Shown: positions 1-60,954 of the stretch, piece by piece | Layout of the letters: each line of letters opens with the position of its first letter | Position numbering within the stretch: position 1 is the stretch's first letter | Source of the DNA: Ruminococcus sp. | Lineage (GTDB): Bacteria; Bacillota; Clostridia; Oscillospirales; Ruminococcaceae | DNA length: 60,954 nt | Assembly: GCA_017542475.1 (NCBI GenBank) | Contig: JAFXXD010000036.1 | Coordinates: 1-60,954 of the forward strand | Reading direction: 5' to 3' | Notes under the pieces: model-generated | Seen by the model: the letters and a program-made list of their open reading frames with translations, nothing else | Databases searched by the model: none | Told to the model about the DNA's origin: nothing | Translations under genes and position numbers: made by a program

Positions 1-436
1 CTTTTGTGGGGCTCTGCCCCACACCCCGCAAGCCTTTGAAAAGGCTTGAGCGAAACTTTCGGCTTCGCGTTGCAGAAAAACCAACGGCAAGCCTGTCGCC
101 GCGATTCTAACAACCGCGAAAGCAGATTTGCTATTCGTATATATAGTGAGCGAGCTTGCGAGCGGCAGCGCGAACCGGCGGCGCGGACACCGCGCTGAGA
201 AGGCTTGAGCGAAACTTTCGGATTCGCGTCATAAATATTTGCGGCGGAAGTCTTTTCCCGCGATTGTTACCCGCCGAAAGCAGACTGAGACTTTTGTAGA
301 GAGTGAGCGAGTTTACGAGCGGGCTCGTAGTTGGATTCCAAAGGGCTGTGCCCTTTGGCAGGGTCTGGGACAGAGTCCCAGCAGAGTCCAGAGGCAGAGC
401 CTTTGGCAGGGTGTGGGACAGCGTCCCACAAAAGTC
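1..436. repeat. Composite repeat block (hairpin array plus shared modules)
   Basis: No gene is visible in the first 496 bases. The block holds several modules that recur in the window. Positions 1-30 carry an inverted copy of a hairpin unit (GTGGGGC-TCT-GCCCCAC). Positions 40-75 and 191-230 carry a GCGAAACTTTCGG module that reappears inverted near 54.3 kb. Positions 115-166 and 271-330 carry an AGTGAGCGAGCTTGCGAGCG-like module. Four short hairpins follow at 338-358, 365-381, 388-406 and 413-429, each with a 7-9 bp stem and a 3-nt loop. The same architecture is found upstream of carB and gltA. Confidence 0.75.
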
Positions 437-456
437 AGTGCTCTTGCAGAGCACCG

Positions 457-491
457 CAAAAAACAGGGACGATGTAATCATCGTCCCTGTT
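457..491 (-). terminator. Rho-independent terminator of deoD
   Basis: Read leftward, a 13-bp perfect stem (AACAGGGACGATG and its complement) around a 4-nt loop is followed by a run of T. It begins about 5 bases after the deoD stop codon. Confidence 0.9.
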
Positions 492-496
492 GCATT

Positions 497-1204
497 TTAC
501 AGTGTTATCGCCGCTTCGAGCGCTATCTCCATCATATCGCGGAATGTGGTCTGCCTCTCCTCGGGAGTGGTCGAAAGTCCGCGGAGAGGGCAGTCGGAAA
601 CTGTCGTGATACACAGCGCGTTCTTGCCCGCGCGTGCGGCATTCATATACAGTGCCGCCGACTCCATCTCAACCGCCAGCACGCCCATCTTCTGCCATAT
701 CGCAAGGCTGTTCGCGTCGTCGTAGAACTTGTCGCTCGAGAGTATGCTTCCCACGCGGAAGCTGCTTCCCTTAGCCTCTGCCGCCTTTACCGCCGCAGAG
801 AGGAGCTCCCACGATGCCGTCGGCGCATACTTCCCCGGAAGTCCGAACTGGTCGCCGTAGTTAGAATCAGTGCAGGCACTCATAGCGATGATCACGTCGC
901 GGAGCTCAACGTGCTCGTCGATAGCTCCCGATGTACCCACGCGGATTATGTTCTCGACGTCGTACTCGTTGAAGAGCTCCCACGTGTAGATACCGATGGA
1001 CGGCATTCCCATACCGCTGCCCTGCACCGATATCGGCACACCCTTGTATGTGCCCGTGTAGCCGAGCATTCCGCGCACCTCGTTGTAGCAGACGGCGTCG
1101 GTGAGGTAATTCTCGGCGATGAACCTCGCTCTCAGCGGGTCGCCGGGCATAAGGACGGTCTTTGCGATGTCGCCTTTATTGGCGCTGTTGTGTGGTGTTG
1201 ACAT
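497..1204 (-). CDS. deoD: Purine nucleoside phosphorylase, DeoD type
   Basis: The enzyme cleaves purine (deoxy)ribonucleosides with phosphate to free base and (deoxy)ribose-1-phosphate in cytoplasmic purine salvage. The 235-residue protein is close to the usual DeoD length. It has the phosphate-binding VLMPGDPLRA segment near the N-terminus, the AVEMES nucleoside-binding motif in the second half and a TTVSD segment carrying the expected catalytic aspartate. These mark the hexameric bacterial DeoD type rather than the trimeric PunA type. The start has an AGGAGG site, which overlaps the end of the upstream flippase gene. The 13-base gap implies co-transcription, although the two functions are unrelated. 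A strong terminator follows. Confidence 0.93.
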   Translation of the reverse strand: MSTPHNSANKGDIAKTVLMPGDPLRARFIAENYLTDAVCYNEVRGMLGYTGTYKGVPISVQGSGMGMPSIGIYTWELFNEYDVENIIRVGTSGAIDEHVELRDVIIAMSACTDSNYGDQFGLPGKYAPTASWELLSAAVKAAEAKGSSFRVGSILSSDKFYDDANSLAIWQKMGVLAVEMESAALYMNAARAGKNALCITTVSDCPLRGLSTTPEERQTTFRDMMEIALEAAITL

Positions 1205-1217
1205 AATATTTCCTCCT

Positions 1218-2648
1218 TCAGTGTCTCCTCAGCAGCTTGTTTGCAGTGAGGAGCAGTGCTTTGTAGTTGAGTATGACAGTCATTACGCACAGTGCGATGA
1301 GCCACAGTACCCACAGCTTCGGTGCGGCGATGATGTCCCACGCCATAATGAACAGGATAGTCGTGTTCAGCAGCGAGCGTCCTGCGCTGAACTTGAACGG
1401 CACGTAGTACCTCGCGTCGATGATTCGAGCCCAGAAGCACACGTAGTAGCTCAGGAACGTCGCTATCGAAGCGCCCTGTATTCCCCATTCGGGAATGAGC
1501 GCGAAGTTGAGCACGATGTTCACCGAGCACGCTGCAAGAGCTGTCCAGAAGCTGTTCTTCGTGTGCTTGGTCGCGGAGTAGATACTGCCGAGGAACTGGT
1601 TCAGCGACATAAATACCACGGCTGAGACGAGTATCGGCGTGTAGAGGTAAACGCTTTCATATACCTTGTAGGTCGAGGACGTGACAAGGAAGCCCGTAAC
1701 AGGCTTGATTACGAGCAGAAGTCCCGCCGCCGCAATGAAGAGTATCGCCTCGTAGGCGTTGTAGACCTTGCCGTAGAATTCGCTCTTGTCGGCGGATTCG
1801 TTCTCGCTTATCGCGGACATATTCCACGCCTGATAGAATATCGTCGATACCATTGAAAGCAGGTTCGGGATACGGTTCGCGTAGCTGTACAGCGTGACGG
1901 GCACCTTGCCGAGCTGCACGCGGTCGCTCTTCATATTCTCGATGAAAAGACGGTCGGAGAGGCTCGTTATCGTCCACATTACAATGGTGGGTATCATCGG
2001 AGCGGCAAACTTCATCATTTCCTTGCCGAGCTCGGCGTTGAAATACTGCGGACGAGCGAATCTGCCGAGGTCTGCCACGATAAAGAGGAATACAGACGAT
2101 AGCAGGTCGGAGAGTATGACCGCGAGCATAAAGCCCGCGACTCCCCAGTGGAAGCCCGCTATGAACAGAAGATTGAACAGGAAGAGCGTCAGCGTGGCGA
2201 GTATGCCGTCGAGCGAGAAGAGCTTGACCATATCGCGCGAGCGCACGAACTGCTGACACAGCATTCGTATTGACGACGTGGTGACGTAGACCGTCAGCAG
2301 TATCACGTAGCCGCGCAGGTAGCTCATTGCGGGGATAAGGCTCAGTATCGGCACGCACAGCGCCATCAGCAGCATACCCGCAAGGGTTATCACTGCCGAG
2401 GTGGTGAATACCTCGCGCTTGTCGTAGCTCTTGTCAAGTCCGAAGCGTATCAGGTACTCCTGCAGTGCGAACGTGAATATAGGCTGCAAAAACAGCGCCG
2501 TGGGCTCAAGGAGCTCCTTTATCGCGGTGCTGTCGGGGTCTATATGGGTGGAATACAGACGCGTCAGCAGTATGACCAGTATCTTCGAGCCGAAGCTGCC
2601 TATCGCGAATACGCCCGTATTCATCGCGAGCTTTTTATATTTGTTCAT
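1218..2648 (-). CDS. Polysaccharide/lipid flippase of the MOP (Wzx/MATE-like) superfamily
   Basis: A 476-residue polytopic membrane protein with about 12-14 hydrophobic segments over its whole length. The N-terminal stretch (MNTGVFAIGSFGSKIL) and the central NRIPNLLSM and FYQAWN segments are typical of polysaccharide biosynthesis flippases. Family members move lipid-linked oligosaccharides or similar envelope precursors across the membrane. No glycosyltransferases lie nearby, so the substrate cannot be inferred from context. The ATG has a GGAG site about 9 bases upstream, and a TTGTAT-17-TATAAT promoter precedes it. A MurJ role is possible but not supported by any specific motif. Confidence 0.8.
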   Translation of the reverse strand: MNKYKKLAMNTGVFAIGSFGSKILVILLTRLYSTHIDPDSTAIKELLEPTALFLQPIFTFALQEYLIRFGLDKSYDKREVFTTSAVITLAGMLLMALCVPILSLIPAMSYLRGYVILLTVYVTTSSIRMLCQQFVRSRDMVKLFSLDGILATLTLFLFNLLFIAGFHWGVAGFMLAVILSDLLSSVFLFIVADLGRFARPQYFNAELGKEMMKFAAPMIPTIVMWTITSLSDRLFIENMKSDRVQLGKVPVTLYSYANRIPNLLSMVSTIFYQAWNMSAISENESADKSEFYGKVYNAYEAILFIAAAGLLLVIKPVTGFLVTSSTYKVYESVYLYTPILVSAVVFMSLNQFLGSIYSATKHTKNSFWTALAACSVNIVLNFALIPEWGIQGASIATFLSYYVCFWARIIDARYYVPFKFSAGRSLLNTTILFIMAWDIIAAPKLWVLWLIALCVMTVILNYKALLLTANKLLRRH

Positions 2649-2682
2649 TGTTGATTCTCCAGTATTTTTATCCGTGTCTTAC

Positions 2683-2711
2683 ATTATAACACAGACGGGG
2701 GAAAAATACAA
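2683..2711 (-). promoter_or_regulatory. Promoter of the flippase-deoD unit
   Basis: Read leftward, TTGTAT (2706-2711), a 17-bp spacer, then TATAAT (2683-2688) with TG in the extended -10 position. It lies about 35 bases before the flippase ATG. Confidence 0.7.
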
Positions 2712-2758
2712 GTGCGAGAACTCAGAGCTCAGAACTCAGCCTGTACAAAAATTGTGTC

Positions 2759-2787
2759 TTGACAGCCGATGGAGAATGTGATATAAT
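2759..2787 (+). promoter_or_regulatory. Promoter of tRNA-Ala
   Basis: Perfect TTGACA (2759-2764), 17-bp spacer, perfect TATAAT (2782-2787) with an extended TGa. The tRNA starts 14 bases further on. Confidence 0.9.
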
Positions 2788-2800
2788 ATTTCTCGGACAC

Positions 2801-2876
2801 GGGCTTGTAGCTCAGTTGGGAGAGCGCTGCGTTCGCAACGCAGAGGTCGAGGGTTCGATCCCCTTCAAGTCCACCA
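2801..2876 (+). tRNA. tRNA-Ala (anticodon CGC)
   Basis: A full cloverleaf can be folded: acceptor GGGCTTG/CAAGTCC, D arm GCTC/GAGC, anticodon arm CTGCG-TTCGCAA-CGCAG and T arm GAGGG-TTCGATC-CCCTT. The CCA end is encoded. Loop positions 34-36 read CGC, which decodes GCG alanine. The acceptor stem has the G3-U70 wobble that is the identity element for alanyl-tRNA synthetase, which confirms the anticodon reading. It is a stand-alone gene with its own promoter and terminator. Confidence 0.97.
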
Positions 2877-2908
2877 AAGCGGTTCAGTTATGCTGAGCCG
2901 CTTTTTTA
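2877..2908 (+). terminator. Terminator of tRNA-Ala
   Basis: AAGCGGTTCAG / CTGAGCCGCTT stem around a short loop, followed by TTTTTT, directly after the encoded CCA. Confidence 0.9.
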
Positions 2909-2913
2909 TTGCT

Positions 2914-3081
2914 TTCCGCCGAAAGCAGACTGAGCCGTTTGTTGAGAGTGAGCGAGCTTGCGAGCGGCAACGAAGTTGGGTTCAAAGGGGCTATGCCCCT
3001 TTGCAGGGTCCGGGGCGGCGCCCCGGCAGAGTCCAGAGACAGAGTCTCTGGCGGGTCAAGGGCAGAGCCCTTGGGAGCATA
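2914..3081. repeat. Modular repeat ending in a four-hairpin array, upstream of carB
   Basis: The copy begins with CCGCCGAAAGCAGACTGAG and the AGTGAGCGAGCTTGCGAGCG module, then has four hairpins at 2984-3002, 3010-3026, 3033-3051 and 3057-3073. Loops are TAT, GGC, AGA and AGA. Linkers read GCAGGGT, GCAGAGT and GCGGGTC. Stem sequences differ from the copy at 271-429 while pairing is kept. It lies between the tRNA terminator and the carB promoter. Confidence 0.8.
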
Positions 3082-3133
3082 CATCAAATTCAACAAAATC
3101 CGCGGAAATCTCGCGCGGATTTTTTCTTGCATT

Positions 3134-3160
3134 TTGACGGGAAATATGATATGATATAAG
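3134..3160 (+). promoter_or_regulatory. Probable carB promoter
   Basis: TTGACG (3134-3139) and TATAAG (3155-3160), separated by 15 bp within an AT-rich TATGATATGATATAAG stretch. The short spacer makes the exact -10 uncertain. Confidence 0.45.
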
Positions 3161-3230
3161 GTAAGAATTTATGCCATGGCAAATGGTAAATCTATGTCGT
3201 GCATATCAATGCACGGGTGAGGAGAACACT

Positions 3231-6452
<3,222 letters not shown>

Positions 6453-6533
6453 GCGGGGAGTCCCCGCGGGCGGTTTCGCGGCGAAGCTTTCCCGAAACGG
6501 AAGCTGTCTCCGCGGAACACACTTGTATCAAAT
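6453..6533. other. Short GC-rich spacer with small hairpins
   Basis: Contains GCGGGG-AGT-CCCCGC (6453-6467) and further short complementary stretches resembling the 3-nt-loop hairpins elsewhere in the window. There is no T-tract, so it is not a good terminator for carB, and the next gene may be reached by readthrough. Confidence 0.4.
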
Positions 6534-6998
6534 ATGAAAAAAGTTATAGTTTTAGCTGTCGGAGTGCTTGCGGCGCTGCTGCTGAGCGGCTGCTCGGCAG
6601 TGTACGACACCTACACCGACAGCAAAAAAGCGGATGTTCTGAGAATTGCGGGCTTTACGTTCGGGCTTGCCGACAGCGGCAGGATAAGCACTGACGACAG
6701 CCTGACCAAGCGCAATATCGGCAGCTACACCGATAACAATGACATCGTCGGCATTTTCAATGATGACTATTACACCAACACCACGGTTCTGCTCGATAAT
6801 GACACGGTGCTCGTAGAGCGCGATGTCATATTTCAGAGCGCCAAGGGCTATATCGTGACGAGGAATGATAAGAGCCTCGGCAGCCGTTCAACGCTCACCG
6901 TACCGCTCGGCTACGACGGGAACAGTGTCACTGTCACAGGCGAAGCCGATCTCGACTGTGACGGCGTGAAGGTGTACAGCTACTCCGCAGGGTTATAA
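6534..6998 (+). CDS. Small lipoprotein of unknown function
   Basis: A 154-residue protein with a classical lipoprotein signal peptide: lysines at 2-3, a hydrophobic core and the lipobox LLSGC with the lipidated cysteine at residue 20. The mature part is acidic and polar, with repeated DT/TD segments. I recognise no domain. No clear Shine-Dalgarno sequence precedes the ATG. It lies 81 bases after carB with no intervening terminator and is followed by its own terminator. It is probably anchored on the outer face of the membrane. Confidence 0.7.
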   Translation: MKKVIVLAVGVLAALLLSGCSAVYDTYTDSKKADVLRIAGFTFGLADSGRISTDDSLTKRNIGSYTDNNDIVGIFNDDYYTNTTVLLDNDTVLVERDVIFQSAKGYIVTRNDKSLGSRSTLTVPLGYDGNSVTVTGEADLDCDGVKVYSYSAGL

Positions 6999-7002
6999 AA
7001 GC

Positions 7003-7033
7003 AAAGAGGACTGGTTTTCAGTCCTCTTTTTTG
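7003..7033 (+). terminator. Terminator after the 154-residue lipoprotein
   Basis: AAAGAGGACTG / CAGTCCTCTTT stem with a short T loop, followed by TTTT. Confidence 0.9.
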
Positions 7034-7049
7034 TATGTTTGGCGGATGA

Positions 7050-7280
7050 TTTGTAGGGGCGGATATTATCCGCCCTTTTTTATTGCCAAACCCACCTGAA
7101 CCCACTGTAGGGGGCGATGTCCACATCGCCCCTCACTCAACAGGCGGGCTGATGTAGGCATCAGCCCCTACAGTTGGCAGCCGCAGGTTCGTGTGTTTGC
7201 GGGCGGCAGGACGCCGCCCCTACATAGTGCTTTGGGTAGTTTTTTGCGTTAAACGGACGCCCGATGGGCGTCCTTGCAAT
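7050..7280. repeat. Cluster of five CCCTACA-type stem-loops
   Basis: Five imperfect palindromes lie in 230 bases, at about 7052-7076, 7106-7133, 7143-7172, 7199-7225 and 7253-7278. Each has a GC-rich stem of 8-10 bp, most with a flanking GTAGGGG or CCCCTACA. Stem sequences differ between members (GGCGGAT, GGGCGATG, GGCTGATG, GGGCGGC, GGACGCCC) but pairing is kept. They belong to the dispersed REP-like family whose copies also lie inside the RAYT gene at 29.3-29.8 kb. Confidence 0.8.
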
Positions 7281-7325
7281 CAGAGCAATATAGTGCGAAA
7301 AATCATATTTTGACAAGTCGAAAAG

Positions 7326-7494
7326 TTTTCAACAGTCTGTTGAATGAGAGGTTGATTCCGCACTTTAGCTGTTGAAATCGTTGTGGAAAGTGTGAACAAG
7401 CACGTAAAATACAGTATTTTACAGCCCAAAAAAGTTGAAAACTATGTGGATAAACGGGGAAAACGTGTAAAGAATAAAAATGTATTGTGGAAAG
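7326..7494. other. Cluster of DnaA-box-like 9-mers
   Basis: One perfect DnaA box (TGTGGATAA, complement of TTATCCACA) lies at 7445-7453. Two one-mismatch boxes TGTGGAAAG lie at 7382-7390 and 7486-7494. Related TTTTCAACA / TGTTGAAA-type 9-mers lie at 7326, 7338, 7370 and 7433. The surrounding DNA is AT-rich compared with the genes and contains no credible ORF. The density resembles an oriC or DnaA-titration region, but no dnaA or dnaN is in the window. Confidence 0.5.
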
Positions 7495-7532
7495 TTTGTC
7501 CGCAATAAGTATTTGTAAAGGATATGATTTGT

Positions 7533-7865
7533 ATGAAAAAGATTTTAGCAATAAGCTCCGTTTTTTTGATGATGACCTGCGTCCTCACAGGCTGCGGAGC
7601 CGACAGGGACAACTCCCGAAACGACGGCTCTTACTACGAGAATCACGACTACGGGAGAGCTGACGGCAACACCGTTGAGGAGCACGCCCACGACGCCGTG
7701 GACGGTGCGAAAAACGCGGGCGAGGACATCGTCGGCGGTGCGGGCAGTGCGGCAAATGACATCATCAACGGCGCAGGCGATGCCGCAAAGGACGTCATCG
7801 ACGGGCTCGACGGCAGTACGACCCATGCCTCCACAGCGACCACAGGAATGACGACCACCCGATAA
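7533..7865 (+). CDS. Small Ala/Gly/Asp-rich lipoprotein
   Basis: Starting at the ATG at 7533, about 11 bases after a TAAAGG site, the product is 110 residues; the in-frame ATG at 7524 is too close to that site. A lipoprotein signal peptide ends in VLTGC, with the cysteine at residue 21. The mature part contains repeated acidic amphipathic segments (DAVDGAKNAGEDIVGGAG, DIINGAGDAAKDVIDGL) and a Thr-rich tail. The GA-D repeats suggest a surface-exposed, mostly helical or disordered protein. The function is unknown. It lies directly behind the DnaA-box-like cluster and shares a bidirectional terminator with the convergent spoIID gene. Confidence 0.65.
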   Translation: MKKILAISSVFLMMTCVLTGCGADRDNSRNDGSYYENHDYGRADGNTVEEHAHDAVDGAKNAGEDIVGGAGSAANDIINGAGDAAKDVIDGLDGSTTHASTATTGMTTTR

Positions 7866-7868
7866 CGG

Positions 7869-7902
7869 AAAGGGCATAGGGGGAGCTCCCTATGCCCTTT
7901 TT
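7869..7902. terminator. Bidirectional terminator between the lipoprotein gene and spoIID
   Basis: A long perfect stem AAAGGGCATAGGG / CCCTATGCCCTTT around a short loop, with T on the right and A on the left. It serves the convergent genes on both sides. Confidence 0.9.
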
Positions 7903-7907
7903 CGGCG

Positions 7908-8918
7908 TCAGACACCGACTTCCTCAATATTGCAGTTAGGGTAGTAGTGGGCGAGTATCTCGCGCCACGTGCTCCCCGCCGATGCCATCGCGTTCGCGCC
8001 GTACTGGCTCATACCCACGCCGTGTCCGAAGCCGCGGGTCGTTATAACTGCCTGCTCGTCATCGTATGTGACGTCGAAGTCGGCGGAGCGCAGTCCGAGT
8101 GCCGTGCGTATGTCGTTACCCGTGACAGTGCGGTCGCCGACACGGGCGGTCAGCACCGTGCCCGAGGGCGATATCTCCGCGACTGTAAGCCATTTCGTCA
8201 TATCCTCTCCGAGCTGTATGCCGCTGAATGAGGCTTCAAGCTTTTCGCGGAGCTCCTCCCTGCCGATACGCACCGTCTCCTCGTACTTCGGGGCTTTCGT
8301 GTCGGACTCGCTGTCCACGGGGACGAGATAGTCCACGGGAGCTCCCCACGCGTTCTCGGCGCTCTCGGTTCTGCCTGACGACATCGAGTGGAATGCCGCG
8401 ATTATCGGCTCGTCGCCGTAGGTTATCACATAAGCGAGCACCTCGTCCGCCGCCGCGCTTATCCTGCGGTAGTATTCATCGTAGTTTTCGCCGAAATTGG
8501 CGCGTATCTCGGCGTCGGTGAGGTAGCCCTGATACTTCGAGGTATCGTTTGAGAAGTCAGCCCCGCAGAGCTCCGTGCGGGGCTCGCGGCGGGCAAGCGC
8601 GCGCTGGCGCTCGGCGTAGGTGTGAGCCGCCACCGCCTGTGCCTTCAGCGCCTCCGCACCGAAGTTGGCGGGCATTTCCGCGCATACCGCCCCTATCACG
8701 TACTCGCGCACGGGCACTATCAGCACCTTGCCCGTGGTGATGTCGAGCACATTGTACGGCTCGGAGGAAAGTGCCGTATCGCCCGATATTTCGGCTTCGG
8801 GTATGTATGCCTCGCTCTCAGCGGGCGAGGCGGCTCGTCCGCCGAAGCAGACGGGCAGTGCGGGTACGGCGGTTATGACAAGACTGAGGATAAGTGCGGA
8901 AAATACGTATTTTTTCAT
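7908..8918 (-). CDS. spoIID: SpoIID/LytB-domain protein (stage II sporulation protein D)
   Basis: SpoIID is a lytic transglycosylase that degrades peptidoglycan during forespore engulfment. The 336-residue protein has an N-terminal signal or anchor segment (residues 5-25). The SpoIID domain starts near residue 60 and contains the conserved AEMPANFGAEALKAQAVAAHTYA region, whose glutamate is the catalytic residue in studied members. Later come the HSMSSGRT segment and the C-terminal GFGHGVGMSQYGANAMA signature. Length and layout match SpoIID. It could instead be a LytB-like amidase enhancer, since the SpoIIP/SpoIIM partners are not nearby, but gpr in the same window supports sporulation genes in this genome. 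Confidence 0.88.
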   Translation of the reverse strand: MKKYVFSALILSLVITAVPALPVCFGGRAASPAESEAYIPEAEISGDTALSSEPYNVLDITTGKVLIVPVREYVIGAVCAEMPANFGAEALKAQAVAAHTYAERQRALARREPRTELCGADFSNDTSKYQGYLTDAEIRANFGENYDEYYRRISAAADEVLAYVITYGDEPIIAAFHSMSSGRTESAENAWGAPVDYLVPVDSESDTKAPKYEETVRIGREELREKLEASFSGIQLGEDMTKWLTVAEISPSGTVLTARVGDRTVTGNDIRTALGLRSADFDVTYDDEQAVITTRGFGHGVGMSQYGANAMASAGSTWREILAHYYPNCNIEEVGV

Positions 8919-9302
8919 CGTTTTTCTCCTTTTTGTGATTTGAGATTTGCGGGACGTCGAGGACGCCGTCCCCTACAAGCGGTTTCAGGTGGTTTGGCGG
9001 TATATAGACGGACGCCCAATGGGCGTCCCTACAAATTGTGTCAGGCGGGGCGTCAGGTGAGGGGCGGGGCGATATTATGTGGTCGTTCAGTTAATGGCGG
9101 GCGGCGGGACGCCGCCCCTACACATTGCTACCCGCCGAAAGCAGACTACGCCGTTTGTACAGAGTGAGCGAGCTTGCGAGCGGGCTCGTAGTTAGGGGTT
9201 CGGGGTGACTCCCCACAGTGTGGGGAGATGTCGCGGAGCGACAGAGGGGACGGGCTGTTCAGCCGCCCCAGCGGGTCAAGGGCAGCGCCCTTGAAAAAAG
9301 AT
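8919..9302. repeat. Gene-free stretch with three CCCTACA stem-loops and a modular hairpin repeat
   Basis: Stem-loops of the CCCTACA family lie at about 8950-8978, 9008-9035 and 9098-9123. From 9131 the longer modular repeat follows: CCGCCGAAAGCAGACTACG, the AGTGAGCGAGCTTGCGAGCG module, several hairpins, and CAAGGGC-AGC-GCCCTTG at 9277-9293. It ends ten bases before the gltA promoter. No ORF here is credible. Confidence 0.75.
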
Positions 9303-9331
9303 TTGACATCACGCTCCATATGGTGTATAAT
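9303..9331 (+). promoter_or_regulatory. gltA promoter
   Basis: Perfect TTGACA (9303-9308), 17-bp spacer, perfect TATAAT (9326-9331). The transcript would start about 25 bases before the GGAG ribosome site. Confidence 0.88.
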
Positions 9332-9362
9332 TAATAATGAATATATTTAGGAGTGTGATACT

Positions 9363-10721
9363 ATGCCGTCTTTCATTTCAGGCGCTAATATTACAGGTTT
9401 ATGCAAGGAATTAAAGGAAAATTCCACCATAGAGCCCAACCTCTATGAAAAATACCACGTGAAGCGCGGTCTCCGCAACAGCGACGGCACAGGTGTCGTT
9501 GCGGGCATCACCAAGATATGCAACGTTCACGGCTACATAATGAACGAGGGTGAGCGCGAGCCTATCCCCGGTCAGCTCATATACCGCGGCTATAATATAA
9601 ACGACCTCGTCGCAAACGTTGAGGCGGAGGACCGCTTCGGCTTCGAGGAGACTACCTTCCTCCTCCTCTTCGGTCATCTGCCGAATCCCAAGGAGCTCCA
9701 GAATTTCAGCACGTATCTGTCGCTCAAGCGCGACCTGCCTACAGGCTTCGTCGAGGATATGATACTCAAGGCTCCGTCCAAGAATATTATGAACAAGCTC
9801 GCGCGTTCCGTGCTGGCGCTGTACTCCTACGACGACGAGTGCGAGAACAAGGGCATAGAGAGCGAAATGAGGACCGCTGTCAGCCTCATCTCGAAGCTCC
9901 CTGTCATAATGGCAAACGCATATCAGGTCAAGCGACGCGTTTTCGACAACGCAAGCATGATAATGCACCCCATAAACTACGAGGAGAATACAGCCCAGTG
10001 CATTCTCTCGCTCCTGCGCCCCGACAGAAGCTACTCCAAGGTGGAGGCGCAGATGCTCGATACTCTGCTGATGTTACAGGCTGAGCACGGCGGCGGCAAT
10101 AACTCGACCTTCACCTGCCGCGTTCTCACCTCCTCGGGCACCGACCCGTATTCGGCTTACTCGTCGGCGATATGCTCGCTGAAGGGACCGCGTCACGGCG
10201 GCGCCAACATCAAGGTCATAAATATGCTCGACAACTTCAAGGAGAATATCAAGCACTGGGACAACGAGGGCGAGGTCGCTGACTATATGCGCCGCACCCT
10301 CCGCAAGGAAACGAACGACGGCTCGGGACTCATCTACGGTATGGGCCACGCCGTATACACCATCTCCGACCCGCGTGCCATCATCCTCAAGAAGAAGGCT
10401 TTCGAGCTCGCAAAGGGCAGGGAGATAGAAGCCGAATTCAAGCTCCTTGAGACTATCGAGCGCCTCACTCCCGAGATATTCCTCGAGGTAAAGGGCTCGA
10501 CAAAGACTATGTGCGCAAACGTGGATATGTATTCGGGTCTTGTTTACCGTATGCTCGGCATACCCGACGAGCTCTTCACTCCCCTGTTCGCCGTTGCAAG
10601 AATGGCTGGCTGGGCGGCTCACCGTATGGAGGAGATGCTCACGGGTAACAGGCTGATACGCCCCGCCTACAAGGCTATCGCCAAGGAGCACGAGTACGTA
10701 AAGCTCGAAGAGCGCGAATAA
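9363..10721 (+). CDS. gltA: Citrate synthase
   Basis: The enzyme condenses acetyl-CoA and oxaloacetate to citrate; in fermentative clostridia this usually feeds 2-oxoglutarate and glutamate synthesis. The 452-residue protein carries the three active-site regions of the family: a histidine in AEHGGGNNSTF, a histidine in GMGHAVYTISDPRA and the aspartate in NVDMYSG. A TAGGAG ribosome site precedes the ATG. The length exceeds the ~370-430 residues of many bacterial enzymes because of an N-terminal extension of about 60 residues. No aconitase or isocitrate dehydrogenase gene is adjacent. A GTG-started lipoprotein gene follows only 4 bases after the stop. Confidence 0.95.
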   Translation: MPSFISGANITGLCKELKENSTIEPNLYEKYHVKRGLRNSDGTGVVAGITKICNVHGYIMNEGEREPIPGQLIYRGYNINDLVANVEAEDRFGFEETTFLLLFGHLPNPKELQNFSTYLSLKRDLPTGFVEDMILKAPSKNIMNKLARSVLALYSYDDECENKGIESEMRTAVSLISKLPVIMANAYQVKRRVFDNASMIMHPINYEENTAQCILSLLRPDRSYSKVEAQMLDTLLMLQAEHGGGNNSTFTCRVLTSSGTDPYSAYSSAICSLKGPRHGGANIKVINMLDNFKENIKHWDNEGEVADYMRRTLRKETNDGSGLIYGMGHAVYTISDPRAIILKKKAFELAKGREIEAEFKLLETIERLTPEIFLEVKGSTKTMCANVDMYSGLVYRMLGIPDELFTPLFAVARMAGWAAHRMEEMLTGNRLIRPAYKAIAKEHEYVKLEERE

Positions 10722-10725
10722 TCCA

Positions 10726-12057
10726 GTGAAAGCTATACGCTTGCTATCCGTCGCCGCGGCAGTCTCCGCGGCTTCGGTTCTGCTTACGGGCTGTACCTTC
10801 GGTACGAGTATCGACAACCTGCTCGCTCCGCCAAAGCAGAGCATAGAGCAGGAGCAGATATACAGCGCCCTCACCGACGCCACGGGCTCGGGCATAAGGC
10901 TGAAATATCCGCGCTCGGGCAAGTACCTCTCCGCCTTCATCATCGAGGACATCGACAGCGACGGCACCGACGAGGCTGTCGTGTTCTACGAGAGGAACGG
11001 TCTCGGCGTTGACGAGCGCACGCTCCGTATCAACGTCCTCGACCAGGACGGCGGCAAGTGGCGGTCGGTCTGCGATACCGCCGCGGCAGGCTCGGAGATA
11101 GAAAAGGTAATGATATCGCAGCTCGGCACCAACGAGCGCGTGAACCTCATCATCGGAAGCAGCCTCATCAACCGCTCCGAGAAGAACGTTACCGTTTACA
11201 ACTACGACAGCGGAACGGAGAGTATCACTCCCACGTTCTCGGAGTCGTATTCCTTCATAGACATCACCGACCTCGACAGTGACGGTACGAACGATTTCCT
11301 CGTGCTGTCGGGCTCGGTCAATAACGCAAAGGCGACCGCCGAGGTATACAAGCTCGACACCGAGGGCAAGTACCACCAGTACCTCTGTGAGCTCAATGGC
11401 TCGTTCACCGAGTTCGACAGCCTCAGCTACGGCAGGCTCCCCGACGGCAGAACGGGTCTGTACATCGACGCGGCGTCGGGTACGGGCTTTATACAGACCG
11501 ACGTCATAGCTATGGACGATTCGGGACTGAAAAAGGTCTTCGGTGCCTCGGAGGTGTCGTATTCGACCGTGCGCCCGTCGGGGTGCAGCTCCTACGACAT
11601 CGACAGCGACGGCGTGCTCGAGATACCCGTGCAGGTCATATCCCCCGGCTATGACGACGCGCCCGAGGCTGAGCAGATAAAGCTCACCAACTGGATGTGC
11701 ATAAATTCGGGCGGAAGCCTCGACCGCAAGTATTCGTCCTACTATAGCATAGGCGAGGGCTATGTGTTCGTGTTCCCCGATAAGTGGCGCGATAAGGTCT
11801 CCGTCAGGCGAGACGCCATCAACGATGAGATAGTCTTCTGCGCATATGAGGATAAAACCGTGGGGCGCGAGCTCCTGCGCATATACTGCGCCGAGGACCC
11901 CGTCTCGCGCGATGACAGGCTCTCTGCGGGATATATGCTCCTGCATACCAAGGGCGATTCCGCCTACCTTGCGCTGATACCGCAGTCGGGCGTCAGCAGG
12001 GACGGCTTGTCCGTCACCTCGGGAGATGTGGCTATCGGATTCAGCTATATCGAATGA
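10726..12057 (+). CDS. Lipoprotein with DxDxDG (FG-GAP/VCBS-like) repeats
   Basis: A 443-residue secreted lipoprotein with signal peptide and lipobox LLTGC (Cys 23). Three DIDSDGT/DLDSDGT/DIDSDGV motifs near residues 67, 182 and 291 resemble the calcium-binding loops of beta-propeller blades of the FG-GAP/VCBS type, so a propeller-like fold is likely. The GTG start lies 4 bases after the gltA stop, which suggests translational coupling to citrate synthase. A two-component system follows 63 bases later. An extracellular sensing or binding role beside the kinase is possible but unproven. I recognise no named family. Confidence 0.75.
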   Translation: MKAIRLLSVAAAVSAASVLLTGCTFGTSIDNLLAPPKQSIEQEQIYSALTDATGSGIRLKYPRSGKYLSAFIIEDIDSDGTDEAVVFYERNGLGVDERTLRINVLDQDGGKWRSVCDTAAAGSEIEKVMISQLGTNERVNLIIGSSLINRSEKNVTVYNYDSGTESITPTFSESYSFIDITDLDSDGTNDFLVLSGSVNNAKATAEVYKLDTEGKYHQYLCELNGSFTEFDSLSYGRLPDGRTGLYIDAASGTGFIQTDVIAMDDSGLKKVFGASEVSYSTVRPSGCSSYDIDSDGVLEIPVQVISPGYDDAPEAEQIKLTNWMCINSGGSLDRKYSSYYSIGEGYVFVFPDKWRDKVSVRRDAINDEIVFCAYEDKTVGRELLRIYCAEDPVSRDDRLSAGYMLLHTKGDSAYLALIPQSGVSRDGLSVTSGDVAIGFSYIE

Positions 12058-12092
12058 TCCGCGGAACGCCGAGGACGGCGTTCCCTACATAG
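12056..12092. repeat. CCCTACA-type stem-loop between lipoprotein and response regulator
   Basis: GGAACGCCG-AGGA-CGGCGTTCC stem with a CCCTACA end. It fills most of the 63-base gap and overlaps the lipoprotein stop. It lacks a T-tract and so is not a typical terminator. Confidence 0.75.
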
Positions 12093-12120
12093 AAACGCAT
12101 AATGGCAAGGAGTGAAATGA

Positions 12121-12822
12121 ATGAAAAGAATACTCATCTGTGAGGACGAGGATACGATACGCGAATTCGTCGTCATCAACCTCAAGCGCGCGGGCTACGA
12201 CGTTGTTGACGTCAACTGCGGCGAGGCGGCACTCAAGACCTTCGAGGCCGAGCACGGCAACTTCGATATCGTCCTCCTCGACATAATGATGCCCGGTATC
12301 GACGGCTTTACCGTCTGCAAGAAGATACGCGAGAAGAGCTCGACCATCGGTATCATTATGCTCACTGCAAGGACTCAGGAAATGGACAAGGTCAGCGGTC
12401 TTATGATAGGCGCCGACGACTACATCACCAAGCCCTTCTCGCCCTCGGAGCTCACCGCCCGCGTGGACGCTATCTACCGCCGCGTATGTATGAGCTTCAT
12501 CAAAAACGAGAAGCAGTCCGTCATCGAGTCGGGTCCCTTCGTGCTCAATCTCAAGAGCCGCACCGTCACCAAGGACGGCGCTCCCATTGAGCTCACACAG
12601 GTGGAGTATCAGATACTCGAATACTTTATGAACAACAAGAACACCGCGCTCGACCGTGCAAGCATACTCAACCACATCTGGGGCGAGAGCTACTACGGCG
12701 ACGATAAGATAGTTGACGTAAATATCAGACGTATCCGTATGAAGATAGAGGAAGAGCCCTCGAATCCCAAGTACATCATCACGATATGGGGCTACGGATA
12801 CAAGTGGAATGATTCACAGTAA
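12121..12822 (+). CDS. OmpR-family response regulator
   Basis: A DNA-binding response regulator of 233 residues. The receiver domain (1-120) has the acidic pocket (CEDED, residues 7-11), the phosphoacceptor Asp54 in VLLDIMMPGIDG and the conserved lysine in ITKPF. A winged-helix domain follows (about 135-230: QVEYQILEYFMNN ... VDVNIRRIRMKIE ... IWGYGYKW). The ATG has an AAGGAG site. The stop overlaps the kinase start by one base (TAATG), so regulator and kinase are coupled. The target genes are unknown. Two promoters in the window (24.17 kb and 34.78 kb) carry 10-11 bp tandem repeats of the sort OmpR-family regulators bind. Confidence 0.92.
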   Translation: MKRILICEDEDTIREFVVINLKRAGYDVVDVNCGEAALKTFEAEHGNFDIVLLDIMMPGIDGFTVCKKIREKSSTIGIIMLTARTQEMDKVSGLMIGADDYITKPFSPSELTARVDAIYRRVCMSFIKNEKQSVIESGPFVLNLKSRTVTKDGAPIELTQVEYQILEYFMNNKNTALDRASILNHIWGESYYGDDKIVDVNIRRIRMKIEEEPSNPKYIITIWGYGYKWNDSQ

Positions 12823-14234
12823 TGGCTAAAAAAAGTATCACCAAGCGCTGGCTCTTCAATAACCTCGGCGTTATCGTGCTCGCCCTGCTGGTCATCGAAA
12901 TGGTCGTTATCTACGCGATACAGAGCTATTTCTATAACTCGGCAAAGCAGTACCTCGTATCCAAGCTCAACGCCGTTACAAGCGTGCTGAGCATACACTC
13001 GCAGGACAGCTCCGCCAACTTCTCCGCGGAGATGAGAAATATGCTCGAGACCTTCAACGAGAAGGACAAGATAGAGCTCATGGCTGTAAACGCAAAGGGC
13101 AGAGTAGTGCTCACGTCCTCGGGCTTCTCGCCCGACGCCGACACCGTTATGCCCGACTACGAGGAGGCTATGGAAAAAGGCGAGGGAAGCTATACGGGCA
13201 GACTTGCGGGCGGCGAGAAGATACTCGCGGTGTCCGCGCCGGTATCGTCCTTCAACAGCGAATACAGCGCCGTGCGTATGGTCACGTCGCTGACCGAGAT
13301 AGACAATACCATAAGAGGGTATATACTGCTCGTCACGGTCATATGCACCGTCATCATACTCATCATCGTCGTTACGGGTCTGTACTTCGCGGGCTCTATC
13401 GTCAGACCGATAAGGCAGATAAGCGGTATCACCAGCAAGTTCGCAAAGGGCGACTTCTCGGTGCGTATCGCCAATAACAGCGACGACGAGATAGGCGAGC
13501 TGTGTACCTCCATCAACCATATGGCTGACGAGCTGTCGTCCGCCGAGGCGATGAAGAATGAGTTCATATCCTCGGTGTCGCACGAGCTGCGAACGCCGCT
13601 CACCGCTATCAAGGGCTGGGCGGAAACGCTCATGGTGGACGGCGGTGAGAACCCCGATACTATGAAAAAGGGCGTCGGCGTCATCGTCACCGAGACCGAG
13701 CGCCTGTCGCAGATGGTCGAGGAGCTCCTCGACTTCTCGCGTATGCAGAACGGTCACTTCACGCTGATAAACGCGAATATGGATATCCTCGCCGAGCTCG
13801 GGGACGCGGTGCTAATATACAGCGACAAGGCTCGCCGCGAGCAGATAGAGATAATCTACGACGAGCCCGAGATGCTGCCCTTCGTGTACGGTGACAAGAA
13901 CCGCATACGTCAGGTCTTCATCAATATCATCGACAACGCCGTGAAGTATTCCTCTCCCGGGGATACCGTCACGATAAAGGCTTGCGAGAAGGACGGGAAG
14001 GTCATCGTTTCCGTCGCCGATACGGGCTGCGGTATCAAGGAGTCCGACCTCGCAAGGGTAAAGACAAAATTCTACAAGGCTAACCATACGCGCCGCGGCT
14101 CGGGTATCGGGCTTGCGGTCGCGGACGAGATAATCGCCATGCACGGCGGTACTATGGATATCGCCAGCGAGGGCGAGGGCAAGGGTACTACGGTGACTAT
14201 AGCCCTCCCCGCCGTAAAGGCGAACAATAACTGA
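12822..14234 (+). CDS. Sensor histidine kinase
   Basis: A 470-residue membrane kinase. TM1 is at about 14-34, an extracytoplasmic sensor region follows at about 35-165, TM2 is at 166-190 and a HAMP linker at 191-243. The HisKA domain carries phosphoacceptor His254 in SSVSHELRTPLT. The catalytic domain has the N box (NIIDNAVKYS), G1 (DTGCGI) and G2 (GSGIGLAV). It resembles WalK/PhoR-type kinases in layout but lacks a PAS domain. It is the cognate partner of the overlapping response regulator. The signal is unknown; the secreted lipoprotein just upstream is a candidate accessory. Confidence 0.92.
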   Translation: MAKKSITKRWLFNNLGVIVLALLVIEMVVIYAIQSYFYNSAKQYLVSKLNAVTSVLSIHSQDSSANFSAEMRNMLETFNEKDKIELMAVNAKGRVVLTSSGFSPDADTVMPDYEEAMEKGEGSYTGRLAGGEKILAVSAPVSSFNSEYSAVRMVTSLTEIDNTIRGYILLVTVICTVIILIIVVTGLYFAGSIVRPIRQISGITSKFAKGDFSVRIANNSDDEIGELCTSINHMADELSSAEAMKNEFISSVSHELRTPLTAIKGWAETLMVDGGENPDTMKKGVGVIVTETERLSQMVEELLDFSRMQNGHFTLINANMDILAELGDAVLIYSDKARREQIEIIYDEPEMLPFVYGDKNRIRQVFINIIDNAVKYSSPGDTVTIKACEKDGKVIVSVADTGCGIKESDLARVKTKFYKANHTRRGSGIGLAVADEIIAMHGGTMDIASEGEGKGTTVTIALPAVKANNN

Positions 14235-14269
14235 CAGGAGCGTCGGGGAATGTTTCCCCGCGGTACATT

Positions 14270-15253
14270 ATGAGTAAAAGCACTTCACAGGAAAAATTCA
14301 AATCGAAGATAGGCGGTCAGGCACTCGTCGAGGGCATAATGATGCTAGGTCCGCATAAGGGCGCTATGGCGTGCCGCCTTCCCGACGGCACTATCGACCT
14401 CGAAACATGGGACGAGAACAACGGCAAGGCTGCTCCGTGGTACAAGAAGGTGCCGCTCGTGAGAGGCTGCTTCAACTTCGTGAGCTCACTCATCAGGGGC
14501 TACAAGTACACGATGAAGTCCGCCGAGAAGCAGATGACAGAGGACGAGGAGGACGAAAAAAAGCCCGAGGGTGCTCCTTCTGCGGAGGCTGATACGGCTC
14601 CCGCAAAGAAGAAGGAGGAGAAGTCGGGCGGCGTCACCGACGTGATAATGACGCTCGGCGGCATATTCGGCGTTGTCCTCGCGGTGGTGCTCTTCGTGGC
14701 TCTGCCGAAATTCCTCGTGGGTCTTATCCCCGATATCGGGCAGCACCATATATTGCAGTCGGTGCTGGAGGGTATCGTCAAGATAGCGATATTCGTCAGC
14801 TATATGTTCATCATCGGGCTGATGAAGGACATCAAGCGCCAATATATGTACCACGGCGCAGAGCACAAGACCATCGCCTGCCACGAGGCGGAGCTCCCGC
14901 TGACGGTCGAGAATATCCGAAAACAGACGCGCTTGCACAAGAGATGCGGTACGAGCTTCATCTTCATCGTGCTGCTCGTCGGCATATTCGTGATGTGCTT
15001 CGTACCCAAGGGTCTGCTGTGGTGGCAGAGAACGCTCATAAGCTTCGGAGCGCTGCCCTTCGTTGTCGGCATTTCGTATGAGTTCATACGCCTTGCGGGC
15101 AACCACGACAACATCTTCACGAGGATACTTTCAGCTCCGGGGTTGGCTATGCAGCGCATTACCACCCGCGAGCCCGACGACAGTATGATAGAGATAGCAA
15201 TTGCCGCTCTCACGCCGTGTATCCCCGAGGACAAGACGGAGGACAAATGGTAA
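14270..15253 (+). CDS. DUF1385 membrane protein (YqhQ-like)
   Basis: A 327-residue protein of the DUF1385 family. It starts with the characteristic IGGQALVEGIMMLGP segment, has a charged, low-complexity insertion near residues 85-125 (EDEEDEKKPEGAPSAEA...) and several transmembrane segments from about 128 on. The conserved YHGAEHKTIACHEA motif lies near residue 195. The biochemical function is not known. In many Firmicutes this gene sits next to prmC, as here, where the two overlap by 7 bases. The usual prfA neighbour is missing. A CGGGGAA-TGT-TTCCCCG hairpin at 14244-14260 lies just before its start. Confidence 0.9.
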   Translation: MSKSTSQEKFKSKIGGQALVEGIMMLGPHKGAMACRLPDGTIDLETWDENNGKAAPWYKKVPLVRGCFNFVSSLIRGYKYTMKSAEKQMTEDEEDEKKPEGAPSAEADTAPAKKKEEKSGGVTDVIMTLGGIFGVVLAVVLFVALPKFLVGLIPDIGQHHILQSVLEGIVKIAIFVSYMFIIGLMKDIKRQYMYHGAEHKTIACHEAELPLTVENIRKQTRLHKRCGTSFIFIVLLVGIFVMCFVPKGLLWWQRTLISFGALPFVVGISYEFIRLAGNHDNIFTRILSAPGLAMQRITTREPDDSMIEIAIAALTPCIPEDKTEDKW

Positions 15254-16110
15254 GCAGGAGCGAATTGTTCAGAGAGTGCCAAGCGGCGCTCGAAAATGCA
15301 GGGCTCTCCGATGCGCGGTTCGATACGCTGTGCATATTCCAGGACTGCCTCGGCGACAGGAATCCCCTGTTCTCGCCGCTCGAAGCCGTCCCCGCAGACG
15401 CAGAGGCAATGATAAACGCGATGACGGAGCGCCGTATCAGCGGTGAGCCTCTGCAGTACATACTCGGGCAGTGGGAGTTCTACGGCTACCCGTTCAAGGT
15501 GGGCGCGGGAGTGCTTATACCCCGCCCCGATACGGAAACTCTCGTAGATAATGTTATACAGCTCTGCCGCGGGAACGGTCTGACCTCACCGAAGATAGCA
15601 GACCTCTGCGCGGGCAGCGGCTGTATAGCGGTCACGCTGAAAAAGGAGCTGCCGCTCGCGGAGGTGAGCGCTGTCGAGCTCTCGCAGGAGGCTCTGCCCT
15701 ATCTGCGGCAGAATGCGGCTCTCAATGAGGCGGCTGTTGAAATAATCGAGGGCGATGTGCTCGCGGAGACAACTGCCGCGAGATTGCGCGGACTCGATAT
15801 CGCAGTGAGCAATCCGCCGTACCTCACCGCGGAGGAGATGAACGACCTGCAGGCGGAGGTCGGACGCGAGCCGTCTATGGCTCTCGCGGGCGGAGACGAC
15901 GGGCTCGATTTCTACAGGGCGCTAACTCCCCTGTGGAAAAAGTCCCTGAGAAGCGGCGGCTTTATCTGCTTCGAGTTCGGTATGGGTCAGCACGACGAGG
16001 TTGGAAAAATTCTTGCCGAAAACGGCTTTGAAAATATAAAATTCACCCGCGACCTCGGAGGTATAGTCCGCACGGTCACGGCGCAGAAATCGGAGGAAAA
16101 CAATGGCTAA
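15247..16110 (+). CDS. prmC: Release-factor glutamine N5-methyltransferase
   Basis: PrmC methylates the glutamine of the GGQ motif of peptide release factors using S-adenosylmethionine. From the ATG at 15247 (GGAGG site 5 bases upstream, overlapping the DUF1385 stop) the protein has 287 residues. The N-terminal helical domain ends near residue 80. The Rossmann domain has [13 protein letters not shown] for SAM binding and the diagnostic NPPY motif (AVSNPPYLT), and the segment LIPRPDTE is typical. The gene overlaps recA by 8 bases. An in-frame start at 15217 would add ten residues but has a poorer context. Confidence 0.93.
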
Positions 16111-17281
16111 AAAGGAAATCGCTAAGAAACCCGCAGTCGTCAAGGCTGCATCAACAGAGGACAAGAAGACAGCTCTCGACGGCGCTATCAAGCAGATAGA
16201 GAAGAAGTACGGCGCGGGCGCTGTTATGCGCCTCGGTCAGACCAAGACCCTCAACGTTGCCGCTATCCCCACGGGCTCGATGATGCTCGATATGGCGCTC
16301 GGTATCGGCGGAGTCCCGCGTGGACGTATCGTAGAGATTTACGGTCCCGAGAGCTCGGGTAAGACCACCGTTGCGCTCTCCGTTATCGCGCAGGCTCAGA
16401 AGGCGGGCGGTGAGGCGGCTTTCATCGACGTTGAGCACGCCCTCGACCCTGTGTACGCGCAGGCTCTCGGCGTAAACATCGACAATCTCCTCGTGTCGCA
16501 GCCCGACAGCGGCGAGCAGGCTCTCGAGATCGCGGAGGCTCTTATCCGCTCGGGAGCTATCGACGTCATCGTCCTCGACTCCATTGCGGCTATGACTACA
16601 CGCGCTGAGATAGACGGCGATATGGGCGACCTCCACGTGGGTCAGCTCGCGAGACTTATGTCGCAGGCGATGAGAAAGCTCACTGCGGCGATATCCAAGT
16701 CCAACTGCGTCGCTATCTTCATCAATCAGATACGCGAGAAGATAGGCGTTATGTACGGAAACCCCGAGACTACCCCAGGCGGTCGTGCTCTCAAGTTCTA
16801 CTCCTCGGTGCGTATCGAGGTGAGAAAGGGCGAGGTCATCAAGGAGGGCAGCCAGATAATCGGCGCAAGAACGCGCTGCAAGGTCGTCAAGAACAAGGTC
16901 GCTCCCCCCTTCAAGGAGGCTGAGTTCGATATGATGTACGGCACGGGTATCTCCCGCACGGGCGAGGTGCTCGACCTCGCGACAGAGCTCGACATCATCA
17001 AGAAGGGCGGCTCGTGGTTCAGCTACAACGACAACAAGCTCGGTCAGGGACGCGACAACGTCAAGGAGCTCCTCAAGAACGACCCCGAGCTTATGAAGGA
17101 GATAGAGGACAAGATACTCGCCCGCAAGGACGAGCTCGCGGCTGCGGCGAACTCCAAGCCCGAAAAGAAGGCGGCTGCGAAGCCTGCGGACGGCGAGGGC
17201 GCAGCTCCCGCCGAGGACAACAGCGATATCCTCGCCAACATCGACGAGGACTTCGAGGAGTTCACTCCCGCTGAGGAATAA
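16103..17281 (+). CDS. recA: Recombinase RecA
   Basis: RecA forms ATP-dependent filaments on single-stranded DNA for homologous recombination and SOS induction. The 392-residue protein has the Walker A motif GPESSGKTT (residues 81-89), the [10 protein letters not shown] Walker B strand and the [21 protein letters not shown] loop-2 region. At about 40 residues longer than typical RecA, it carries an N-terminal Lys/Ala-rich extension and an acidic, Ala-rich C-terminal tail ending in [12 protein letters not shown]. It has no promoter of its own that I can see and overlaps prmC by 8 bases and recX by 1, so it depends on the long upstream operon. No LexA-type operator was recognised. Confidence 0.97.
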
Positions 17282-17919
17282 TGGAAATTACCTCGATAAG
17301 CAAATACAAGGGCTCGACCTATGAGGTGGAGCTCGACGGCGAGCGGAAGCTGTACCTGCACATCGACATCATCGCCGACAACGGGCTGAAAAAGGGTTCG
17401 CAGCTCGACAAGGCGGAGCTGAGGAAGATAATCTATGATTCAAACTTCCGCAGGGCGTACCAGTACGCGCTGTACTGCCTCGACTACCGTGACTACTCGG
17501 CGAGGGATATGTACCAAAAGCTCGTCGGGACATACAAGAATGAAGGTCTCTGCCGCGCCGTGGTCGAAAAGCTCACGGGGGCGGGGATAATCGACGACGC
17601 GCGGTATGCGGAAAAGCTCGCGCGGAGGCTCGTGGAGGGTCGCAGATACGGCTTCCGACGGGCGAAAAGAGAGTTGCTCGCGAAGGGCATAGGCGAGGAA
17701 GTCGCCGCGGAAGCCTTGGAGCAGTACAGGGAATTATTCGGGGAGAACCTCGCAGAGCTGCTGCGGACGAAGCACTATCGGCTCCTCACCGACAGCAGCG
17801 ACAGGAAGAATATCGAGAAAGTGAAAAGCGCTCTCGTGCGCTACGGCTACGGCTTCGATGAGATAAATGCCGCCGTGCGCGAATACTTCGAGGACGCTGA
17901 CGAACAGGCGGAGGAATGA
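17281..17919 (+). CDS. recX: Regulatory protein RecX
   Basis: RecX binds and restrains RecA filaments. The 212-residue protein has the typical tandem three-helix repeats, with LDYRDYSARDMYQKL and the RRLVEGRRYGFRRAKRELLAKGI segment as the best family signature. The start overlaps the recA stop (TAATG), which gives coupled expression in the usual recA-recX order. A 3-base gap follows before rimO. Confidence 0.9.
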   Translation: MEITSISKYKGSTYEVELDGERKLYLHIDIIADNGLKKGSQLDKAELRKIIYDSNFRRAYQYALYCLDYRDYSARDMYQKLVGTYKNEGLCRAVVEKLTGAGIIDDARYAEKLARRLVEGRRYGFRRAKRELLAKGIGEEVAAEALEQYRELFGENLAELLRTKHYRLLTDSSDRKNIEKVKSALVRYGYGFDEINAAVREYFEDADEQAEE

Positions 17920-17922
17920 CAA

Positions 17923-19254
17923 ATGCCTATCAAAGTTGGAATGGTCTCTCTCGGGTGCTCGAAGAACCTCGTGGACTCGGAGAGAATGCTATACAAGCTC
18001 CGTAAAAAGGGCTATGAGCTCGTGACAGAGGCGGGACTCGCCGACGTTGCGGTGGTCAATACCTGCGGCTTCATACAGCCAGCTAAGGAGGAGGCTATCG
18101 AGACTATCCTTGAGCTCGCACAGCTCAAAAAGGAAGGCACGATAAAGAAGATAATCGTCACGGGCTGCCTCGTCGAGCGCTATAAGGACGAGATAGCCGA
18201 GCAGTTCCCCGAGGCGGACGCCGTCATCGGTATCGGCGACACCAAGGACATAGTGGAAGTCCTCGAAAGCGCGATGAAGGACGAGCGCGTGCTGCGCTTC
18301 TCGCCCAAGCTCGACGCAGAGCTCACGGGCGACAGGATAATATCAACTCTGCCCTTCTTCTCATATCTTAAAGTGGCGGAAGGCTGCTCGAACTGCTGTA
18401 CATACTGCGCTATCCCGCAGATACGCGGAAAGTTCCGCAGTGTGCCCATGGAGGACGTGCTCGCCGAGGCTAAGCGCCTCGCGGACAACGGCGTGACCGA
18501 GCTCGTGGTCATCGCGCAGGATACATCCCGCTACGGTGAGGACTTATACGGCAAGTCGAAGCTGCCCGAGCTCCTGCGTGAGCTCTGCAAAATTGACGGG
18601 CTGAAATGGATACGCACGCTCTACTGCTACCCCGAGCGCATCACAGACGAGCTCCTCGACACAATCGCGAGCGAGCCCAAGCTGGTGAAATACCTTGAGA
18701 TACCGATACAGCACTGCGACGGCGATATCCTCGCGAGAATGAACCGCTGGGGCGACGAGCGGCAGCTCGAAGCGCTGTTTGAGCATATCCGCGAGAAGGT
18801 GCCGAACGTGATACTGCGCACCACCCTCATCACTGGCTTCCCCGCCGAGACCGAGGAGCAGTTCAACGCACTCGCTGAGTTCGTGCAGCGCGTGCGCTTC
18901 GACAGGCTCGGCTGCTTTGCGTATTCGCGCGAGGAGGGCACGAAGTCCTACGACTTCCCCGACCAGATAGAGCCCGAGACTGCGGCTCACCGCGCCGATA
19001 TCATCATGGAGCAGCAGATGCTCATAAGCGCCGAGAATAACGAGAAAATGCTCGGAGCAGAGCTCGAAGCCGTCGTTGAGGGCTTCGACCGCTTCGGCGA
19101 GTGCTTCTTCGGACGCACCGCCAATGACGCTCCCGACATCGACGGAAAGGTGTTCTTCTCGTCCGAGAGGAAGCTGTCCGTCGGCGAATATGTGAAGATA
19201 CGCATTACCGACACCCTTGACTATGACCTTATCGGAGAGGTGATCTCAGAATGA
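17923..19254 (+). CDS. rimO: Ribosomal protein S12 methylthiotransferase RimO
   Basis: A radical-SAM methylthiotransferase that modifies an aspartate of ribosomal protein S12. The 443-residue protein has an N-terminal UPF0004 domain beginning GMVSLGCSKNLVDSE with cluster cysteines, the radical-SAM CxxxCxxC motif in EGCSNCCTYCAIPQIRG and a C-terminal TRAM domain (VEGFDRFGECFFGRT...). SLGCSKN and the Y-C-A-I-P order fit RimO rather than MiaB. It has a GGAGG site overlapping the recX end and overlaps pgsA by 4 bases. Confidence 0.94.
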   Translation: MPIKVGMVSLGCSKNLVDSERMLYKLRKKGYELVTEAGLADVAVVNTCGFIQPAKEEAIETILELAQLKKEGTIKKIIVTGCLVERYKDEIAEQFPEADAVIGIGDTKDIVEVLESAMKDERVLRFSPKLDAELTGDRIISTLPFFSYLKVAEGCSNCCTYCAIPQIRGKFRSVPMEDVLAEAKRLADNGVTELVVIAQDTSRYGEDLYGKSKLPELLRELCKIDGLKWIRTLYCYPERITDELLDTIASEPKLVKYLEIPIQHCDGDILARMNRWGDERQLEALFEHIREKVPNVILRTTLITGFPAETEEQFNALAEFVQRVRFDRLGCFAYSREEGTKSYDFPDQIEPETAAHRADIIMEQQMLISAENNEKMLGAELEAVVEGFDRFGECFFGRTANDAPDIDGKVFFSSERKLSVGEYVKIRITDTLDYDLIGEVISE

Positions 19255-19835
19255 ATCTGCCAAATAAGCTGACGCTTTTGAGGGTATTTCTGATACCTTT
19301 CTTCCTCGTGTGTATGTACGTGAAGTTCCCCTTCCACTACCTCGCCGCTCTCGCGATATTCAGCGCCGCGTCAATTACCGACGCTCTCGACGGCAAGATA
19401 GCAAGAAGCCGCAACCTCGTCACCAACTTCGGCAAGTTCCTCGACCCGCTCGCGGACAAGGTGCTCGTGCTCGCGGCACTGGCTGTGTTCGTGGAGATAC
19501 CCGACATCAGGGTCGGGGCGATACCGCTCATCATCATCAGCGCGAGAGAGTTTATGGTATCGGGTCTGCGCCTGCTTGCCGCAAACAGCGGCGTTGTCGT
19601 AGCCGCGGGCGTATGGGGCAAGCTCAAGACTGCTTTCACTATGGTCGCTATCATCACCGCGCTCGTGTGGCTGAGCGCGTGCTATGATTTCAGCTTCAAC
19701 TTCCCGCAGGCAATGTGCGATATCGTCGATATATGGCTCATTCCCGCGCTTATATGGATTTCCGCCGTGCTCACGATAATCTCGGGAGCTATCTACCTCA
19801 AAGGCTACTGGAACCTCATCGACACTGACAAGTAA
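19251..19835 (+). CDS. pgsA: CDP-diacylglycerol-glycerol-3-phosphate 3-phosphatidyltransferase
   Basis: PgsA makes phosphatidylglycerol phosphate, the committed step to phosphatidylglycerol, in the membrane. The 194-residue protein starts NLPNKLTLLRVFLIP, has about four to five membrane segments and contains the CDP-alcohol phosphotransferase motif (DGKIARSRN...GKFLDPLADK) with both aspartate pairs intact. The ATG overlaps the rimO stop (ATGA), and the rimO-pgsA order is common in Firmicutes. Substrate choice (glycerol-3-phosphate) is inferred from family and context. Confidence 0.92.
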   Translation: MNLPNKLTLLRVFLIPFFLVCMYVKFPFHYLAALAIFSAASITDALDGKIARSRNLVTNFGKFLDPLADKVLVLAALAVFVEIPDIRVGAIPLIIISAREFMVSGLRLLAANSGVVVAAGVWGKLKTAFTMVAIITALVWLSACYDFSFNFPQAMCDIVDIWLIPALIWISAVLTIISGAIYLKGYWNLIDTDK

Positions 19836-19846
19836 AGGAGCAGAAA

Positions 19847-20233
19847 ATGAAACACTGTGCAGGTCAGATAAAATACCTTGTCGCGATAAAGGAGCTCTCG
19901 GAGCTCGACGACTATGTGAAGTGCGTCAGCATCGCGCGGCACCTCGGCGTATCGCGCCCGAGCGTGAGCAAGATGCTGCGGTGTCTCGCGAATTCGGGGC
20001 TCGTGTACGAGGACTTCTGCAACAGCGTAGTGCTCACCCCCGAGGGCGAGGCGACAGTTGCGGCGATATTCGCCAATTTCGACGAGGTCTACACATTCTT
20101 CCACAAGTTTTTGAAGCTCCCGCACGAGCAGGCTCACGACCAAGCCCTGCTCTTCATCACCGACTTCCCGCAGGACACCTGCCAGCGGCTGAAGCATATC
20201 GTAAAGCGGACTATCAAGAAAAAGACGGAATAA
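19847..20233 (+). CDS. DtxR/MntR-like transcriptional regulator
   Basis: A 128-residue protein with an N-terminal winged helix-turn-helix: VKCVSIARHLGVSRPSVSKMLRCLANSGLV (helix-turn-helix), then the wing ending LTPEGEATVAAI. A helical C-terminal part follows (FHKFLKLPHEQAHDQALLFITDFPQDTCQRLKHI), which matches the placement of the metal-binding and dimerisation region of DtxR/MntR proteins. Its length is close to MntR and lacks the SH3-like domain of DtxR. Metal ligands cannot be assigned with confidence. It ends the recA-pgsA operon and is followed by a terminator. A MarR-family assignment is the main alternative. Confidence 0.75.
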   Translation: MKHCAGQIKYLVAIKELSELDDYVKCVSIARHLGVSRPSVSKMLRCLANSGLVYEDFCNSVVLTPEGEATVAAIFANFDEVYTFFHKFLKLPHEQAHDQALLFITDFPQDTCQRLKHIVKRTIKKKTE

Positions 20234-20237
20234 CGCG

Positions 20238-20270
20238 AAAAAGCCGTACTCGTTGAGTACGGCTTTTTTA
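20238..20270 (+). terminator. Terminator of the gltA-recA-pgsA gene run
   Basis: AAAAAGCCGTACTC / GAGTACGGCTTTTTT, a near-perfect stem with a short loop and T-tract just after the regulator stop. Confidence 0.92.
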
Positions 20271-20299
20271 TTGACAATGCACCACGCGGGTGGTATAAT
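20271..20299 (+). promoter_or_regulatory. Consensus promoter of the small toxin RNA
   Basis: Perfect TTGACA (20271-20276), 17-bp spacer, perfect TATAAT (20294-20299) and extended TGG. It starts directly after the preceding terminator. It is among the strongest-looking promoters in the window and serves an ORF of only 24 codons. Confidence 0.9.
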
Positions 20300-20342
20300 A
20301 AGGGTAAGGGTACTGCACAAGCGGCAGGGCGGTTTAATCTTG

Positions 20343-20356
20343 CCTCAGAAATGAGG
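20343..20356 (+). promoter_or_regulatory. Hairpin overlapping the toxin Shine-Dalgarno sequence
   Basis: CCTCA-GAAA-TGAGG, a 5-bp stem with a GNRA tetraloop. The 3' arm overlaps the TGAGGTGA ribosome site, so the folded mRNA would hide it. Confidence 0.6.
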
Positions 20357-20366
20357 TGAGCGGGCG

Positions 20367-20441
20367 ATGACAATACTTGAACTACTTACTTTAATGTTAG
20401 TGATCATAGCTATTATCGAGCTTTCAAATAAAAAGAAATAA
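20367..20441 (+). CDS. Probable type I toxin: 24-residue membrane peptide (holin-like toxin type)
   Basis: The ORF encodes a 24-residue peptide: a short N-terminal MTILE, one hydrophobic helix of about 15 residues (LLTLMLVIIAIIELS) and a NKKK C-terminus. This is the layout of the small 'putative holin-like toxin' peptides of Firmicutes and of other type I toxins such as TxpA/BsrG and Fst, which insert into and damage the membrane. It has a GAGGTGA ribosome site 7 bases before the ATG, a perfect promoter about 70 bases upstream and a terminator whose stem begins at the stop codon. A convergent promoter on the other strand would make an antisense RNA over its 3' end. Toxicity is inferred from this organisation. 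Confidence 0.72.
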   Translation: MTILELLTLMLVIIAIIELSNKKK

Positions 20442-20532
20442 CCGCCCCACTTCCACATAAGGCGGTTGTTTCTATAAACAATACCATATGAGGAAAACCG
20501 CTCTCGCTTAAAAGCTATGCAGTACCCTCTTT
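20430..20532 (-). ncRNA. Probable antisense antitoxin RNA
   Basis: A leftward promoter at 20539-20566 would start an RNA near 20532, which runs into the shared hairpin and then a T-rich stretch at about 20430. It would be about 100 nt and fully complementary to the 3' end of the toxin mRNA. Its first bases include GGGTACTGCA, the same 10-mer found near the 5' end of the toxin RNA. It contains no credible ORF. The arrangement parallels RatA over txpA. Ends are estimates. Confidence 0.6.
20440..20472. terminator. Shared bidirectional terminator of toxin and antisense RNAs
   Basis: AACCGCC / GGCGGTT stem with a 14-nt loop. A T-rich tract follows on both strands (TTGTTTCT rightward; ATTTCTTTTT leftward). 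The left arm overlaps the toxin stop codon. Confidence 0.8.
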
Positions 20533-20538
20533 ATTTAT

Positions 20539-20566
20539 ATTATAGCATAAAATCTGAAAATGTCAA
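20539..20566 (-). promoter_or_regulatory. Consensus promoter of the antisense RNA
   Basis: Read leftward: perfect TTGACA (20561-20566), 16-bp spacer, perfect TATAAT (20539-20544) with extended TGC. It points at the toxin gene. Confidence 0.85.
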
Positions 20567-20582
20567 GGGCTGAACTTCGCGT

Positions 20583-20819
20583 TCAGCCTATCTTTTTTTC
20601 TATTTCTGCGACTATGTCGCTCATTTTTATGTCAAGGGCGGTCGATATGCGGTACAGCGTTTCTAACGTCGGCTTGCGCTCGCCGCGCTCTATCGCGCTG
20701 AGGTGCGTGCGCCCGATGTCAGCGAGACCGCTCAGTACTTCCTGTGAGACGCCCTTTCGTTTTCGGAATTCCGCGATGGTTTTTCCGACAATAACTGAAT
20801 CAAGCGTTGGTATATACAT
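20583..20819 (-). CDS. XRE-family helix-turn-helix repressor
   Basis: From the ATG at 20819, which has an AGGGGTG site, this is a 78-residue single-domain DNA-binding protein. The Cro/CI-type helix-turn-helix covers about residues 12-65 (IAEFRKRKGVSQEVLSGLADIGRTHLSAIERGERKPTLETLYRISTALDI), with a short helical end. An upstream in-frame start would add 37 residues, but they run through the operator region and are not conserved-looking. It is divergent from the frameshifted membrane-protein gene, with two identical ACATATGT sites between them that are likely its operators. It is typical of small accessory or phage-derived repressors. Confidence 0.85.
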   Translation of the reverse strand: MYIPTLDSVIVGKTIAEFRKRKGVSQEVLSGLADIGRTHLSAIERGERKPTLETLYRISTALDIKMSDIVAEIEKKIG

Positions 20820-20868
20820 ATTATCACCCCTGATAATATGATATACGATTTTTTTGTAATCGTTGAAC

Positions 20869-20904
20869 ACATATGTTGACATTTGAATACATATGTGGTA
20901 TAAT
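20869..20904 (+). promoter_or_regulatory. Promoter with twin ACATATGT operators
   Basis: TTGACA (20876-20881), 17-bp spacer, TATAAT (20899-20904), extended TGG. The palindrome ACATATGT occurs at 20869-20876 and 20889-20896, exactly 20 bp apart (two helical turns), within similar flanks (GAACACATATGTTG and GAATACATATGTGG). One overlaps the -35 and the other fills the spacer, so a bound dimer would block transcription. Confidence 0.75.
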
Positions 20905-20947
20905 TGTGTCAAGAAATAATTCGCAGACAAAAACGGAGTGAAAAACT

Positions 20948-21315
20948 ATGTATAATAATGCTGGTAAAAAAATCAAAAGACTATCGGAGACAATCGTAAT
21001 CGTATCTACTATTGTTTCATCAATGTTTGGTGGTTTATTGTGTTCATTTTTTTCAGATATGACTCGGAGAAAGCAGGGATCGCACTTTTGGTTGGAGCTA
21101 CTTCATTTGGATTAGTTAACTTCTTTATTAGTTGGATTCTTTCTTTAGTCTTAGCAGCTTTCGGCGAGTTGTGTGAGAACGTTTACGAATTAAATAAGAA
21201 AATTAACAAATACGCTTGTTATGAAAAAACGAATATTAGTACTAATGAAGAAACAAAGGATTTCAGCGAAATTGATATAGAAATCGACAATGATGATGAC
21301 GATGATGATGAGTAA
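20948..21315 (+). pseudogene. Small membrane protein gene with a -1 frameshift at a T7 run
   Basis: The natural start is the ATG at 20948 behind CGGAGTG. That frame reads MYNNAGKKIKRLSETIV, then a hydrophobic stretch, and stops about 55 codons later. The continuation lies in the -1 frame (SEKAGIALLVGATSFGLVNFF... AFGELCENVYELNKKINKY), and the switch point is at or just after TTTTTTT at 21047-21053. Joined, the two parts make about 122 residues: two membrane segments followed by a polar tail ending in a run of aspartates. Such small proteins with an N-terminal (G)KKIK segment and an FGEL-type segment after TM2 are common in Ruminococcus. The region is AT-rich relative to neighbours. It could be a real frameshift, programmed slippage or a sequencing error. 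Confidence 0.6.
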
Positions 21316-21319
21316 CAGC

Positions 21320-21376
21320 GCGGGCGGATAATATCCGCCCCTACTATACGGGACGCCGAGGGCGGCGCCCCCTACA
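21320..21376. repeat. Two CCCTACA-type stem-loops
   Basis: GGGCGGAT-AAT-ATCCGCCC followed by CTAC (21320-21345), and GGGACGCCG...GGCGGCGCCCCCTACAG (21349-21376). They are adjacent and in the same orientation. Confidence 0.75.
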
Positions 21377-21397
21377 GAATAAGAAGGCTGCAATCAG

Positions 21398-21427
21398 AAA
21401 GAGGGCTCAAATGAGCCCTCTTTTTTG
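21398..21427. terminator. Bidirectional terminator before cellobiose phosphorylase
   Basis: AAAGAGGGCTC / GAGCCCTCTTT stem with a 4-nt loop; T-tract rightward and a shorter one leftward. It lies between convergent genes. Confidence 0.88.
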
Positions 21428-21442
21428 TATTCAGTTCAGCTC

Positions 21443-23929
21443 TCAGCCGAGAACTATCTCTACCTCGTGTGTGCCGCCCTCGCATACGGGAACTACACAG
21501 CCCTCAATAGCCTTGCCGTCGAGTGTCATGGACTTGACGCCCTTGCAAACGTGGTTCGGGTTCTTGACTGTGATGTTGTATGTAGCACCGCGGAACTGAC
21601 GTGTAGCCTTGAAGCCGTCCCACGATGAAGGAATGGACGGGTCAACGCTGAGGCCGTCGAAGTCGGGCTTTACGCCGAGAATGTACTGGGAAATAGCAAC
21701 CATATTCCAAGCCGCTGTACCTGTCAGCCAGCTGTTCTTGCCCTGACCGAAGTTCTTCGCGTCCTTACCGCCGATCATCTGACCGTATACGTAAGGCTCG
21801 GTCTTGTGGATATCGGAGGTTTCCTCGGTGAATGCGGGAGCTATCTTGCTGTAATACTCGAATGCCTTGTCGCCTCTGCCTGCGTAAGCCTCAGCGCAGA
21901 TTATCCATGCGTTGTTGTGGGTGAAGATACCTGCGTTCTCCTTGTAGCCGCCCGGATATGTGGATATCTCGCCGTACTGGATATAGTACTTCGTGAATGC
22001 GGGGTTGTTGAGAACGAGACCGAACTCGCAGTTGAGGTACTTGTCGATGGAGTTGAGGGTCTTGATGTCTGCGCCCTGATCCTTGCCGATCTCGGACATA
22101 ACAGCGAAGCCCTGAGGCTCGATGAATATCTTGCCCTCCTCGCACTCGTGAGAGCCCATCTTTTCGCCGTTAGCGTCGTAGGCTCTGAGGAACCACTCGC
22201 CGTCGAATGCGGACTCCATAACGTTCTTCTTCATCTTGTCTATCTCAGCCTGAGCCTTTGCAGCCTCGTCAGCCTTGCCGAGATGCTCGAGAATGCCCAC
22301 GTAAGCGGGACCTGTGTAGGTGAAGAGAGTTGCAACGAAAGCGGACTCGGCTATCTTGGAGTAGCCGCCCTCAGCCTTGAACTTGGGATTTGTATAGGTC
22401 TGGAAGGACTCGCCGGGTGTATCCGAGAAGCACGAGAGGTTGATACAGTCGTTCCAGTCAGCACGCATTGCGAGCGGGAGACCGTGAGGTCCGAGGTTGT
22501 TGACGATGTGGTAGAAGGATACTGTGAGGTGCTCGAGCATCGTGTGCTTGCCGTTCGGGTCGTCGTCGAAGGGAACATCGGCGTCGAGGATGCCCCAGTC
22601 GCCTGTCTCCTTGATGTAGGAAGCAACGGAGAGTATCATCCAGAGCGGATCGTCAGAGAAGTCGCCGCCGATATCGGCATTGCCCTTCTTGGTGAGAGGC
22701 TGGTACTGGTGGTAGCAGCCGCCGTCGGAGAGCTGAGTCGAAGCGATGTCGATGAGACGCTCTCTTGCGCGCTCGGGTATCTGGTGAACGAAGCCGAGGA
22801 TATCCTGATTCGAGTCACGGAAGCCCATACCTCTGCCGATACCGCTCTCGAAGTAGGAGGCGGAGCGTGAGAGGTTGAAGGTTACCATACACTGATACTG
22901 ATTCCAGATGTTGACCATTCTGTTAACCTTGTCATCAGGAGTGTCTACCTTGAATATCGAAAGGAGATTGTTCCATGTATTGCGGAGCTCCTCAAGACCT
23001 GCCGCTACCTTCTCGGGAGTGTTGTACTTCTCAATCATAGCGTAAGCCTTTTCCTTGTTGAGCACCCATGTCTCTCTTGTGAGGAGGTTTGCGGGCTTCT
23101 CAGCGGCAAACTTCTTGTCCTGCGGGTTCTCAGCATAGCCGAGGATATAGATGAGGGTCTTGGACTCGCCGGGAGCGAGAGTTACCTTCTTATAGTGCGA
23201 AGCTACGGGCGACCAGCCGTCCGCAAACGAGTTCGAGGGCTTGTCAGCCTTTACTGTAGCGGGGTTGTCCCAGCCGTTGTAGATGCTTCCGAGGAAGGAA
23301 TCACGGTCAGTATCGTAGCCGTCGATAGTGTCGTTTACAGTATAGAATGCGTAGTGATTACGTCTGTCTCTGTATTCTGTTACGTGGTAGATAGTGGAGC
23401 CTTCGATCTCTACTCTACCTGTGGAGAAGTTTCTCTGGAAGTTCGTGCAGTCGTCCTGCGCGTCCCAGAGGCACCACTCAGCGATGGAGAAGATGGAGAA
23501 GCTCTTAGCCTCGCTGCTCTCGTTCGTGAGAACCACCTGCTGTACCTCGCCGTCGTAGTTCTGGGGAACGAAGAATGTCACCTCAGCCTTTAAGCCGTTC
23601 TTCTTACCTGTGATAATGGTATAGCCCATACCGTGGCGGCACTGGTACTCGTCGAGCTCAGTCTTTACGGGCGACCAGCCGGGGTTCCATACGGTGCCGT
23701 TGTCGTTTATGTAGAAGTAACGGCCGCCCATATCTATCGGAACGTTGTTATAGCGGTAACGGGTGATACGGCGGAGGCGTGCGTCCTTGTAGAAGCAGTA
23801 GCCGCCTGCTGTGTTTGAGATGAGTGAGAAGAAGCCCTGATTACCGAGGTAGTTTATCCACGGATAGGGAGTCTTAGGGGAGTTGATGACATATTCCTTG
23901 TTGGAATCGTCGAAGAATCCGAACTTCAT
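21443..23929 (-). CDS. Cellobiose phosphorylase (GH94)
   Basis: The enzyme splits cellobiose with phosphate into glucose-1-phosphate and glucose in the cytoplasm, saving ATP in cellulose users. The 828-residue protein starts [15 protein letters not shown] and has the N-terminal beta-sandwich segment ([28 protein letters not shown]). The (alpha/alpha)6 catalytic domain carries the acid aspartate in [13 protein letters not shown] and the [20 protein letters not shown] segment, and a C-terminal beta domain ends in [13 protein letters not shown]. The length matches characterised cellobiose phosphorylases (~810 residues) rather than the larger cellodextrin or cyclic-glucan enzymes. It is monocistronic with its own promoter, an AAAGGAG site and a terminator. 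Confidence 0.95.
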
Positions 23930-23986
23930 AAATTTTTCTCCTTTGTTTTACTATGCTTGTGCGGTGGTATACTCCGCGATATTACT

Positions 23987-24015
23987 ATTATAACAGATTC
24001 CCCGCATTATTACAA
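23987..24015 (-). promoter_or_regulatory. Cellobiose phosphorylase promoter
   Basis: Read leftward, TTGTAA (24010-24015), 17-bp spacer, TATAAT (23987-23992). A GCGG...CCGC inverted repeat around 23961-23977, between the promoter and the start codon, could be an operator, but I do not recognise it. The rest of 23930-24169 is AT-rich spacer with no ORF. Confidence 0.75.
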
Positions 24016-24169
24016 TAGCTTTTCATAAATTGCGGTGTACTATTTTTTATAACAAATTTGTGCATTTTTACCTATGAAGGGAAGAATCGGAGGTCTGCGG
24101 GAGATGGCTTGAAGGGCGTATCACTCAATTATTGCGGAGCGGCTGTAATAATTATGAACAATTTGTAAA

Positions 24170-24199
24170 CTTTAAGAATCTTAAAGAATTCTTTATACT
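24170..24199 (+). promoter_or_regulatory. ABC-transporter promoter with tandem and palindromic repeats at -35
   Basis: CTTTAAGAAT (24170-24179) and CTTAAAGAAT (24180-24189) are tandem 10-bp direct repeats. The same bases also form the perfect palindrome CTTTAAGA-A-TCTTAAAG. TATACT (24194-24199) is the likely -10. No good -35 is present. This is the usual picture of a promoter activated by an OmpR-family response regulator. Confidence 0.55.
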
Positions 24200-24256
24200 T
24201 TGGTTTTATCATTAGAATCAGCAGAGAAGAAAAATCACCGAAAAGGAGGAACTGCT

Positions 24257-25213
24257 ATGTCAGATATCGTAATTGAAGCCAAGGAGCTTACCAAACAGTA
24301 CAAGAAGCAGAAGGCTGTGGACGGCGCAAGCTTTCAGATAAGGAAGGGTATGATATGCGGTCTCGTCGGTCCGAACGGAGCGGGCAAGACCACCATAATG
24401 AAAATGCTCGGCGGACTGGTGCTCCCCACGGAGGGAAGCTTCACCATTTTCGGCGGGAGCTCCGAGAAGGAGCTCGCACACGCCCGCTCGCGCATGAGCT
24501 TTATGATAGAGACGCCATACGCCAAGAACGAGATGTCCGCGAGAGAGAATCTCGAAAAGCTCCGCCTGCAAAAGGGTATCCCCGACCGAAAGCGCGTGGA
24601 CGAGGTGCTCGAAATGGTGGGGCTGAAGGACGCGGGAAAGAAACCCGTTGCCAAGTTCTCGCTCGGTATGAGGCAGCGCCTCGGCATTGCGGGAGCTCTG
24701 CTCTCCAAGCCCGAGATAATGGTGCTCGACGAGCCCGTCAACGGTCTCGACCCCGAGGGCATTATCGAGATACGAAATATGCTCAAGCACTTCAACGAGG
24801 AGGAAGAGGTCACTATCCTCATATCCTCGCATATCCTCGCCGAGCTCTCGCAGCTCTGCACGGACTATATGTTCATACGTCACGGGAAGCTCCTGCAGAC
24901 GCTGTCGGCGGAGGAGCTCCACAAGATGTGCGGCGAATACTACCACATCCACACCGACAACGACCCGCTCGCGCTCGTGACATTGCAGAACAAGCTCGGT
25001 ATCACGGACTGTGACGTGCTCAAGGACGGCAGTCTCCGCCTGTTCGAGCGCCTCGACGAGCTGCCGCTCATATCAAAAACGCTCTACGAGAACGGTCTGC
25101 TGCCCACGACTCTCCACGTCCACGAGGCAGACCTCGAATCTTACTATATGAAACTGGTAGGTGATGACAATGACGAACATAATCAAGGAAATGCTGAGAC
25201 AGACAAGGCGTGA
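24257..25213 (+). CDS. ABC transporter ATP-binding protein
   Basis: An ATPase of 318 residues from the ATG at 24257, with an AAGGAGG site. Walker A is GPNGAGKTT near residue 38, the signature is FSLGMRQRLGIAG and Walker B is IMVLDEPVNGLD, followed by the H-loop in ISSHILAEL. The C-terminal ~90 residues form the extra domain common in BcrA/CcmA-type ATPases that pair with separate ABC-2-like permeases. It overlaps the first permease by 44 bases. Such systems export peptides or give resistance to peptide antibiotics; the substrate here is unknown. Confidence 0.92.
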   Translation: MSDIVIEAKELTKQYKKQKAVDGASFQIRKGMICGLVGPNGAGKTTIMKMLGGLVLPTEGSFTIFGGSSEKELAHARSRMSFMIETPYAKNEMSARENLEKLRLQKGIPDRKRVDEVLEMVGLKDAGKKPVAKFSLGMRQRLGIAGALLSKPEIMVLDEPVNGLDPEGIIEIRNMLKHFNEEEEVTILISSHILAELSQLCTDYMFIRHGKLLQTLSAEELHKMCGEYYHIHTDNDPLALVTLQNKLGITDCDVLKDGSLRLFERLDELPLISKTLYENGLLPTTLHVHEADLESYYMKLVGDDNDEHNQGNAETDKA

Positions 25214-25949
25214 CAAGCTGCTGTGGCTCGGCGCGGTGTATATCGGAGCTATGCTCGGAGCTATGTTCAGCGATAACGGTCTGACGACCGATACGGGCAG
25301 CAGCTTCTTCGGCTGCGCTATGCAGACGCTGTACATTATGATACCTCTTATTCTCGGGACAATGGCAGCCCGAATATGCGGAGCCGATCTCCGCGACAAG
25401 ACCGCCAACTACGAGCTCCTCTTCGGCAAGAAGCGCCGGGAGGTCTACTTCGGCAGATTCATCGCCTCATTTATCGCGTGCTTTACGGTTATGGCACTGA
25501 TATTTGCCATAGTTATCATACTCCCGACCGCTCTCAACGGCTGGGGAGAGAGCCTGACCGCCCGCAATGCCGCCGCGCATTTAGCGCTGGTATACCCGAT
25601 AATGTTCAGGATACTGTGCTTCTTCACGGCTTTCACCTTCCTGTGCAGAAACGACATCATCGCCTTCGTTGTCGCCATAGTCGGCACGCTGATGTGCTTC
25701 GTGTTCGTATTTGCGATGTCGGAGCTGGCTGATATCGAGCTGACGTGGCACCTCGCAGTCAGCGACCTTATGCACATTCTCGACTTCTCGAACACCACAC
25801 AGGGCTTCGTAGACGGCAAGGATATCACCGTATACAAGGCTCCGATAGAGACTGCGGCGGCTGTACGCTCGCTGCTTGCCTCGTTCGGGATAGGCTCGTT
25901 CTGGCTCTTCGGCGGCTATATGCTCTACCGCAAGAGCGACATATCGTAA
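25170..25949 (+). CDS. ABC-2-type transporter permease
   Basis: A 259-residue membrane protein with six predicted hydrophobic segments. It opens with TNIIKEMLRQTRRDKLLWLGAVYIGAML and has the central ADLRDKTANYELLFGKKRREVYFGRF loop that is typical of BcrB/ABC-2-like permeases. Several starts are possible (25161, 25164, 25170); the last is best spaced from the GGTAGGTG site. It overlaps the ATPase gene, which points to coupled translation. It probably forms a heterodimer with the next permease. Confidence 0.85.
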   Translation: MTNIIKEMLRQTRRDKLLWLGAVYIGAMLGAMFSDNGLTTDTGSSFFGCAMQTLYIMIPLILGTMAARICGADLRDKTANYELLFGKKRREVYFGRFIASFIACFTVMALIFAIVIILPTALNGWGESLTARNAAAHLALVYPIMFRILCFFTAFTFLCRNDIIAFVVAIVGTLMCFVFVFAMSELADIELTWHLAVSDLMHILDFSNTTQGFVDGKDITVYKAPIETAAAVRSLLASFGIGSFWLFGGYMLYRKSDIS

Positions 25950-25961
25950 GGAGGGACTGCT

Positions 25962-26765
25962 ATGCTCGATATTATGCGATTTCAGTTCCGTCAGCTGATA
26001 AGGAAAAAGATAGTGTACGCTCTCAGCCTGCTGATTTTTGCGGTGCTGTTCATGATAATGTTCTTCAGCGGCACAGCCGAGGAGCCCGTCACTACCGCGT
26101 CCGAATTCGCGCCTGAAATGCTGGCGGTATTCATAGGCTGTGCGGCTCTCGCGGCGGGCTCGCTGGTGGGAATGGTAAGCGGCGACGATATGTCCGACAA
26201 GACCATAAACCACGAGATAATGGCGGGCAGGAGCCGTGCCGCGTCATATCTCGGGCGCGTGATACCCGTGCTCATCGCCGCTCCGATAGTTTCGCTGATA
26301 GTGTGCGGAGCTCCCTTCCTGCTGTACGGCAAGCTTTACGGCTGGGGAGACACGCTTTCGGTATCTGTGGTGCTGACGCGGTGTCTGCTCGCAATGCTGC
26401 CTATGCTCAGGCTCTGCGCCTTTATGGCAATGCTCACCTTCATTACCAAGAATGCCTTGATAACCGTTACTGCGGCGATGGCTCCGAGCTTCTTAACCGT
26501 CGGTCTTGCAACGGGAGCAGCGCAGTCATCGGCTATCTTCGGCAAGATCATGGAGAGACCGTGGCTGCTCAGCGTCGCAGACCTCGCGTACTACGGCTCG
26601 TTCGACAGCTGGTACACCTACGACCTCAATATGAAGATGTACTACACCTTCTACCCGTCGATACCTGCGGCGAACATTGCTCTGACGGTCGTGCTCTCGC
26701 TCGTGATGACGGCGGTGTACCTCTTCATCGGCTACCACTACTTCCACTACGACGATATGGACTGA
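25962..26765 (+). CDS. ABC-2-type transporter permease
   Basis: A second permease of 267 residues with six hydrophobic segments. It is related to the preceding one through the shared DDMSDKTINHEIMAGRSRAASYLGRV loop, which parallels ADLRDKTANYELLFGKKRREVYFGRF. It lies 12 bases downstream with an AAGGAGG site. The two paralogues and one ATPase form a complete heteromeric transporter. Confidence 0.87.
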   Translation: MLDIMRFQFRQLIRKKIVYALSLLIFAVLFMIMFFSGTAEEPVTTASEFAPEMLAVFIGCAALAAGSLVGMVSGDDMSDKTINHEIMAGRSRAASYLGRVIPVLIAAPIVSLIVCGAPFLLYGKLYGWGDTLSVSVVLTRCLLAMLPMLRLCAFMAMLTFITKNALITVTAAMAPSFLTVGLATGAAQSSAIFGKIMERPWLLSVADLAYYGSFDSWYTYDLNMKMYYTFYPSIPAANIALTVVLSLVMTAVYLFIGYHYFHYDDMD

Positions 26766-26781
26766 AAGGAGGCGGCACTTT

Positions 26782-28479
26782 ATGAAGCTTTGGGATATAA
26801 TAAGAATATGCGCGTGTATCGCCTCCTGCGGCGTACTGTGGTGGGCAGCGGGACGCTCGGAAAAGGTCAAAAGCCCGAAATGGCGCATACTGTGGCTGCT
26901 TGCGCCTCTGCTCGCCCTGCCGATAGATAAGCTCGGACCCGAGCTGTCAATGCTCCCGCTGTACATAGGCGCAGTTGTGGCGTTCTTCGGCTTCTTTATG
27001 CAGAAGAAGCTGGCAAAGCGCGGTCTTGCGCTCGCGGGGGCGGTGTGTATGGCACTGAGCTTTCCCGTCTGCCTGCTGAATCCGCGCTACCGTGCGCACG
27101 ACTTCAAGGGCGACTTCGAGAAGCTCTACGCCTGTATGCGCGAGCACTATGTCCTCACCGAGCACAAGGACATCGACTGGGACGCTCTATACGACAAGTA
27201 TCAGCCGATATTCGCCGACATCGACGAGAGGCAGGACGTCGGCGCGAATGCGATAGCGTGGGGCAAATTCTGCGGCGAGTTCCACGACGGACACGTCAAT
27301 TACGTTTACAGCAGGGACGCCGTCAGCGACGTCAACAAGGCGCTGAGGGAGGCTCTCGGCAATGACTACGGGCTCGCGGTAATGCACTGTACGGACGGCA
27401 GCTTTGCGGCGGTGAATGTCGACGGCAGCCTTTCCGCCTACGGCATACACAACGGCACTGTCATCACCGCGTGGGACGGCAAGGCTCCCGACGAGGTGAG
27501 CAAGTCCTCGCCGCTGTATGACTGTAATATCTTCTCCTACAACGAGGACGACGAGGAGCCGAACTTCGATATTGCGAGCTTCCCCGACATCGACAACGAG
27601 ATCTTCTGGAGCGGCATTTTCGCGGCGGGTATCGGCGGAGACACGGCAGAGGTCACATTCATCGCCGACGACGGCTCGGAGCAGGTCGCAGATCTCCCGA
27701 AGATGGGCGGCTACTTCGACCGCTTCAAGGCTACCCTCGATATCATCAACGGCGGCGTGAAGGCGGGCAACCTCCAGTGGAAGAAGCTCGACGATACCAC
27801 GGCTTGCCTGCGTATCAAGGGTATGAGCTACGATACGAATTCCTACAACTCCTCGGACGACGACGCCTATGACGAGATGAAGGACGAGATACGCGAGACC
27901 ATACTCAGCTATCAGTCCGAGGGCGTGAAGGACGTCATCATCGACCTGAGAGGCAACGGCGGCGGCTCGCCCCATATGGTCAACGGCGTGCTTTCGATGT
28001 TCGCTCCCAAGGGCGAGCACTACTGCCTCACCAATGCAGTCTGGGACAAGGACAACGCCTGCTGGGCTAAGGACGAGGACGGCAGCTACCTCAGGGGCAA
28101 TGATATCACTTATCAGGGCGAGGAGCTCCTCGGCAGCGGCAGAGTCGTGCTCATCGTCAACTCCAGCAGCGTCAGCGCTGCGGATATGATGACCAAGGAG
28201 GCGGAGGCTCTCGGTAATATGACCGTTATCGGCTTCACATCGCCCAACGGCTCGTCGCAGGCTGTGGGACAGAAGCGCGCGCAGAACGGCAGTATCAGCT
28301 TCTCGAACTGTATCGTCCTCGACAGTGACGGCGGCATAATGATAGATTCGGGCACCGACAGGCAGAGCTCCGACGGCGACGGCGTGCAGATAGTGGAGTT
28401 CGGCTCCGAGGCGATAAGCGCGATTTTTGATAACGGCGAGGACTATCTCCTCAATAAGGCGCTGGAAATGCTGAAATAA
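26782..28479 (+). CDS. Membrane-anchored S41-family peptidase
   Basis: A 565-residue protein. The first ~100 residues contain about three membrane segments. An extracytoplasmic region then follows with the S41 N-terminal element (FEKLYACMREHYVLTEHKDIDWDALYDKY), and from about 350 the tail-specific protease core: VIDLRGNGGGSPHMV and the catalytic-serine region IVNSSSVSAADMMTKEAEAL, followed by IGFTSPNGSSQAVG. No PDZ domain is obvious. It is 16 bases after the second permease with a GGAGG site, so it belongs to the ABC operon and may process the transported peptide, help with immunity or act in envelope quality control. Confidence 0.85.
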   Translation: MKLWDIIRICACIASCGVLWWAAGRSEKVKSPKWRILWLLAPLLALPIDKLGPELSMLPLYIGAVVAFFGFFMQKKLAKRGLALAGAVCMALSFPVCLLNPRYRAHDFKGDFEKLYACMREHYVLTEHKDIDWDALYDKYQPIFADIDERQDVGANAIAWGKFCGEFHDGHVNYVYSRDAVSDVNKALREALGNDYGLAVMHCTDGSFAAVNVDGSLSAYGIHNGTVITAWDGKAPDEVSKSSPLYDCNIFSYNEDDEEPNFDIASFPDIDNEIFWSGIFAAGIGGDTAEVTFIADDGSEQVADLPKMGGYFDRFKATLDIINGGVKAGNLQWKKLDDTTACLRIKGMSYDTNSYNSSDDDAYDEMKDEIRETILSYQSEGVKDVIIDLRGNGGGSPHMVNGVLSMFAPKGEHYCLTNAVWDKDNACWAKDEDGSYLRGNDITYQGEELLGSGRVVLIVNSSSVSAADMMTKEAEALGNMTVIGFTSPNGSSQAVGQKRAQNGSISFSNCIVLDSDGGIMIDSGTDRQSSDGDGVQIVEFGSEAISAIFDNGEDYLLNKALEMLK

Positions 28480-28486
28480 CGGTTGT

Positions 28487-28618
28487 GTGTAGGGGCTGAT
28501 GCCTACATCAGCCCGATATTAAGCTGAAGTTATGTCAATGGGGGGCGATGTGGGCATCGCCCCCTACATTTGGTTTAATGTGCTTTGTATGCGGGCGAGC
28601 GGAACTCGCCCCTACAAA
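28487..28618. repeat. Three CCCTACA-type stem-loops
   Basis: Copies at 28488-28514 (GTAGGGGCTGATG...CATCAGCCC), 28541-28569 (GGGGGCGATG...CATCGCCCCCTACAT) and 28591-28618 (GGGCGAGC-GGAA-CTCGCCCCTACA). The first is inverted relative to the other two. They end just before the T-box promoter. Confidence 0.8.
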
Positions 28619-28622
28619 GGTC

Positions 28623-28651
28623 TTGACAAATCTGCGAGTTTGTGGTATCAT
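28623..28651 (+). promoter_or_regulatory. T-box leader promoter
   Basis: Perfect TTGACA (28623-28628), 17-bp spacer, TATCAT (28646-28651), extended TGG. Confidence 0.85.
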
Positions 28652-28659
28652 TGTTCTAT

Positions 28660-28895
28660 ACATTAAAGCTACGACGAGGAAGGCTTTATCCGAAGCACTG
28701 CTTTCAGAGAGCTGCCGCACGGTGCGAGGCAGCAGCAGTATGGGTACGGCACACCGCCTCCGAGCTCGCCCAATAAGCGACGGGTGCTCCCGTTACAGAG
28801 CCAATGAGATACGGACATAGCTCCGTGTGAATCAGGGTGGAACCACGGTATTTTATCGTCCCTCGTGCCTATTTCAGGCGTGGGGGACTTTTTTG
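28660..28895 (+). promoter_or_regulatory. T-box leader, probably threonine-specific
   Basis: The leader has the stem-I core (GACGAGGAAGG, AGAGAGCTGCC...GGCAGC and a CCGAGCT element), the T-box AGGGTGGAACCACGG (28834-28848) and a strong terminator at 28858-28894 whose 5' side can pair with the T-box bulge region. The likely specifier is ACC at 28753-28755, just before GCCTCCGAGCT, which codes for threonine. Uncharged tRNA-Thr would favour antitermination. thrS fits as the target but lies 960 bases downstream, behind two other genes. Confidence 0.85.
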
Positions 28896-28921
28896 TCACC
28901 TTGCGCACAGGAGGTGAGAAA

Positions 28922-29302
28922 TTGAGCAATATCAGGTACAACGAGCAGGAGGAGGCGTTCGAGCTCCCGTATAAGCTGTGGGGCGAGACGCAGACCGTCC
29001 GCTTCTACGTCGAGAGCGAGAACGACATTATGCAGAACCTCAAAGCCGTCGCCGAGAAGCTGGCAAAGCTCGACGGCAGCCGCCGACAGATTGCAGAGCT
29101 CCTCATCGACGAGGGCTACTATGAGGGCGGCGACTCCGACGCTCTCGCGAAAAAACTCTCGCTCGGAAGCCCGTATGTGGACTTCGACGACGAGGATATA
29201 ATCCTCTGCTTCGATGTCAGCACCGATGACGGGTATATGCGCTCGCCCGCCCACGCCGAGCTCTTCGGCGATATGTTCGAGATAACGGGCTGGGTGGAAT
29301 GA
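28922..29302 (+). CDS. Uncharacterised acidic protein directly behind the T-box
   Basis: From the TTG at 28922, which has an AGGAGGTGAGAA site, this is a 126-residue soluble, acidic protein (LWGETQTVRFYVESENDIMQNLKAVAEKLAKLDGSRRQIAELLIDEGYY...). A mixed alpha/beta fold looks likely; no motif identifies a function. Codon use is like the housekeeping genes, unlike the RAYT behind it. It is the first gene after the T-box terminator and so under its control, yet it is not an obvious amino-acid gene. The RAYT gene starts 1 base after its stop. Confidence 0.65.
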   Translation: MSNIRYNEQEEAFELPYKLWGETQTVRFYVESENDIMQNLKAVAEKLAKLDGSRRQIAELLIDEGYYEGGDSDALAKKLSLGSPYVDFDDEDIILCFDVSTDDGYMRSPAHAELFGDMFEITGWVE

Positions 29303-29303
29303 T

Positions 29304-29852
29304 ATGGATAACCCGACACGTAAGGATATCCGCCTCGACGGATATGATTATTCCTGCAGCGGTGCGTATTTCATCACGATTTGTACGAACAAACGGCAAC
29401 ACTACTTTTGGAATTACAGCAAACCTGTAGGGGGCGATGCCCACATCGCCCCGCCCTCAGACTGCATTAATGATATTTCAACAGCTTTGCCATACGAATT
29501 GACTGAAATCGGGCTTGTTGTCAAGAAATACATTTCGAGTATGGCAGGAATAATCAAATATGTAATTATGCCAAATCACGTGCATATTCTTCTGGTTATC
29601 GAAAATGAATCAGGGGCTGAAGACGGGGCGATGTGGGCATCGCCCCCTACACAGCCGCTTTATCAAAGGATCCGTTCTTTGAAGGTTCTTGTAACCAAAG
29701 AATTGGGCTTTTCGCCGTGGCAAAGGAATTATTATGACCGAATAGTACGGAATGACAAGGAATACCGTGCGTATTGGCAATACATCGAAAACAATCCCAC
29801 AAATTGGGAAAATGACGAATATTTCAGCGAAAATAATTCAAAGGAGAGATAA
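29304..29852 (+). CDS. REP-associated tyrosine transposase (RAYT, Y1/IS200-like)
   Basis: A 182-residue single-strand nuclease of the IS200/TnpA_REP family. It starts RKDIRLDGYDYSCSGAYFITICTNKRQHYF. The HUH metal site is MPNHVHILLVI near residue 92. The probable catalytic tyrosine is in NYYDRIVRNDKEYRAYWQYIENNPTNW near the C-terminus. The gene is AT-rich except for two GC-rich in-frame inserts (KPVGGDAHIAPPS and GAMWASPPTQP), which are copies of the CCCTACA stem-loop family in inverted orientation. The end of the gene (SKER stop) supplies the AAGGAGAG ribosome site of thrS. RAYTs are thought to mobilise REP sequences; activity here is inferred. Confidence 0.85.
   Translation: MDNPTRKDIRLDGYDYSCSGAYFITICTNKRQHYFWNYSKPVGGDAHIAPPSDCINDISTALPYELTEIGLVVKKYISSMAGIIKYVIMPNHVHILLVIENESGAEDGAMWASPPTQPLYQRIRSLKVLVTKELGFSPWQRNYYDRIVRNDKEYRAYWQYIENNPTNWENDEYFSENNSKER
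29426..29453. repeat. REP-like stem-loop inside the RAYT gene (copy 1)
   Basis: GTAGGGGGCGATGCCCACATCGCCCC, an imperfect palindrome of the CCCTACA family, read in frame as VGGDAHIAP. It is inverted relative to copy 2 about 200 bases downstream. Confidence 0.85.
29624..29652. repeat. REP-like stem-loop inside the RAYT gene (copy 2)
   Basis: GGGGCGATG-TGG-GCATCGCCCC followed by CTACA, read in frame as GAMWASPPT. With copy 1 it forms an inverted pair. Confidence 0.85.
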
Positions 29853-29854
29853 TA

Positions 29855-31795
29855 ATGATAAAAATAACATTAAAGGACGGCAGCGTCCGCGAAATTGAAT
29901 CGGCACAGCCTGCGTCCGAGATAATCAAGGGCATTGGCATGGGTCTTTACAAGGCGGCTTGCTGCGTGAAGGTCAACGGCGAGGTCAGGGATCTCCGCAC
30001 CGTAATCGACAGCGACTGTGAGTTCGAGGTCTGTACGTTTGATACCCTCGACGGCAAGAAGACCTTCTGGCATACGGCTTCACACATTATGGCTCAGGCT
30101 GTAAAGAGGCTCTATCCCGCGGCGAAGCTCGCTATCGGTCCCGCTATCGAGAACGGCTTCTACTACGACTTCGACCTCGAGAAGCCCTTCACTCCCGAGG
30201 AGCTCGAGAAGATAGAGGCTGAGATGAAGAACATCGTCAAGGAGGGTATCGCCCTTGAGCAGTTCGAGCTCGCGCCCGCTGACGCTATCGCTAAGCTCAA
30301 GGAAATGGACGAGCCTTACAAGGTCGAGCTCTGCGAGGAGCACGCCGACAAGGGCGAGCCTATCTCGTTCTACAAGCAGGGCGAGTTCACCGACCTCTGC
30401 GCAGGTCCTCACCTTATGGACACCTCACCCGTAAAGGCATTCAAGCTCCTTTCGTGCACGGGTGCTTACTGGCGCGGCAACGAGAACAACAAGATGCTCA
30501 GCCGTGTATACGCTATCGCCTTCCCGAAGGCTTCACAGCTTGACGAGTACCTCAAAATGATAGAGGAGGCAAAGCTCCGCGACCACAAGAAGCTCGGCAA
30601 GGAGCTCGCTCTCTTTATGTTCGACCACACTGCCCCCGGTATGCCCTACTGGCTCCCGAGAGGCTGGAAGCTCTTCAACGCCCTGCTCGAATACTGGAGA
30701 GGTGTTCACGAGGAGCACGGCTACACCGAGATTTCGGGTCCTGTGCTCTCCAAGAAGGAGCTGTGGGTGACTTCGGGTCACTGGGACCACTATCAGGACG
30801 GTATGTTCGTTATCCCCGCCGAGGAGGACAACGAGGTATACTGCGCAAAGCCGATGAACTGTCCCAACGCTATCAAGGTATATATGAACAAGCAGCGCTC
30901 GTACAAGGAGCTCCCGCTGAAATTCAATCAGGTAGACGTTATCCACCGCAAGGAGAAGTCGGGCGAGCTCAACGGTCTGTTCCGCGTTCAGCAGTTCAGA
31001 CAGGACGATGCTCATATCCTCGTTACAGAGGAGCAGATAGCCTCCGAGATAAACGACATTATGGAGATAGCTACCGAGATGTACAACGTGTTCGGTCTCG
31101 AATACAAGGCGGAGCTCTCGACACGCCCCGACGACTTTATGGGCGATATCAAGGTATGGGACAAGGCTGAGGCTGACCTCAAGGCTATCCTCGAGGAGAA
31201 GTACGGTCCCGACGGCTACGAGCTCAACGAGGGCGACGGCGCCTTCTACGGTCCGAAGATAGACCTCAAGATGAAGGACGCTATCGGCAGAGAGTGGCAG
31301 ATGGGCACTATCCAGCTCGACTTCCAGCTCCCGCTCAACTTCAAGATGAAGTACATCGCCTCCGACGGCTCCGAAAAGCAGCCCGTTATGATACACCGCG
31401 CTATATTCGGCTCGTTCGAGCGCTTCATCGGTATCATCACCGAGAACTTCAAGGGCGCGTTCCCGTTCTGGCTCTCGCCTATGCAGGTAGGTATCGTGCC
31501 TATCCGCACCGAGCACAACGACTATGCAAAGAAGGTCGCTGACCTCCTCAAGAAGAACCGCATCAGGGCAGAGGTGGACTACACCGACGACAATATGAAG
31601 AACAAGATCAAGAAGTTCAAGGACTTCAAGGATCCCTATGTTGTCATCATCGGCGACAGCGAAGCCGCAAACGAGCAGGTGTCCATCAACATCAGGGGCA
31701 ACAAGCAGCTCAAGAACGTGCCGCTCGACAAGTTCATCGAGATGTGCCGCACTATGAACGAGGAGCACTCGCTTGACGTCATAGACACGCTGTAA
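29855..31795 (+). CDS. thrS: Threonyl-tRNA synthetase
   Basis: The enzyme charges tRNA-Thr. The 646-residue protein has, in order: the TGS domain (1-62), the editing/SAD domain (HTASHIMAQAVKRL and CAGPHL, about 70-240), the class II core with the zinc ligand region CAKPMNCPNAIKVY and FRVQQFRQDDAHIL, and the C-terminal anticodon-binding domain (QVGIVPIRTEHNDYAKKVADLL). All usual parts are present. The ATG at 29855 has an AAGGAGAG site lying inside the last codons of the RAYT gene. Transcription probably comes from the threonine T-box leader about 1 kb upstream; I see no separate promoter. Confidence 0.97.
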   Translation: MIKITLKDGSVREIESAQPASEIIKGIGMGLYKAACCVKVNGEVRDLRTVIDSDCEFEVCTFDTLDGKKTFWHTASHIMAQAVKRLYPAAKLAIGPAIENGFYYDFDLEKPFTPEELEKIEAEMKNIVKEGIALEQFELAPADAIAKLKEMDEPYKVELCEEHADKGEPISFYKQGEFTDLCAGPHLMDTSPVKAFKLLSCTGAYWRGNENNKMLSRVYAIAFPKASQLDEYLKMIEEAKLRDHKKLGKELALFMFDHTAPGMPYWLPRGWKLFNALLEYWRGVHEEHGYTEISGPVLSKKELWVTSGHWDHYQDGMFVIPAEEDNEVYCAKPMNCPNAIKVYMNKQRSYKELPLKFNQVDVIHRKEKSGELNGLFRVQQFRQDDAHILVTEEQIASEINDIMEIATEMYNVFGLEYKAELSTRPDDFMGDIKVWDKAEADLKAILEEKYGPDGYELNEGDGAFYGPKIDLKMKDAIGREWQMGTIQLDFQLPLNFKMKYIASDGSEKQPVMIHRAIFGSFERFIGIITENFKGAFPFWLSPMQVGIVPIRTEHNDYAKKVADLLKKNRIRAEVDYTDDNMKNKIKKFKDFKDPYVVIIGDSEAANEQVSINIRGNKQLKNVPLDKFIEMCRTMNEEHSLDVIDTL

Positions 31796-32584
31796 ATGCC
31801 TATCGAATCTTTATTCTTTGTTTTAGTTTCAATCTTAGTTGTCTTTGTTGCTATGTCGCTATGCATTGCTTGCATTGTTTTGTTGGTATTAATAATACCA
31901 ACAAGCTCTGACAAGGGCAGCAGCGGAGAAAAAGCTGTTGCACAGATTCTTTCTGTTTTACCCGAACCCGAATACACGGTTTTAAACAACGTTATGTTGC
32001 GTTCGGATTTTGGATTAACGCAGATTGACCATATTATTGTATCTTTGTATGGCATTTTCGTTATTGAGACAAAGAATTATAAAGGTTGGATAACGGGCGG
32101 AGAATATGCCGATAACTGGACAAAAAATATGTATCGAAAAAAATACTCGTTCCGCAATCCTCTCAAACAAAACTATGCTCACATTAAAGCACTTATGAAT
32201 CTTCTTGAAGTTGATAATCAAGAGTTTTTTATCTCAATTATTGCATTTTCAAGAAATGCTGATGTCAAAGTTGTAACCAGCAAAAATGTTATCTACTACG
32301 ATGAATTAATCAATACCATTTGGAGATATCATTCCAGTGTTTTTACTATCGACCAAGTAAGTGAATATGTCAATAGAATTCGCTCAGCCAACGTTGACTC
32401 GGAAGAAAGCCGAAACGAGCATATATGGCAAATAAAAAATACTGTCTACGCAAGAGAAAGTGCGGTACAGCAGGGAATTTGTCCGCGCTGCGGCAAGAAC
32501 CTTGTGCTCAGAAACGGAAGATACGGTCAATTCTGGGGATGCAGCGGATACCCGTCGTGTAGATTTACATTAAACATTAAATAA
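31796..32584 (+). CDS. NERD-domain protein with C-terminal topoisomerase-type zinc ribbon
   Basis: A 262-residue protein. An N-terminal transmembrane helix covers about residues 5-38. The nuclease-related NERD domain follows ([12 protein letters not shown]... [24 protein letters not shown]... [13 protein letters not shown]). A helical linker leads to a zinc ribbon ([29 protein letters not shown]) like those at the end of topoisomerase I. The E-T-K and D-H residues of the PD-(D/E)xK-like core are present. The ATG immediately follows the thrS stop with no clear ribosome site. The gene is markedly AT-richer than thrS, which suggests recent acquisition. Similar fusions are scattered in bacteria; a DNA-related or defence role is plausible but unproven. 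Confidence 0.85.
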
Positions 32585-32598
32585 CTAAAACGCAGAAC

Positions 32599-32638
32599 AG
32601 CTCCCGAAGCGATATGCCTCGGGAGCTGCTTTTTTACT
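32599..32638. terminator. Bidirectional terminator between the NERD gene and the phosphodiesterase gene
   Basis: CAGCTCCCGA / TCGGGAGCTG stem with a short loop, then TTTTTT rightward. It lies between convergent genes. Confidence 0.88.
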
Positions 32639-32641
32639 GTC

Positions 32642-34486
32642 TCAATACGCGCCGAAAATGGTTTTCAGTATCGTCAGCACCTTCTGACCCGTGGTGGTCG
32701 AGTAGACGACCTCCGACGCCTTGTCGGGACGGTTGGTGATGATGTTATCGACTCCGAGCGACATCATCTTCTCCATTTCGCCCTTGTTATCGACTGTCCA
32801 CACGAAAATGCGCTTGCCGTTCTGGTGGGCGTTGTTGACGACGGTCGCATTCACGAGCAGGTGGTTCATACTGAGTGCGTCGATATTTTTCAGCTGCATA
32901 AACGCCGTAGTCGTGGCTACGTTCGCGATAAGCCCCGTCTTGATGTCGGGGTCGAGCTGCTTCACCTTCTTTATCGCCGCATAAGAGAACGACGTGACAT
33001 AGCACGAGCTCTCGAGGTCGTACTCCTTTATCGCCTCGACCGTCTTCTCGACCGTGAGATTCGTGTTGCCGTGGTCCTTTATCTCGATATTGTAGAGCTT
33101 CTCGTCGCCCACGAGGTCGAAGACCTCCGTCAGCAGCGGTATCCTCGCGTCGGGGAATTCCTCCTCGCTGACGTACTTGCTCACCACGTTGAGCCTTTGC
33201 AGCTCGGCGTAGGTGTAGTCGCTGAGCTTGCCCGTACCGTGCGTGGCGCGGTCGAGCTTCTCGTCGTGGAACACCACGAGCTGCTCGTCCTTGGTGAGCT
33301 GCACGTCGAGCTCGATGTAGTCGGTATTGCTCTCGAGCGCCTTCTCGAAGGCGTAGAGCGTGTTCTCGGGCGCGACCTTCGAGCACCCGCGGTGAGCCGT
33401 CACCTGCGTGCGCGTGATTATGCCGACATTGAGGTTGATGTTGCCCTTGTGCAGAGCGCTCAGGTAGGTGTAGTTGAGGAGCAGGCTCGCCGAAATGACG
33501 GAGACATACAGTATTATCCTTGCGGATCTGACGAGCTTGTAGGTCGTGCGCTCGGGGAGGGTTATCTTCGTATCCTCGGGGATATCGGTGAAGAACTTTC
33601 CCGTCAGCCAGCACATTACCGCGGGAGTTGATACGAATACCGAAATGGCGGAGAATATCTCGCCCTCATATTTCAGCACCTTCAGCGATGATACGAGTGC
33701 CTTGTTCGGGCTGGTGAAGCCCTTGATAAACAGCAGCACCGCGAAGCTCACGATGAAGGTTATGACAGCTATTGCGGCAACAATGATGAGCGTCCACATC
33801 ACGAGCGACAGCACGTACTTCATCTTCTGTCCGATTATGAGCCTGCGGCTCTCCTGCGTGCAGTCATAGAGCGGCTTGTCGGTCAGGACGAGGAAGTGCA
33901 GGCTGTAGCTCCTGCTGACGATAAGTATAGCGAATATCATCTGTATGCTGATGTATACGATGAGTGCTCCGCGGGTATTTATTGCGCTGAAGGCATCGCG
34001 GAGTATCGGCAGTATCGGTGCGAGGAATATGCCCGAGGAAATGGTGTACTGCGCGATAGGCATATATACCATAAAGGTCAGGAAGCATAGCAGTCCCTTG
34101 CCGCGGAAAGCCTTCTTGAACGCATGATAGCCCGTTCGGAACATACCGATGACCGACAGGCGCTCGCCTCTGTAGTAGCAGGAATAGCACGCCGCGAGTC
34201 CCGACAGCTCCATGAACGAGAACATCGCCGAGAAGAACAGTATCAGCAGTATCGCGATGATAGTCGCGGGGTTTTTGAGGTATATCCACACCTTTTCGTC
34301 CGAGAGGTAGCGGACGTGCGATATCTTCATCGTCAGCTTCAGCAGAAGCGTGAGGAGAGGGGCTCCCACGGAGAGGAGCAGGAGCTTGAAGATGAGCTCG
34401 TACAGCAGTACATCGGGCAGTGCTCTCAGGAACACGCCGATGGACTTAAAAAAATTCTTTTTCATTGTTTTCACGGTCGATTTCAT
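32642..34486 (-). CDS. Membrane glycerophosphodiester phosphodiesterase
   Basis: A 614-residue protein. The first ~350 residues are a polytopic membrane domain (about 7-8 helices) of the type fused to glycerophosphodiesterases in Firmicutes. The C-terminal GDPD TIM barrel starts at TAHRGCSKVAPENTLYAFEKALE, with the catalytic HRG and the ENT glutamate, then the metal ligands in IELDVQLTKDEQLVVFHDEKLDR and IEIKDHG. It hydrolyses glycerophosphodiesters, or possibly polyglycerol-phosphate from teichoic acid or lipid, outside the membrane. It has a perfect TTGACA/TATAAT promoter. Tandem TTTAAG repeats about 300 bases upstream hint at response-regulator control. Confidence 0.88.
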   Translation of the reverse strand: MKSTVKTMKKNFFKSIGVFLRALPDVLLYELIFKLLLLSVGAPLLTLLLKLTMKISHVRYLSDEKVWIYLKNPATIIAILLILFFSAMFSFMELSGLAACYSCYYRGERLSVIGMFRTGYHAFKKAFRGKGLLCFLTFMVYMPIAQYTISSGIFLAPILPILRDAFSAINTRGALIVYISIQMIFAILIVSRSYSLHFLVLTDKPLYDCTQESRRLIIGQKMKYVLSLVMWTLIIVAAIAVITFIVSFAVLLFIKGFTSPNKALVSSLKVLKYEGEIFSAISVFVSTPAVMCWLTGKFFTDIPEDTKITLPERTTYKLVRSARIILYVSVISASLLLNYTYLSALHKGNINLNVGIITRTQVTAHRGCSKVAPENTLYAFEKALESNTDYIELDVQLTKDEQLVVFHDEKLDRATHGTGKLSDYTYAELQRLNVVSKYVSEEEFPDARIPLLTEVFDLVGDEKLYNIEIKDHGNTNLTVEKTVEAIKEYDLESSCYVTSFSYAAIKKVKQLDPDIKTGLIANVATTTAFMQLKNIDALSMNHLLVNATVVNNAHQNGKRIFVWTVDNKGEMEKMMSLGVDNIITNRPDKASEVVYSTTTGQKVLTILKTIFGAY

Positions 34487-34524
34487 TTATTTTACGTCTG
34501 ACGGCGCTTATTACACACATATTC

Positions 34525-34553
34525 ATTATAAATCTTTGCAGACGCATTGTCAA
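34525..34553 (-). promoter_or_regulatory. Phosphodiesterase gene promoter
   Basis: Read leftward: perfect TTGACA (34548-34553), 17-bp spacer, perfect TATAAT (34525-34530). Confidence 0.88.
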
Positions 34554-34599
34554 TAAAAGAATTAATGCAGTCGGTGGAATATTTTTATTCTCTGTGCAA

Positions 34600-34680
34600 A
34601 AATAAAAAAGCCGCACCCTCGGCGCCGAGTAAACAAGAAGCAAAGAGCCGCTCTCAACAGACCTTTGCGTCTTGCTTATC
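34600..34680 (-). other. Gene-free region with a long imperfect hairpin
   Basis: Between the GH13 and phosphodiesterase genes (34487-34822) there is no credible gene. On the minus strand AAGCAAGACGCAAAG can pair over 15 bases with CTTTGCTTCTTGTTT (one mismatch, one G-U). This is followed by the palindrome CTCGGCGCCGAG and then TTTTTTATTTTT. This could be a small RNA or a leader with a terminator, but no known family was recognised. Confidence 0.35.
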
Positions 34681-34762
34681 GGTTTTCCGCCGTAAGGTAC
34701 AGCCACAGGAAAAAAGAAACAAAATATAGAAGGGGAATTGGGGGATCACTTGATCCACCTAT

Positions 34763-34806
34763 AATATACTTAATGAACCTTAAAATAATCTTAAAACAGT
34801 CTTAAA
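34763..34806 (-). promoter_or_regulatory. Tandem TTTAAG repeats before a TATTAT element
   Basis: Read leftward: TTTAAG ACTGT TTTAAG ATTAT TTTAAG, i.e. a 6-mer repeated every 11 bp, then TATTAT about 15 bases later. The spacing matches PhoP/PhoB-type boxes. The likely product runs toward the hairpin region and the phosphodiesterase gene. Confidence 0.45.
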
Positions 34807-34822
34807 TATCCACAAAATTATC

Positions 34823-36709
34823 TCAGCCTGTGAATTTGGCTTTGATTATGCTGTAGCCGTAGGGCGGTATCGTGAGCTCATTTCCGCTGAAATCGCCGTA
34901 AAACCCCTCGAAATGTGTGAAAAACGAGAAGAAGCCCTCCACATCACGGAGCGTCACTGTGTCGCCCGTGCGGTTGATGAAGAAGATGTAGTCGAGGGGA
35001 CTGCCCTGACGCGTGAAAGCCATTATGCGCTCATCTATGAGATGTCCGTCCTTGAGCCCGAAGTAAGTCCTGCCAGCTTTAAGGTTGGGTATGGACCTCC
35101 TCACGCGCCCGAGCTCCCTGACGTATTCGATGAGCTCGCGATCCTCGCTCCCCCACGGGTAGCAGCGGCGGTTGAAGGGGTCCTTGTAGCCCTGCAAGCC
35201 TGCCTCGTCGCCGTAGTACATACACGGCACTCCGGGGAGGAAGTACATCAGCGCGAACGCCGATTTAAGCAGATTCTTGCCGTGGCTGTACTGCTCGTCG
35301 GTGAGCCAGCGCTCAGCCATCCAGTCCTTGCTCTTGTCGTCGCAGTATTCGCCGCCGAGACGGTTTATCGCGCGTTCGATGTCGTGGGTGGATACGAAGT
35401 TCATCAGCACATCTATCACGGGCTTGGGGTAGTGCTCGAGTATCGTCATCACCGAATAGATGAAGGCGCGCGGGTCGCCGCCCTTGACGTAGCTGATTAT
35501 CGCCTCGCGGAAGGGGTAGTTCATCACGGAATCGAGCTGGTCGCCGAGGAGATAGCGGCGCTTTATGCCGTAGCTCTCCTTGTTGGAGGCGTCCTCCCAG
35601 ACCTCGCCGATGATGAGCTTCTCCTTGCCGAACTTCTTCACTGACTTGCGGAGATTGTTGATGAACTGGTCGGGGAGCTCGTCTGCCACATCGAGGCGGA
35701 AGCCTGCCGCTCCCTTGCTGAGCCAGTAGTGGAGTATACCCTCGTCGCCGCAGATGAAGCGGGTGTAGTCCTCGTTGTTCTCGTTGACGTTGGGGAGGGT
35801 GTCTATGCCCCACCACGCCTCGTACTGCTCGGGGAAGCTGATGAAGCTGTACCAGTTGTAGTATTTGCTGTCGCGGGACTGGTATGCGCCGAGCTGCGGG
35901 TATCTGCCGTACTTGTTGAAGTATATGCTGTCTGCGCCCGTGTGCGAGAACACGCCGTCGAGTATAACGGAAATGCCGAGCTTTTTCGCCTCGCGGCAGA
36001 GCTCCGCGAACTCCTCATTTGTGCCGAGGAGAGGGTCAGCCTTCGAGTAGTCGGCGGTATTGTAGCGGTGGTTCTCGTGAGCCTCGAAAATGGGGTTGAG
36101 GTAGATGCAGGTCACGCCGAGCTCCTTCAGATAAGGGAGCTTCGACTGTATTCCCGCGAAATCGCCGCCGAAGTAGTCGTTGTTCCACACGTGACCGTGC
36201 TCGTCGGGACGGTACCACGGCGTGCCGCCCCAGTCCTCGCGGAGAACGCGCCCATCGGGGACGTTTTTCTTGGGCTTTCCGCTGTTGCAGAAGCGGTCGG
36301 GGAATATCTGGTACATTATGCCACCCTTGAGGAAGTCGGGCGTCTGGAACTCCTTGGCGTAGACGGTCAGCTGGAAGAGGTCGCCGTCCTGCTCCGCGCC
36401 CTCGTGGCAGTTGATGCGCTTGATATAGTGTCTGATACCGCCGCAGGTATACGAGAAGTAATAGTAGTGGACGTCGCTGTAGCGTGCCTCGTATTCGCAG
36501 GAGTAGACCACGCACTCGCCGTCCTCGCCTGTGGGGCTCATATGTATGAAGCGCTCCTTGAAGCCCGTCCTGAAAAGCACGAGAACAGGCGGAAAATCGG
36601 GGTGTATATCCTTGTGGAGCCTGATAGAGAAGCGGCAGGTCTCGAACTGCCTTATAGCGCCGAATATCGACTTGCAGCCGAGGTCCCATGTGTCGTATAC
36701 AGGTTTCAC
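34823..36709 (-). CDS. GH13 alpha-glucosidase/neopullulanase-like amylase
   Basis: A 628-residue alpha-amylase-family enzyme acting on alpha-glucans; no signal peptide, so intracellular. An N-terminal ~125-residue carbohydrate-binding-like beta domain precedes the TIM barrel (GGIMYQIFPDRF...). Family regions are DGVFSHTG, the nucleophile in GFRLDVADE, the acid/base glutamate in IIGEVWED and the aspartate in NFVSTHDIERA, all intact. The N-terminal domain plus IYQIFPDRF places it near the neopullulanase/cyclomaltodextrinase group. The start is GTG with a GGAGG site. It lies 103 bases downstream of glgP, separated from it by a terminator and its own promoter; both genes serve glucan breakdown. 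Confidence 0.9.
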   Translation of the reverse strand: MKPVYDTWDLGCKSIFGAIRQFETCRFSIRLHKDIHPDFPPVLVLFRTGFKERFIHMSPTGEDGECVVYSCEYEARYSDVHYYYFSYTCGGIRHYIKRINCHEGAEQDGDLFQLTVYAKEFQTPDFLKGGIMYQIFPDRFCNSGKPKKNVPDGRVLREDWGGTPWYRPDEHGHVWNNDYFGGDFAGIQSKLPYLKELGVTCIYLNPIFEAHENHRYNTADYSKADPLLGTNEEFAELCREAKKLGISVILDGVFSHTGADSIYFNKYGRYPQLGAYQSRDSKYYNWYSFISFPEQYEAWWGIDTLPNVNENNEDYTRFICGDEGILHYWLSKGAAGFRLDVADELPDQFINNLRKSVKKFGKEKLIIGEVWEDASNKESYGIKRRYLLGDQLDSVMNYPFREAIISYVKGGDPRAFIYSVMTILEHYPKPVIDVLMNFVSTHDIERAINRLGGEYCDDKSKDWMAERWLTDEQYSHGKNLLKSAFALMYFLPGVPCMYYGDEAGLQGYKDPFNRRCYPWGSEDRELIEYVRELGRVRRSIPNLKAGRTYFGLKDGHLIDERIMAFTRQGSPLDYIFFINRTGDTVTLRDVEGFFSFFTHFEGFYGDFSGNELTIPPYGYSIIKAKFTG

Positions 36710-36734
36710 GGACTTATCCTCCTTTGATGAGCAA

Positions 36735-36762
36735 ATTATATATTACTCAAATAATTATACAA
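36735..36762 (-). promoter_or_regulatory. Probable GH13 gene promoter
   Basis: Read leftward: TTGTAT (36757-36762), 16-bp spacer, TATAAT (36735-36740), 25 bases before the GTG start. Confidence 0.6.
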
Positions 36763-36776
36763 AAAGTTGAACGGGA

Positions 36777-36811
36777 AAAAGGGGACGCTGAGGACGTCCC
36801 CTAAAAAAGCT
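36777..36811 (-). terminator. glgP terminator resembling a REP-like stem-loop
   Basis: Read leftward: AGGGGACGTCC-TCA-GCGTCCCC then TTTTTT, immediately after the glgP stop. The stem closely resembles GGGACGCCGAGGACGGCGTCCC members of the dispersed stem-loop family. Confidence 0.8.
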
Positions 36812-36812
36812 T

Positions 36813-39218
36813 TTATCTGAGGTGCCAGATGTTGTCGGCGTACTCGGTAACAGCGCGGTCTGCGGAGAATATACCCGCTCCTGCGATGTTGTTGAGCGAC
36901 ATCTTCGCCCACTTCGGCTTGTCGTTGTAGCACTCGGTGATATATGCCTGTGCTCTTCTGTAGCTGTCGAAGTCAGCGAGCACCATATACGGGTCGCGCA
37001 GACGGAGTGAATCCGCAACGTCCACGAAGGTACATCCGTTGATGCCGTGGTACATACGCTCGATAGCCTCGTTTATCCTGCCGTCGTTCTTGAAGTAGCT
37101 CTGCGGGTCGTAGCCGCGTGCCTTGAGCTCGTTGACCTCGGGAGTTGTCATACCGAAGATGACGATGTTCTCGTCGCCGGCGGCTTCCTTTATCTCGATG
37201 TTCGCGCCGTCAAGAGTACCGAGGGTGATAGCTCCGTTGAGCATGAGCTTCATATTGCCCGTACCCGAAGCCTCGGTACCCGCGAGGGATATCTGCTCGG
37301 AGATATCAGCGGCAGGCATAAGGTGCTCGGACAGCGTTACGCAGTAGTTTTCGAGGAATACTACCTGCAGCTTGTCGGCGATACGGGGATTTTTTCTTAT
37401 CTCCTCGGAGATAGCCCATATCAGCTTGATTATCTGCTTTGCGAGGTAGTAGCCGGGAGCCGCCTTAGCCGCGAAGATGTAGGTCTTGGGCGTGAACGGA
37501 GCGTCGGGGTTGTTGAGCAGATAAGCGTAGTCCGCGAGGATATTCATAACATTGAGGTGCTGTCTCTTGTACTCGTGGAGACGCTTTACCTGAACGTCGA
37601 AAATGCTGTCGGTGTTGAGGACGATGCCGCTGTTCTTCTTGACGTACTTTGCGAAGCTCTCCTTAGCCTGCTTCTTCACGCCGAGGAGCTTGCTGAGCAC
37701 CTCCTTGTCGTTCTCGAACTTGCGGAACTTTTCGAGCTCTGCGCCGTCCTTGATAAACTTCGGACCGATAGTGTCCTTGAGGAGCTTGGTGAGCGCGGGG
37801 TTCGACTGGTACAGCCAGCGTCTGTAGGCGATACCGTTCGTTACGTTCTTGAACTTCTCGGGAGTGTTCTCGTACTCGTCGTGGAATACGGACTGCTTGA
37901 TTATCTCCGAGTGGAGCTTGGATACGCCGTTTACGCTGTGTGAAGCCGCAACGCAGAGAGTCGCCATGTGTATCATGTTGTCCTTGATTATGGACATACG
38001 GGTCGTCTTTGCGCTGTCGCCGCCGTTGCGCTCCATGAGCGACTGGCAGTAGCGGTTGTTTATCTCAACTATGATAGAGAATATTCTCGGAATGATGTGC
38101 TTTACGAGGTTTACGTCCCACTTCTCGAGCGCCTCTGCCATGACAGTGTGGTTGGTGTAGGCGAAGGTCTTGGTCACGATGTCCCATGCCTTGTCCCAGC
38201 CGTAGCCGCAGTCGTCGAGGAGGATGCGCATCAGCTCGGGGATAGCGAGGGTGGGGTGGGTGTCGTTGATGTGGATAGCCACCTTGTCAGCGAGGTTCTC
38301 GAGCGTGCCGTATACCATCATATGGTTGTTTACGATGTCGCCGATAGAAGCCGCGCAGAGGAAGTACTGCTGTCTCAGACGGAGGCTCTTGCCCTCGAGG
38401 TGGTTATCGTTGGGGTAGAGTATCTTCGAGATAGCGTTTGCTATGGAGTTCTGGGCAAGAGCACTCGCGTAGTCGCCCTTGTTGAACATCTTCATATCGA
38501 AGCTCGGAGCCTTCGCCGACCACAGACGGAGCACGGATACGCCCTCTCCGCCGTAGCCCGATACATACATATCATAAGGTGTGGCAACGACCGTATTGTA
38601 GTTCACGTGTGAGATATAGTGGTACTGGTTGTCCCAGTATTCCTGTAAGTCGCCCTCGAAGTGGATATCAATGGAGAGCTCGGGCTTGGGCACGAGCCAT
38701 ACGCTTCCGCCGGGGAGCCAGTTGTCGGGGAGCTCTGTCTGCCAGCCGTCCTCAAGCTTCTGCTGGAAGATGCCGTACTCGTAGCAGATGGAGTAGCCCA
38801 TTGCGGGGAAGCCCGTAGTTGCGAGACCGTCGAGGTAGCACGCGGCAAGTCTGCCGAGACCGCCGTTTCCGAGACCTGCGTCGGGCTCATATTCGTATAC
38901 CTTGTCGAGGTTGATGGTGTGCTCCTTGAGCATAGAGCGCACCTCGTCCGCGATGTCGAGGTTGTAGAGGCTTGTTTTGAGGGAGCGTCCCATAAGGAAT
39001 TCCATTGAGAGGTAGTATATCTGCTTGCCGCCGACAGAGTGGGTGTGGTTGATGAAGCTCTGTCTCTTTGAAGCGAGGATATCAACAACGATAGAAGAAA
39101 GGACCTGATATACCTGCTTATCGGAAGCCTCCTCGGGAGTTACGCTGTAGAGCGACTGGAGCTTCTTGGGGAAGTCCTGCTTTATCTGTTCAATAAGAGG
39201 GTTTGTTTTCTTTGCCAT
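36813..39218 (-). CDS. glgP: Glycogen/alpha-glucan phosphorylase
   Basis: The enzyme removes terminal glucose from alpha-1,4-glucans as glucose-1-phosphate, using pyridoxal phosphate. The 801-residue protein has the ends and motifs of the GT35 family: YEPDAGLGNGGLGRLAACYLDGLAT near residue 110, AAKAAPGYYLAKQIIKLI, and the PLP-lysine region EASGTGNMKLMLNGAITLGTLDGANIEI near residue 640. The length matches bacterial GlgP. It has its own promoter and an overlapping CGGAGAT ribosome site and terminator. Together with the GH13 gene and cellobiose phosphorylase it makes this a phosphorolytic sugar-use region. Confidence 0.95.
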   Translation of the reverse strand: MAKKTNPLIEQIKQDFPKKLQSLYSVTPEEASDKQVYQVLSSIVVDILASKRQSFINHTHSVGGKQIYYLSMEFLMGRSLKTSLYNLDIADEVRSMLKEHTINLDKVYEYEPDAGLGNGGLGRLAACYLDGLATTGFPAMGYSICYEYGIFQQKLEDGWQTELPDNWLPGGSVWLVPKPELSIDIHFEGDLQEYWDNQYHYISHVNYNTVVATPYDMYVSGYGGEGVSVLRLWSAKAPSFDMKMFNKGDYASALAQNSIANAISKILYPNDNHLEGKSLRLRQQYFLCAASIGDIVNNHMMVYGTLENLADKVAIHINDTHPTLAIPELMRILLDDCGYGWDKAWDIVTKTFAYTNHTVMAEALEKWDVNLVKHIIPRIFSIIVEINNRYCQSLMERNGGDSAKTTRMSIIKDNMIHMATLCVAASHSVNGVSKLHSEIIKQSVFHDEYENTPEKFKNVTNGIAYRRWLYQSNPALTKLLKDTIGPKFIKDGAELEKFRKFENDKEVLSKLLGVKKQAKESFAKYVKKNSGIVLNTDSIFDVQVKRLHEYKRQHLNVMNILADYAYLLNNPDAPFTPKTYIFAAKAAPGYYLAKQIIKLIWAISEEIRKNPRIADKLQVVFLENYCVTLSEHLMPAADISEQISLAGTEASGTGNMKLMLNGAITLGTLDGANIEIKEAAGDENIVIFGMTTPEVNELKARGYDPQSYFKNDGRINEAIERMYHGINGCTFVDVADSLRLRDPYMVLADFDSYRRAQAYITECYNDKPKWAKMSLNNIAGAGIFSADRAVTEYADNIWHLR

Positions 39219-39338
39219 ATAAAATCTCCGTTCTGTCGTAAAATGCGACGAAATTACTGCTTGTATAAATATTATCCCTATGTGCCGACGTTAAATTGCT
39301 GAATTCCCGCTGCTGCGATTACAAGTAGTATATATGAT

Positions 39339-39367
39339 ATTGTACCACTTTTTCGCGTTTTTTTCAA
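39339..39367 (-). promoter_or_regulatory. glgP promoter
   Basis: Read leftward: TTGAAA (39362-39367), 17-bp spacer, TACAAT (39339-39344), extended TGG. The remaining AT-rich bases up to 39589 hold no gene that I can support. Confidence 0.7.
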
Positions 39368-39589
39368 CTGTATAATTCAACAAATATTTATCAACGTAAT
39401 TTACATATTACTGAAAAACCGTTGCAAAAATCGTCGCTGTGCAAAAATAAAATCCAATTTTTTTGTGTGAATCGCCAAATATGCACTTTCGGACAAGTCC
39501 CGATTTGCGTATTTTGCCTATGTCAAAATCACACGAGCGCCCTGCCTATATATTTAAAAAATAAAACTTGCAAAAACAGTAAAAAACAT

Positions 39590-39618
39590 TTGAAATTTCG
39601 GGGAATATGTGATATAAT
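39590..39618 (+). promoter_or_regulatory. Promoter of the S26-like gene
   Basis: TTGAAA (39590-39595), 17-bp spacer, TATAAT (39613-39618), extended TGa. Confidence 0.75.
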
Positions 39619-39696
39619 ATACTTACTTACATTTTCCTCACGGAAAAATGATTGTGTAGGAACAAAGAAATAAAAAAAGAGAGGATATGATACCCA

Positions 39697-40896
39697 ATGG
39701 AAAAGAAAAAAGGTTTGTTCATACTCAAACTGTTCATCATCATTATCTGCGTTTCGTCTGTCATCGTTTCGCTGGCAGTGAATATCCTGTTCACAAGGAA
39801 CAGCACTCCCCACCTCTTCGGCAGATATATCTACGTTGTCGGCGAGGACAACCCTATGCCGAGCGATGTTTCATCGGGTTCCGCCCTGCTCGCAAAGGAA
39901 GCTGACGGCGTCAGCCTCGCAGTCGGCGACATCGTCCTCTGCTACCCCGCCGATAACCCCGACAAGCTCTGCCTCAGAAGCATCAACTACATCGTTGAAG
40001 CCGAGGAGGGCTCGGAGGAGAGATACTACACCAAGGACGCCATCCACGAGGATACAGTCGATTCCATCGCCAAGAACAAGGTAGTCGCAATATGCACGGG
40101 CTACCCCGAGAGCCCCGAGCTCGGCGCTTTCATCAAATTCGGTCAGAGCATCAAGGGTATCCTTATTATGCTCGTTGCCGCAAGCATCATACTTGTAATA
40201 TTCATCATCGCTGCTATCGCCAAGGCTGTCAGCGGCAAGGACGATATGGACGAGGAGTTCGACTTCTACGAGTATCAGGACGAGGACGGCACTCCCAAGA
40301 AGGCTTTCAGGAAGAACAGCGAGCCTGCTTATGACGCACCTCAGGACAATTACGCTGCCTCTGAGCTCGAGCGCAAGAAGATGTCCATCGCCGAGAACTT
40401 CAGCCAGAAGGAAGTCAACCACGATTCTCCCTATCAGAAGGAGAAGGAGCGCACGATGCAGTTCAAGGCTCAGAAGGGAAGCCTGTCGAATACGACCTCG
40501 TTCCCGACCTCGAGCAGCTCCGCAGAATCGTCGTTCGCCGCAAGAAACCTCAGCGCACAGTCATCTACAGCTCCCACAGCTGACGCGCTCCGCGAGGAGA
40601 TGCTCAGAAAGACCGCAGAGGCTGAGCGTACGGGACAGTTCGCACCTCCCTCGGAGAGCGCAGTTCCCGATAATACAGGCGTTCTTTCGACCTCAGCTCT
40701 CGAGCAGATGACCAAGGCCGACGCTCCCGCATACAGTGCACCCGCTCGTCCCGCGGCTGCTCCCAAGAAGGACAGCACACCCGATATCTCCGATATCATC
40801 AGCAAGACAGAGTCCCGCACAAGGACAAAGGATCCCTCGGATATGTCCGTGGACGACCTCCTCAAGATGATAGAGAGCGAGAAGAACAAGCTCTGA
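39697..40896 (+). CDS. Degenerate S26B signal-peptidase-like membrane protein with long disordered tail
   Basis: A 399-residue protein. TM1 is at about 8-30, a ~120-residue extracytoplasmic domain follows, TM2 is at about 150-175, and the last ~220 residues are hydrophilic, Ser/Ala/Pro/Glu-rich and probably disordered. The extracytoplasmic part follows the archaeal/SipW-type signal peptidase layout: LAVGDIVLCYPADNPDKLCLRSINYIVEAEEGSEERYYTKDAIHEDTVDSIAKNKVVAICTGYPESPELGAFI. The catalytic serine motif (SGSMxP) is replaced by EDNPMP, and the histidine of the HRI motif is not present (CLRSI). It is probably a non-catalytic relative with a scaffolding or binding role. Confidence 0.6.
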   Translation: MEKKKGLFILKLFIIIICVSSVIVSLAVNILFTRNSTPHLFGRYIYVVGEDNPMPSDVSSGSALLAKEADGVSLAVGDIVLCYPADNPDKLCLRSINYIVEAEEGSEERYYTKDAIHEDTVDSIAKNKVVAICTGYPESPELGAFIKFGQSIKGILIMLVAASIILVIFIIAAIAKAVSGKDDMDEEFDFYEYQDEDGTPKKAFRKNSEPAYDAPQDNYAASELERKKMSIAENFSQKEVNHDSPYQKEKERTMQFKAQKGSLSNTTSFPTSSSSAESSFAARNLSAQSSTAPTADALREEMLRKTAEAERTGQFAPPSESAVPDNTGVLSTSALEQMTKADAPAYSAPARPAAAPKKDSTPDISDIISKTESRTRTKDPSDMSVDDLLKMIESEKNKL

Positions 40897-40904
40897 TAAG
40901 ACCG

Positions 40905-40937
40905 CGAGCCCGAAGCTTTTGCTTCGGGCTTTTTTGT
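40905..40937 (+). terminator. Terminator after the S26-like gene
   Basis: GAGCCCGAAGC / GCTTCGGGCTT stem with a short T loop and TTTTTT. Confidence 0.9.
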
Positions 40938-40981
40938 TGTTCTGCGCGGAGATAAGCCCGCGGGCAGGCAATGGGAACAGA

Positions 40982-41054
40982 TGTAGGGGCGGATGCCCAC
41001 ATCCGCCCGTATTATATGCGATTATGCGGGGCGATGTAGGCATCGCCCCCTACA
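40982..41054. repeat. Two CCCTACA-type stem-loops in inverted orientation
   Basis: GTAGGGGCGGATG...CATCCGCCC (40982-41010) and GGGGCGATG-TAG-GCATCGCCCCCTACAC (41026-41054). They form a head-to-head pair like the two copies inside the RAYT gene. Confidence 0.8.
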
Positions 41055-41108
41055 CAATGTTAGTTTGTACTGCTTCGGTGCTCGCAGGACGCCGAAGCTG
41101 GCAAAGGC

Positions 41109-41137
41109 TTGCTATTTCCGAAACTATATGTTATAAT
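41109..41137 (+). promoter_or_regulatory. Promoter of the cyclophilin-like gene
   Basis: TTGCTA (41109-41114), 17-bp spacer, TATAAT (41132-41137). Confidence 0.7.
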
Positions 41138-41165
41138 ATGTATAACTATTGTTTGAGGTGCAGAA

Positions 41166-41972
41166 ATGAAAAAATCCCGCAGGATAATCCTTATCATTAT
41201 TATAGCTTCGGCGCTGATGTTCGGAGCAACTATCGTGCTGCTCTATCTTTCGGCAAAAAGGCAGCAGAATGACCGCTACATCACCATAGACCCCGACACG
41301 ATACAGCTCGTGCAGCTTGAGGCTCCCGAGGAGGGCGACCCTATCGCTATCGTCGATACATCGCTCGGAGAGCTGCGCTTCGTGCTCTATCCCGACCGCT
41401 CGCCCAATGCCGTGAAGAACTTCACCGAGCTCGCAGAGAGCGGCTGGTACGATAATACCTACGTTTTCGACTCTATGGAAGGCATTTGCGTCTCCGCGGG
41501 CTGTAAGCAGAAGAACGGCGACCTCACTGCGAACTACGACGAGTCACACGAAAAGGTCGAGCGCGAGCTCAGTCAGGACCTGTGGCCCTTCCGCGGAGCT
41601 GTGTGTATGCTCAATACCGCCAAGGACAGCACCTTCGAAAACAAGCTGCTCGGCGGCGGACAGTTCTACAACGGCAGCTGCTTTATGTTCATCGACGAGG
41701 TGGAGCTCGACGACGATTCCAAGCAGGAGCTCCTCGACGCCTCTGACAACAAGGAGCTCGGACAGGCTTTCATCGACCGCGGCGGAGTGCCGAATCTATC
41801 ACAGCAGATGACCGTTATAGGGCAGGTATACGAGGGGCTTGAGGTCATCGACGCGCTGACCTCGCTCGAGACCGAAAACAACGGAAAATATATGATACCC
41901 AAGGAAGATATTATGATAAATTCAGTAAAAATTGATACCTATTCCGCTGAAAACAGCTCGGATATCAAGTGA
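41166..41972 (+). CDS. Membrane-anchored cyclophilin-like protein, active site degenerate
   Basis: A 268-residue protein. An N-terminal membrane anchor (residues 6-27) precedes a cyclophilin-type domain: GELRFVLYPDRSPNAVKNFTELAESGWYDNTYVF... GGGQFYNGSCFMF... GGVPNLSQQMTVIGQVYEGLEVIDALTS. The FHRVI..FMIQGG active-site segment of cyclophilins is replaced by VFDSMEGICVSAG, so the catalytic arginine and glutamine are missing. It is probably a chaperone-like or binding protein rather than an active prolyl isomerase. A separate promoter drives the related two-domain gene 180 bases downstream. Confidence 0.75.
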   Translation: MKKSRRIILIIIIASALMFGATIVLLYLSAKRQQNDRYITIDPDTIQLVQLEAPEEGDPIAIVDTSLGELRFVLYPDRSPNAVKNFTELAESGWYDNTYVFDSMEGICVSAGCKQKNGDLTANYDESHEKVERELSQDLWPFRGAVCMLNTAKDSTFENKLLGGGQFYNGSCFMFIDEVELDDDSKQELLDASDNKELGQAFIDRGGVPNLSQQMTVIGQVYEGLEVIDALTSLETENNGKYMIPKEDIMINSVKIDTYSAENSSDIK

Positions 41973-42040
41973 AAATCAAGCAATTTCGGCTTGTTTTATC
42001 GAAGATTTGTCATAATATACCAAAAAATCACGTGAAAGTA

Positions 42041-42069
42041 TTTACAAGTAAGTTTTTTTGTAGTATAAT
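42041..42069 (+). promoter_or_regulatory. Promoter of the two-domain cyclophilin gene
   Basis: TTTACA (42041-42046), 17-bp spacer, TATAAT (42064-42069). Confidence 0.75.
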
Positions 42070-42155
42070 GTATAGGTTGAGATGTAAACTAATTATGTCT
42101 TTTCATACCTTATAATATGAAAAACAGTTCGCATACACTTTTAAGGAGTGAAATA

Positions 42156-43676
42156 ATGCTTAAAAAGAAGATATTTGCTGTTGCCCTCTGCGCTGTTATG
42201 GCGGCTTCTGCGGGCGTAAGCTGCGGAAAGGACATCGAGATAAGCGACAGCGGCTCCTCCGCTTCGGAGACTGTCGTTGCCGAAAATGTCGATATTATGA
42301 ACTTCACCGCTCCCGAGCAGGGCGACACCATCATCGAGATGAACATCAGGGACTACGGCACTGTCAAGTTCCGCCTCTTCCCCGAGTACGCCGAAAAGGG
42401 CGTTGAGAACTTCGTAGACCTCGCAAAGAAGGGCTACTACGACGGGCTCACCTTCCACCGCGTTATCAGGGACTTTATGATACAGGGCGGCGACCCGACA
42501 GGTACAGGCTCGGGCGGCGAATCCGTATGGGGCGGAAGCTTCGACGGCGGCACAGACCCGCATCTCGCTCACGTTGCAGGAGCTCTCGCATATGCGAATT
42601 CGCAGGGCACCAATACTGACGGAAGCCAGTTCTACATCGTGACGGGCGTGCAGAATATCACCGACGATTACTTCACCAATTACGAGCAGTACGGCGCGTC
42701 CTTCTCGGAAAAGCAGAAGGAGATATACAAGCAGGTCGGCGGCGTTCCCACGCTTGACGGAAACTATACCGTTTTCGGTCAGGTCATCGACGGGCTCGAC
42801 ATCGTATTCAAGGCTCAGTATGTAGCTACCAATGCCAACGACAAGCCCCTCGGAGACGGTATCATCATCGACTCCGTGAAGGTGACAGAGTATAACGGCG
42901 AGGATATCAGGTGGTACCTCAAGGATTACGACTATGACGACCCCACAAAGCAGGATATCGCGAACTATACAGCTCCTGCCGAGGGCGAGACGATAGTCAA
43001 TATGAAGATAAAGGACTTCGGCGACGTAAAGTTCAGATTCTTCCCCGAGTACGCTCCCGAGGGCGTTGAGAACTTCATCACCCACGCCAAGGAGGGCTAC
43101 TACGACGGTCTGACCTTCCACCGCGTTATCAAGGACTTTATGATACAGGGCGGCGACCCCGAGGGCACAGGCAGAGGCGGTGAGTCCATCTGGGGCGGCA
43201 AGTTCGACGGCGGCAAATACTTCAATCTTATCCATGTTCCGGGCGCTCTGGCATATGCTAATTCACAGGGCACGTCTACGGACGGCAGCCAGTTCTATAT
43301 AGTAACGGGTCAGGAGTGCTCTTCTGACTTCCTCAGCAATTACTCCTGCACCGACGCAGCCAAGGAAGCGTACACCACATACGGCGGTGCACCGTGGCTC
43401 GACGGTAAATATACGGTATTCGGTCAGGTCATCGACGGACTTGACGTCGTATTCAAGGTGCAGAACGTTACAACAGGCGACAGCGACAAGCCGCTTGAGG
43501 ACGTTATCATCGAATCAATGACGGTCGAGGAGTATGACGGCTCGCCTGTACGCTGGTATATCACCGATTACGACGGCACTGAGGAGACTACCGAGGAGGA
43601 GACCACCGAGGAAGCTGCCGAAGAAGAGACTACCGAGGCTGAAACAACAGAGGCTTCAACAGAAGCAGCCGAATAA
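42156..43676 (+). CDS. Secreted lipoprotein with two cyclophilin-type prolyl isomerase domains
   Basis: From the ATG at 42156 (AAGGAG site) the protein has 506 residues. A signal peptide ends near SAGVSC, a weak lipobox with cysteine at about residue 23. Two homologous cyclophilin domains follow, at about 50-270 and 290-480. Each keeps the active-site segment (FHRVIRDFMIQGGDPTGTGSGGESVWGG and FHRVIKDFMIQGGDPEGTGRGGESIWGG) and the GSQFYIVTG segment. The tail is a low-complexity run of Glu/Thr (ETTEEETTEEAAEEETTEAET). It should catalyse prolyl cis-trans isomerisation on secreted proteins at the membrane face. Fused double cyclophilins are uncommon; internal duplication is likely. Confidence 0.88.
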   Translation: MLKKKIFAVALCAVMAASAGVSCGKDIEISDSGSSASETVVAENVDIMNFTAPEQGDTIIEMNIRDYGTVKFRLFPEYAEKGVENFVDLAKKGYYDGLTFHRVIRDFMIQGGDPTGTGSGGESVWGGSFDGGTDPHLAHVAGALAYANSQGTNTDGSQFYIVTGVQNITDDYFTNYEQYGASFSEKQKEIYKQVGGVPTLDGNYTVFGQVIDGLDIVFKAQYVATNANDKPLGDGIIIDSVKVTEYNGEDIRWYLKDYDYDDPTKQDIANYTAPAEGETIVNMKIKDFGDVKFRFFPEYAPEGVENFITHAKEGYYDGLTFHRVIKDFMIQGGDPEGTGRGGESIWGGKFDGGKYFNLIHVPGALAYANSQGTSTDGSQFYIVTGQECSSDFLSNYSCTDAAKEAYTTYGGAPWLDGKYTVFGQVIDGLDVVFKVQNVTTGDSDKPLEDVIIESMTVEEYDGSPVRWYITDYDGTEETTEEETTEEAAEEETTEAETTEASTEAAE

Positions 43677-43757
43677 GCATATACCTATTAAATTTGTGAC
43701 AAAAGAAAGAGGTCGGGAAGAGATAGATATACCCCGACAAATAAGGAGAGAATTCAT

Positions 43758-45059
43758 TTGGATAAGTTTGTGATAAAAGGCGGCAGACGCCTTGAAGGTG
43801 AAGTCACCATCAGCGGTGCGAAGAATGCGGCAGTTGCGATACTTCCCGCAGTTATACTTTCCGACGAGCCCTGCGTCATCGAGAACGTTCCCTCGATAAG
43901 CGACGTCAATATCTGCGTGCAGATACTCAGAGAAATGGGCGCGGACGTACAGTCCGTCGGCAAGGACGCCTACCGCATAGACCCCACCACTATCAACAAG
44001 GTCTGCGTACCCTATGAGTACGCGAGAAAAATGCGTGCTTCCTACTACTTCCTCGGAGCTCTGCTCGGCAAGTACAACAAAGCCCGCGTTTCGATGCCCG
44101 GCGGATGTCCGCTCGGCGACAGACCGATAGACCAGCACCTCAAGGCTTTCTCGGCTCTCGGAGCTGAGTACACGCTCAGTCAGGGAATGATAGACCTCAG
44201 GGCTGACCAGCTCAGAGGCGCTCAGATATTCTTCGACGTTGTCACCGTAGGCGCTACGATGAACGCTATGCTCGCAGCTGTAAAGGCTGAGGGACTCACC
44301 GTTATCGAAAACGCAGCCAAGGAGCCCCACATCGTTGACCTCGCAAACTTCCTCAACTCTATGGGCGCCAACATCATGGGCGCAGGTACGGACGTCATCA
44401 AGGTAAGAGGCGTCGAGCACCTCCACGGCACGACCTACTCCGTTATCCCCGACCAGATAGAGGCGGGCACGTTTATGGTGGCTATCGCCGCTACTAAGGG
44501 CGACGCTATCGTCAAGAACGTTATCCCCAAGCACCTTGAGTCCATAACAAAGAAGCTCGAGAAGATAGGCGTGAATATAGAGCAGTACGACGACAGTATC
44601 CGCGTGTGGGTGGACGGTCCGCTCGTGAAGGCGAACATCAAGACCGCTCCTCACCCGGGCTTCCCGACGGATATGCAGTCGCAGATAGCTACCCTGCTCA
44701 CTCTCGCGGAGGGCACGAGCATCATCACCGAAAACATATGGGAACAGCGCTTCCGCTACGTTGACGAGCTCAGACGTATGGGCGCGGACATAACCGTGAA
44801 CGGCAAGGTCGCTCTCATCGAGGGCACAGGCAGGCTTATGGGAGCTCCCGTGAAGGCGTGCGACCTCAGAGCAGGCGCGGCTCTCATCATCGCGGGTCTC
44901 GCGGCAAGCGGCGTCACCGAGATAGAGGACATCTTCCATATCGAGCGCGGTTATGACTGTATGGAGGGCAAGCTCAGAGCTATGGGCGCTGACATCGAAA
45001 AGGTAAGCGTCCCCGACAAGCCCAATACACAGACCGAAAACAGCAAGGCAGCTGTATAA
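43758..45059 (+). CDS. murA: UDP-N-acetylglucosamine 1-carboxyvinyltransferase
   Basis: MurA transfers enolpyruvate from PEP to UDP-GlcNAc, the first committed step of peptidoglycan synthesis. The 433-residue protein has KNAAVAILPA at the N-terminus (Lys22 region), the fosfomycin-target cysteine in MPGGCPLGDRPIDQHL near residue 115, the general-base aspartate region IPDQIEAGTFM and PHPGFPTDMQSQ. The start is TTG with an AAGGAGAG site. It follows the cyclophilin gene by 81 bases without a terminator. Firmicutes often have two MurA paralogues; which one this is cannot be decided here. Confidence 0.95.
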   Translation: MDKFVIKGGRRLEGEVTISGAKNAAVAILPAVILSDEPCVIENVPSISDVNICVQILREMGADVQSVGKDAYRIDPTTINKVCVPYEYARKMRASYYFLGALLGKYNKARVSMPGGCPLGDRPIDQHLKAFSALGAEYTLSQGMIDLRADQLRGAQIFFDVVTVGATMNAMLAAVKAEGLTVIENAAKEPHIVDLANFLNSMGANIMGAGTDVIKVRGVEHLHGTTYSVIPDQIEAGTFMVAIAATKGDAIVKNVIPKHLESITKKLEKIGVNIEQYDDSIRVWVDGPLVKANIKTAPHPGFPTDMQSQIATLLTLAEGTSIITENIWEQRFRYVDELRRMGADITVNGKVALIEGTGRLMGAPVKACDLRAGAALIIAGLAASGVTEIEDIFHIERGYDCMEGKLRAMGADIEKVSVPDKPNTQTENSKAAV

Positions 45060-45067
45060 GTAAAGCT

Positions 45068-45096
45068 ATCCCCCGACCGTCGGTCGGGGGATTTTT
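45068..45096 (+). terminator. murA terminator
   Basis: ATCCCCCGACCG / CGGTCGGGGGAT perfect stem followed by TTTTT. Confidence 0.92.
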
Positions 45097-45110
45097 ACGT
45101 GTATGACGCA

Positions 45111-45138
45111 GAAGGGACGGCTGAGCCGTCCCTTTTTT
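45111..45138. terminator. recR-side terminator
   Basis: AAGGGACGGCT / AGCCGTCCCTT short-loop stem with T-tract on the right, lying between convergent murA and recR. Confidence 0.75.
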
Positions 45139-45739
45139 ACATATTATTGCGGTTTTCGAGCGCCTTGTACAGCGTAACCTCGTCCGCGTATTCGAGAATG
45201 CCGCCGACGGGCAGTCCGAATGCAAGGCGCGACACCTTCACCCCGAGCGGCTTGAGCAGCCCCGCCACGTACAGAGCCGTAGCGTCGCCCTCCACCGTGG
45301 GATTCGTCGCCATTATTACCTCCTCGACGCCGCCCTTTGCAATACGTGCGAGGAGCTCCTTGATGCGGAGCTTGTCGGGAGTTACGCCGTCCATAGGCGA
45401 GAGCAGCCCGTGAAGCACGTGGTACACGCCGTTATACTCGCGGGTGCGCTCAAAGGCGGTCACGTCCTTGGGCCCCTCGACCACGCATATCACGCTTTTG
45501 TCGCGCTCGTCGTCGTCGCATATGGGACATATCTCGCGCTCCGTCAGGTTCTGGCAGACATTGCAGCAGCGCACGTTCTTCTTCGCGTCGAGCAGAGCCT
45601 GCGCGAATTCCGCCACCGCGCCCTCGTCCATAGACATAACGTGGTAGGCGAGCCGCTGTGCCGATTTCATACCGATACCCGGCAGAGAAGCGAACTTTTC
45701 CGCCAGTATCACCAGCGGAAGAGCGTTATGGTCGGGCAT
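45137..45739 (-). CDS. recR: Recombination mediator RecR
   Basis: RecR acts with RecF/RecO to load RecA at gaps. The 200-residue protein has the helix-hairpin-helix region LAEKFASLPGIGMKSAQRLAYHV, the four-cysteine zinc finger CCNVCQNLTEREICPICDD and the Toprim motif ICVVEGPKDVTAFERT with downstream EVIMATNPTVEGDATALY. The length is standard. It is the last gene of the classical dnaX-ybaB-recR operon, 6 bases after ybaB. Confidence 0.96.
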   Translation of the reverse strand: MPDHNALPLVILAEKFASLPGIGMKSAQRLAYHVMSMDEGAVAEFAQALLDAKKNVRCCNVCQNLTEREICPICDDDERDKSVICVVEGPKDVTAFERTREYNGVYHVLHGLLSPMDGVTPDKLRIKELLARIAKGGVEEVIMATNPTVEGDATALYVAGLLKPLGVKVSRLAFGLPVGGILEYADEVTLYKALENRNNM

Positions 45740-45745
45740 AGCCTA

Positions 45746-46096
45746 TCAGAACAGACCGGGGAGCGATACGCCGCCCGTGATCTTGCTCATTTCTGTCTCT
45801 GTGGTAGTCTCGATGTTGTTTACAGCCTCGTTGATAGCGCTGATGATGAGGTCCTGAAGCATCTCGATGTCTTCGGGGTCAACTACCTCGGGCTTGAGAT
45901 TGAGGGACTTGATCATCTTCTTGCCTGAGAGAGTTACCTCTACAGCTCCGCCGCCTGCCGTAGCAGTGAAGTCGCGAGCCTCGATGTCCTCCTGAAGGGC
46001 AGTTATCTCGTCCTGCATCTTCTGAGCCTGCTTTATCATCTGGTTCATGTTCTGGGCGCCGCCGCCGCCGATATTCTTGGGTATTCTTGCTTTCAT
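45746..46096 (-). CDS. YbaB/EbfC-family nucleoid-associated protein
   Basis: A 116-residue small DNA-binding protein: GGAQNMNQMIKQAQKMQDEITALQEDIEARDFTATAGGGAVEVTLSGKKMIKSLNLKPEVVDPEDIEMLQDLIISAINEA is a full match to the family core. It forms dimers that bind DNA and is nearly always found between dnaX and recR, as here. It has an AAGGAG site. Confidence 0.94.
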   Translation of the reverse strand: MKARIPKNIGGGGAQNMNQMIKQAQKMQDEITALQEDIEARDFTATAGGGAVEVTLSGKKMIKSLNLKPEVVDPEDIEMLQDLIISAINEAVNNIETTTETEMSKITGGVSLPGLF

Positions 46097-46117
46097 AATT
46101 AAATCTCCTTTTGGAAT

Positions 46118-47743
46118 TTATTGGTTTGTGTTATTATCAACAGCAGTTTCAATATTGCTGTTAACGGCTTTCTGAATGAGCTGCTCGGCGAGGTTCTTGG
46201 TCTCCTCGACCGACGTGGTGCAGCGTGCTGTGAGGCGGTACTTCTGCCCGAGGACGTTGTATATCGCACGTCCGAGCGATACCGCGTTATCCTTGTTCTT
46301 GAAGAGCTTGATGAAGAAGCTGTTGGGCGTGAACACGCACAGTACATTTCCCTTCGTTGAGGCGGTAGAGCCCTCGAGGCTTCCTGCGCACGAGGGGTTG
46401 AGCTTGCGGAACTCGTCCATTATCTCGTCCCATCTCTCACAGGGCGTGAGCTCCTCCTCCTTGACGGTGTTGATGTCCACCTTTGTGTCGGGAGCGGGCT
46501 CGCTGTCGGCAGCGGGACTCGAAGCCGCGAAGACCTCGCGCATATCGCGGGACCTCTGTGCGGGCTGATATCCGCCCTGCGGCACAGCGCTGAGCTTGTC
46601 CTCCAACTGTTTTATTTTATCATATATTTCGGAATTGTCAATAGCCGGAGCGTTATTTGTGACCTTGCCGCATATTTTTATCAGCGTCATCTCGAACTCG
46701 ACACGCCTGTTGAGCACTCTCATCATACGCTCGCGGCAGGCTTGCAGAGCCTCGATACGGTTCATAATATCGGCAAGCTCCGTCCTCTCGGCTATCGCCT
46801 TCAGCCGTCCGAGCTCGTCGGGCGTGCAGACGATTATCTCCTCCGCATTCGCGGGTGAAGCCTTGATGAGCATTATGTTGCGGAGCTGCAGTATCAGCTC
46901 CTCGCAGAGATTAGTGAGGTCCTTGGACATATTGTAGAGCTTGTCCGTGACTGCGAGAGCCGCGGCAGCATCCGAATCCGCGACTGCCTCAAGTATGCCG
47001 AAGAGGCTGTCTCTGCCCGCTATGCCCGCCGTATTCGACACGGCTGCAGCGTCTATCCTCTCCGCCGTAACGGAGCACTGGTCGAGCAGCGATACCGCGT
47101 CACGCATACCGCCGTCGGCGATCTTGGCTATCATATCAGCGCCGTCCTCGGTGAGGTCTATCTCCTCCTGCGAGGCTATATACAGCAGTCTCGCGGCGAT
47201 GTCCTTCTGCTTTATGCGGCGGAAGTCGTATCTCTGACAGCGCGAGGTTATGGTCGCGGGGACCTTCTGTATCTCCGTTGTCGCGAGTATGAACTTGACG
47301 TACTCGGGCGGCTCCTCCATAATTTTCAGCAGGGCGTTGAACGCCTGTATCGACAGCATATGCACCTCGTCGATGATATACACCTTGTACCTGCACCGCT
47401 CGGGCGAATATATCGCGCCGTCGCGGAGGTCGCGGATATCGCCGACGCCGTTGTTCGAGGCAGCGTCTATCTCGATGATATCGGTGAGCGCACCCTCGTC
47501 CGCGTCGCGGCAGATGTCGCATTCAAGGCAGGGGCTGCCGTCCTTCATATTGGGACAGTTCACAGCCTTGGCGAGTATCCTCGCGCAGGTGGTCTTGCCC
47601 GTACCGCGCGAGCCCGTGAACAGGTAGGCGTGGGCTGTCTTGTCGTTCTTTATCTGATTCTTGAGAGTATCCGTTATATGCTGCTGGGAGATAACGTCGT
47701 CGAACGTGAGCGGTCTCCACTTGCGGTAAAGCGCCTTATACAC
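46118..47743 (-). CDS. dnaX: DNA polymerase III subunit gamma/tau
   Basis: The clamp-loader ATPase subunit. Starting at GTG 47743, which has a GGGAGGGAGAT site, the protein is 541 residues and begins VYKALYRKWRPLTFDDVI, the canonical DnaX N-terminus; a longer in-frame reading upstream overlaps the next gene and has no conserved sequence. Walker A is GSRGTGKTT, the zinc module is CPNMKDGSPCLECDIC, the DExx box is IIDEVHML, and sensor residues follow in FILATTEIQKVPATITSRC. The C-terminal half carries the domain III and tau region. No frameshift heptamer for gamma was seen. Confidence 0.94.
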   Translation of the reverse strand: MYKALYRKWRPLTFDDVISQQHITDTLKNQIKNDKTAHAYLFTGSRGTGKTTCARILAKAVNCPNMKDGSPCLECDICRDADEGALTDIIEIDAASNNGVGDIRDLRDGAIYSPERCRYKVYIIDEVHMLSIQAFNALLKIMEEPPEYVKFILATTEIQKVPATITSRCQRYDFRRIKQKDIAARLLYIASQEEIDLTEDGADMIAKIADGGMRDAVSLLDQCSVTAERIDAAAVSNTAGIAGRDSLFGILEAVADSDAAAALAVTDKLYNMSKDLTNLCEELILQLRNIMLIKASPANAEEIIVCTPDELGRLKAIAERTELADIMNRIEALQACRERMMRVLNRRVEFEMTLIKICGKVTNNAPAIDNSEIYDKIKQLEDKLSAVPQGGYQPAQRSRDMREVFAASSPAADSEPAPDTKVDINTVKEEELTPCERWDEIMDEFRKLNPSCAGSLEGSTASTKGNVLCVFTPNSFFIKLFKNKDNAVSLGRAIYNVLGQKYRLTARCTTSVEETKNLAEQLIQKAVNSNIETAVDNNTNQ

Positions 47744-47760
47744 TGTATCTCCCTCCCTTG

Positions 47761-48663
47761 TCATTCGTTTTCGCCGAGCTTTTTCAGCCTGCGGGCAGTC
47801 TCCTTTTCGTGTATCACCGAATCGAGGATACGCCTGTAGTATTCCGTGAAACCGTTCGGGTCCTTTATGTGGTTGAGCAGAGCCTCGCGGTAGAGCCTCT
47901 CGCCCTCGTTTATCTCGCCGAGCATCACCTGCGCGATAGCCGCGCCGCCGTAAGCCTCCGCGAGCGACTGGCGCTTCGCGATGGAGCGGCTGTACCATTT
48001 CAGAGCCTCATCGGGCTCGTTGCGGTCGAGGTACATTCTTCCGATGTCGTTGTATACGAGGTTGCGGAAGGGGCTCTTCTCGTCCCCGAGCACCTCGTTG
48101 TAGAGGCGGACTGCCTCTTCGGTATCGCCGTTAGCTCCCGTACATCTCGCGAGCAGGAACGGCAGCACGCTGTTGTCGAAGCCCTGCTCTGCGGCGCGTT
48201 CGTAGCAGATGAGGGCGTTCGGGTAGTAGCGGAGCTGGTCGTAGCACCGCGCCGTATAGAAGCTGACTATAGCCTTTTCGCTGTCGGTGAGGCTGTCACC
48301 GTACTCGTCCCCGAGCAGCCTGAACTCGTCCAGCGAGGCGTTGATCCTGCGGTTGAAGTGGAGCTCCAGCGCGTGGCTGAATAAGCGGCATTTCCTGCTC
48401 AGCCCGACGAAGTTCCGCCCGACGATGTCCTGATCGTACCTGTGGAAGCCCACAGCCAGTCTGTGGAATATCATCATCGTCATAGAGACGATATGGAGCG
48501 CCACGAGCACTCCGAGCCATATCACCGCAGACAGCTCGACCCGCAGCAGCTCTGCCGCGAGCACCGTGATATAGAACAGTATCAGTCCGAGGAGCGAGCC
48601 TATCGGAGCCGCTTGTATCGCGGCATCGGCAAGTCTGCCGAAAAAAGCCTTCATCACTTTCAT
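47761..48663 (-). CDS. Membrane-anchored TPR protein
   Basis: A 300-residue protein from the ATG at 48663 (GAGG 5 bases upstream); longer readings would enter the SRP RNA gene. Two hydrophobic segments lie at about residues 17-40 and 45-65. Several tetratricopeptide-like helical pairs follow (AIVSFYTARCYDQLRYYPNALICYERAAEQGF..., LVYNDIGRMYLDRNEPDEALKWYSRSIAKRQSLAEAYGGAAIAQVMLGEINEGERLYREAL). A scaffold role in the membrane is likely. It is 17 bases upstream of dnaX and probably co-transcribed with it. Confidence 0.78.
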   Translation of the reverse strand: MKVMKAFFGRLADAAIQAAPIGSLLGLILFYITVLAAELLRVELSAVIWLGVLVALHIVSMTMMIFHRLAVGFHRYDQDIVGRNFVGLSRKCRLFSHALELHFNRRINASLDEFRLLGDEYGDSLTDSEKAIVSFYTARCYDQLRYYPNALICYERAAEQGFDNSVLPFLLARCTGANGDTEEAVRLYNEVLGDEKSPFRNLVYNDIGRMYLDRNEPDEALKWYSRSIAKRQSLAEAYGGAAIAQVMLGEINEGERLYREALLNHIKDPNGFTEYYRRILDSVIHEKETARRLKKLGENE

Positions 48664-48682
48664 TACCGCCTCGAAAAAAATT

Positions 48683-48806
48683 CCGGAACATAGATGTGCA
48701 GGCTTGCTGCGGCACACGAGACGATCCGCTTAATGCTGCTCGGTCTCCCGCCTGACATGGTTCACGGTGTCTTGTTGCACAGGGCCCGCACATCTATATT
48801 TCGGAA
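48683..48806 (-). ncRNA. ffs: Signal recognition particle RNA (small bacterial type)
   Basis: On the minus strand a long outer stem (TTCCGAAATATAGATGTGC with GCACATCTATGTTCCGGAA) encloses the conserved SRP domain: GTCAGG on the 5' side and AGCAGC on the 3' side of the asymmetric loop, closed by GG-GAGA-CC. It is the small, Alu-less form found in many clostridia and lies just upstream of the dnaX operon, a familiar Firmicutes position. A T-run follows at 48674-48680. Ends are estimated from the stem. Confidence 0.9.
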
Positions 48807-48848
48807 TTTCCATTAAACTATAATTCAGCGCTCTGCACGCTAAATAAT

Positions 48849-48877
48849 ATTTTACCACATCGGCGCTTTATTGTCAA
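48849..48877 (-). promoter_or_regulatory. SRP RNA promoter
   Basis: Read leftward: perfect TTGACA (48872-48877), 17-bp spacer, TAAAAT (48849-48854), extended TGG. The start would lie about 35 bases before the RNA's outer stem, so a short 5' precursor is expected. Confidence 0.8.
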
Positions 48878-49017
48878 GAGTTTATTTTCTCACAGGCACG
48901 GGAGGCATTTGCGGCGTACCAGTCTGCGAAATCGGCTAAAGGAGCGGCGTCAGAGAGGATTTTTTTGTAAAAAACTGCTATTTTGCGAAATTTTGATGAA
49001 AAATATATTTTTTCCAC

Positions 49018-49046
49018 TTTATTTTTTCGCGGGATTGTAGTATAAT
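49018..49046 (+). promoter_or_regulatory. Probable promoter of the activase-psd operon
   Basis: TATAAT at 49041-49046 with a weak TTTATT 17 bp upstream. Confidence 0.5.
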
Positions 49047-49116
49047 AATTGTGACTACGTTAAAAGACAGAAGCATATCTCCCGCGAGCGGAGAAATACT
49101 ATTTTGAGGTAAAATC

Positions 49117-52089
49117 ATGGCGAATAAGCTCTCTCTCGGTATCGACGTCGGCTCGACTACCGTAAAGACCGTCATCATCGACTCCGACGGCAATATACTC
49201 TATTCCAAATACCAGCGGCATCTCTCAAGGGTCAAGGAGACCGTCACCGACCAGCTCAAGCTGATACAGGCGGACTACCCCGACGAGGAGTTCACCGTAT
49301 GCATAACGGGCTCGGCGGGTCTCGGACTTGCCAATTCCGCGGAGATACCCTTCGTGCAGGAGGTGCACGCCGCTTTCCTTGCGGTAAAGAACAAGCAGCC
49401 CGACGCCGACGCTGTGATCGAGCTCGGCGGCGAGGACGCGAAGATAATCTTCCTCACGGGCGGAGTCGAGCAGCGTATGAACGGCTCCTGCGCGGGAGGC
49501 ACGGGTGCCTTCATCGACCAGATGGCTACGCTCCTCGGTATCACCGCTGACGAGCTCGACGAGCTGTCACTGCGTGCACAGAAGGTCTACCCTATCGCGT
49601 CGCGCTGCGGAGTGTTCGCGAAGTCCGATATACAGCCGCTCCTCAATCAGGGAGCCCGCCGCGAGGACGTCGCCGCGAGCATATTCCAAGCCGTTGTTGA
49701 CCAGACCGTATCGGGGCTTGCTCAGGGACGCACCATCGAGGGCAAGGTGCTCTTCCTCGGCGGACCTCTCCACTTCCTCAGGGGGTTGCAGAACGCATTT
49801 GTCAAGACGCTCGGGCTCGACGAGGAGCACGCTGTCTTCCCCGAGGACGGACCTGTATTCGTCGCCTACGGCTGTGCCGTATATGCCGCTCAGTCGGGCG
49901 ATTCGTGGCACATCATAGACATACTCAACAAGATAAAGAACGCTAAGGCTTCCGACAACATCGTCACGGGAGAGCCGCTCTTCCGCTCGCACGCCGAGTA
50001 CGACGAGTTCATAGAGCGCCACAAGAAGTGCGACCTCGGCTACGCCGATATACGTACATACAAGGGCGACGCCTACCTCGGAATCGACGCGGGCTCGACC
50101 ACGACAAAGCTCGTCCTCATCACCGACGACCGTCGTATCCTCTACCATTACTACAGCTCGAATCAGGGACAGCCCCTCGACAAGATAGCGGAGCAGCTCA
50201 AAACTATCTACGAGGCTATGAACCCCGATATCACGATAAAGGGCTCGGCTGTCACGGGCTATGGCGAGGACCTCATCAAGGCGGGGCTTTCCGTTGACCA
50301 TGGCATAGTCGAGACAGTCGCCCATTTCAAGGCGGCGGCTTACTTCTGCCCCGACGTTGACTTCATCATCGACATCGGCGGTCAGGACATCAAATGCTTC
50401 CGCATAAAGAACCACAGCATCGACAGCATTATGCTCAACGAGGCGTGCTCGTCGGGCTGCGGCTCGTTCATTCAGACGTTTGCTATGGCGCTCGGCTATA
50501 ATATCGCCGATTTCTCGCAGCTTGGTCTCTTCGCCGAGCACCCCGTCGACCTCGGCTCGCGCTGCACGGTATTTATGAACAGCTCCGTAAAGCAGGCACA
50601 GAAGGACGGCGCGTCCGTAGAGGACATCTCCGCGGGTCTGTCCTCGTCGATAATCAAGAACGCTATCTATAAGGTCATCCGCGCTAATTCTCCCGACGAG
50701 CTCGGCAGGAACATCGTCGTACAGGGCGGCACCTTCCTCAATGACGCGGTGCTCCGCTCGTTCGAGAAGGAGCTCGGAAGAAACGTTATCCGTCCCGCTA
50801 TATCGGGACTTATGGGAGCCTTCGGCTGTGCGCTCTACGCCAAGGAGCGCTCATCGGGCGAATCCACCCTCATCTCGAAGGAGGAGCTCGCTTCGTTCGC
50901 CTATACCTCGCGCTCCGTTCAGTGCGGAGGCTGTACCGCGAACTGTCAGCTCAATGTCATCAGCTTCGGCAAGGGCAGGAACTTCATCTCGGGCAACCGC
51001 TGCGAAAAGGGCGGCGGCAAGGCCAAGAAGAACAATGTTCCCAACCTCGTCGAGTACAAATACAGCAGTATACTCGCGCTCGAAAAGACGGGTCAGCCCG
51101 TCCGCAGGATAGGCAGGGTGGGGCTCCCGCTCGCGCTCAGCTTCTACGAGCAGATGCCGTTCTGGCACGCTCTGTTCACCGAGCTCGGCTTCGAGGTCGT
51201 GTTCAGCGGCGAGAGCTCGCGCGAGATGTACTACCTCGGTCAGCATACTATCCCGTCGGATACGGTGTGCTATCCCGCGAAGCTCACACACGGTCACATC
51301 GAGGACCTCCTCGACAAGGGCGTGGACTTCATCTTCTACCCCTGTATGAGCTACAACATAGACGAGGGCGGCTCGGACAACCACTTCAACTGCCCCGTTG
51401 TCGCGTACTATCCAGAGCTCCTGCTCAGGAACAACCCGCGCCTCAATGACAGCAACTTCATCCACCCGTATATGGACCTCAATATCCGCAGGAACGTGGT
51501 GAGAGTGATGAAGGAGTCGCTGAAGCGCTTCAATATCAAGGGCAAGGTCTCTGCCGCCGTCGATAAGGCGTATGCGGCTCTCGACCGCTACCACAGGGAT
51601 ATCGCCAAGAAGGCTGACGACATCATACGTCAGGCTCGCGAGGAAAACCGCAGGATAATCGTGCTCGCGGGACGTCCCTACCACATCGACAAGGAGATAA
51701 ACCACGGCATACACAAGCTCGTGACGAGCCTTGGTATGGCTGTTGTCACCGAGGACAGCGTGGCTGCGCTCGCCCGCACGCCGAAGCTCGGCGTGCTCAA
51801 CCAGTGGACGTACCACGCCCGTCTCTACAAGGCGGCGGAGTTCGTCACGACCCAGCCCGATATGCAGCTGATACAGCTCGTGTCCTTCGGCTGCGGCATA
51901 GACGCCGTGACGAGCGACGAGGTGCGCGCTATCCTTGAAAGAAAGGGCAAGCTGTACACTCAGCTGAAAATAGACGAGATAAACAACCTCGGCGCCGCGC
52001 GTATAAGACTGCGCAGTCTCGTCGCCGCTATGGAGGGAAGCACCTCCGTGGATACCGAGCGCCGCGTACAAGGAGAACAGAATGGCTGA
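49117..52089 (+). CDS. Acyl-CoA dehydratase activase-related protein (two BcrAD/BadFG domains plus DUF2229)
   Basis: A 990-residue cytoplasmic protein. The first ASKHA-fold activase domain (about 1-275) has SLGIDVGSTTVKTVIIDSDG, IELGGEDAKII and NGSCAGGTGAFIDQMA. The second (about 310-580) has YLGIDAGSTTTKLVLITDD, IDIGGQDIKCFRIK and NEACSSGCGSFIQTFA. CCGGCTANC-like cysteines follow (QCGGCTANCQLNVISFGKGRNFISGNRCEKGGG), then the DUF2229-type domain (RIGRVGLPLALSFYEQMPFW...). Activases use ATP and a [4Fe-4S] cluster at the dimer interface to send a high-energy electron to 2-hydroxyacyl-CoA dehydratases. This large fused form is widespread in clostridia with unknown substrate. The stop overlaps the next gene by 8 bases. 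Confidence 0.88.
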   Translation: MANKLSLGIDVGSTTVKTVIIDSDGNILYSKYQRHLSRVKETVTDQLKLIQADYPDEEFTVCITGSAGLGLANSAEIPFVQEVHAAFLAVKNKQPDADAVIELGGEDAKIIFLTGGVEQRMNGSCAGGTGAFIDQMATLLGITADELDELSLRAQKVYPIASRCGVFAKSDIQPLLNQGARREDVAASIFQAVVDQTVSGLAQGRTIEGKVLFLGGPLHFLRGLQNAFVKTLGLDEEHAVFPEDGPVFVAYGCAVYAAQSGDSWHIIDILNKIKNAKASDNIVTGEPLFRSHAEYDEFIERHKKCDLGYADIRTYKGDAYLGIDAGSTTTKLVLITDDRRILYHYYSSNQGQPLDKIAEQLKTIYEAMNPDITIKGSAVTGYGEDLIKAGLSVDHGIVETVAHFKAAAYFCPDVDFIIDIGGQDIKCFRIKNHSIDSIMLNEACSSGCGSFIQTFAMALGYNIADFSQLGLFAEHPVDLGSRCTVFMNSSVKQAQKDGASVEDISAGLSSSIIKNAIYKVIRANSPDELGRNIVVQGGTFLNDAVLRSFEKELGRNVIRPAISGLMGAFGCALYAKERSSGESTLISKEELASFAYTSRSVQCGGCTANCQLNVISFGKGRNFISGNRCEKGGGKAKKNNVPNLVEYKYSSILALEKTGQPVRRIGRVGLPLALSFYEQMPFWHALFTELGFEVVFSGESSREMYYLGQHTIPSDTVCYPAKLTHGHIEDLLDKGVDFIFYPCMSYNIDEGGSDNHFNCPVVAYYPELLLRNNPRLNDSNFIHPYMDLNIRRNVVRVMKESLKRFNIKGKVSAAVDKAYAALDRYHRDIAKKADDIIRQAREENRRIIVLAGRPYHIDKEINHGIHKLVTSLGMAVVTEDSVAALARTPKLGVLNQWTYHARLYKAAEFVTTQPDMQLIQLVSFGCGIDAVTSDEVRAILERKGKLYTQLKIDEINNLGAARIRLRSLVAAMEGSTSVDTERRVQGEQNG

Positions 52090-53314
52090 CTACGTTAGAT
52101 TCACCGAGGATATGATAAAGACACATACTATCCTCGTCCCCAATATGCTGCCTGTGCATTTCAGGCTGCTTATGGCGATATTCGAGCATCAGGGCTACAA
52201 GGTCGAGCTGCTGGAGAACGATTCCCGCGCCGTAGTTGACGAGGGACTGAAAAACGTCCACAACGACGCCTGCTATCCCGCTCTGCTGGTAATAGGACAG
52301 TTCATGGACGCCCTCAACAGCGGCAAGTACGACCCGAACACCACCGCTCTGATGATAACGCAGACGGGCGGAGGCTGCCGCGCCTCGAACTATATCCACC
52401 TGCTGAGAAAGGCAGTCGCCAAGAACTACCCGCAGGTGCCCGTGGTATCCCTCAATTTCAGCGGGCTTGAAAAGGACAGCGCGTTCAGGATAACCGCGCC
52501 GATGTTCCTGCGCCTGCTTTACGCCGTGCTCTACGGCGACCTGCTGATGACCTGCCACAACAAGTGCCGTACCTACGAGATAAACAAGGGCGAGGCAAAG
52601 GCTATGCTCGACAAGTGGCAGAAGCGCCTCGGCGACATCTTCCGCAGGGGCAGCCGCGAATACCTCAAGGCGAAGAAGCTGTATAAGGCTATCCTCGACG
52701 ATTTCGGCTCGATAAAGCTCTCGGACGAGAAGAAGATTCGCGTCGGCATAGTCGGCGAGATATACGTGAAATATTCGCCGCTCGCGAACAACCACCTCGA
52801 GGACTTCCTCCTCTCGGAGGGCTGCGAGCCCGTCGTGCCGTCACTGCTCGAATTCGTTATGTACTGCGCTTCGGGTACGTTCACGGACGCCGAATTCTAC
52901 GACAACAAGAACACGCAGTCGCGCATTTACAAGCTCGGCTACAAGCTCATATACTCCAAGCAGAAGGAGCTCATAAAGATGATGAAGGAGCAGGGGAGCT
53001 TCGAGCCCCTGCACGACTTCGAGCACCTGCGAAAGCTCGCTGACGAGTACATCAGTCAGGGCGTAGTTATGGGCGAGGGCTGGCTGATACCCGCGGAAAT
53101 GGCGGCGCTCGCTCAGTCGGGCGTGGACAACATCATCTGCACCCAGCCGTTCGGCTGTCTGCCGAACCACATCGTCGCGAAGGGAATGTCCCGCGCCATC
53201 AAGGAGAACAACCCCAACGCCAACATCGTGGCTATCGACTACGACCCCGGCGCTACCCGCGTAAACCAGGAGAACCGCATCAAGCTTATGCTTGCAAACG
53301 CTAAACGAGTATGA
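52082..53314 (+). CDS. 2-Hydroxyacyl-CoA dehydratase-like (HgdB/CoA-substrate) protein, partner of the activase
   Basis: A 410-residue protein that corresponds to the C-terminal part of the ~1400-residue single-chain forms found in many bacteria. Segments include DACYPALLVIGQFMDAL, MITQTGGGCRASNYIHLLRKAV, IRVGIVGEIYVKYSPLANNHLEDFLLSEG and CTQPFGCLPNHIVAKGM, with conserved cysteines suited to an Fe-S cluster. Its ATG lies inside the end of the activase gene (8-base overlap, AGGAG site), so the two are made together, and its own end overlaps psd (ATGA). No CoA-transferase or acyl-CoA dehydrogenase is nearby, so a fermentative role is not indicated. Confidence 0.85.
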   Translation: MADYVRFTEDMIKTHTILVPNMLPVHFRLLMAIFEHQGYKVELLENDSRAVVDEGLKNVHNDACYPALLVIGQFMDALNSGKYDPNTTALMITQTGGGCRASNYIHLLRKAVAKNYPQVPVVSLNFSGLEKDSAFRITAPMFLRLLYAVLYGDLLMTCHNKCRTYEINKGEAKAMLDKWQKRLGDIFRRGSREYLKAKKLYKAILDDFGSIKLSDEKKIRVGIVGEIYVKYSPLANNHLEDFLLSEGCEPVVPSLLEFVMYCASGTFTDAEFYDNKNTQSRIYKLGYKLIYSKQKELIKMMKEQGSFEPLHDFEHLRKLADEYISQGVVMGEGWLIPAEMAALAQSGVDNIICTQPFGCLPNHIVAKGMSRAIKENNPNANIVAIDYDPGATRVNQENRIKLMLANAKRV

Positions 53315-54174
53315 TAAAGAAAAGAACGGGCGAGCTCATCGTCACCAACGAGAAGCAGAACGCCCTGCTGAAAAAGCTCTACGGCACGGCGGCGGGCAGA
53401 TGTCTGCTGAAGGTGCTGACCCTGCCGATAGTGTCGGAGGCGGTCGGCGCGTATATGGACTCACCGCTGTCAAAGCCGCTGATAGAGCCGTTTATCCGCA
53501 AAAACGGGATAGACACCTCCGATTATATCATGCGGGACTTCCGCTCGTACAATCAGTTCTTCACGCGCAGGATAAAACCCGAAAAGCGCCCGATAGACCG
53601 CGTCCCCGCCCACCTCATCAGCCCGTGCGACGCAAAGCTCTCGGTCTACAGGATAGACGGCAGGAGCATTTTCCGCATAAAGGGCTCGTACTACCGCGTG
53701 AGCGACCTGCTGAAAAACGACTTCCTCGCACGCAGATTCGAGGGCGGTCACTGCTTCATCTTCCGCCTTGAGGTGGACGACTACCACCGCTACTGCTACA
53801 TCGACAGCGGCACGAAGTCGGACAACACATTTATAAAGGGCGAGCTCCACACGGTCAACCCCATCGCGCTGAAGCACTATAACATCTACAAGCGCAATTC
53901 CCGCGAATACACCGTCCTGCACACCGATAACTTCGGCGATGTCGCGCAGATAGAGGTCGGAGCTATGCTCGTCGGACGTATCTGCAACCGCCACAGCGTG
54001 CACACATTCGTGCGCGGCGAGGAAAAGGGCAAGTTCGAGTTCGGCGGCTCGACCGTAGTGCTGCTGTTCGAGAGGGACACAGTCACTCCCGACAGCGACC
54101 TGCTGAAAAACACGGCAAACGGCTTCGAGACTGTGGTAAAGCTCGGCGAAAAAATAGGGATATCCGCAAGATAG
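53311..54174 (+). CDS. psd: Phosphatidylserine decarboxylase proenzyme
   Basis: Converts phosphatidylserine to phosphatidylethanolamine with a pyruvoyl group made by self-cleavage. The 287-residue protein has MRDFRSYNQFFTRRIKPEKRPID near residue 75, FRLEVDDYHRYCYIDSG near 150 (histidine of the charge relay), and the cleavage site FGGSTVVLLF near residue 248, where the serine becomes pyruvoyl (GGST in place of the LGST of E. coli). It overlaps the dehydratase-like gene by 4 bases. No phosphatidylserine synthase (pssA) is adjacent, but pgsA lies elsewhere in the window. Confidence 0.93.
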   Translation: MIKKRTGELIVTNEKQNALLKKLYGTAAGRCLLKVLTLPIVSEAVGAYMDSPLSKPLIEPFIRKNGIDTSDYIMRDFRSYNQFFTRRIKPEKRPIDRVPAHLISPCDAKLSVYRIDGRSIFRIKGSYYRVSDLLKNDFLARRFEGGHCFIFRLEVDDYHRYCYIDSGTKSDNTFIKGELHTVNPIALKHYNIYKRNSREYTVLHTDNFGDVAQIEVGAMLVGRICNRHSVHTFVRGEEKGKFEFGGSTVVLLFERDTVTPDSDLLKNTANGFETVVKLGEKIGISAR

Positions 54175-54202
54175 AAAAAGAGCTCCGTTGGAGCTCTTTT
54201 TG
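54175..54202 (+). terminator. Terminator of the activase-psd operon
   Basis: AAAAAGAGCTCC / GGAGCTCTTTTT stem with a 3-4 nt loop right after the psd stop. Confidence 0.92.
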
Positions 54203-54234
54203 CGTGGAAACGCGGTGTCTCCTGTACTTGTAAC

Positions 54235-54440
54235 GTTCGCGGGGACAGACTTCCGCTGCTGTTAAGCTGTGACGCGAAGCCGAAAGTTTCGCTCAAGCCT
54301 TTTCAAAGGCTTGCAGGCTCCAAGGGCAGCGCCTTGGTCGCCGTTCAAAGTTTTCAGAGAACGGCGAAACTAATCGAAGGCGCTCTCCTTCAGAGCGTCC
54401 CCTTCTCCGCTCCATATTTGCTATGCCCGCGGAATTATTC
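54235..54440. repeat. Repeat-rich spacer with inverted GCGAAACTTTCGG module
   Basis: At 54271-54310 is an inverted copy of the module found at 40-75 and 191-230 (GACGCGAAGCCGAAAGTTTCGCTCAAGCC, here broken by its own spacing), followed by CCAAGGGC-AGC-GCCTTGG (54319-54337) of the 3-nt-loop hairpin type. There is no gene between 54203 and 54582. Confidence 0.65.
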
Positions 54441-54489
54441 CGCGCAAATTCAGCGCCCGCAAAAAAATTGCAAAAAAGAGCTCTAACTA

Positions 54490-54518
54490 TTGCAAAAGTT
54501 TCAGAAATGTAGTATAAT
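54490..54518 (+). promoter_or_regulatory. Promoter of the YfhO-family gene
   Basis: TTGCAA (54490-54495), 17-bp spacer, TATAAT (54513-54518). Confidence 0.75.
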
Positions 54519-54582
54519 TATTAAGATATTATAATCGGGTAATATGGCGTATTGCCGCCGCCCGAAAAAAGGAGGAACAACA

Positions 54583-57500
54583 TTGGCAAAGACAAAAACA
54601 GTCAGCAAGGCGCCTGCCAACGCCCTGAAGTACCCCGTCAAGCCGCCGGCTTACGTCAAGTACAGGTGGGCTTACTACATCGCGGCTTTCCTTATACCCG
54701 CCCTGCTGACACTTCTCGCTTATGCGCTCTTCGGAGTTTATCCCTTCGGCGAACGCTCGGTACTGACCCTCGACCTTAACGGTCAGTACGTCTACTACTT
54801 TGAAAATATCCGCGACGCCTTCTGGAGCGGCAGAAATCCGCTCTACAGCTGGGCGCGTAACCTCTCGGGAGGCTATCAGGGCGTTATAGGCTACTACCTC
54901 GCGAGTCCGTTCACGTTCATCGTCATACTGCTCCCGAGAAAAATGATAATCGAGAGCCTTATGATAATGCAGCTGTGCAAGGTCGGCGCGTGCGGCGTCT
55001 CCTTCTGCGCTTACGCTCAGAAGTCCAAGAACGTACCGCCCATACCGTCTCTTCTCTTCTCGACGATGTACGCTCTTATGGCTTTCGTTGCCATTCAGCT
55101 CATCGACCCGATGTGGGTGGACGGTCCCATCTTCCTGCCCCTTATCATACTCGGTCTTGAGTACCTCGTTGACGACGGCAGAAAGATAAACTTCATCATA
55201 CCTACGGCTCTGATGTTCATCGCGAACTTCTACATCGGCTTTATGGTGGCTATCTTCGTGGCTATCTACTTCATCTACTACCTCTTCTTCGGTACGAAGA
55301 GGAAGTTCGACCTCAAGGGCTATGCGATGACTATCGGCAGAATGGCGCTCGCTACGGGCGTGGTGCTGCTGTGCAGCTACATTATGATAATGCCCGTGTA
55401 CAACGCTCTCGCGCTCGGTAAGTTCGACTTCTCGAAGCCCGATTACAGCCTGCGCACGATGTTCAACCCGCTCGAGCTCCTCGCTACCTTCCTGCCCAAC
55501 CAGTACTACTCGGTAAACGTTGACGAGGGCACGAGAATGTACGGACGTCCCGAGGTATACTGCGGCGTGCTCAGCTTCGTGCTCGCTCCGCTCTACTTCT
55601 TCAACAAGAACATCAAGAGGAACCGCAAGATAGGCTACGGTCTGCTTCTGTTCATAATGTTCTTCAGTATGTGGATAAAGCCCATCAATATGATGTGGCA
55701 CGGCGGTCAGGACCCGAACTGGCTCCCCTACAGATACTCCTTCCTCGTATCGTTCATAGTCGTATCTATGGCGGCTGAGACCTTCTCCAAGCTCGAGGGC
55801 TACAAGCTGAAGGTCGCTCTCCCCGCAGGAGTATTCGGAGCTCTCGCGGCGCTGATATTCGTATTCGACGCCGTTATGCCCAACTTCAACTACAACGAGG
55901 AGCGCTACAAGTACGTTGCAAAGCTCCCCTACAAGTCAACGCTCACGATAAACGGACAGTCCGTCGAGCACCTGTGGCTCGGAACTCTTGCGTTCGGTGC
56001 GGCTCTCGCGGCGATATACCTCGCGTTCCTTTACAGCTACAGCCATGCCAAAAACAAGAAGACCCGCAGCTACATCGCTATGGGTATGGCTGTGTTCGTC
56101 CTCTTCGAGGCGGGCTACAACACCTTCGATACTATCCTCAAGATAGACAAGGAGGTCTACTACTCCTCCAAGAAATCGTATTCGACCATTATGGACGCTC
56201 CCAACGTGGCGGCTCAGCTGAAGGAGTACGACAACGGCTTCTACCGCACCGAGAAGACCTTCTTCCGCAACGTTAACGACAATCAGGCTTACGGCTTCAA
56301 GGGCATTTCGCACTCGAGCTCGGTAATGAATACCAAGGCTATCAACTTCATCGAGACCCTCGGCTATACCACCAAGAGCTACGAGACAAGATACGACGGA
56401 AATACTCCCGTGGCGGATTCGCTGCTCGGCATCAGGTACGTCCTCAACGACCCCGCAAGAAACGACGCCGACGGCAAGTCGCTGCTCAGCCCGTACTACA
56501 ACCTCGTTTACACGAGCACCTACGAGCACGACCAGAAGGACGCGACACTTGAGGTCTACGAGAACCCCGACGCTCTGCCGATCGGCTTTATGGCTGACGA
56601 CGATATCCTCCGACTCAGCTTCCTCGGCAACGACAACCCATTCAACAGTATGAACAACTTCCTCAGCTCGCTGACAGGCAATACTCCCGATTATTCGGGC
56701 GCCCTCGAGCCGAGACAGTATTTCTGGCGCATCGAAGAGAACCCCGAGGTGGAGCTCAACGAGTGCTGGGAGTCGAATTATAACGGTCAGCACTGCTACA
56801 ACGCGAATGCAGGCGCAGGCGACCCGACAGTACGCATACACATCACGACCCAGAGCGACGACTGCCTGTATATGTTCCTCAAGTCGGACAACCCCAAGAA
56901 GTGCAACCTCTGGGTATCCGACGACAAGAACCCCGAGACAGGCGAGTTTGAGCAGTTCAAGGGCTTCGGTCAGTATTACGACGGATATGACTACTCCATC
57001 GTCAACCTCGGCTCCTATCCCACAGGCACAGAACTCGAGATACGTATGACTATCATACAGGGCGACAAGACGGGCAACAACGAGTATATAATGATAAAGG
57101 ACTTCCAGTTCTACCACTTCAACTATGACCTCTTCCACGAGGATATACTCAAGCTCAAGGAGAGCCCGTGGGACCTTGACCTCGAAAAGACCAGAGACGA
57201 CTACCTCGTAGGCGACGTTGACGTCAAGGAGGGTCAGATACTCTACACCTCCATTCCCTACGAGCCCGGCTGGACTATCAAGGTGGACGGCAAGAAGCTC
57301 GACCCGAAGTTCGAGGATACTATCACCGATTCCAATATGAACCTTGCGGTCAACGAGACCAAGGGCGAGGACGGCGAGTACGTCGTGCTCAACGCGCTCA
57401 TCGGTCTGAGGCTGCCCGAGGGTCACCATACCGTAACAATGAAGTATTCGCCTCCGGGATTCCGCGCAGGCATACTCTTCCTCATTCTCGGTATAGGTGT

Positions 57501-58008
57501 CATCGTGCTGTTCTTCATCGTTGACAGAAAGAACAACATCATCTACGCTCAGGAGCGCACAAACCGCGAGCTCCGCAGAAAGGGCATCGACCCCGAGACC
57601 TACGTCGAGGAGGCGGCTGCTCCCGCAAAGATAATCAAGTCCAAGGGCGCTGTAGCCGAGAAGGTGTACAAGTCCGAGGAGGAGAAGAAGAAGGACGCCG
57701 CTGTGAGAGCAGCGAAGAAAGCCAAGGCAAAGGCGGCAAGAGAAGCCGCGGAAAAGGCTAAGGCTGAGGCTGAAAGAGCGGCTGCCGAGGCGGAAAGAGC
57801 TGCGGCAGAGGCTGAGGAGGACATCGACGACTTCATCGAGGACGCCGCAGATGTCGCTGAAGAAGCGACAGAGACGGTGACGGACGCAGTCGGGGACGTC
57901 GCTGAGGAAGCGGCTGAAACGGCTGAGGAGGTCGCGGAGGAGGTCTCCGAGGCAGCTGAAAAGGCTGTGAAGAAGCCCGCTCAGAAAAACAAGAAAAAGA
58001 AAAAGTAA
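54583..58008 (+). CDS. YfhO-family membrane protein with a charged C-terminal tail
   Basis: From the TTG at 54583 (GGAGG site 8 bases upstream) the protein has 1141 residues. The first ~500 hold about 11-12 membrane helices with the family segments LTLDLNGQYVYYFENIRDAFWSGRNPLYSWARNLSGG and LTLLAYALFGVYPFG near the N-terminus. A large extracytoplasmic region follows (about 520-960) and a final helix near 970 (AGILFLILGIGVIVLFFIV). YfhO relatives are GT-C-like membrane glycosyltransferases, implicated in lipoteichoic acid glycosylation in some Firmicutes. The last ~130 residues form an Ala/Glu/Lys-rich, coiled-coil-like cytoplasmic tail ending in a lysine run, which is not part of the core family. 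Confidence 0.87.
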   Translation: MAKTKTVSKAPANALKYPVKPPAYVKYRWAYYIAAFLIPALLTLLAYALFGVYPFGERSVLTLDLNGQYVYYFENIRDAFWSGRNPLYSWARNLSGGYQGVIGYYLASPFTFIVILLPRKMIIESLMIMQLCKVGACGVSFCAYAQKSKNVPPIPSLLFSTMYALMAFVAIQLIDPMWVDGPIFLPLIILGLEYLVDDGRKINFIIPTALMFIANFYIGFMVAIFVAIYFIYYLFFGTKRKFDLKGYAMTIGRMALATGVVLLCSYIMIMPVYNALALGKFDFSKPDYSLRTMFNPLELLATFLPNQYYSVNVDEGTRMYGRPEVYCGVLSFVLAPLYFFNKNIKRNRKIGYGLLLFIMFFSMWIKPINMMWHGGQDPNWLPYRYSFLVSFIVVSMAAETFSKLEGYKLKVALPAGVFGALAALIFVFDAVMPNFNYNEERYKYVAKLPYKSTLTINGQSVEHLWLGTLAFGAALAAIYLAFLYSYSHAKNKKTRSYIAMGMAVFVLFEAGYNTFDTILKIDKEVYYSSKKSYSTIMDAPNVAAQLKEYDNGFYRTEKTFFRNVNDNQAYGFKGISHSSSVMNTKAINFIETLGYTTKSYETRYDGNTPVADSLLGIRYVLNDPARNDADGKSLLSPYYNLVYTSTYEHDQKDATLEVYENPDALPIGFMADDDILRLSFLGNDNPFNSMNNFLSSLTGNTPDYSGALEPRQYFWRIEENPEVELNECWESNYNGQHCYNANAGAGDPTVRIHITTQSDDCLYMFLKSDNPKKCNLWVSDDKNPETGEFEQFKGFGQYYDGYDYSIVNLGSYPTGTELEIRMTIIQGDKTGNNEYIMIKDFQFYHFNYDLFHEDILKLKESPWDLDLEKTRDDYLVGDVDVKEGQILYTSIPYEPGWTIKVDGKKLDPKFEDTITDSNMNLAVNETKGEDGEYVVLNALIGLRLPEGHHTVTMKYSPPGFRAGILFLILGIGVIVLFFIVDRKNNIIYAQERTNRELRRKGIDPETYVEEAAAPAKIIKSKGAVAEKVYKSEEEKKKDAAVRAAKKAKAKAAREAAEKAKAEAERAAAEAERAAAEAEEDIDDFIEDAADVAEEATETVTDAVGDVAEEAAETAEEVAEEVSEAAEKAVKKPAQKNKKKKK

Positions 58009-58013
58009 ATGAC

Positions 58014-58049
58014 AATCCCCTGTGCTCCGAGGAGTACAGGGGATTTTTT
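58014..58049 (+). terminator. Terminator of the YfhO-family gene
   Basis: AATCCCCTGT.CTCC / GGAG.ACAGGGGATT stem followed by TTTTTT. Confidence 0.9.
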
Positions 58050-58069
58050 CTGATGCGGAGGCGGTGGGG

Positions 58070-58132
58070 ACGCTCGTAGTTAGGGGTTCGGGGAACAGTG
58101 TTCCCCGACGGGTCAAGGGCAGAGCCCTTGAT
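58070..58132. repeat. Partial modular hairpin repeat upstream of birA
   Basis: CTCGTAGTTAGGGGTTCGGGG followed by the hairpins TCGGGGAAC-AGT-GTTCCCCGA (58088-58108) and CAAGGGC-AGA-GCCCTTG (58114-58130). The last bases overlap the birA -35 element. Confidence 0.75.
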
Positions 58133-58156
58133 TTTTACGCAATTCTATGATATAAT
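58128..58156 (+). promoter_or_regulatory. birA promoter, -35 within the repeat
   Basis: TTGATT (58128-58133), 17-bp spacer, TATAAT (58151-58156). The TTG of the -35 is the final part of the repeat hairpin. Confidence 0.7.
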
Positions 58157-58206
58157 ACCATTGTCTTTATACGCCACACAATATACTACGATAGGCAGGT
58201 ATTATT

Positions 58207-59193
58207 ATGAACGTTAGAGATTCACTCCTGAAAGCATTCGCGGAAGCAGGCAACGGCTATATTTCGGGCTCGGCGCTCGCGGAGCAGCTCGGGGTAAGCA
58301 GGAACGCCGTATGGAAAGCCGTAAAGGCTCTTGAGAGCGAGGGCTATGTCATCGACTCGGTAACGGCTAAGGGCTACAGGCTCTCGGGACAGAGCAACCA
58401 CCTCTCAGCGCACCTCATATCCGCGAAGGTGAATTCCTCGGTGGTAGGGAGCAATATCATCGTACTCGACGAGACTGACTCCACCAACAACTACGCCAAG
58501 AAGCTGACAGCAGGCGAGGCTCCGAGCGGAACTGTCATAGTCGCGGACAGACAGACCGCAGGCAAGGGCAGAATGGGAAGGTCGTTCGTCTCGCCCTCGG
58601 GTAAGGGGCTGTATATGAGCGTTATCGTCCACCCCGAATTCGGCATACAGACGGCTCCGCTGATAACCTCTGCGGCGGCTGTTGCGACTGCCGAGGCGAT
58701 AGAGTCGCTGTGCAAGACCGACGTGCGCATAAAGTGGGTCAACGACCTCTACATAAACGGAAAGAAAATAGTGGGCATACTCACCGAGGCTTCGGTGGAT
58801 ATGGAGATGCGCGCCCTTGATATCGCCGTTATCGGCATTGGTATAAACGTCCGCAGTATCGGCGACAGCTTCGACGCGGAGCTGAGCGCGCGTGCGACCT
58901 CGATTCAGGACGAGACCGGCGTTGTCCTCGACCGAAATGAGCTATGCGCCGCCGTGATAAACCACCTCGACGCCCACCTTGCAAGGATAGAGAGCAGGGA
59001 GTTCCTGCGCGAGTACCGCCGCCGCGAGCTCCTGACGGGCAATATGATAACCGCACATATAGGCAGCGAAACGCTCACGGGCAAGGCTGTCGGTATCGAC
59101 AGGAACGCGAATCTTATGGTCGAGACCGAGAACGGCATCGTGCGCAGCCTGTCCTCGGGCGAGGCGAATCTGTGCAGGATAGCGGGAAAATAA
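58207..59193 (+). CDS. birA: Biotin-[acetyl-CoA carboxylase] ligase / biotin operon repressor BirA
   Basis: A bifunctional 328-residue protein. The N-terminal winged helix-turn-helix (GYISGSALAEQLGVSRNAVWKAVKALESEGYVIDSVTAKGYRL, residues 17-60) is followed by the ligase domain with TNNYAKKL, the biotinoyl-AMP binding loop TAGKGRMGRSF, SGKGLYMSVI and IKWVNDLYINGKKIVGILTE. A C-terminal SH3-like domain (GNMITAHIGSETLTGKAVGID...) ends the protein. It attaches biotin to carboxylases and, with its DNA-binding domain, should repress biotin genes. No biotin genes are in the window. Confidence 0.95.
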   Translation: MNVRDSLLKAFAEAGNGYISGSALAEQLGVSRNAVWKAVKALESEGYVIDSVTAKGYRLSGQSNHLSAHLISAKVNSSVVGSNIIVLDETDSTNNYAKKLTAGEAPSGTVIVADRQTAGKGRMGRSFVSPSGKGLYMSVIVHPEFGIQTAPLITSAAAVATAEAIESLCKTDVRIKWVNDLYINGKKIVGILTEASVDMEMRALDIAVIGIGINVRSIGDSFDAELSARATSIQDETGVVLDRNELCAAVINHLDAHLARIESREFLREYRRRELLTGNMITAHIGSETLTGKAVGIDRNANLMVETENGIVRSLSSGEANLCRIAGK

Positions 59194-59198
59194 GCAGC

Positions 59199-59336
59199 TG
59201 TAGGGGCGAGTCCCGCAAATCACGGATACGGTACGAATCAACGGAATATCGTAGGGGCCGCCTTTGGCGGTCCGCCAATTACGCAACCGCCGCTGCGTTC
59301 GGAATCTGCGGACGCCCAAAGGGCGCCCCTACAAAG
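59199..59336. repeat. Three CCCTACA-type elements after birA
   Basis: A partial copy at 59199-59217 (TGTAGGGGCGAGTCCCGC), a full one at 59251-59276 (GTAGGGGCCGCC-TTT-GGCGGTCCGCC) and an inverted one at 59309-59336 (GCGGACGCCC-AAA-GGGCGCCCCTACA). Confidence 0.7.
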
Positions 59337-59361
59337 CTAACGGCTAATGGCTAACAGCTAA

Positions 59362-59400
59362 AAAAATCCCCTGTGTTGTGAGATACACAGGGGTGTTTTT
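59362..59400 (-). terminator. rpsT terminator
   Basis: Read leftward: AACACCCCTGTGTATCTC...CACAGGGG stem followed by ATTTTTTTA, just after the rpsT stop. Confidence 0.88.
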
Positions 59401-59416
59401 ATATATGGTATAAGGC

Positions 59417-59677
59417 TTAGTCGGCAGCGTTGAGCTTCTTAGCGAGCTGAGACTTCTTTCTTGCAGCCTTGTTCTTGTGCATAAGACCGTGTGCGCAAGC
59501 CTGATCTACCTTCTTGATAGCAACTCTTACAGCCTCTGCCTTGTCAGCAGCACCTGTAGAGCAAGCAATGTCAGCCTTCTTGATAACAGTCTTGAGATTG
59601 CTCTTTCTTGCCTTGTTGGCAGCAGCCTTTGTAGCGTTAACCTTTACTCTCTTCTTTGCAGATTTAATGTTCGGCAT
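59417..59677 (-). CDS. rpsT: 30S ribosomal protein S20
   Basis: An 86-residue, lysine/alanine-rich protein (PNIKSAKKRVKVNATKAAANKARKSNLKTVIKKAD... HKNKAARKKSQLAKKLNAA) with the exact S20 start and end. The ATG at 59677 has an AGGAGGTG site; the longer in-frame reading upstream has no S20 sequence. It is a structural component binding the 16S rRNA 5' region. The divergent gpr neighbour is the standard arrangement in endospore-forming Firmicutes. Confidence 0.97.
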   Translation of the reverse strand: MPNIKSAKKRVKVNATKAAANKARKSNLKTVIKKADIACSTGAADKAEAVRVAIKKVDQACAHGLMHKNKAARKKSQLAKKLNAAD

Positions 59678-59901
59678 TTTGTTTACACCTCCTGTAGTGT
59701 GTCCGCGGATAAAACCGCGTTCTATTTCATATAATAAGCATACGATGACGTATGCGCGGGGACTGCAACGCACAGTGCCCCTACTGAGACAGTAAATATT
59801 ATACCATTTCCGCGCAAAAAAAGCAATAGGCAAATTGGAGCAATAAGCGGACAATTCGCACAAGTTTCAGAGCAATATGCACAACTTTCGGGAGGTACAG
59901 T

Positions 59902-60750
59902 ATGGATTTCAGATCGGATCTCGCCGTAGAGCAGATACAGACGGACGATATTCCTGCGGGAGTGACCGTCACCAGCCGCGGCAAAGCCTTCGGTATCACG
60001 GAGATAGTCATTTCCGACGACAGCTGCCGCGAGACGCTCGGCAAGGGCAGAGGCAGGTACATCACCCTTGAGAGCGGCGAGCTCAGCCGCTTCTCGGACG
60101 GCTACGAGGATATGGCGGCGGAGCTCGCGGAGGAGCTCCGAGCGCTGATACCCGAGGGAGAGGTGCTGGTGGTCGGACTGGGAAACCGCGATATCACGCC
60201 CGACGCGATAGGTCCGCGAATAGCCGAGAAGGTGCTCGCGACCCGTCACCTGCGCGACGAGCTCTCGGACGAGGAGGCGGGCTTCCTCACCGACCTGCGG
60301 CGCGTGAGCTCCGTGGCGGGCGGAGTTATGGGACAGACGGGCATTGAGACAGCCGAGCTCATACGCGCGGTATGCGCCGAGATAAAGCCCTCTGCGGTCA
60401 TAGCAGCGGACGCTCTCGCCTGCTCGGACGTGAGCCGTCTCGGCACGACCATACAGATATGCGACAGCGGTATATCCCCGGGCAGCGGCGTAGCCAACTC
60501 GCGGCGCGAGCTCTCGCAGGCGCAGCTCGGCGTGCCCGTTATAGCTGTGGGAGTGCCCACGGTGGTGGACATGCACACGATAGTCCGCAGCCTCACGGGC
60601 GCGGACATAGGCGCAGAGGTGCCGAATATGCTCGTAACACCGCGGGATATCGACCGCCTGACAGAGCGTGCGTCCCAGCTGATAGCCTTCGGGATAAATC
60701 TTGCGCTCCAGCCGACGCTGACCTTCTCGGACGTGCAGGCGCTGTTCTGA
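59902..60750 (+). CDS. gpr: Germination protease (GPR endopeptidase)
   Basis: GPR degrades small acid-soluble proteins when spores germinate. The 282-residue protein starts FRSDLAVEQIQ..., a likely propeptide region. It has the family core VVGLGNRDITPDAIGPRIAEKVLATRHL, GVMGQTGIETAEL, KPSAVIAADALACSDVSRLGTTIQICDSGISPGSGVANSRRELSQAQLGVPVIAVGVPTVVDM and TPRDID. It is somewhat shorter than the B. subtilis enzyme (~370 residues). The divergent rpsT neighbour fits. With SpoIID it indicates that this lineage keeps spore genes, whether or not it sporulates. Confidence 0.93.
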   Translation: MDFRSDLAVEQIQTDDIPAGVTVTSRGKAFGITEIVISDDSCRETLGKGRGRYITLESGELSRFSDGYEDMAAELAEELRALIPEGEVLVVGLGNRDITPDAIGPRIAEKVLATRHLRDELSDEEAGFLTDLRRVSSVAGGVMGQTGIETAELIRAVCAEIKPSAVIAADALACSDVSRLGTTIQICDSGISPGSGVANSRRELSQAQLGVPVIAVGVPTVVDMHTIVRSLTGADIGAEVPNMLVTPRDIDRLTERASQLIAFGINLALQPTLTFSDVQALF

Positions 60751-60792
60751 GACACTATATTTAGTTGCTCGCCGATTTTTTCACAATATATA

Positions 60793-60820
60793 TTGACAAT
60801 TTGCCGCAAAATGATATAAT
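60793..60820 (+). promoter_or_regulatory. Consensus promoter before a hairpin series
   Basis: Perfect TTGACA (60793-60798), 16-bp spacer, perfect TATAAT (60815-60820). No start codon with a ribosome site follows inside the window. Confidence 0.85.
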
Positions 60821-60826
60821 TAATGT

Positions 60827-60954
60827 GTACTCAATAACCGCCGTTAGGCGGTTATTGCCCCGAACTTCGTTCGGGGTGCGCAAATTCTTTGATAATATAT
60901 GGAATTTGCGCATCACATTAATTGATGTCAAGCTCATTTTGCCCTAAAGGGCAA
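60827..60954 (+). ncRNA. Possible structured RNA (five consecutive hairpins), cut by the window end
   Basis: Right after the promoter come, in a row: AATAACCGCC-GTTA-GGCGGTTATT (60833-60856), CCCCGAA-CTTCG-TTCGGGG (60858-60876), GCGCAAATTC...GAATTTGCGC (60878-60911), CATCA...TGATG (60911-60927) and TTGCCC-TAAA-GGGCAA (60939-60954). Most stems are perfect. Nothing here codes for protein. I cannot name a family; a leader or stand-alone RNA are both possible. Confidence 0.5.

Follow-up and report, generated by a model that had tools for sequence, protein, structure and literature searches.

What two inverted copies of a REP hairpin are doing inside the reading frame of a transposase gene, where they are translated, is the question raised by the locus described here. 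The window, which is the whole stretch of 60,954 nt analyzed from Ruminococcus sp. (contig JAFXXD010000036.1 of assembly GCA_017542475.1), contains such a gene, a RAYT, and its intragenic segments are plausibly the substrate of the encoded transposase, judging from the sequence. We put at about 0.6 the probability that these segments are the cognate REP hairpins of the transposase, which selection on DNA would hold in the ORF as an inverted pair with like ends, for self-recognition or feedback.

The RAYT Gene and Its Locus

The features of the locus are listed in Table 1. The NCBIfam model REP_Tyr_transpos matched the window protein with an E value of 1.9e-11 and 44.1 bits, which is below its cut-off of 80, Pfam gave no match to the protein at E 1e-3, and a profile of 54 relatives matched Escherichia coli TnpAREP (4ER8) with an E value of 2e-13. 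The HUH motif of the window RAYT is PNHVH (residues 90-94), which fits the NH[IFV]H of subclass 2.4, and the WQ preceding the Y motif (W139 and Q140) as well as the Y motif YIxNNP itself (YIENNP, residues 160-165) are also present. A preliminary description of this DNA had located the catalytic tyrosine in NYYDRIV; residue 160 is the more likely candidate, as YIENNP is the Y motif of the subclass.

The RAYT ORF starts one base past the stop of orf145 and ends just 5' of an ORF which we take to be thrS, encoding threonyl-tRNA synthetase. Thus orf145 and RAYT sit between a T-box leader and thrS (28662-29855) and, because of this placement, RAYT may share tRNA-sensing transcription control.

The two in-frame stem-loop inserts, their inverted relation and their translation into the peptides given in Table 1, all of which had been claimed for this gene, were borne out. 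Each insert is an exact copy of the 26-nt REP GTAGGGGGCGATGCCCACATCGCCCC, with GTAG outermost, and the two copies, whose ends are identical, are separated by a spacer of 172 nt that contains the coding sequence for the HUH motif. Site 2 follows the HUH strand, and seven positions there are absent from 4ER8 in a profile alignment; on the same sequence-level footing, site 2 corresponds to the variable REP-bearing insertion between beta3 and alphaC that is a trait of subclass 2.4. The earlier observation is therefore real, and its interpretation is supported in part.

Table 1. Position and evidence of the RAYT gene, its neighbours, its two intragenic REPs and the three free REP pairs of the window.
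Feature	Position	Strand	Basis
Free REP of window family, 1 mismatch, head-head with 7146-7171	7107..7132	+	hairpin scan
Free REP, partner end CTGATG	7146..7171	-	hairpin scan
Free REP, unlike partner end CTGATG of head-head pair	28489..28514	+	hairpin scan of window
Free REP identical to intragenic copies, nearest to gene, about 0.74 kb upstream	28542..28567	-	hairpin scan
T-box leader, upstream of RAYT	28662..28866	+	90.5 bits, narrowly missing the gathering score of 93
orf145, function unassigned, directly 5' of RAYT, conserved neighbour of RAYT locus	28865..29302	+	ORF and homologue loci
RAYT (TnpAREP-like HUH/Y1 transposase), 182 aa	29304..29852	+	ORF call, NCBIfam, profile match
Intragenic REP site 1, GTAG at 5' end, read VGGDAHIAP	29427..29452	+	exact 26-mer match
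Intragenic REP site 2, inverted exact copy, read GAMWASPPT	29625..29650	-	exact 26-mer match
ORF directly 3' of RAYT (presumably thrS)	29855..31795	+	ORF call and homologue loci
Free REP, partner end CGGATG	40983..41008	+	hairpin scan
Free REP of window family, 1 mismatch	41028..41053	-	hairpin scan

REP Hairpins in the Window and Its Genome

Five sites within three mismatches of the 26-mer are present in the window, while 100 dinucleotide shuffles gave none. A search of the whole genome (2.66 Mb in 57 contigs, 94% complete) for the hairpin core, allowing up to two mismatches, gave 39 places, against 0 for the reversed control. Gaps of 13, 26 and 19 nt separate the members of the three free pairs in the window, and their ends are unlike. 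REPs located less than 1000 nt from the gene, another trait of subclass 2.4, are represented by the pair at 28489-28567, and the scan detected none nearer.

The genome of the window also possesses a second RAYT (G000:C4:52591-53094), which is 41% identical to the first and carries inside it a pair of another type, GGGACGGCG, counted at 76 places in this genome. In longer hairpins such as those of the GGGACGGCG type, the seventh pair is repeatedly a G-A mismatch (11 of 36 distinct site-1 hairpins), which recalls the irregular stems of other REPs. As well, five REP hairpins belonging to four other families were found in the same window (7053-7075, 9010-9032, 9099-9121, 12063-12088 and 21322-21344), and the intragenic pairs seen in RAYTs elsewhere in the genus include three of these four families, as though the hairpins had been deposited by RAYTs that were present earlier or have been lost.

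Homologue Survey

Homologues were collected by protein searches, which gave matches in 19 of 60 relatives and in 53 of 125 genomes of the genus, and by a profile of 15 homologues, which matched in 95 of 394 genomes of the order and was also run against named genome contigs, where 80 places were kept of at least 420 confirmed. The sets of 60, 125 and 394 genomes overlap, and 171 distinct full-length homologues were taken by hmmsearch.

The inverted pair, whose two copies lie on either side of the HUH motif with GTAG outermost, was recognized in 145 of the 171 homologues, partly by similarity between the sites (at least 13 of 22 matches), and the intragenic REPs are accordingly no peculiarity of the window gene, as they had been taken to be. 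Nor did the comparison find the two segments of the window gene as conserved core sequence, a result that would have spoken against regarding them as inserts; other hairpin families occupy the same two places. Examples of the hairpin types are the window type GGGCGATG as well as GGGACGGCG and GGGCGGATA, and the variation among genes is wide, amounting to 83 distinct 18-mers. Orientation was right in 103 and wrong in 2 cases at site 1, and right in 107 and wrong in 2 at site 2, among 140 genes. Since 26 of the 171 homologues have no recognized pair, the pair is dispensable in places; nine of these 26 hold one or two hairpins inside the gene, and another nine lack hairpins both inside it and within 400 nt of it. 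Another arrangement is present in L205, where both hairpins lie inside the gene after the HUH motif.

Concerted Change of the Two Copies

Where the two sites were found independently of each other (both in 95 of 140 genes), identity within a gene was 0.944 over 18 nt versus 0.512 between genes, and the best of 2000 partner shuffles reached 0.58. In all 140 genes, without picking, the median score was 24 within genes and 10 between genes. The within-gene score was the row maximum (ties allowed) in only 56 of the 140 genes, as would be expected if close relatives share a hairpin type. Identity within a gene stayed at 0.92-0.98 at every level of protein divergence, in genes picked partly by that similarity, whereas same-site identity between genes was 0.90 in the 166 pairs with 65-80% protein identity and dropped to 0.48 in the 5685 pairs with 35-45%; among gene pairs less than 45% identical, only one of 6077 shares both hairpins. 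Moreover, hairpin type tracks protein clades in a quick tree of 72 rows. The joint change of the two copies from lineage to lineage points to a working DNA site rather than to a chance insertion.

The borders of this identity are REP-sized, with values of 0.77-1.00 from GTAG to +23, 0.48-0.63 at +24 to +26, and 0.14-0.32 at +27 to +33, the flanks being at about 0.26-0.29. Wide gene conversion between the sites is excluded, as identity is at background within a few bases of the REP. Chance similarity of the copies is excluded as well, both by the shuffled windows (0/100) and by the shuffled partners (maximum 0.58). In L184, the site-2 loop is flipped relative to site 1 (CCGAGGGCGG versus CCGCCCTCGG), as if the hairpin had been turned over.

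Constraint on the Nucleic Acid

At 65-80% protein identity, the hairpins are 0.87-0.95 identical and fourfold third positions 0.39-0.46, and in five thrS-linked genes, which are 63-84% alike, 26 of 26 nt are kept at both sites. Across genes, the stems covary, with every stem position staying paired through the use of several pair types. Stem pairs differing between the two sites of one gene were changed on both sides in 28 cases and on one side in 18. Counted without a filter, 29 of 54 differing stem pairs are Watson-Crick at both sites and 25 are not in one site; counted only in genes with at least six of seven pairs at both sites, 27 of 39 are still paired and 12 are not. As 29 of the 54 differing pairs stay paired, the local hairpin is often, but not always, kept despite broken site-to-site complementarity.

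At the peptide level, V42-G43 and P115 of the window protein, which are encoded by the REP ends, are invariant or nearly so in two alignments, V-G and P-T are nearly invariant among the homologues, and the frames are common to most genes, another reading frame of the element being used at site 1 in 3 of 145 genes and at site 2 in 16 of 145. With frames so widely shared, the peptide may play some part. Because stems covary, adjacent fourfold sites are far more diverged and some clades shift frame, selection would appear to act chiefly on DNA or RNA.

Hairpin Types at the thrS Locus

The pair-bearing genes adjoining thrS number 26 and hold eight stem types, and orf145 was also matched in the locus for 22 of them. 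Since a single locus has eight types, which follow the protein clades, both copies seem to have changed jointly in genes that stayed put. Among RAYT-free genomes, orf145 is present in 5 of 12 searched; the orf145 and thrS matches are 30-42 nt apart in four RAYT-free loci (L247-L250), and a further one (L246) has 69 nt with a RAYT-like beginning. Shortened RAYT remnants were also detected at the thrS locus in other genomes of the genus (L204, L211, L215 and L218-L221), and in two of them, L204 and L211, the break points lie, by eye, in or beside an intragenic REP.

REPs inside and outside the Gene

Genes with 400 nt available on both sides (22 of the 26 without and 140 of the 145 with a recognized pair) were used to compare REPs inside and outside. 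REPs on both outer sides within 400 nt were found for 7 of the 22 genes without a recognized pair versus 1 of the 140 with one (Fisher 2.5e-6), and any outer REP for 10 of 22 versus 19 of 140, nine of these being of the gene's own type. Intermediate layouts also occur, for instance in L115 and L132, which have one REP inside and one outside, while L210, a sister of L205, has the same hairpin type outside the gene. A lower hairpin threshold, which is noisier, gave both inside in 146, both outside in 9, one outside and one inside in 3, and other layouts in 13 of the 171. The alternation between inside and outside argues against gene movement as the purpose of the REPs beside RAYT genes.

The intragenic copies had also been likened to a BIME pair, which holds for their orientation but not for their spacing or ends. 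Among the close pairs in the DNA examined, head-head (GTAG outside) is the most frequent layout (41/91). Outside RAYT genes, the members of same-family head-head pairs are separated by 2-52 nt (median gap 20), and their 7-nt arms are identical in 2 of 34 and unlike in 32 of 34, whereas the intragenic pairs of RAYTs are about 150 nt apart and have identical arms in 109 of 145; the window pair, with its longer spacer and identical ends, is of the latter kind. When ends were compared loosely, over 7 nt, all of 32 free pairs had one or both ends of a type seen in RAYT genes, and 21 had exactly one. The free head-head pairs of the genus (L004-L017, L226-L245 and those of the window) mostly combine unlike ends with compensated stems, such as GGGCGATG with GGCTGATG. 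Insertion of a single free REP pair into the gene was considered and is excluded, as the HUH coding sequence lies between the copies and their ends are alike.

REP Families across Genomes

Counts of four hairpin families (T1-T4) cover all 125 genomes of the genus. The two copies within the RAYT gene itself are part of these counts, and RAYT types were assigned only for genes seen in assemblies that are partly incomplete. Genomes with a RAYT of the family (n = 5, 13, 10 and 11) have medians of 16, 23, 35.5 and 54 places for the four families, versus 2, 0, 10 and 11 in the other RAYT genomes (rank tests 0.0027, 2.7e-5, 0.0033 and 3.3e-5), and the median is 0 for each family in the 72 genomes in which no RAYT was found. 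In 38 of the 39 cases of genomes whose RAYT bears the family, the REPs exceed the gene's own two copies, the exception being G114, which has a T3 RAYT and only the two places of the gene. In the flanks, the own hairpin occurs at 0.49 copies per locus versus 0.016 for other types (16 of 53 named loci), a count in which the two RAYTs of L099 count each other.

The match between RAYT and REPs is looser in abundance, as the RAYT's own type outnumbers each of the other three in 24 of 39 cases. The genome of the window has 24 T1, 8 T2, 76 T3 and 49 T4 places, and T1, the type of the window RAYT, is outnumbered by T3 and T4. Several genomes are rich in T1 with no T1 RAYT found (G133 with 52 places, G064 with 50, G017 with 43 and G108 with 34), and G110 has 63 T3 places without a RAYT of that type; no RAYT was found in G108 or G110. 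A strand bias of REPs along G035, hinted at by the places listed there, is given no weight.

Possible Roles of the Intragenic Pair

Other tnpAREP genes are flanked by REPs ("REPtrons"), and the intragenic pair may correspond, within the ORF, to these flanking REPs. Its hairpin is presumably recognized by the encoded protein, and, if the specificity of this protein drifted, both intragenic copies and the dispersed genomic REPs would drift along, so that every gene would bear a current copy of its own target, one per strand. With one copy per strand, the target would be offered to the gene's own product on either strand. Moving the whole gene by means of these ends is unlikely, because only the middle piece of the ORF lies between them, and the likeliest use of the pair would be to let the encoded protein recognize its own gene or transcript, as feedback or self-limitation.

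Other explanations have to be weighed against self-recognition. In the printed reading for subclass 2.4, the REPs would be tolerated as harmless passengers in flexible loops. The description of the beta3-alphaC insertion as a peripheral extension (available text of PMC6006769) and the occurrence of REPs inside other genes of other bacteria (available text of PMC3733652) are in keeping with it, but passengers would not be expected to sit on either side of the HUH motif in 145 of 171 genes, with a single orientation and like ends, and hairpin DNA conserved far beyond adjacent fourfold sites, in two copies that evolve together, speaks against mere tolerance loops, as proposed earlier; we regard this explanation as highly improbable. 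A role at the protein level, in which the REP-encoded segments help to recognize the REP, could account for the common frames and the nearly invariant V-G and P-T, yet the peptides vary widely between clades, some of which use another frame, and the hairpin DNA is conserved beyond synonymous positions, which makes such a role very unlikely. Regulation through the mRNA, whose two sites would pair with each other or fold locally to control translation or stability, is suggested by a predicted RNA fold that pairs both sites (z -8.9 versus shuffles). This is rather unlikely to be the explanation, given that 29 of 54 stem pairs keep both local hairpins where the sites differ and site-to-site pairing is broken, that GUAG is shown on the mRNA by site 1 only, and that pairless genes more often have outer REPs, which are not necessarily in the mRNA.

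The two remaining alternatives concern the traffic between gene and genome. Neutral homogenization, by which the enzyme or recombination overwrites the intragenic REPs with each other or with genomic REPs and no function is needed, would produce the sharp, REP-sized borders of identity, and the flipped site-2 loop of L184 is expected of exchange at the level of the hairpin. The intragenic REPs are not simply drawn from free pairs, however, given the rarity of identical 7-nt arms in the latter (2/34 versus 109/145), and the loop is CCCA at all ten T1 sites of five genes but CCTA in 11 of the 14 copies listed outside the gene in G032, and so we consider this course of events unlikely. That the pair serves as a seed or master copy, by which a transferred RAYT gene brings its own REPs and the genomic population is rebuilt from the pair, would agree with the REP family extending beyond the gene's own two copies in all but one case; the free pairs combine unlike ends and do not resemble direct copies of the intragenic pair, and the common locus of the thrS-linked genes suggests vertical inheritance, so that this seems improbable.

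Recognition of the pair by its own product could take the form of a built-in brake, in which abundant transposase would bind or nick its own gene or transcript at the intragenic REPs, and its dose would be set by the hairpin that it spreads; this is a tentative idea, which may well prove wrong. If it were true, the REPs flanking other tnpAREP genes would be regulatory sites rather than transposon ends, and substrate and enzyme would co-evolve as both are written in one reading frame. The pair thus bears on how RAYT and REPs stay matched and on what the REPs around RAYT genes do. Furthermore, if the intragenic hairpin is the current target of the enzyme, many natural enzyme-substrate pairs would be legible from sequence, and specificity would be predictable clade by clade.

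Comparison with Known Systems

REPs inside tnpAREP genes are already known. According to the available text of PMC6006769 (Quentin et al. 2018), genes of subclass 2.4 (Bertels group 4) carry in-frame REPs, generally between HuH and Y; the REP insertion was called a unique, predominant feature of the subclass and was suggested to have little effect on activity, and an 8-residue insertion at the end of alphaB is listed among the traits. The window RAYT is similar to subclass 2.4 TnpAREP in its motifs NHVH, WQ and YIENNP and in its in-frame REPs. The second site before HuH, the inverted, like-ended pair with its concerted change, the DNA-level constraint and the exchange between inside and outside are not mentioned in that text, although part of this may show in its Figure S10, and no further paper on intragenic RAYT REP pairs was recognized in the open-licence literature.

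As to other systems, the available text of PMC8266576 reports that E. coli TnpAREP recognizes single-stranded REP but does not recognize inverted REP, and makes the case that TnpAREP and its REPs co-evolve. The REPtrons of E. coli and Stenotrophomonas described there resemble the window gene in associating cognate inverted GTAG REPs with an HUH/Y1 gene; their REPs flank the gene, whereas the hairpin scan found none within 400 nt outside the window RAYT, whose REPs are translated parts of the gene. REPINs or BIMEs likewise consist of two inverted REPs, but free same-family pairs are short-spaced and mostly have unlike arms, and the intragenic pair of the window, with its 172-nt spacer and identical ends, does not resemble the closely spaced free pairs in its own genome. 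Finally, the Rickettsia palindromic elements mentioned in the available text of PMC3733652, which also gives the head-head terminology, are similar to the window REPs in being palindromic repeats translated in frame, but that text reports them from various genes and not as a pair within the gene of their own enzyme.
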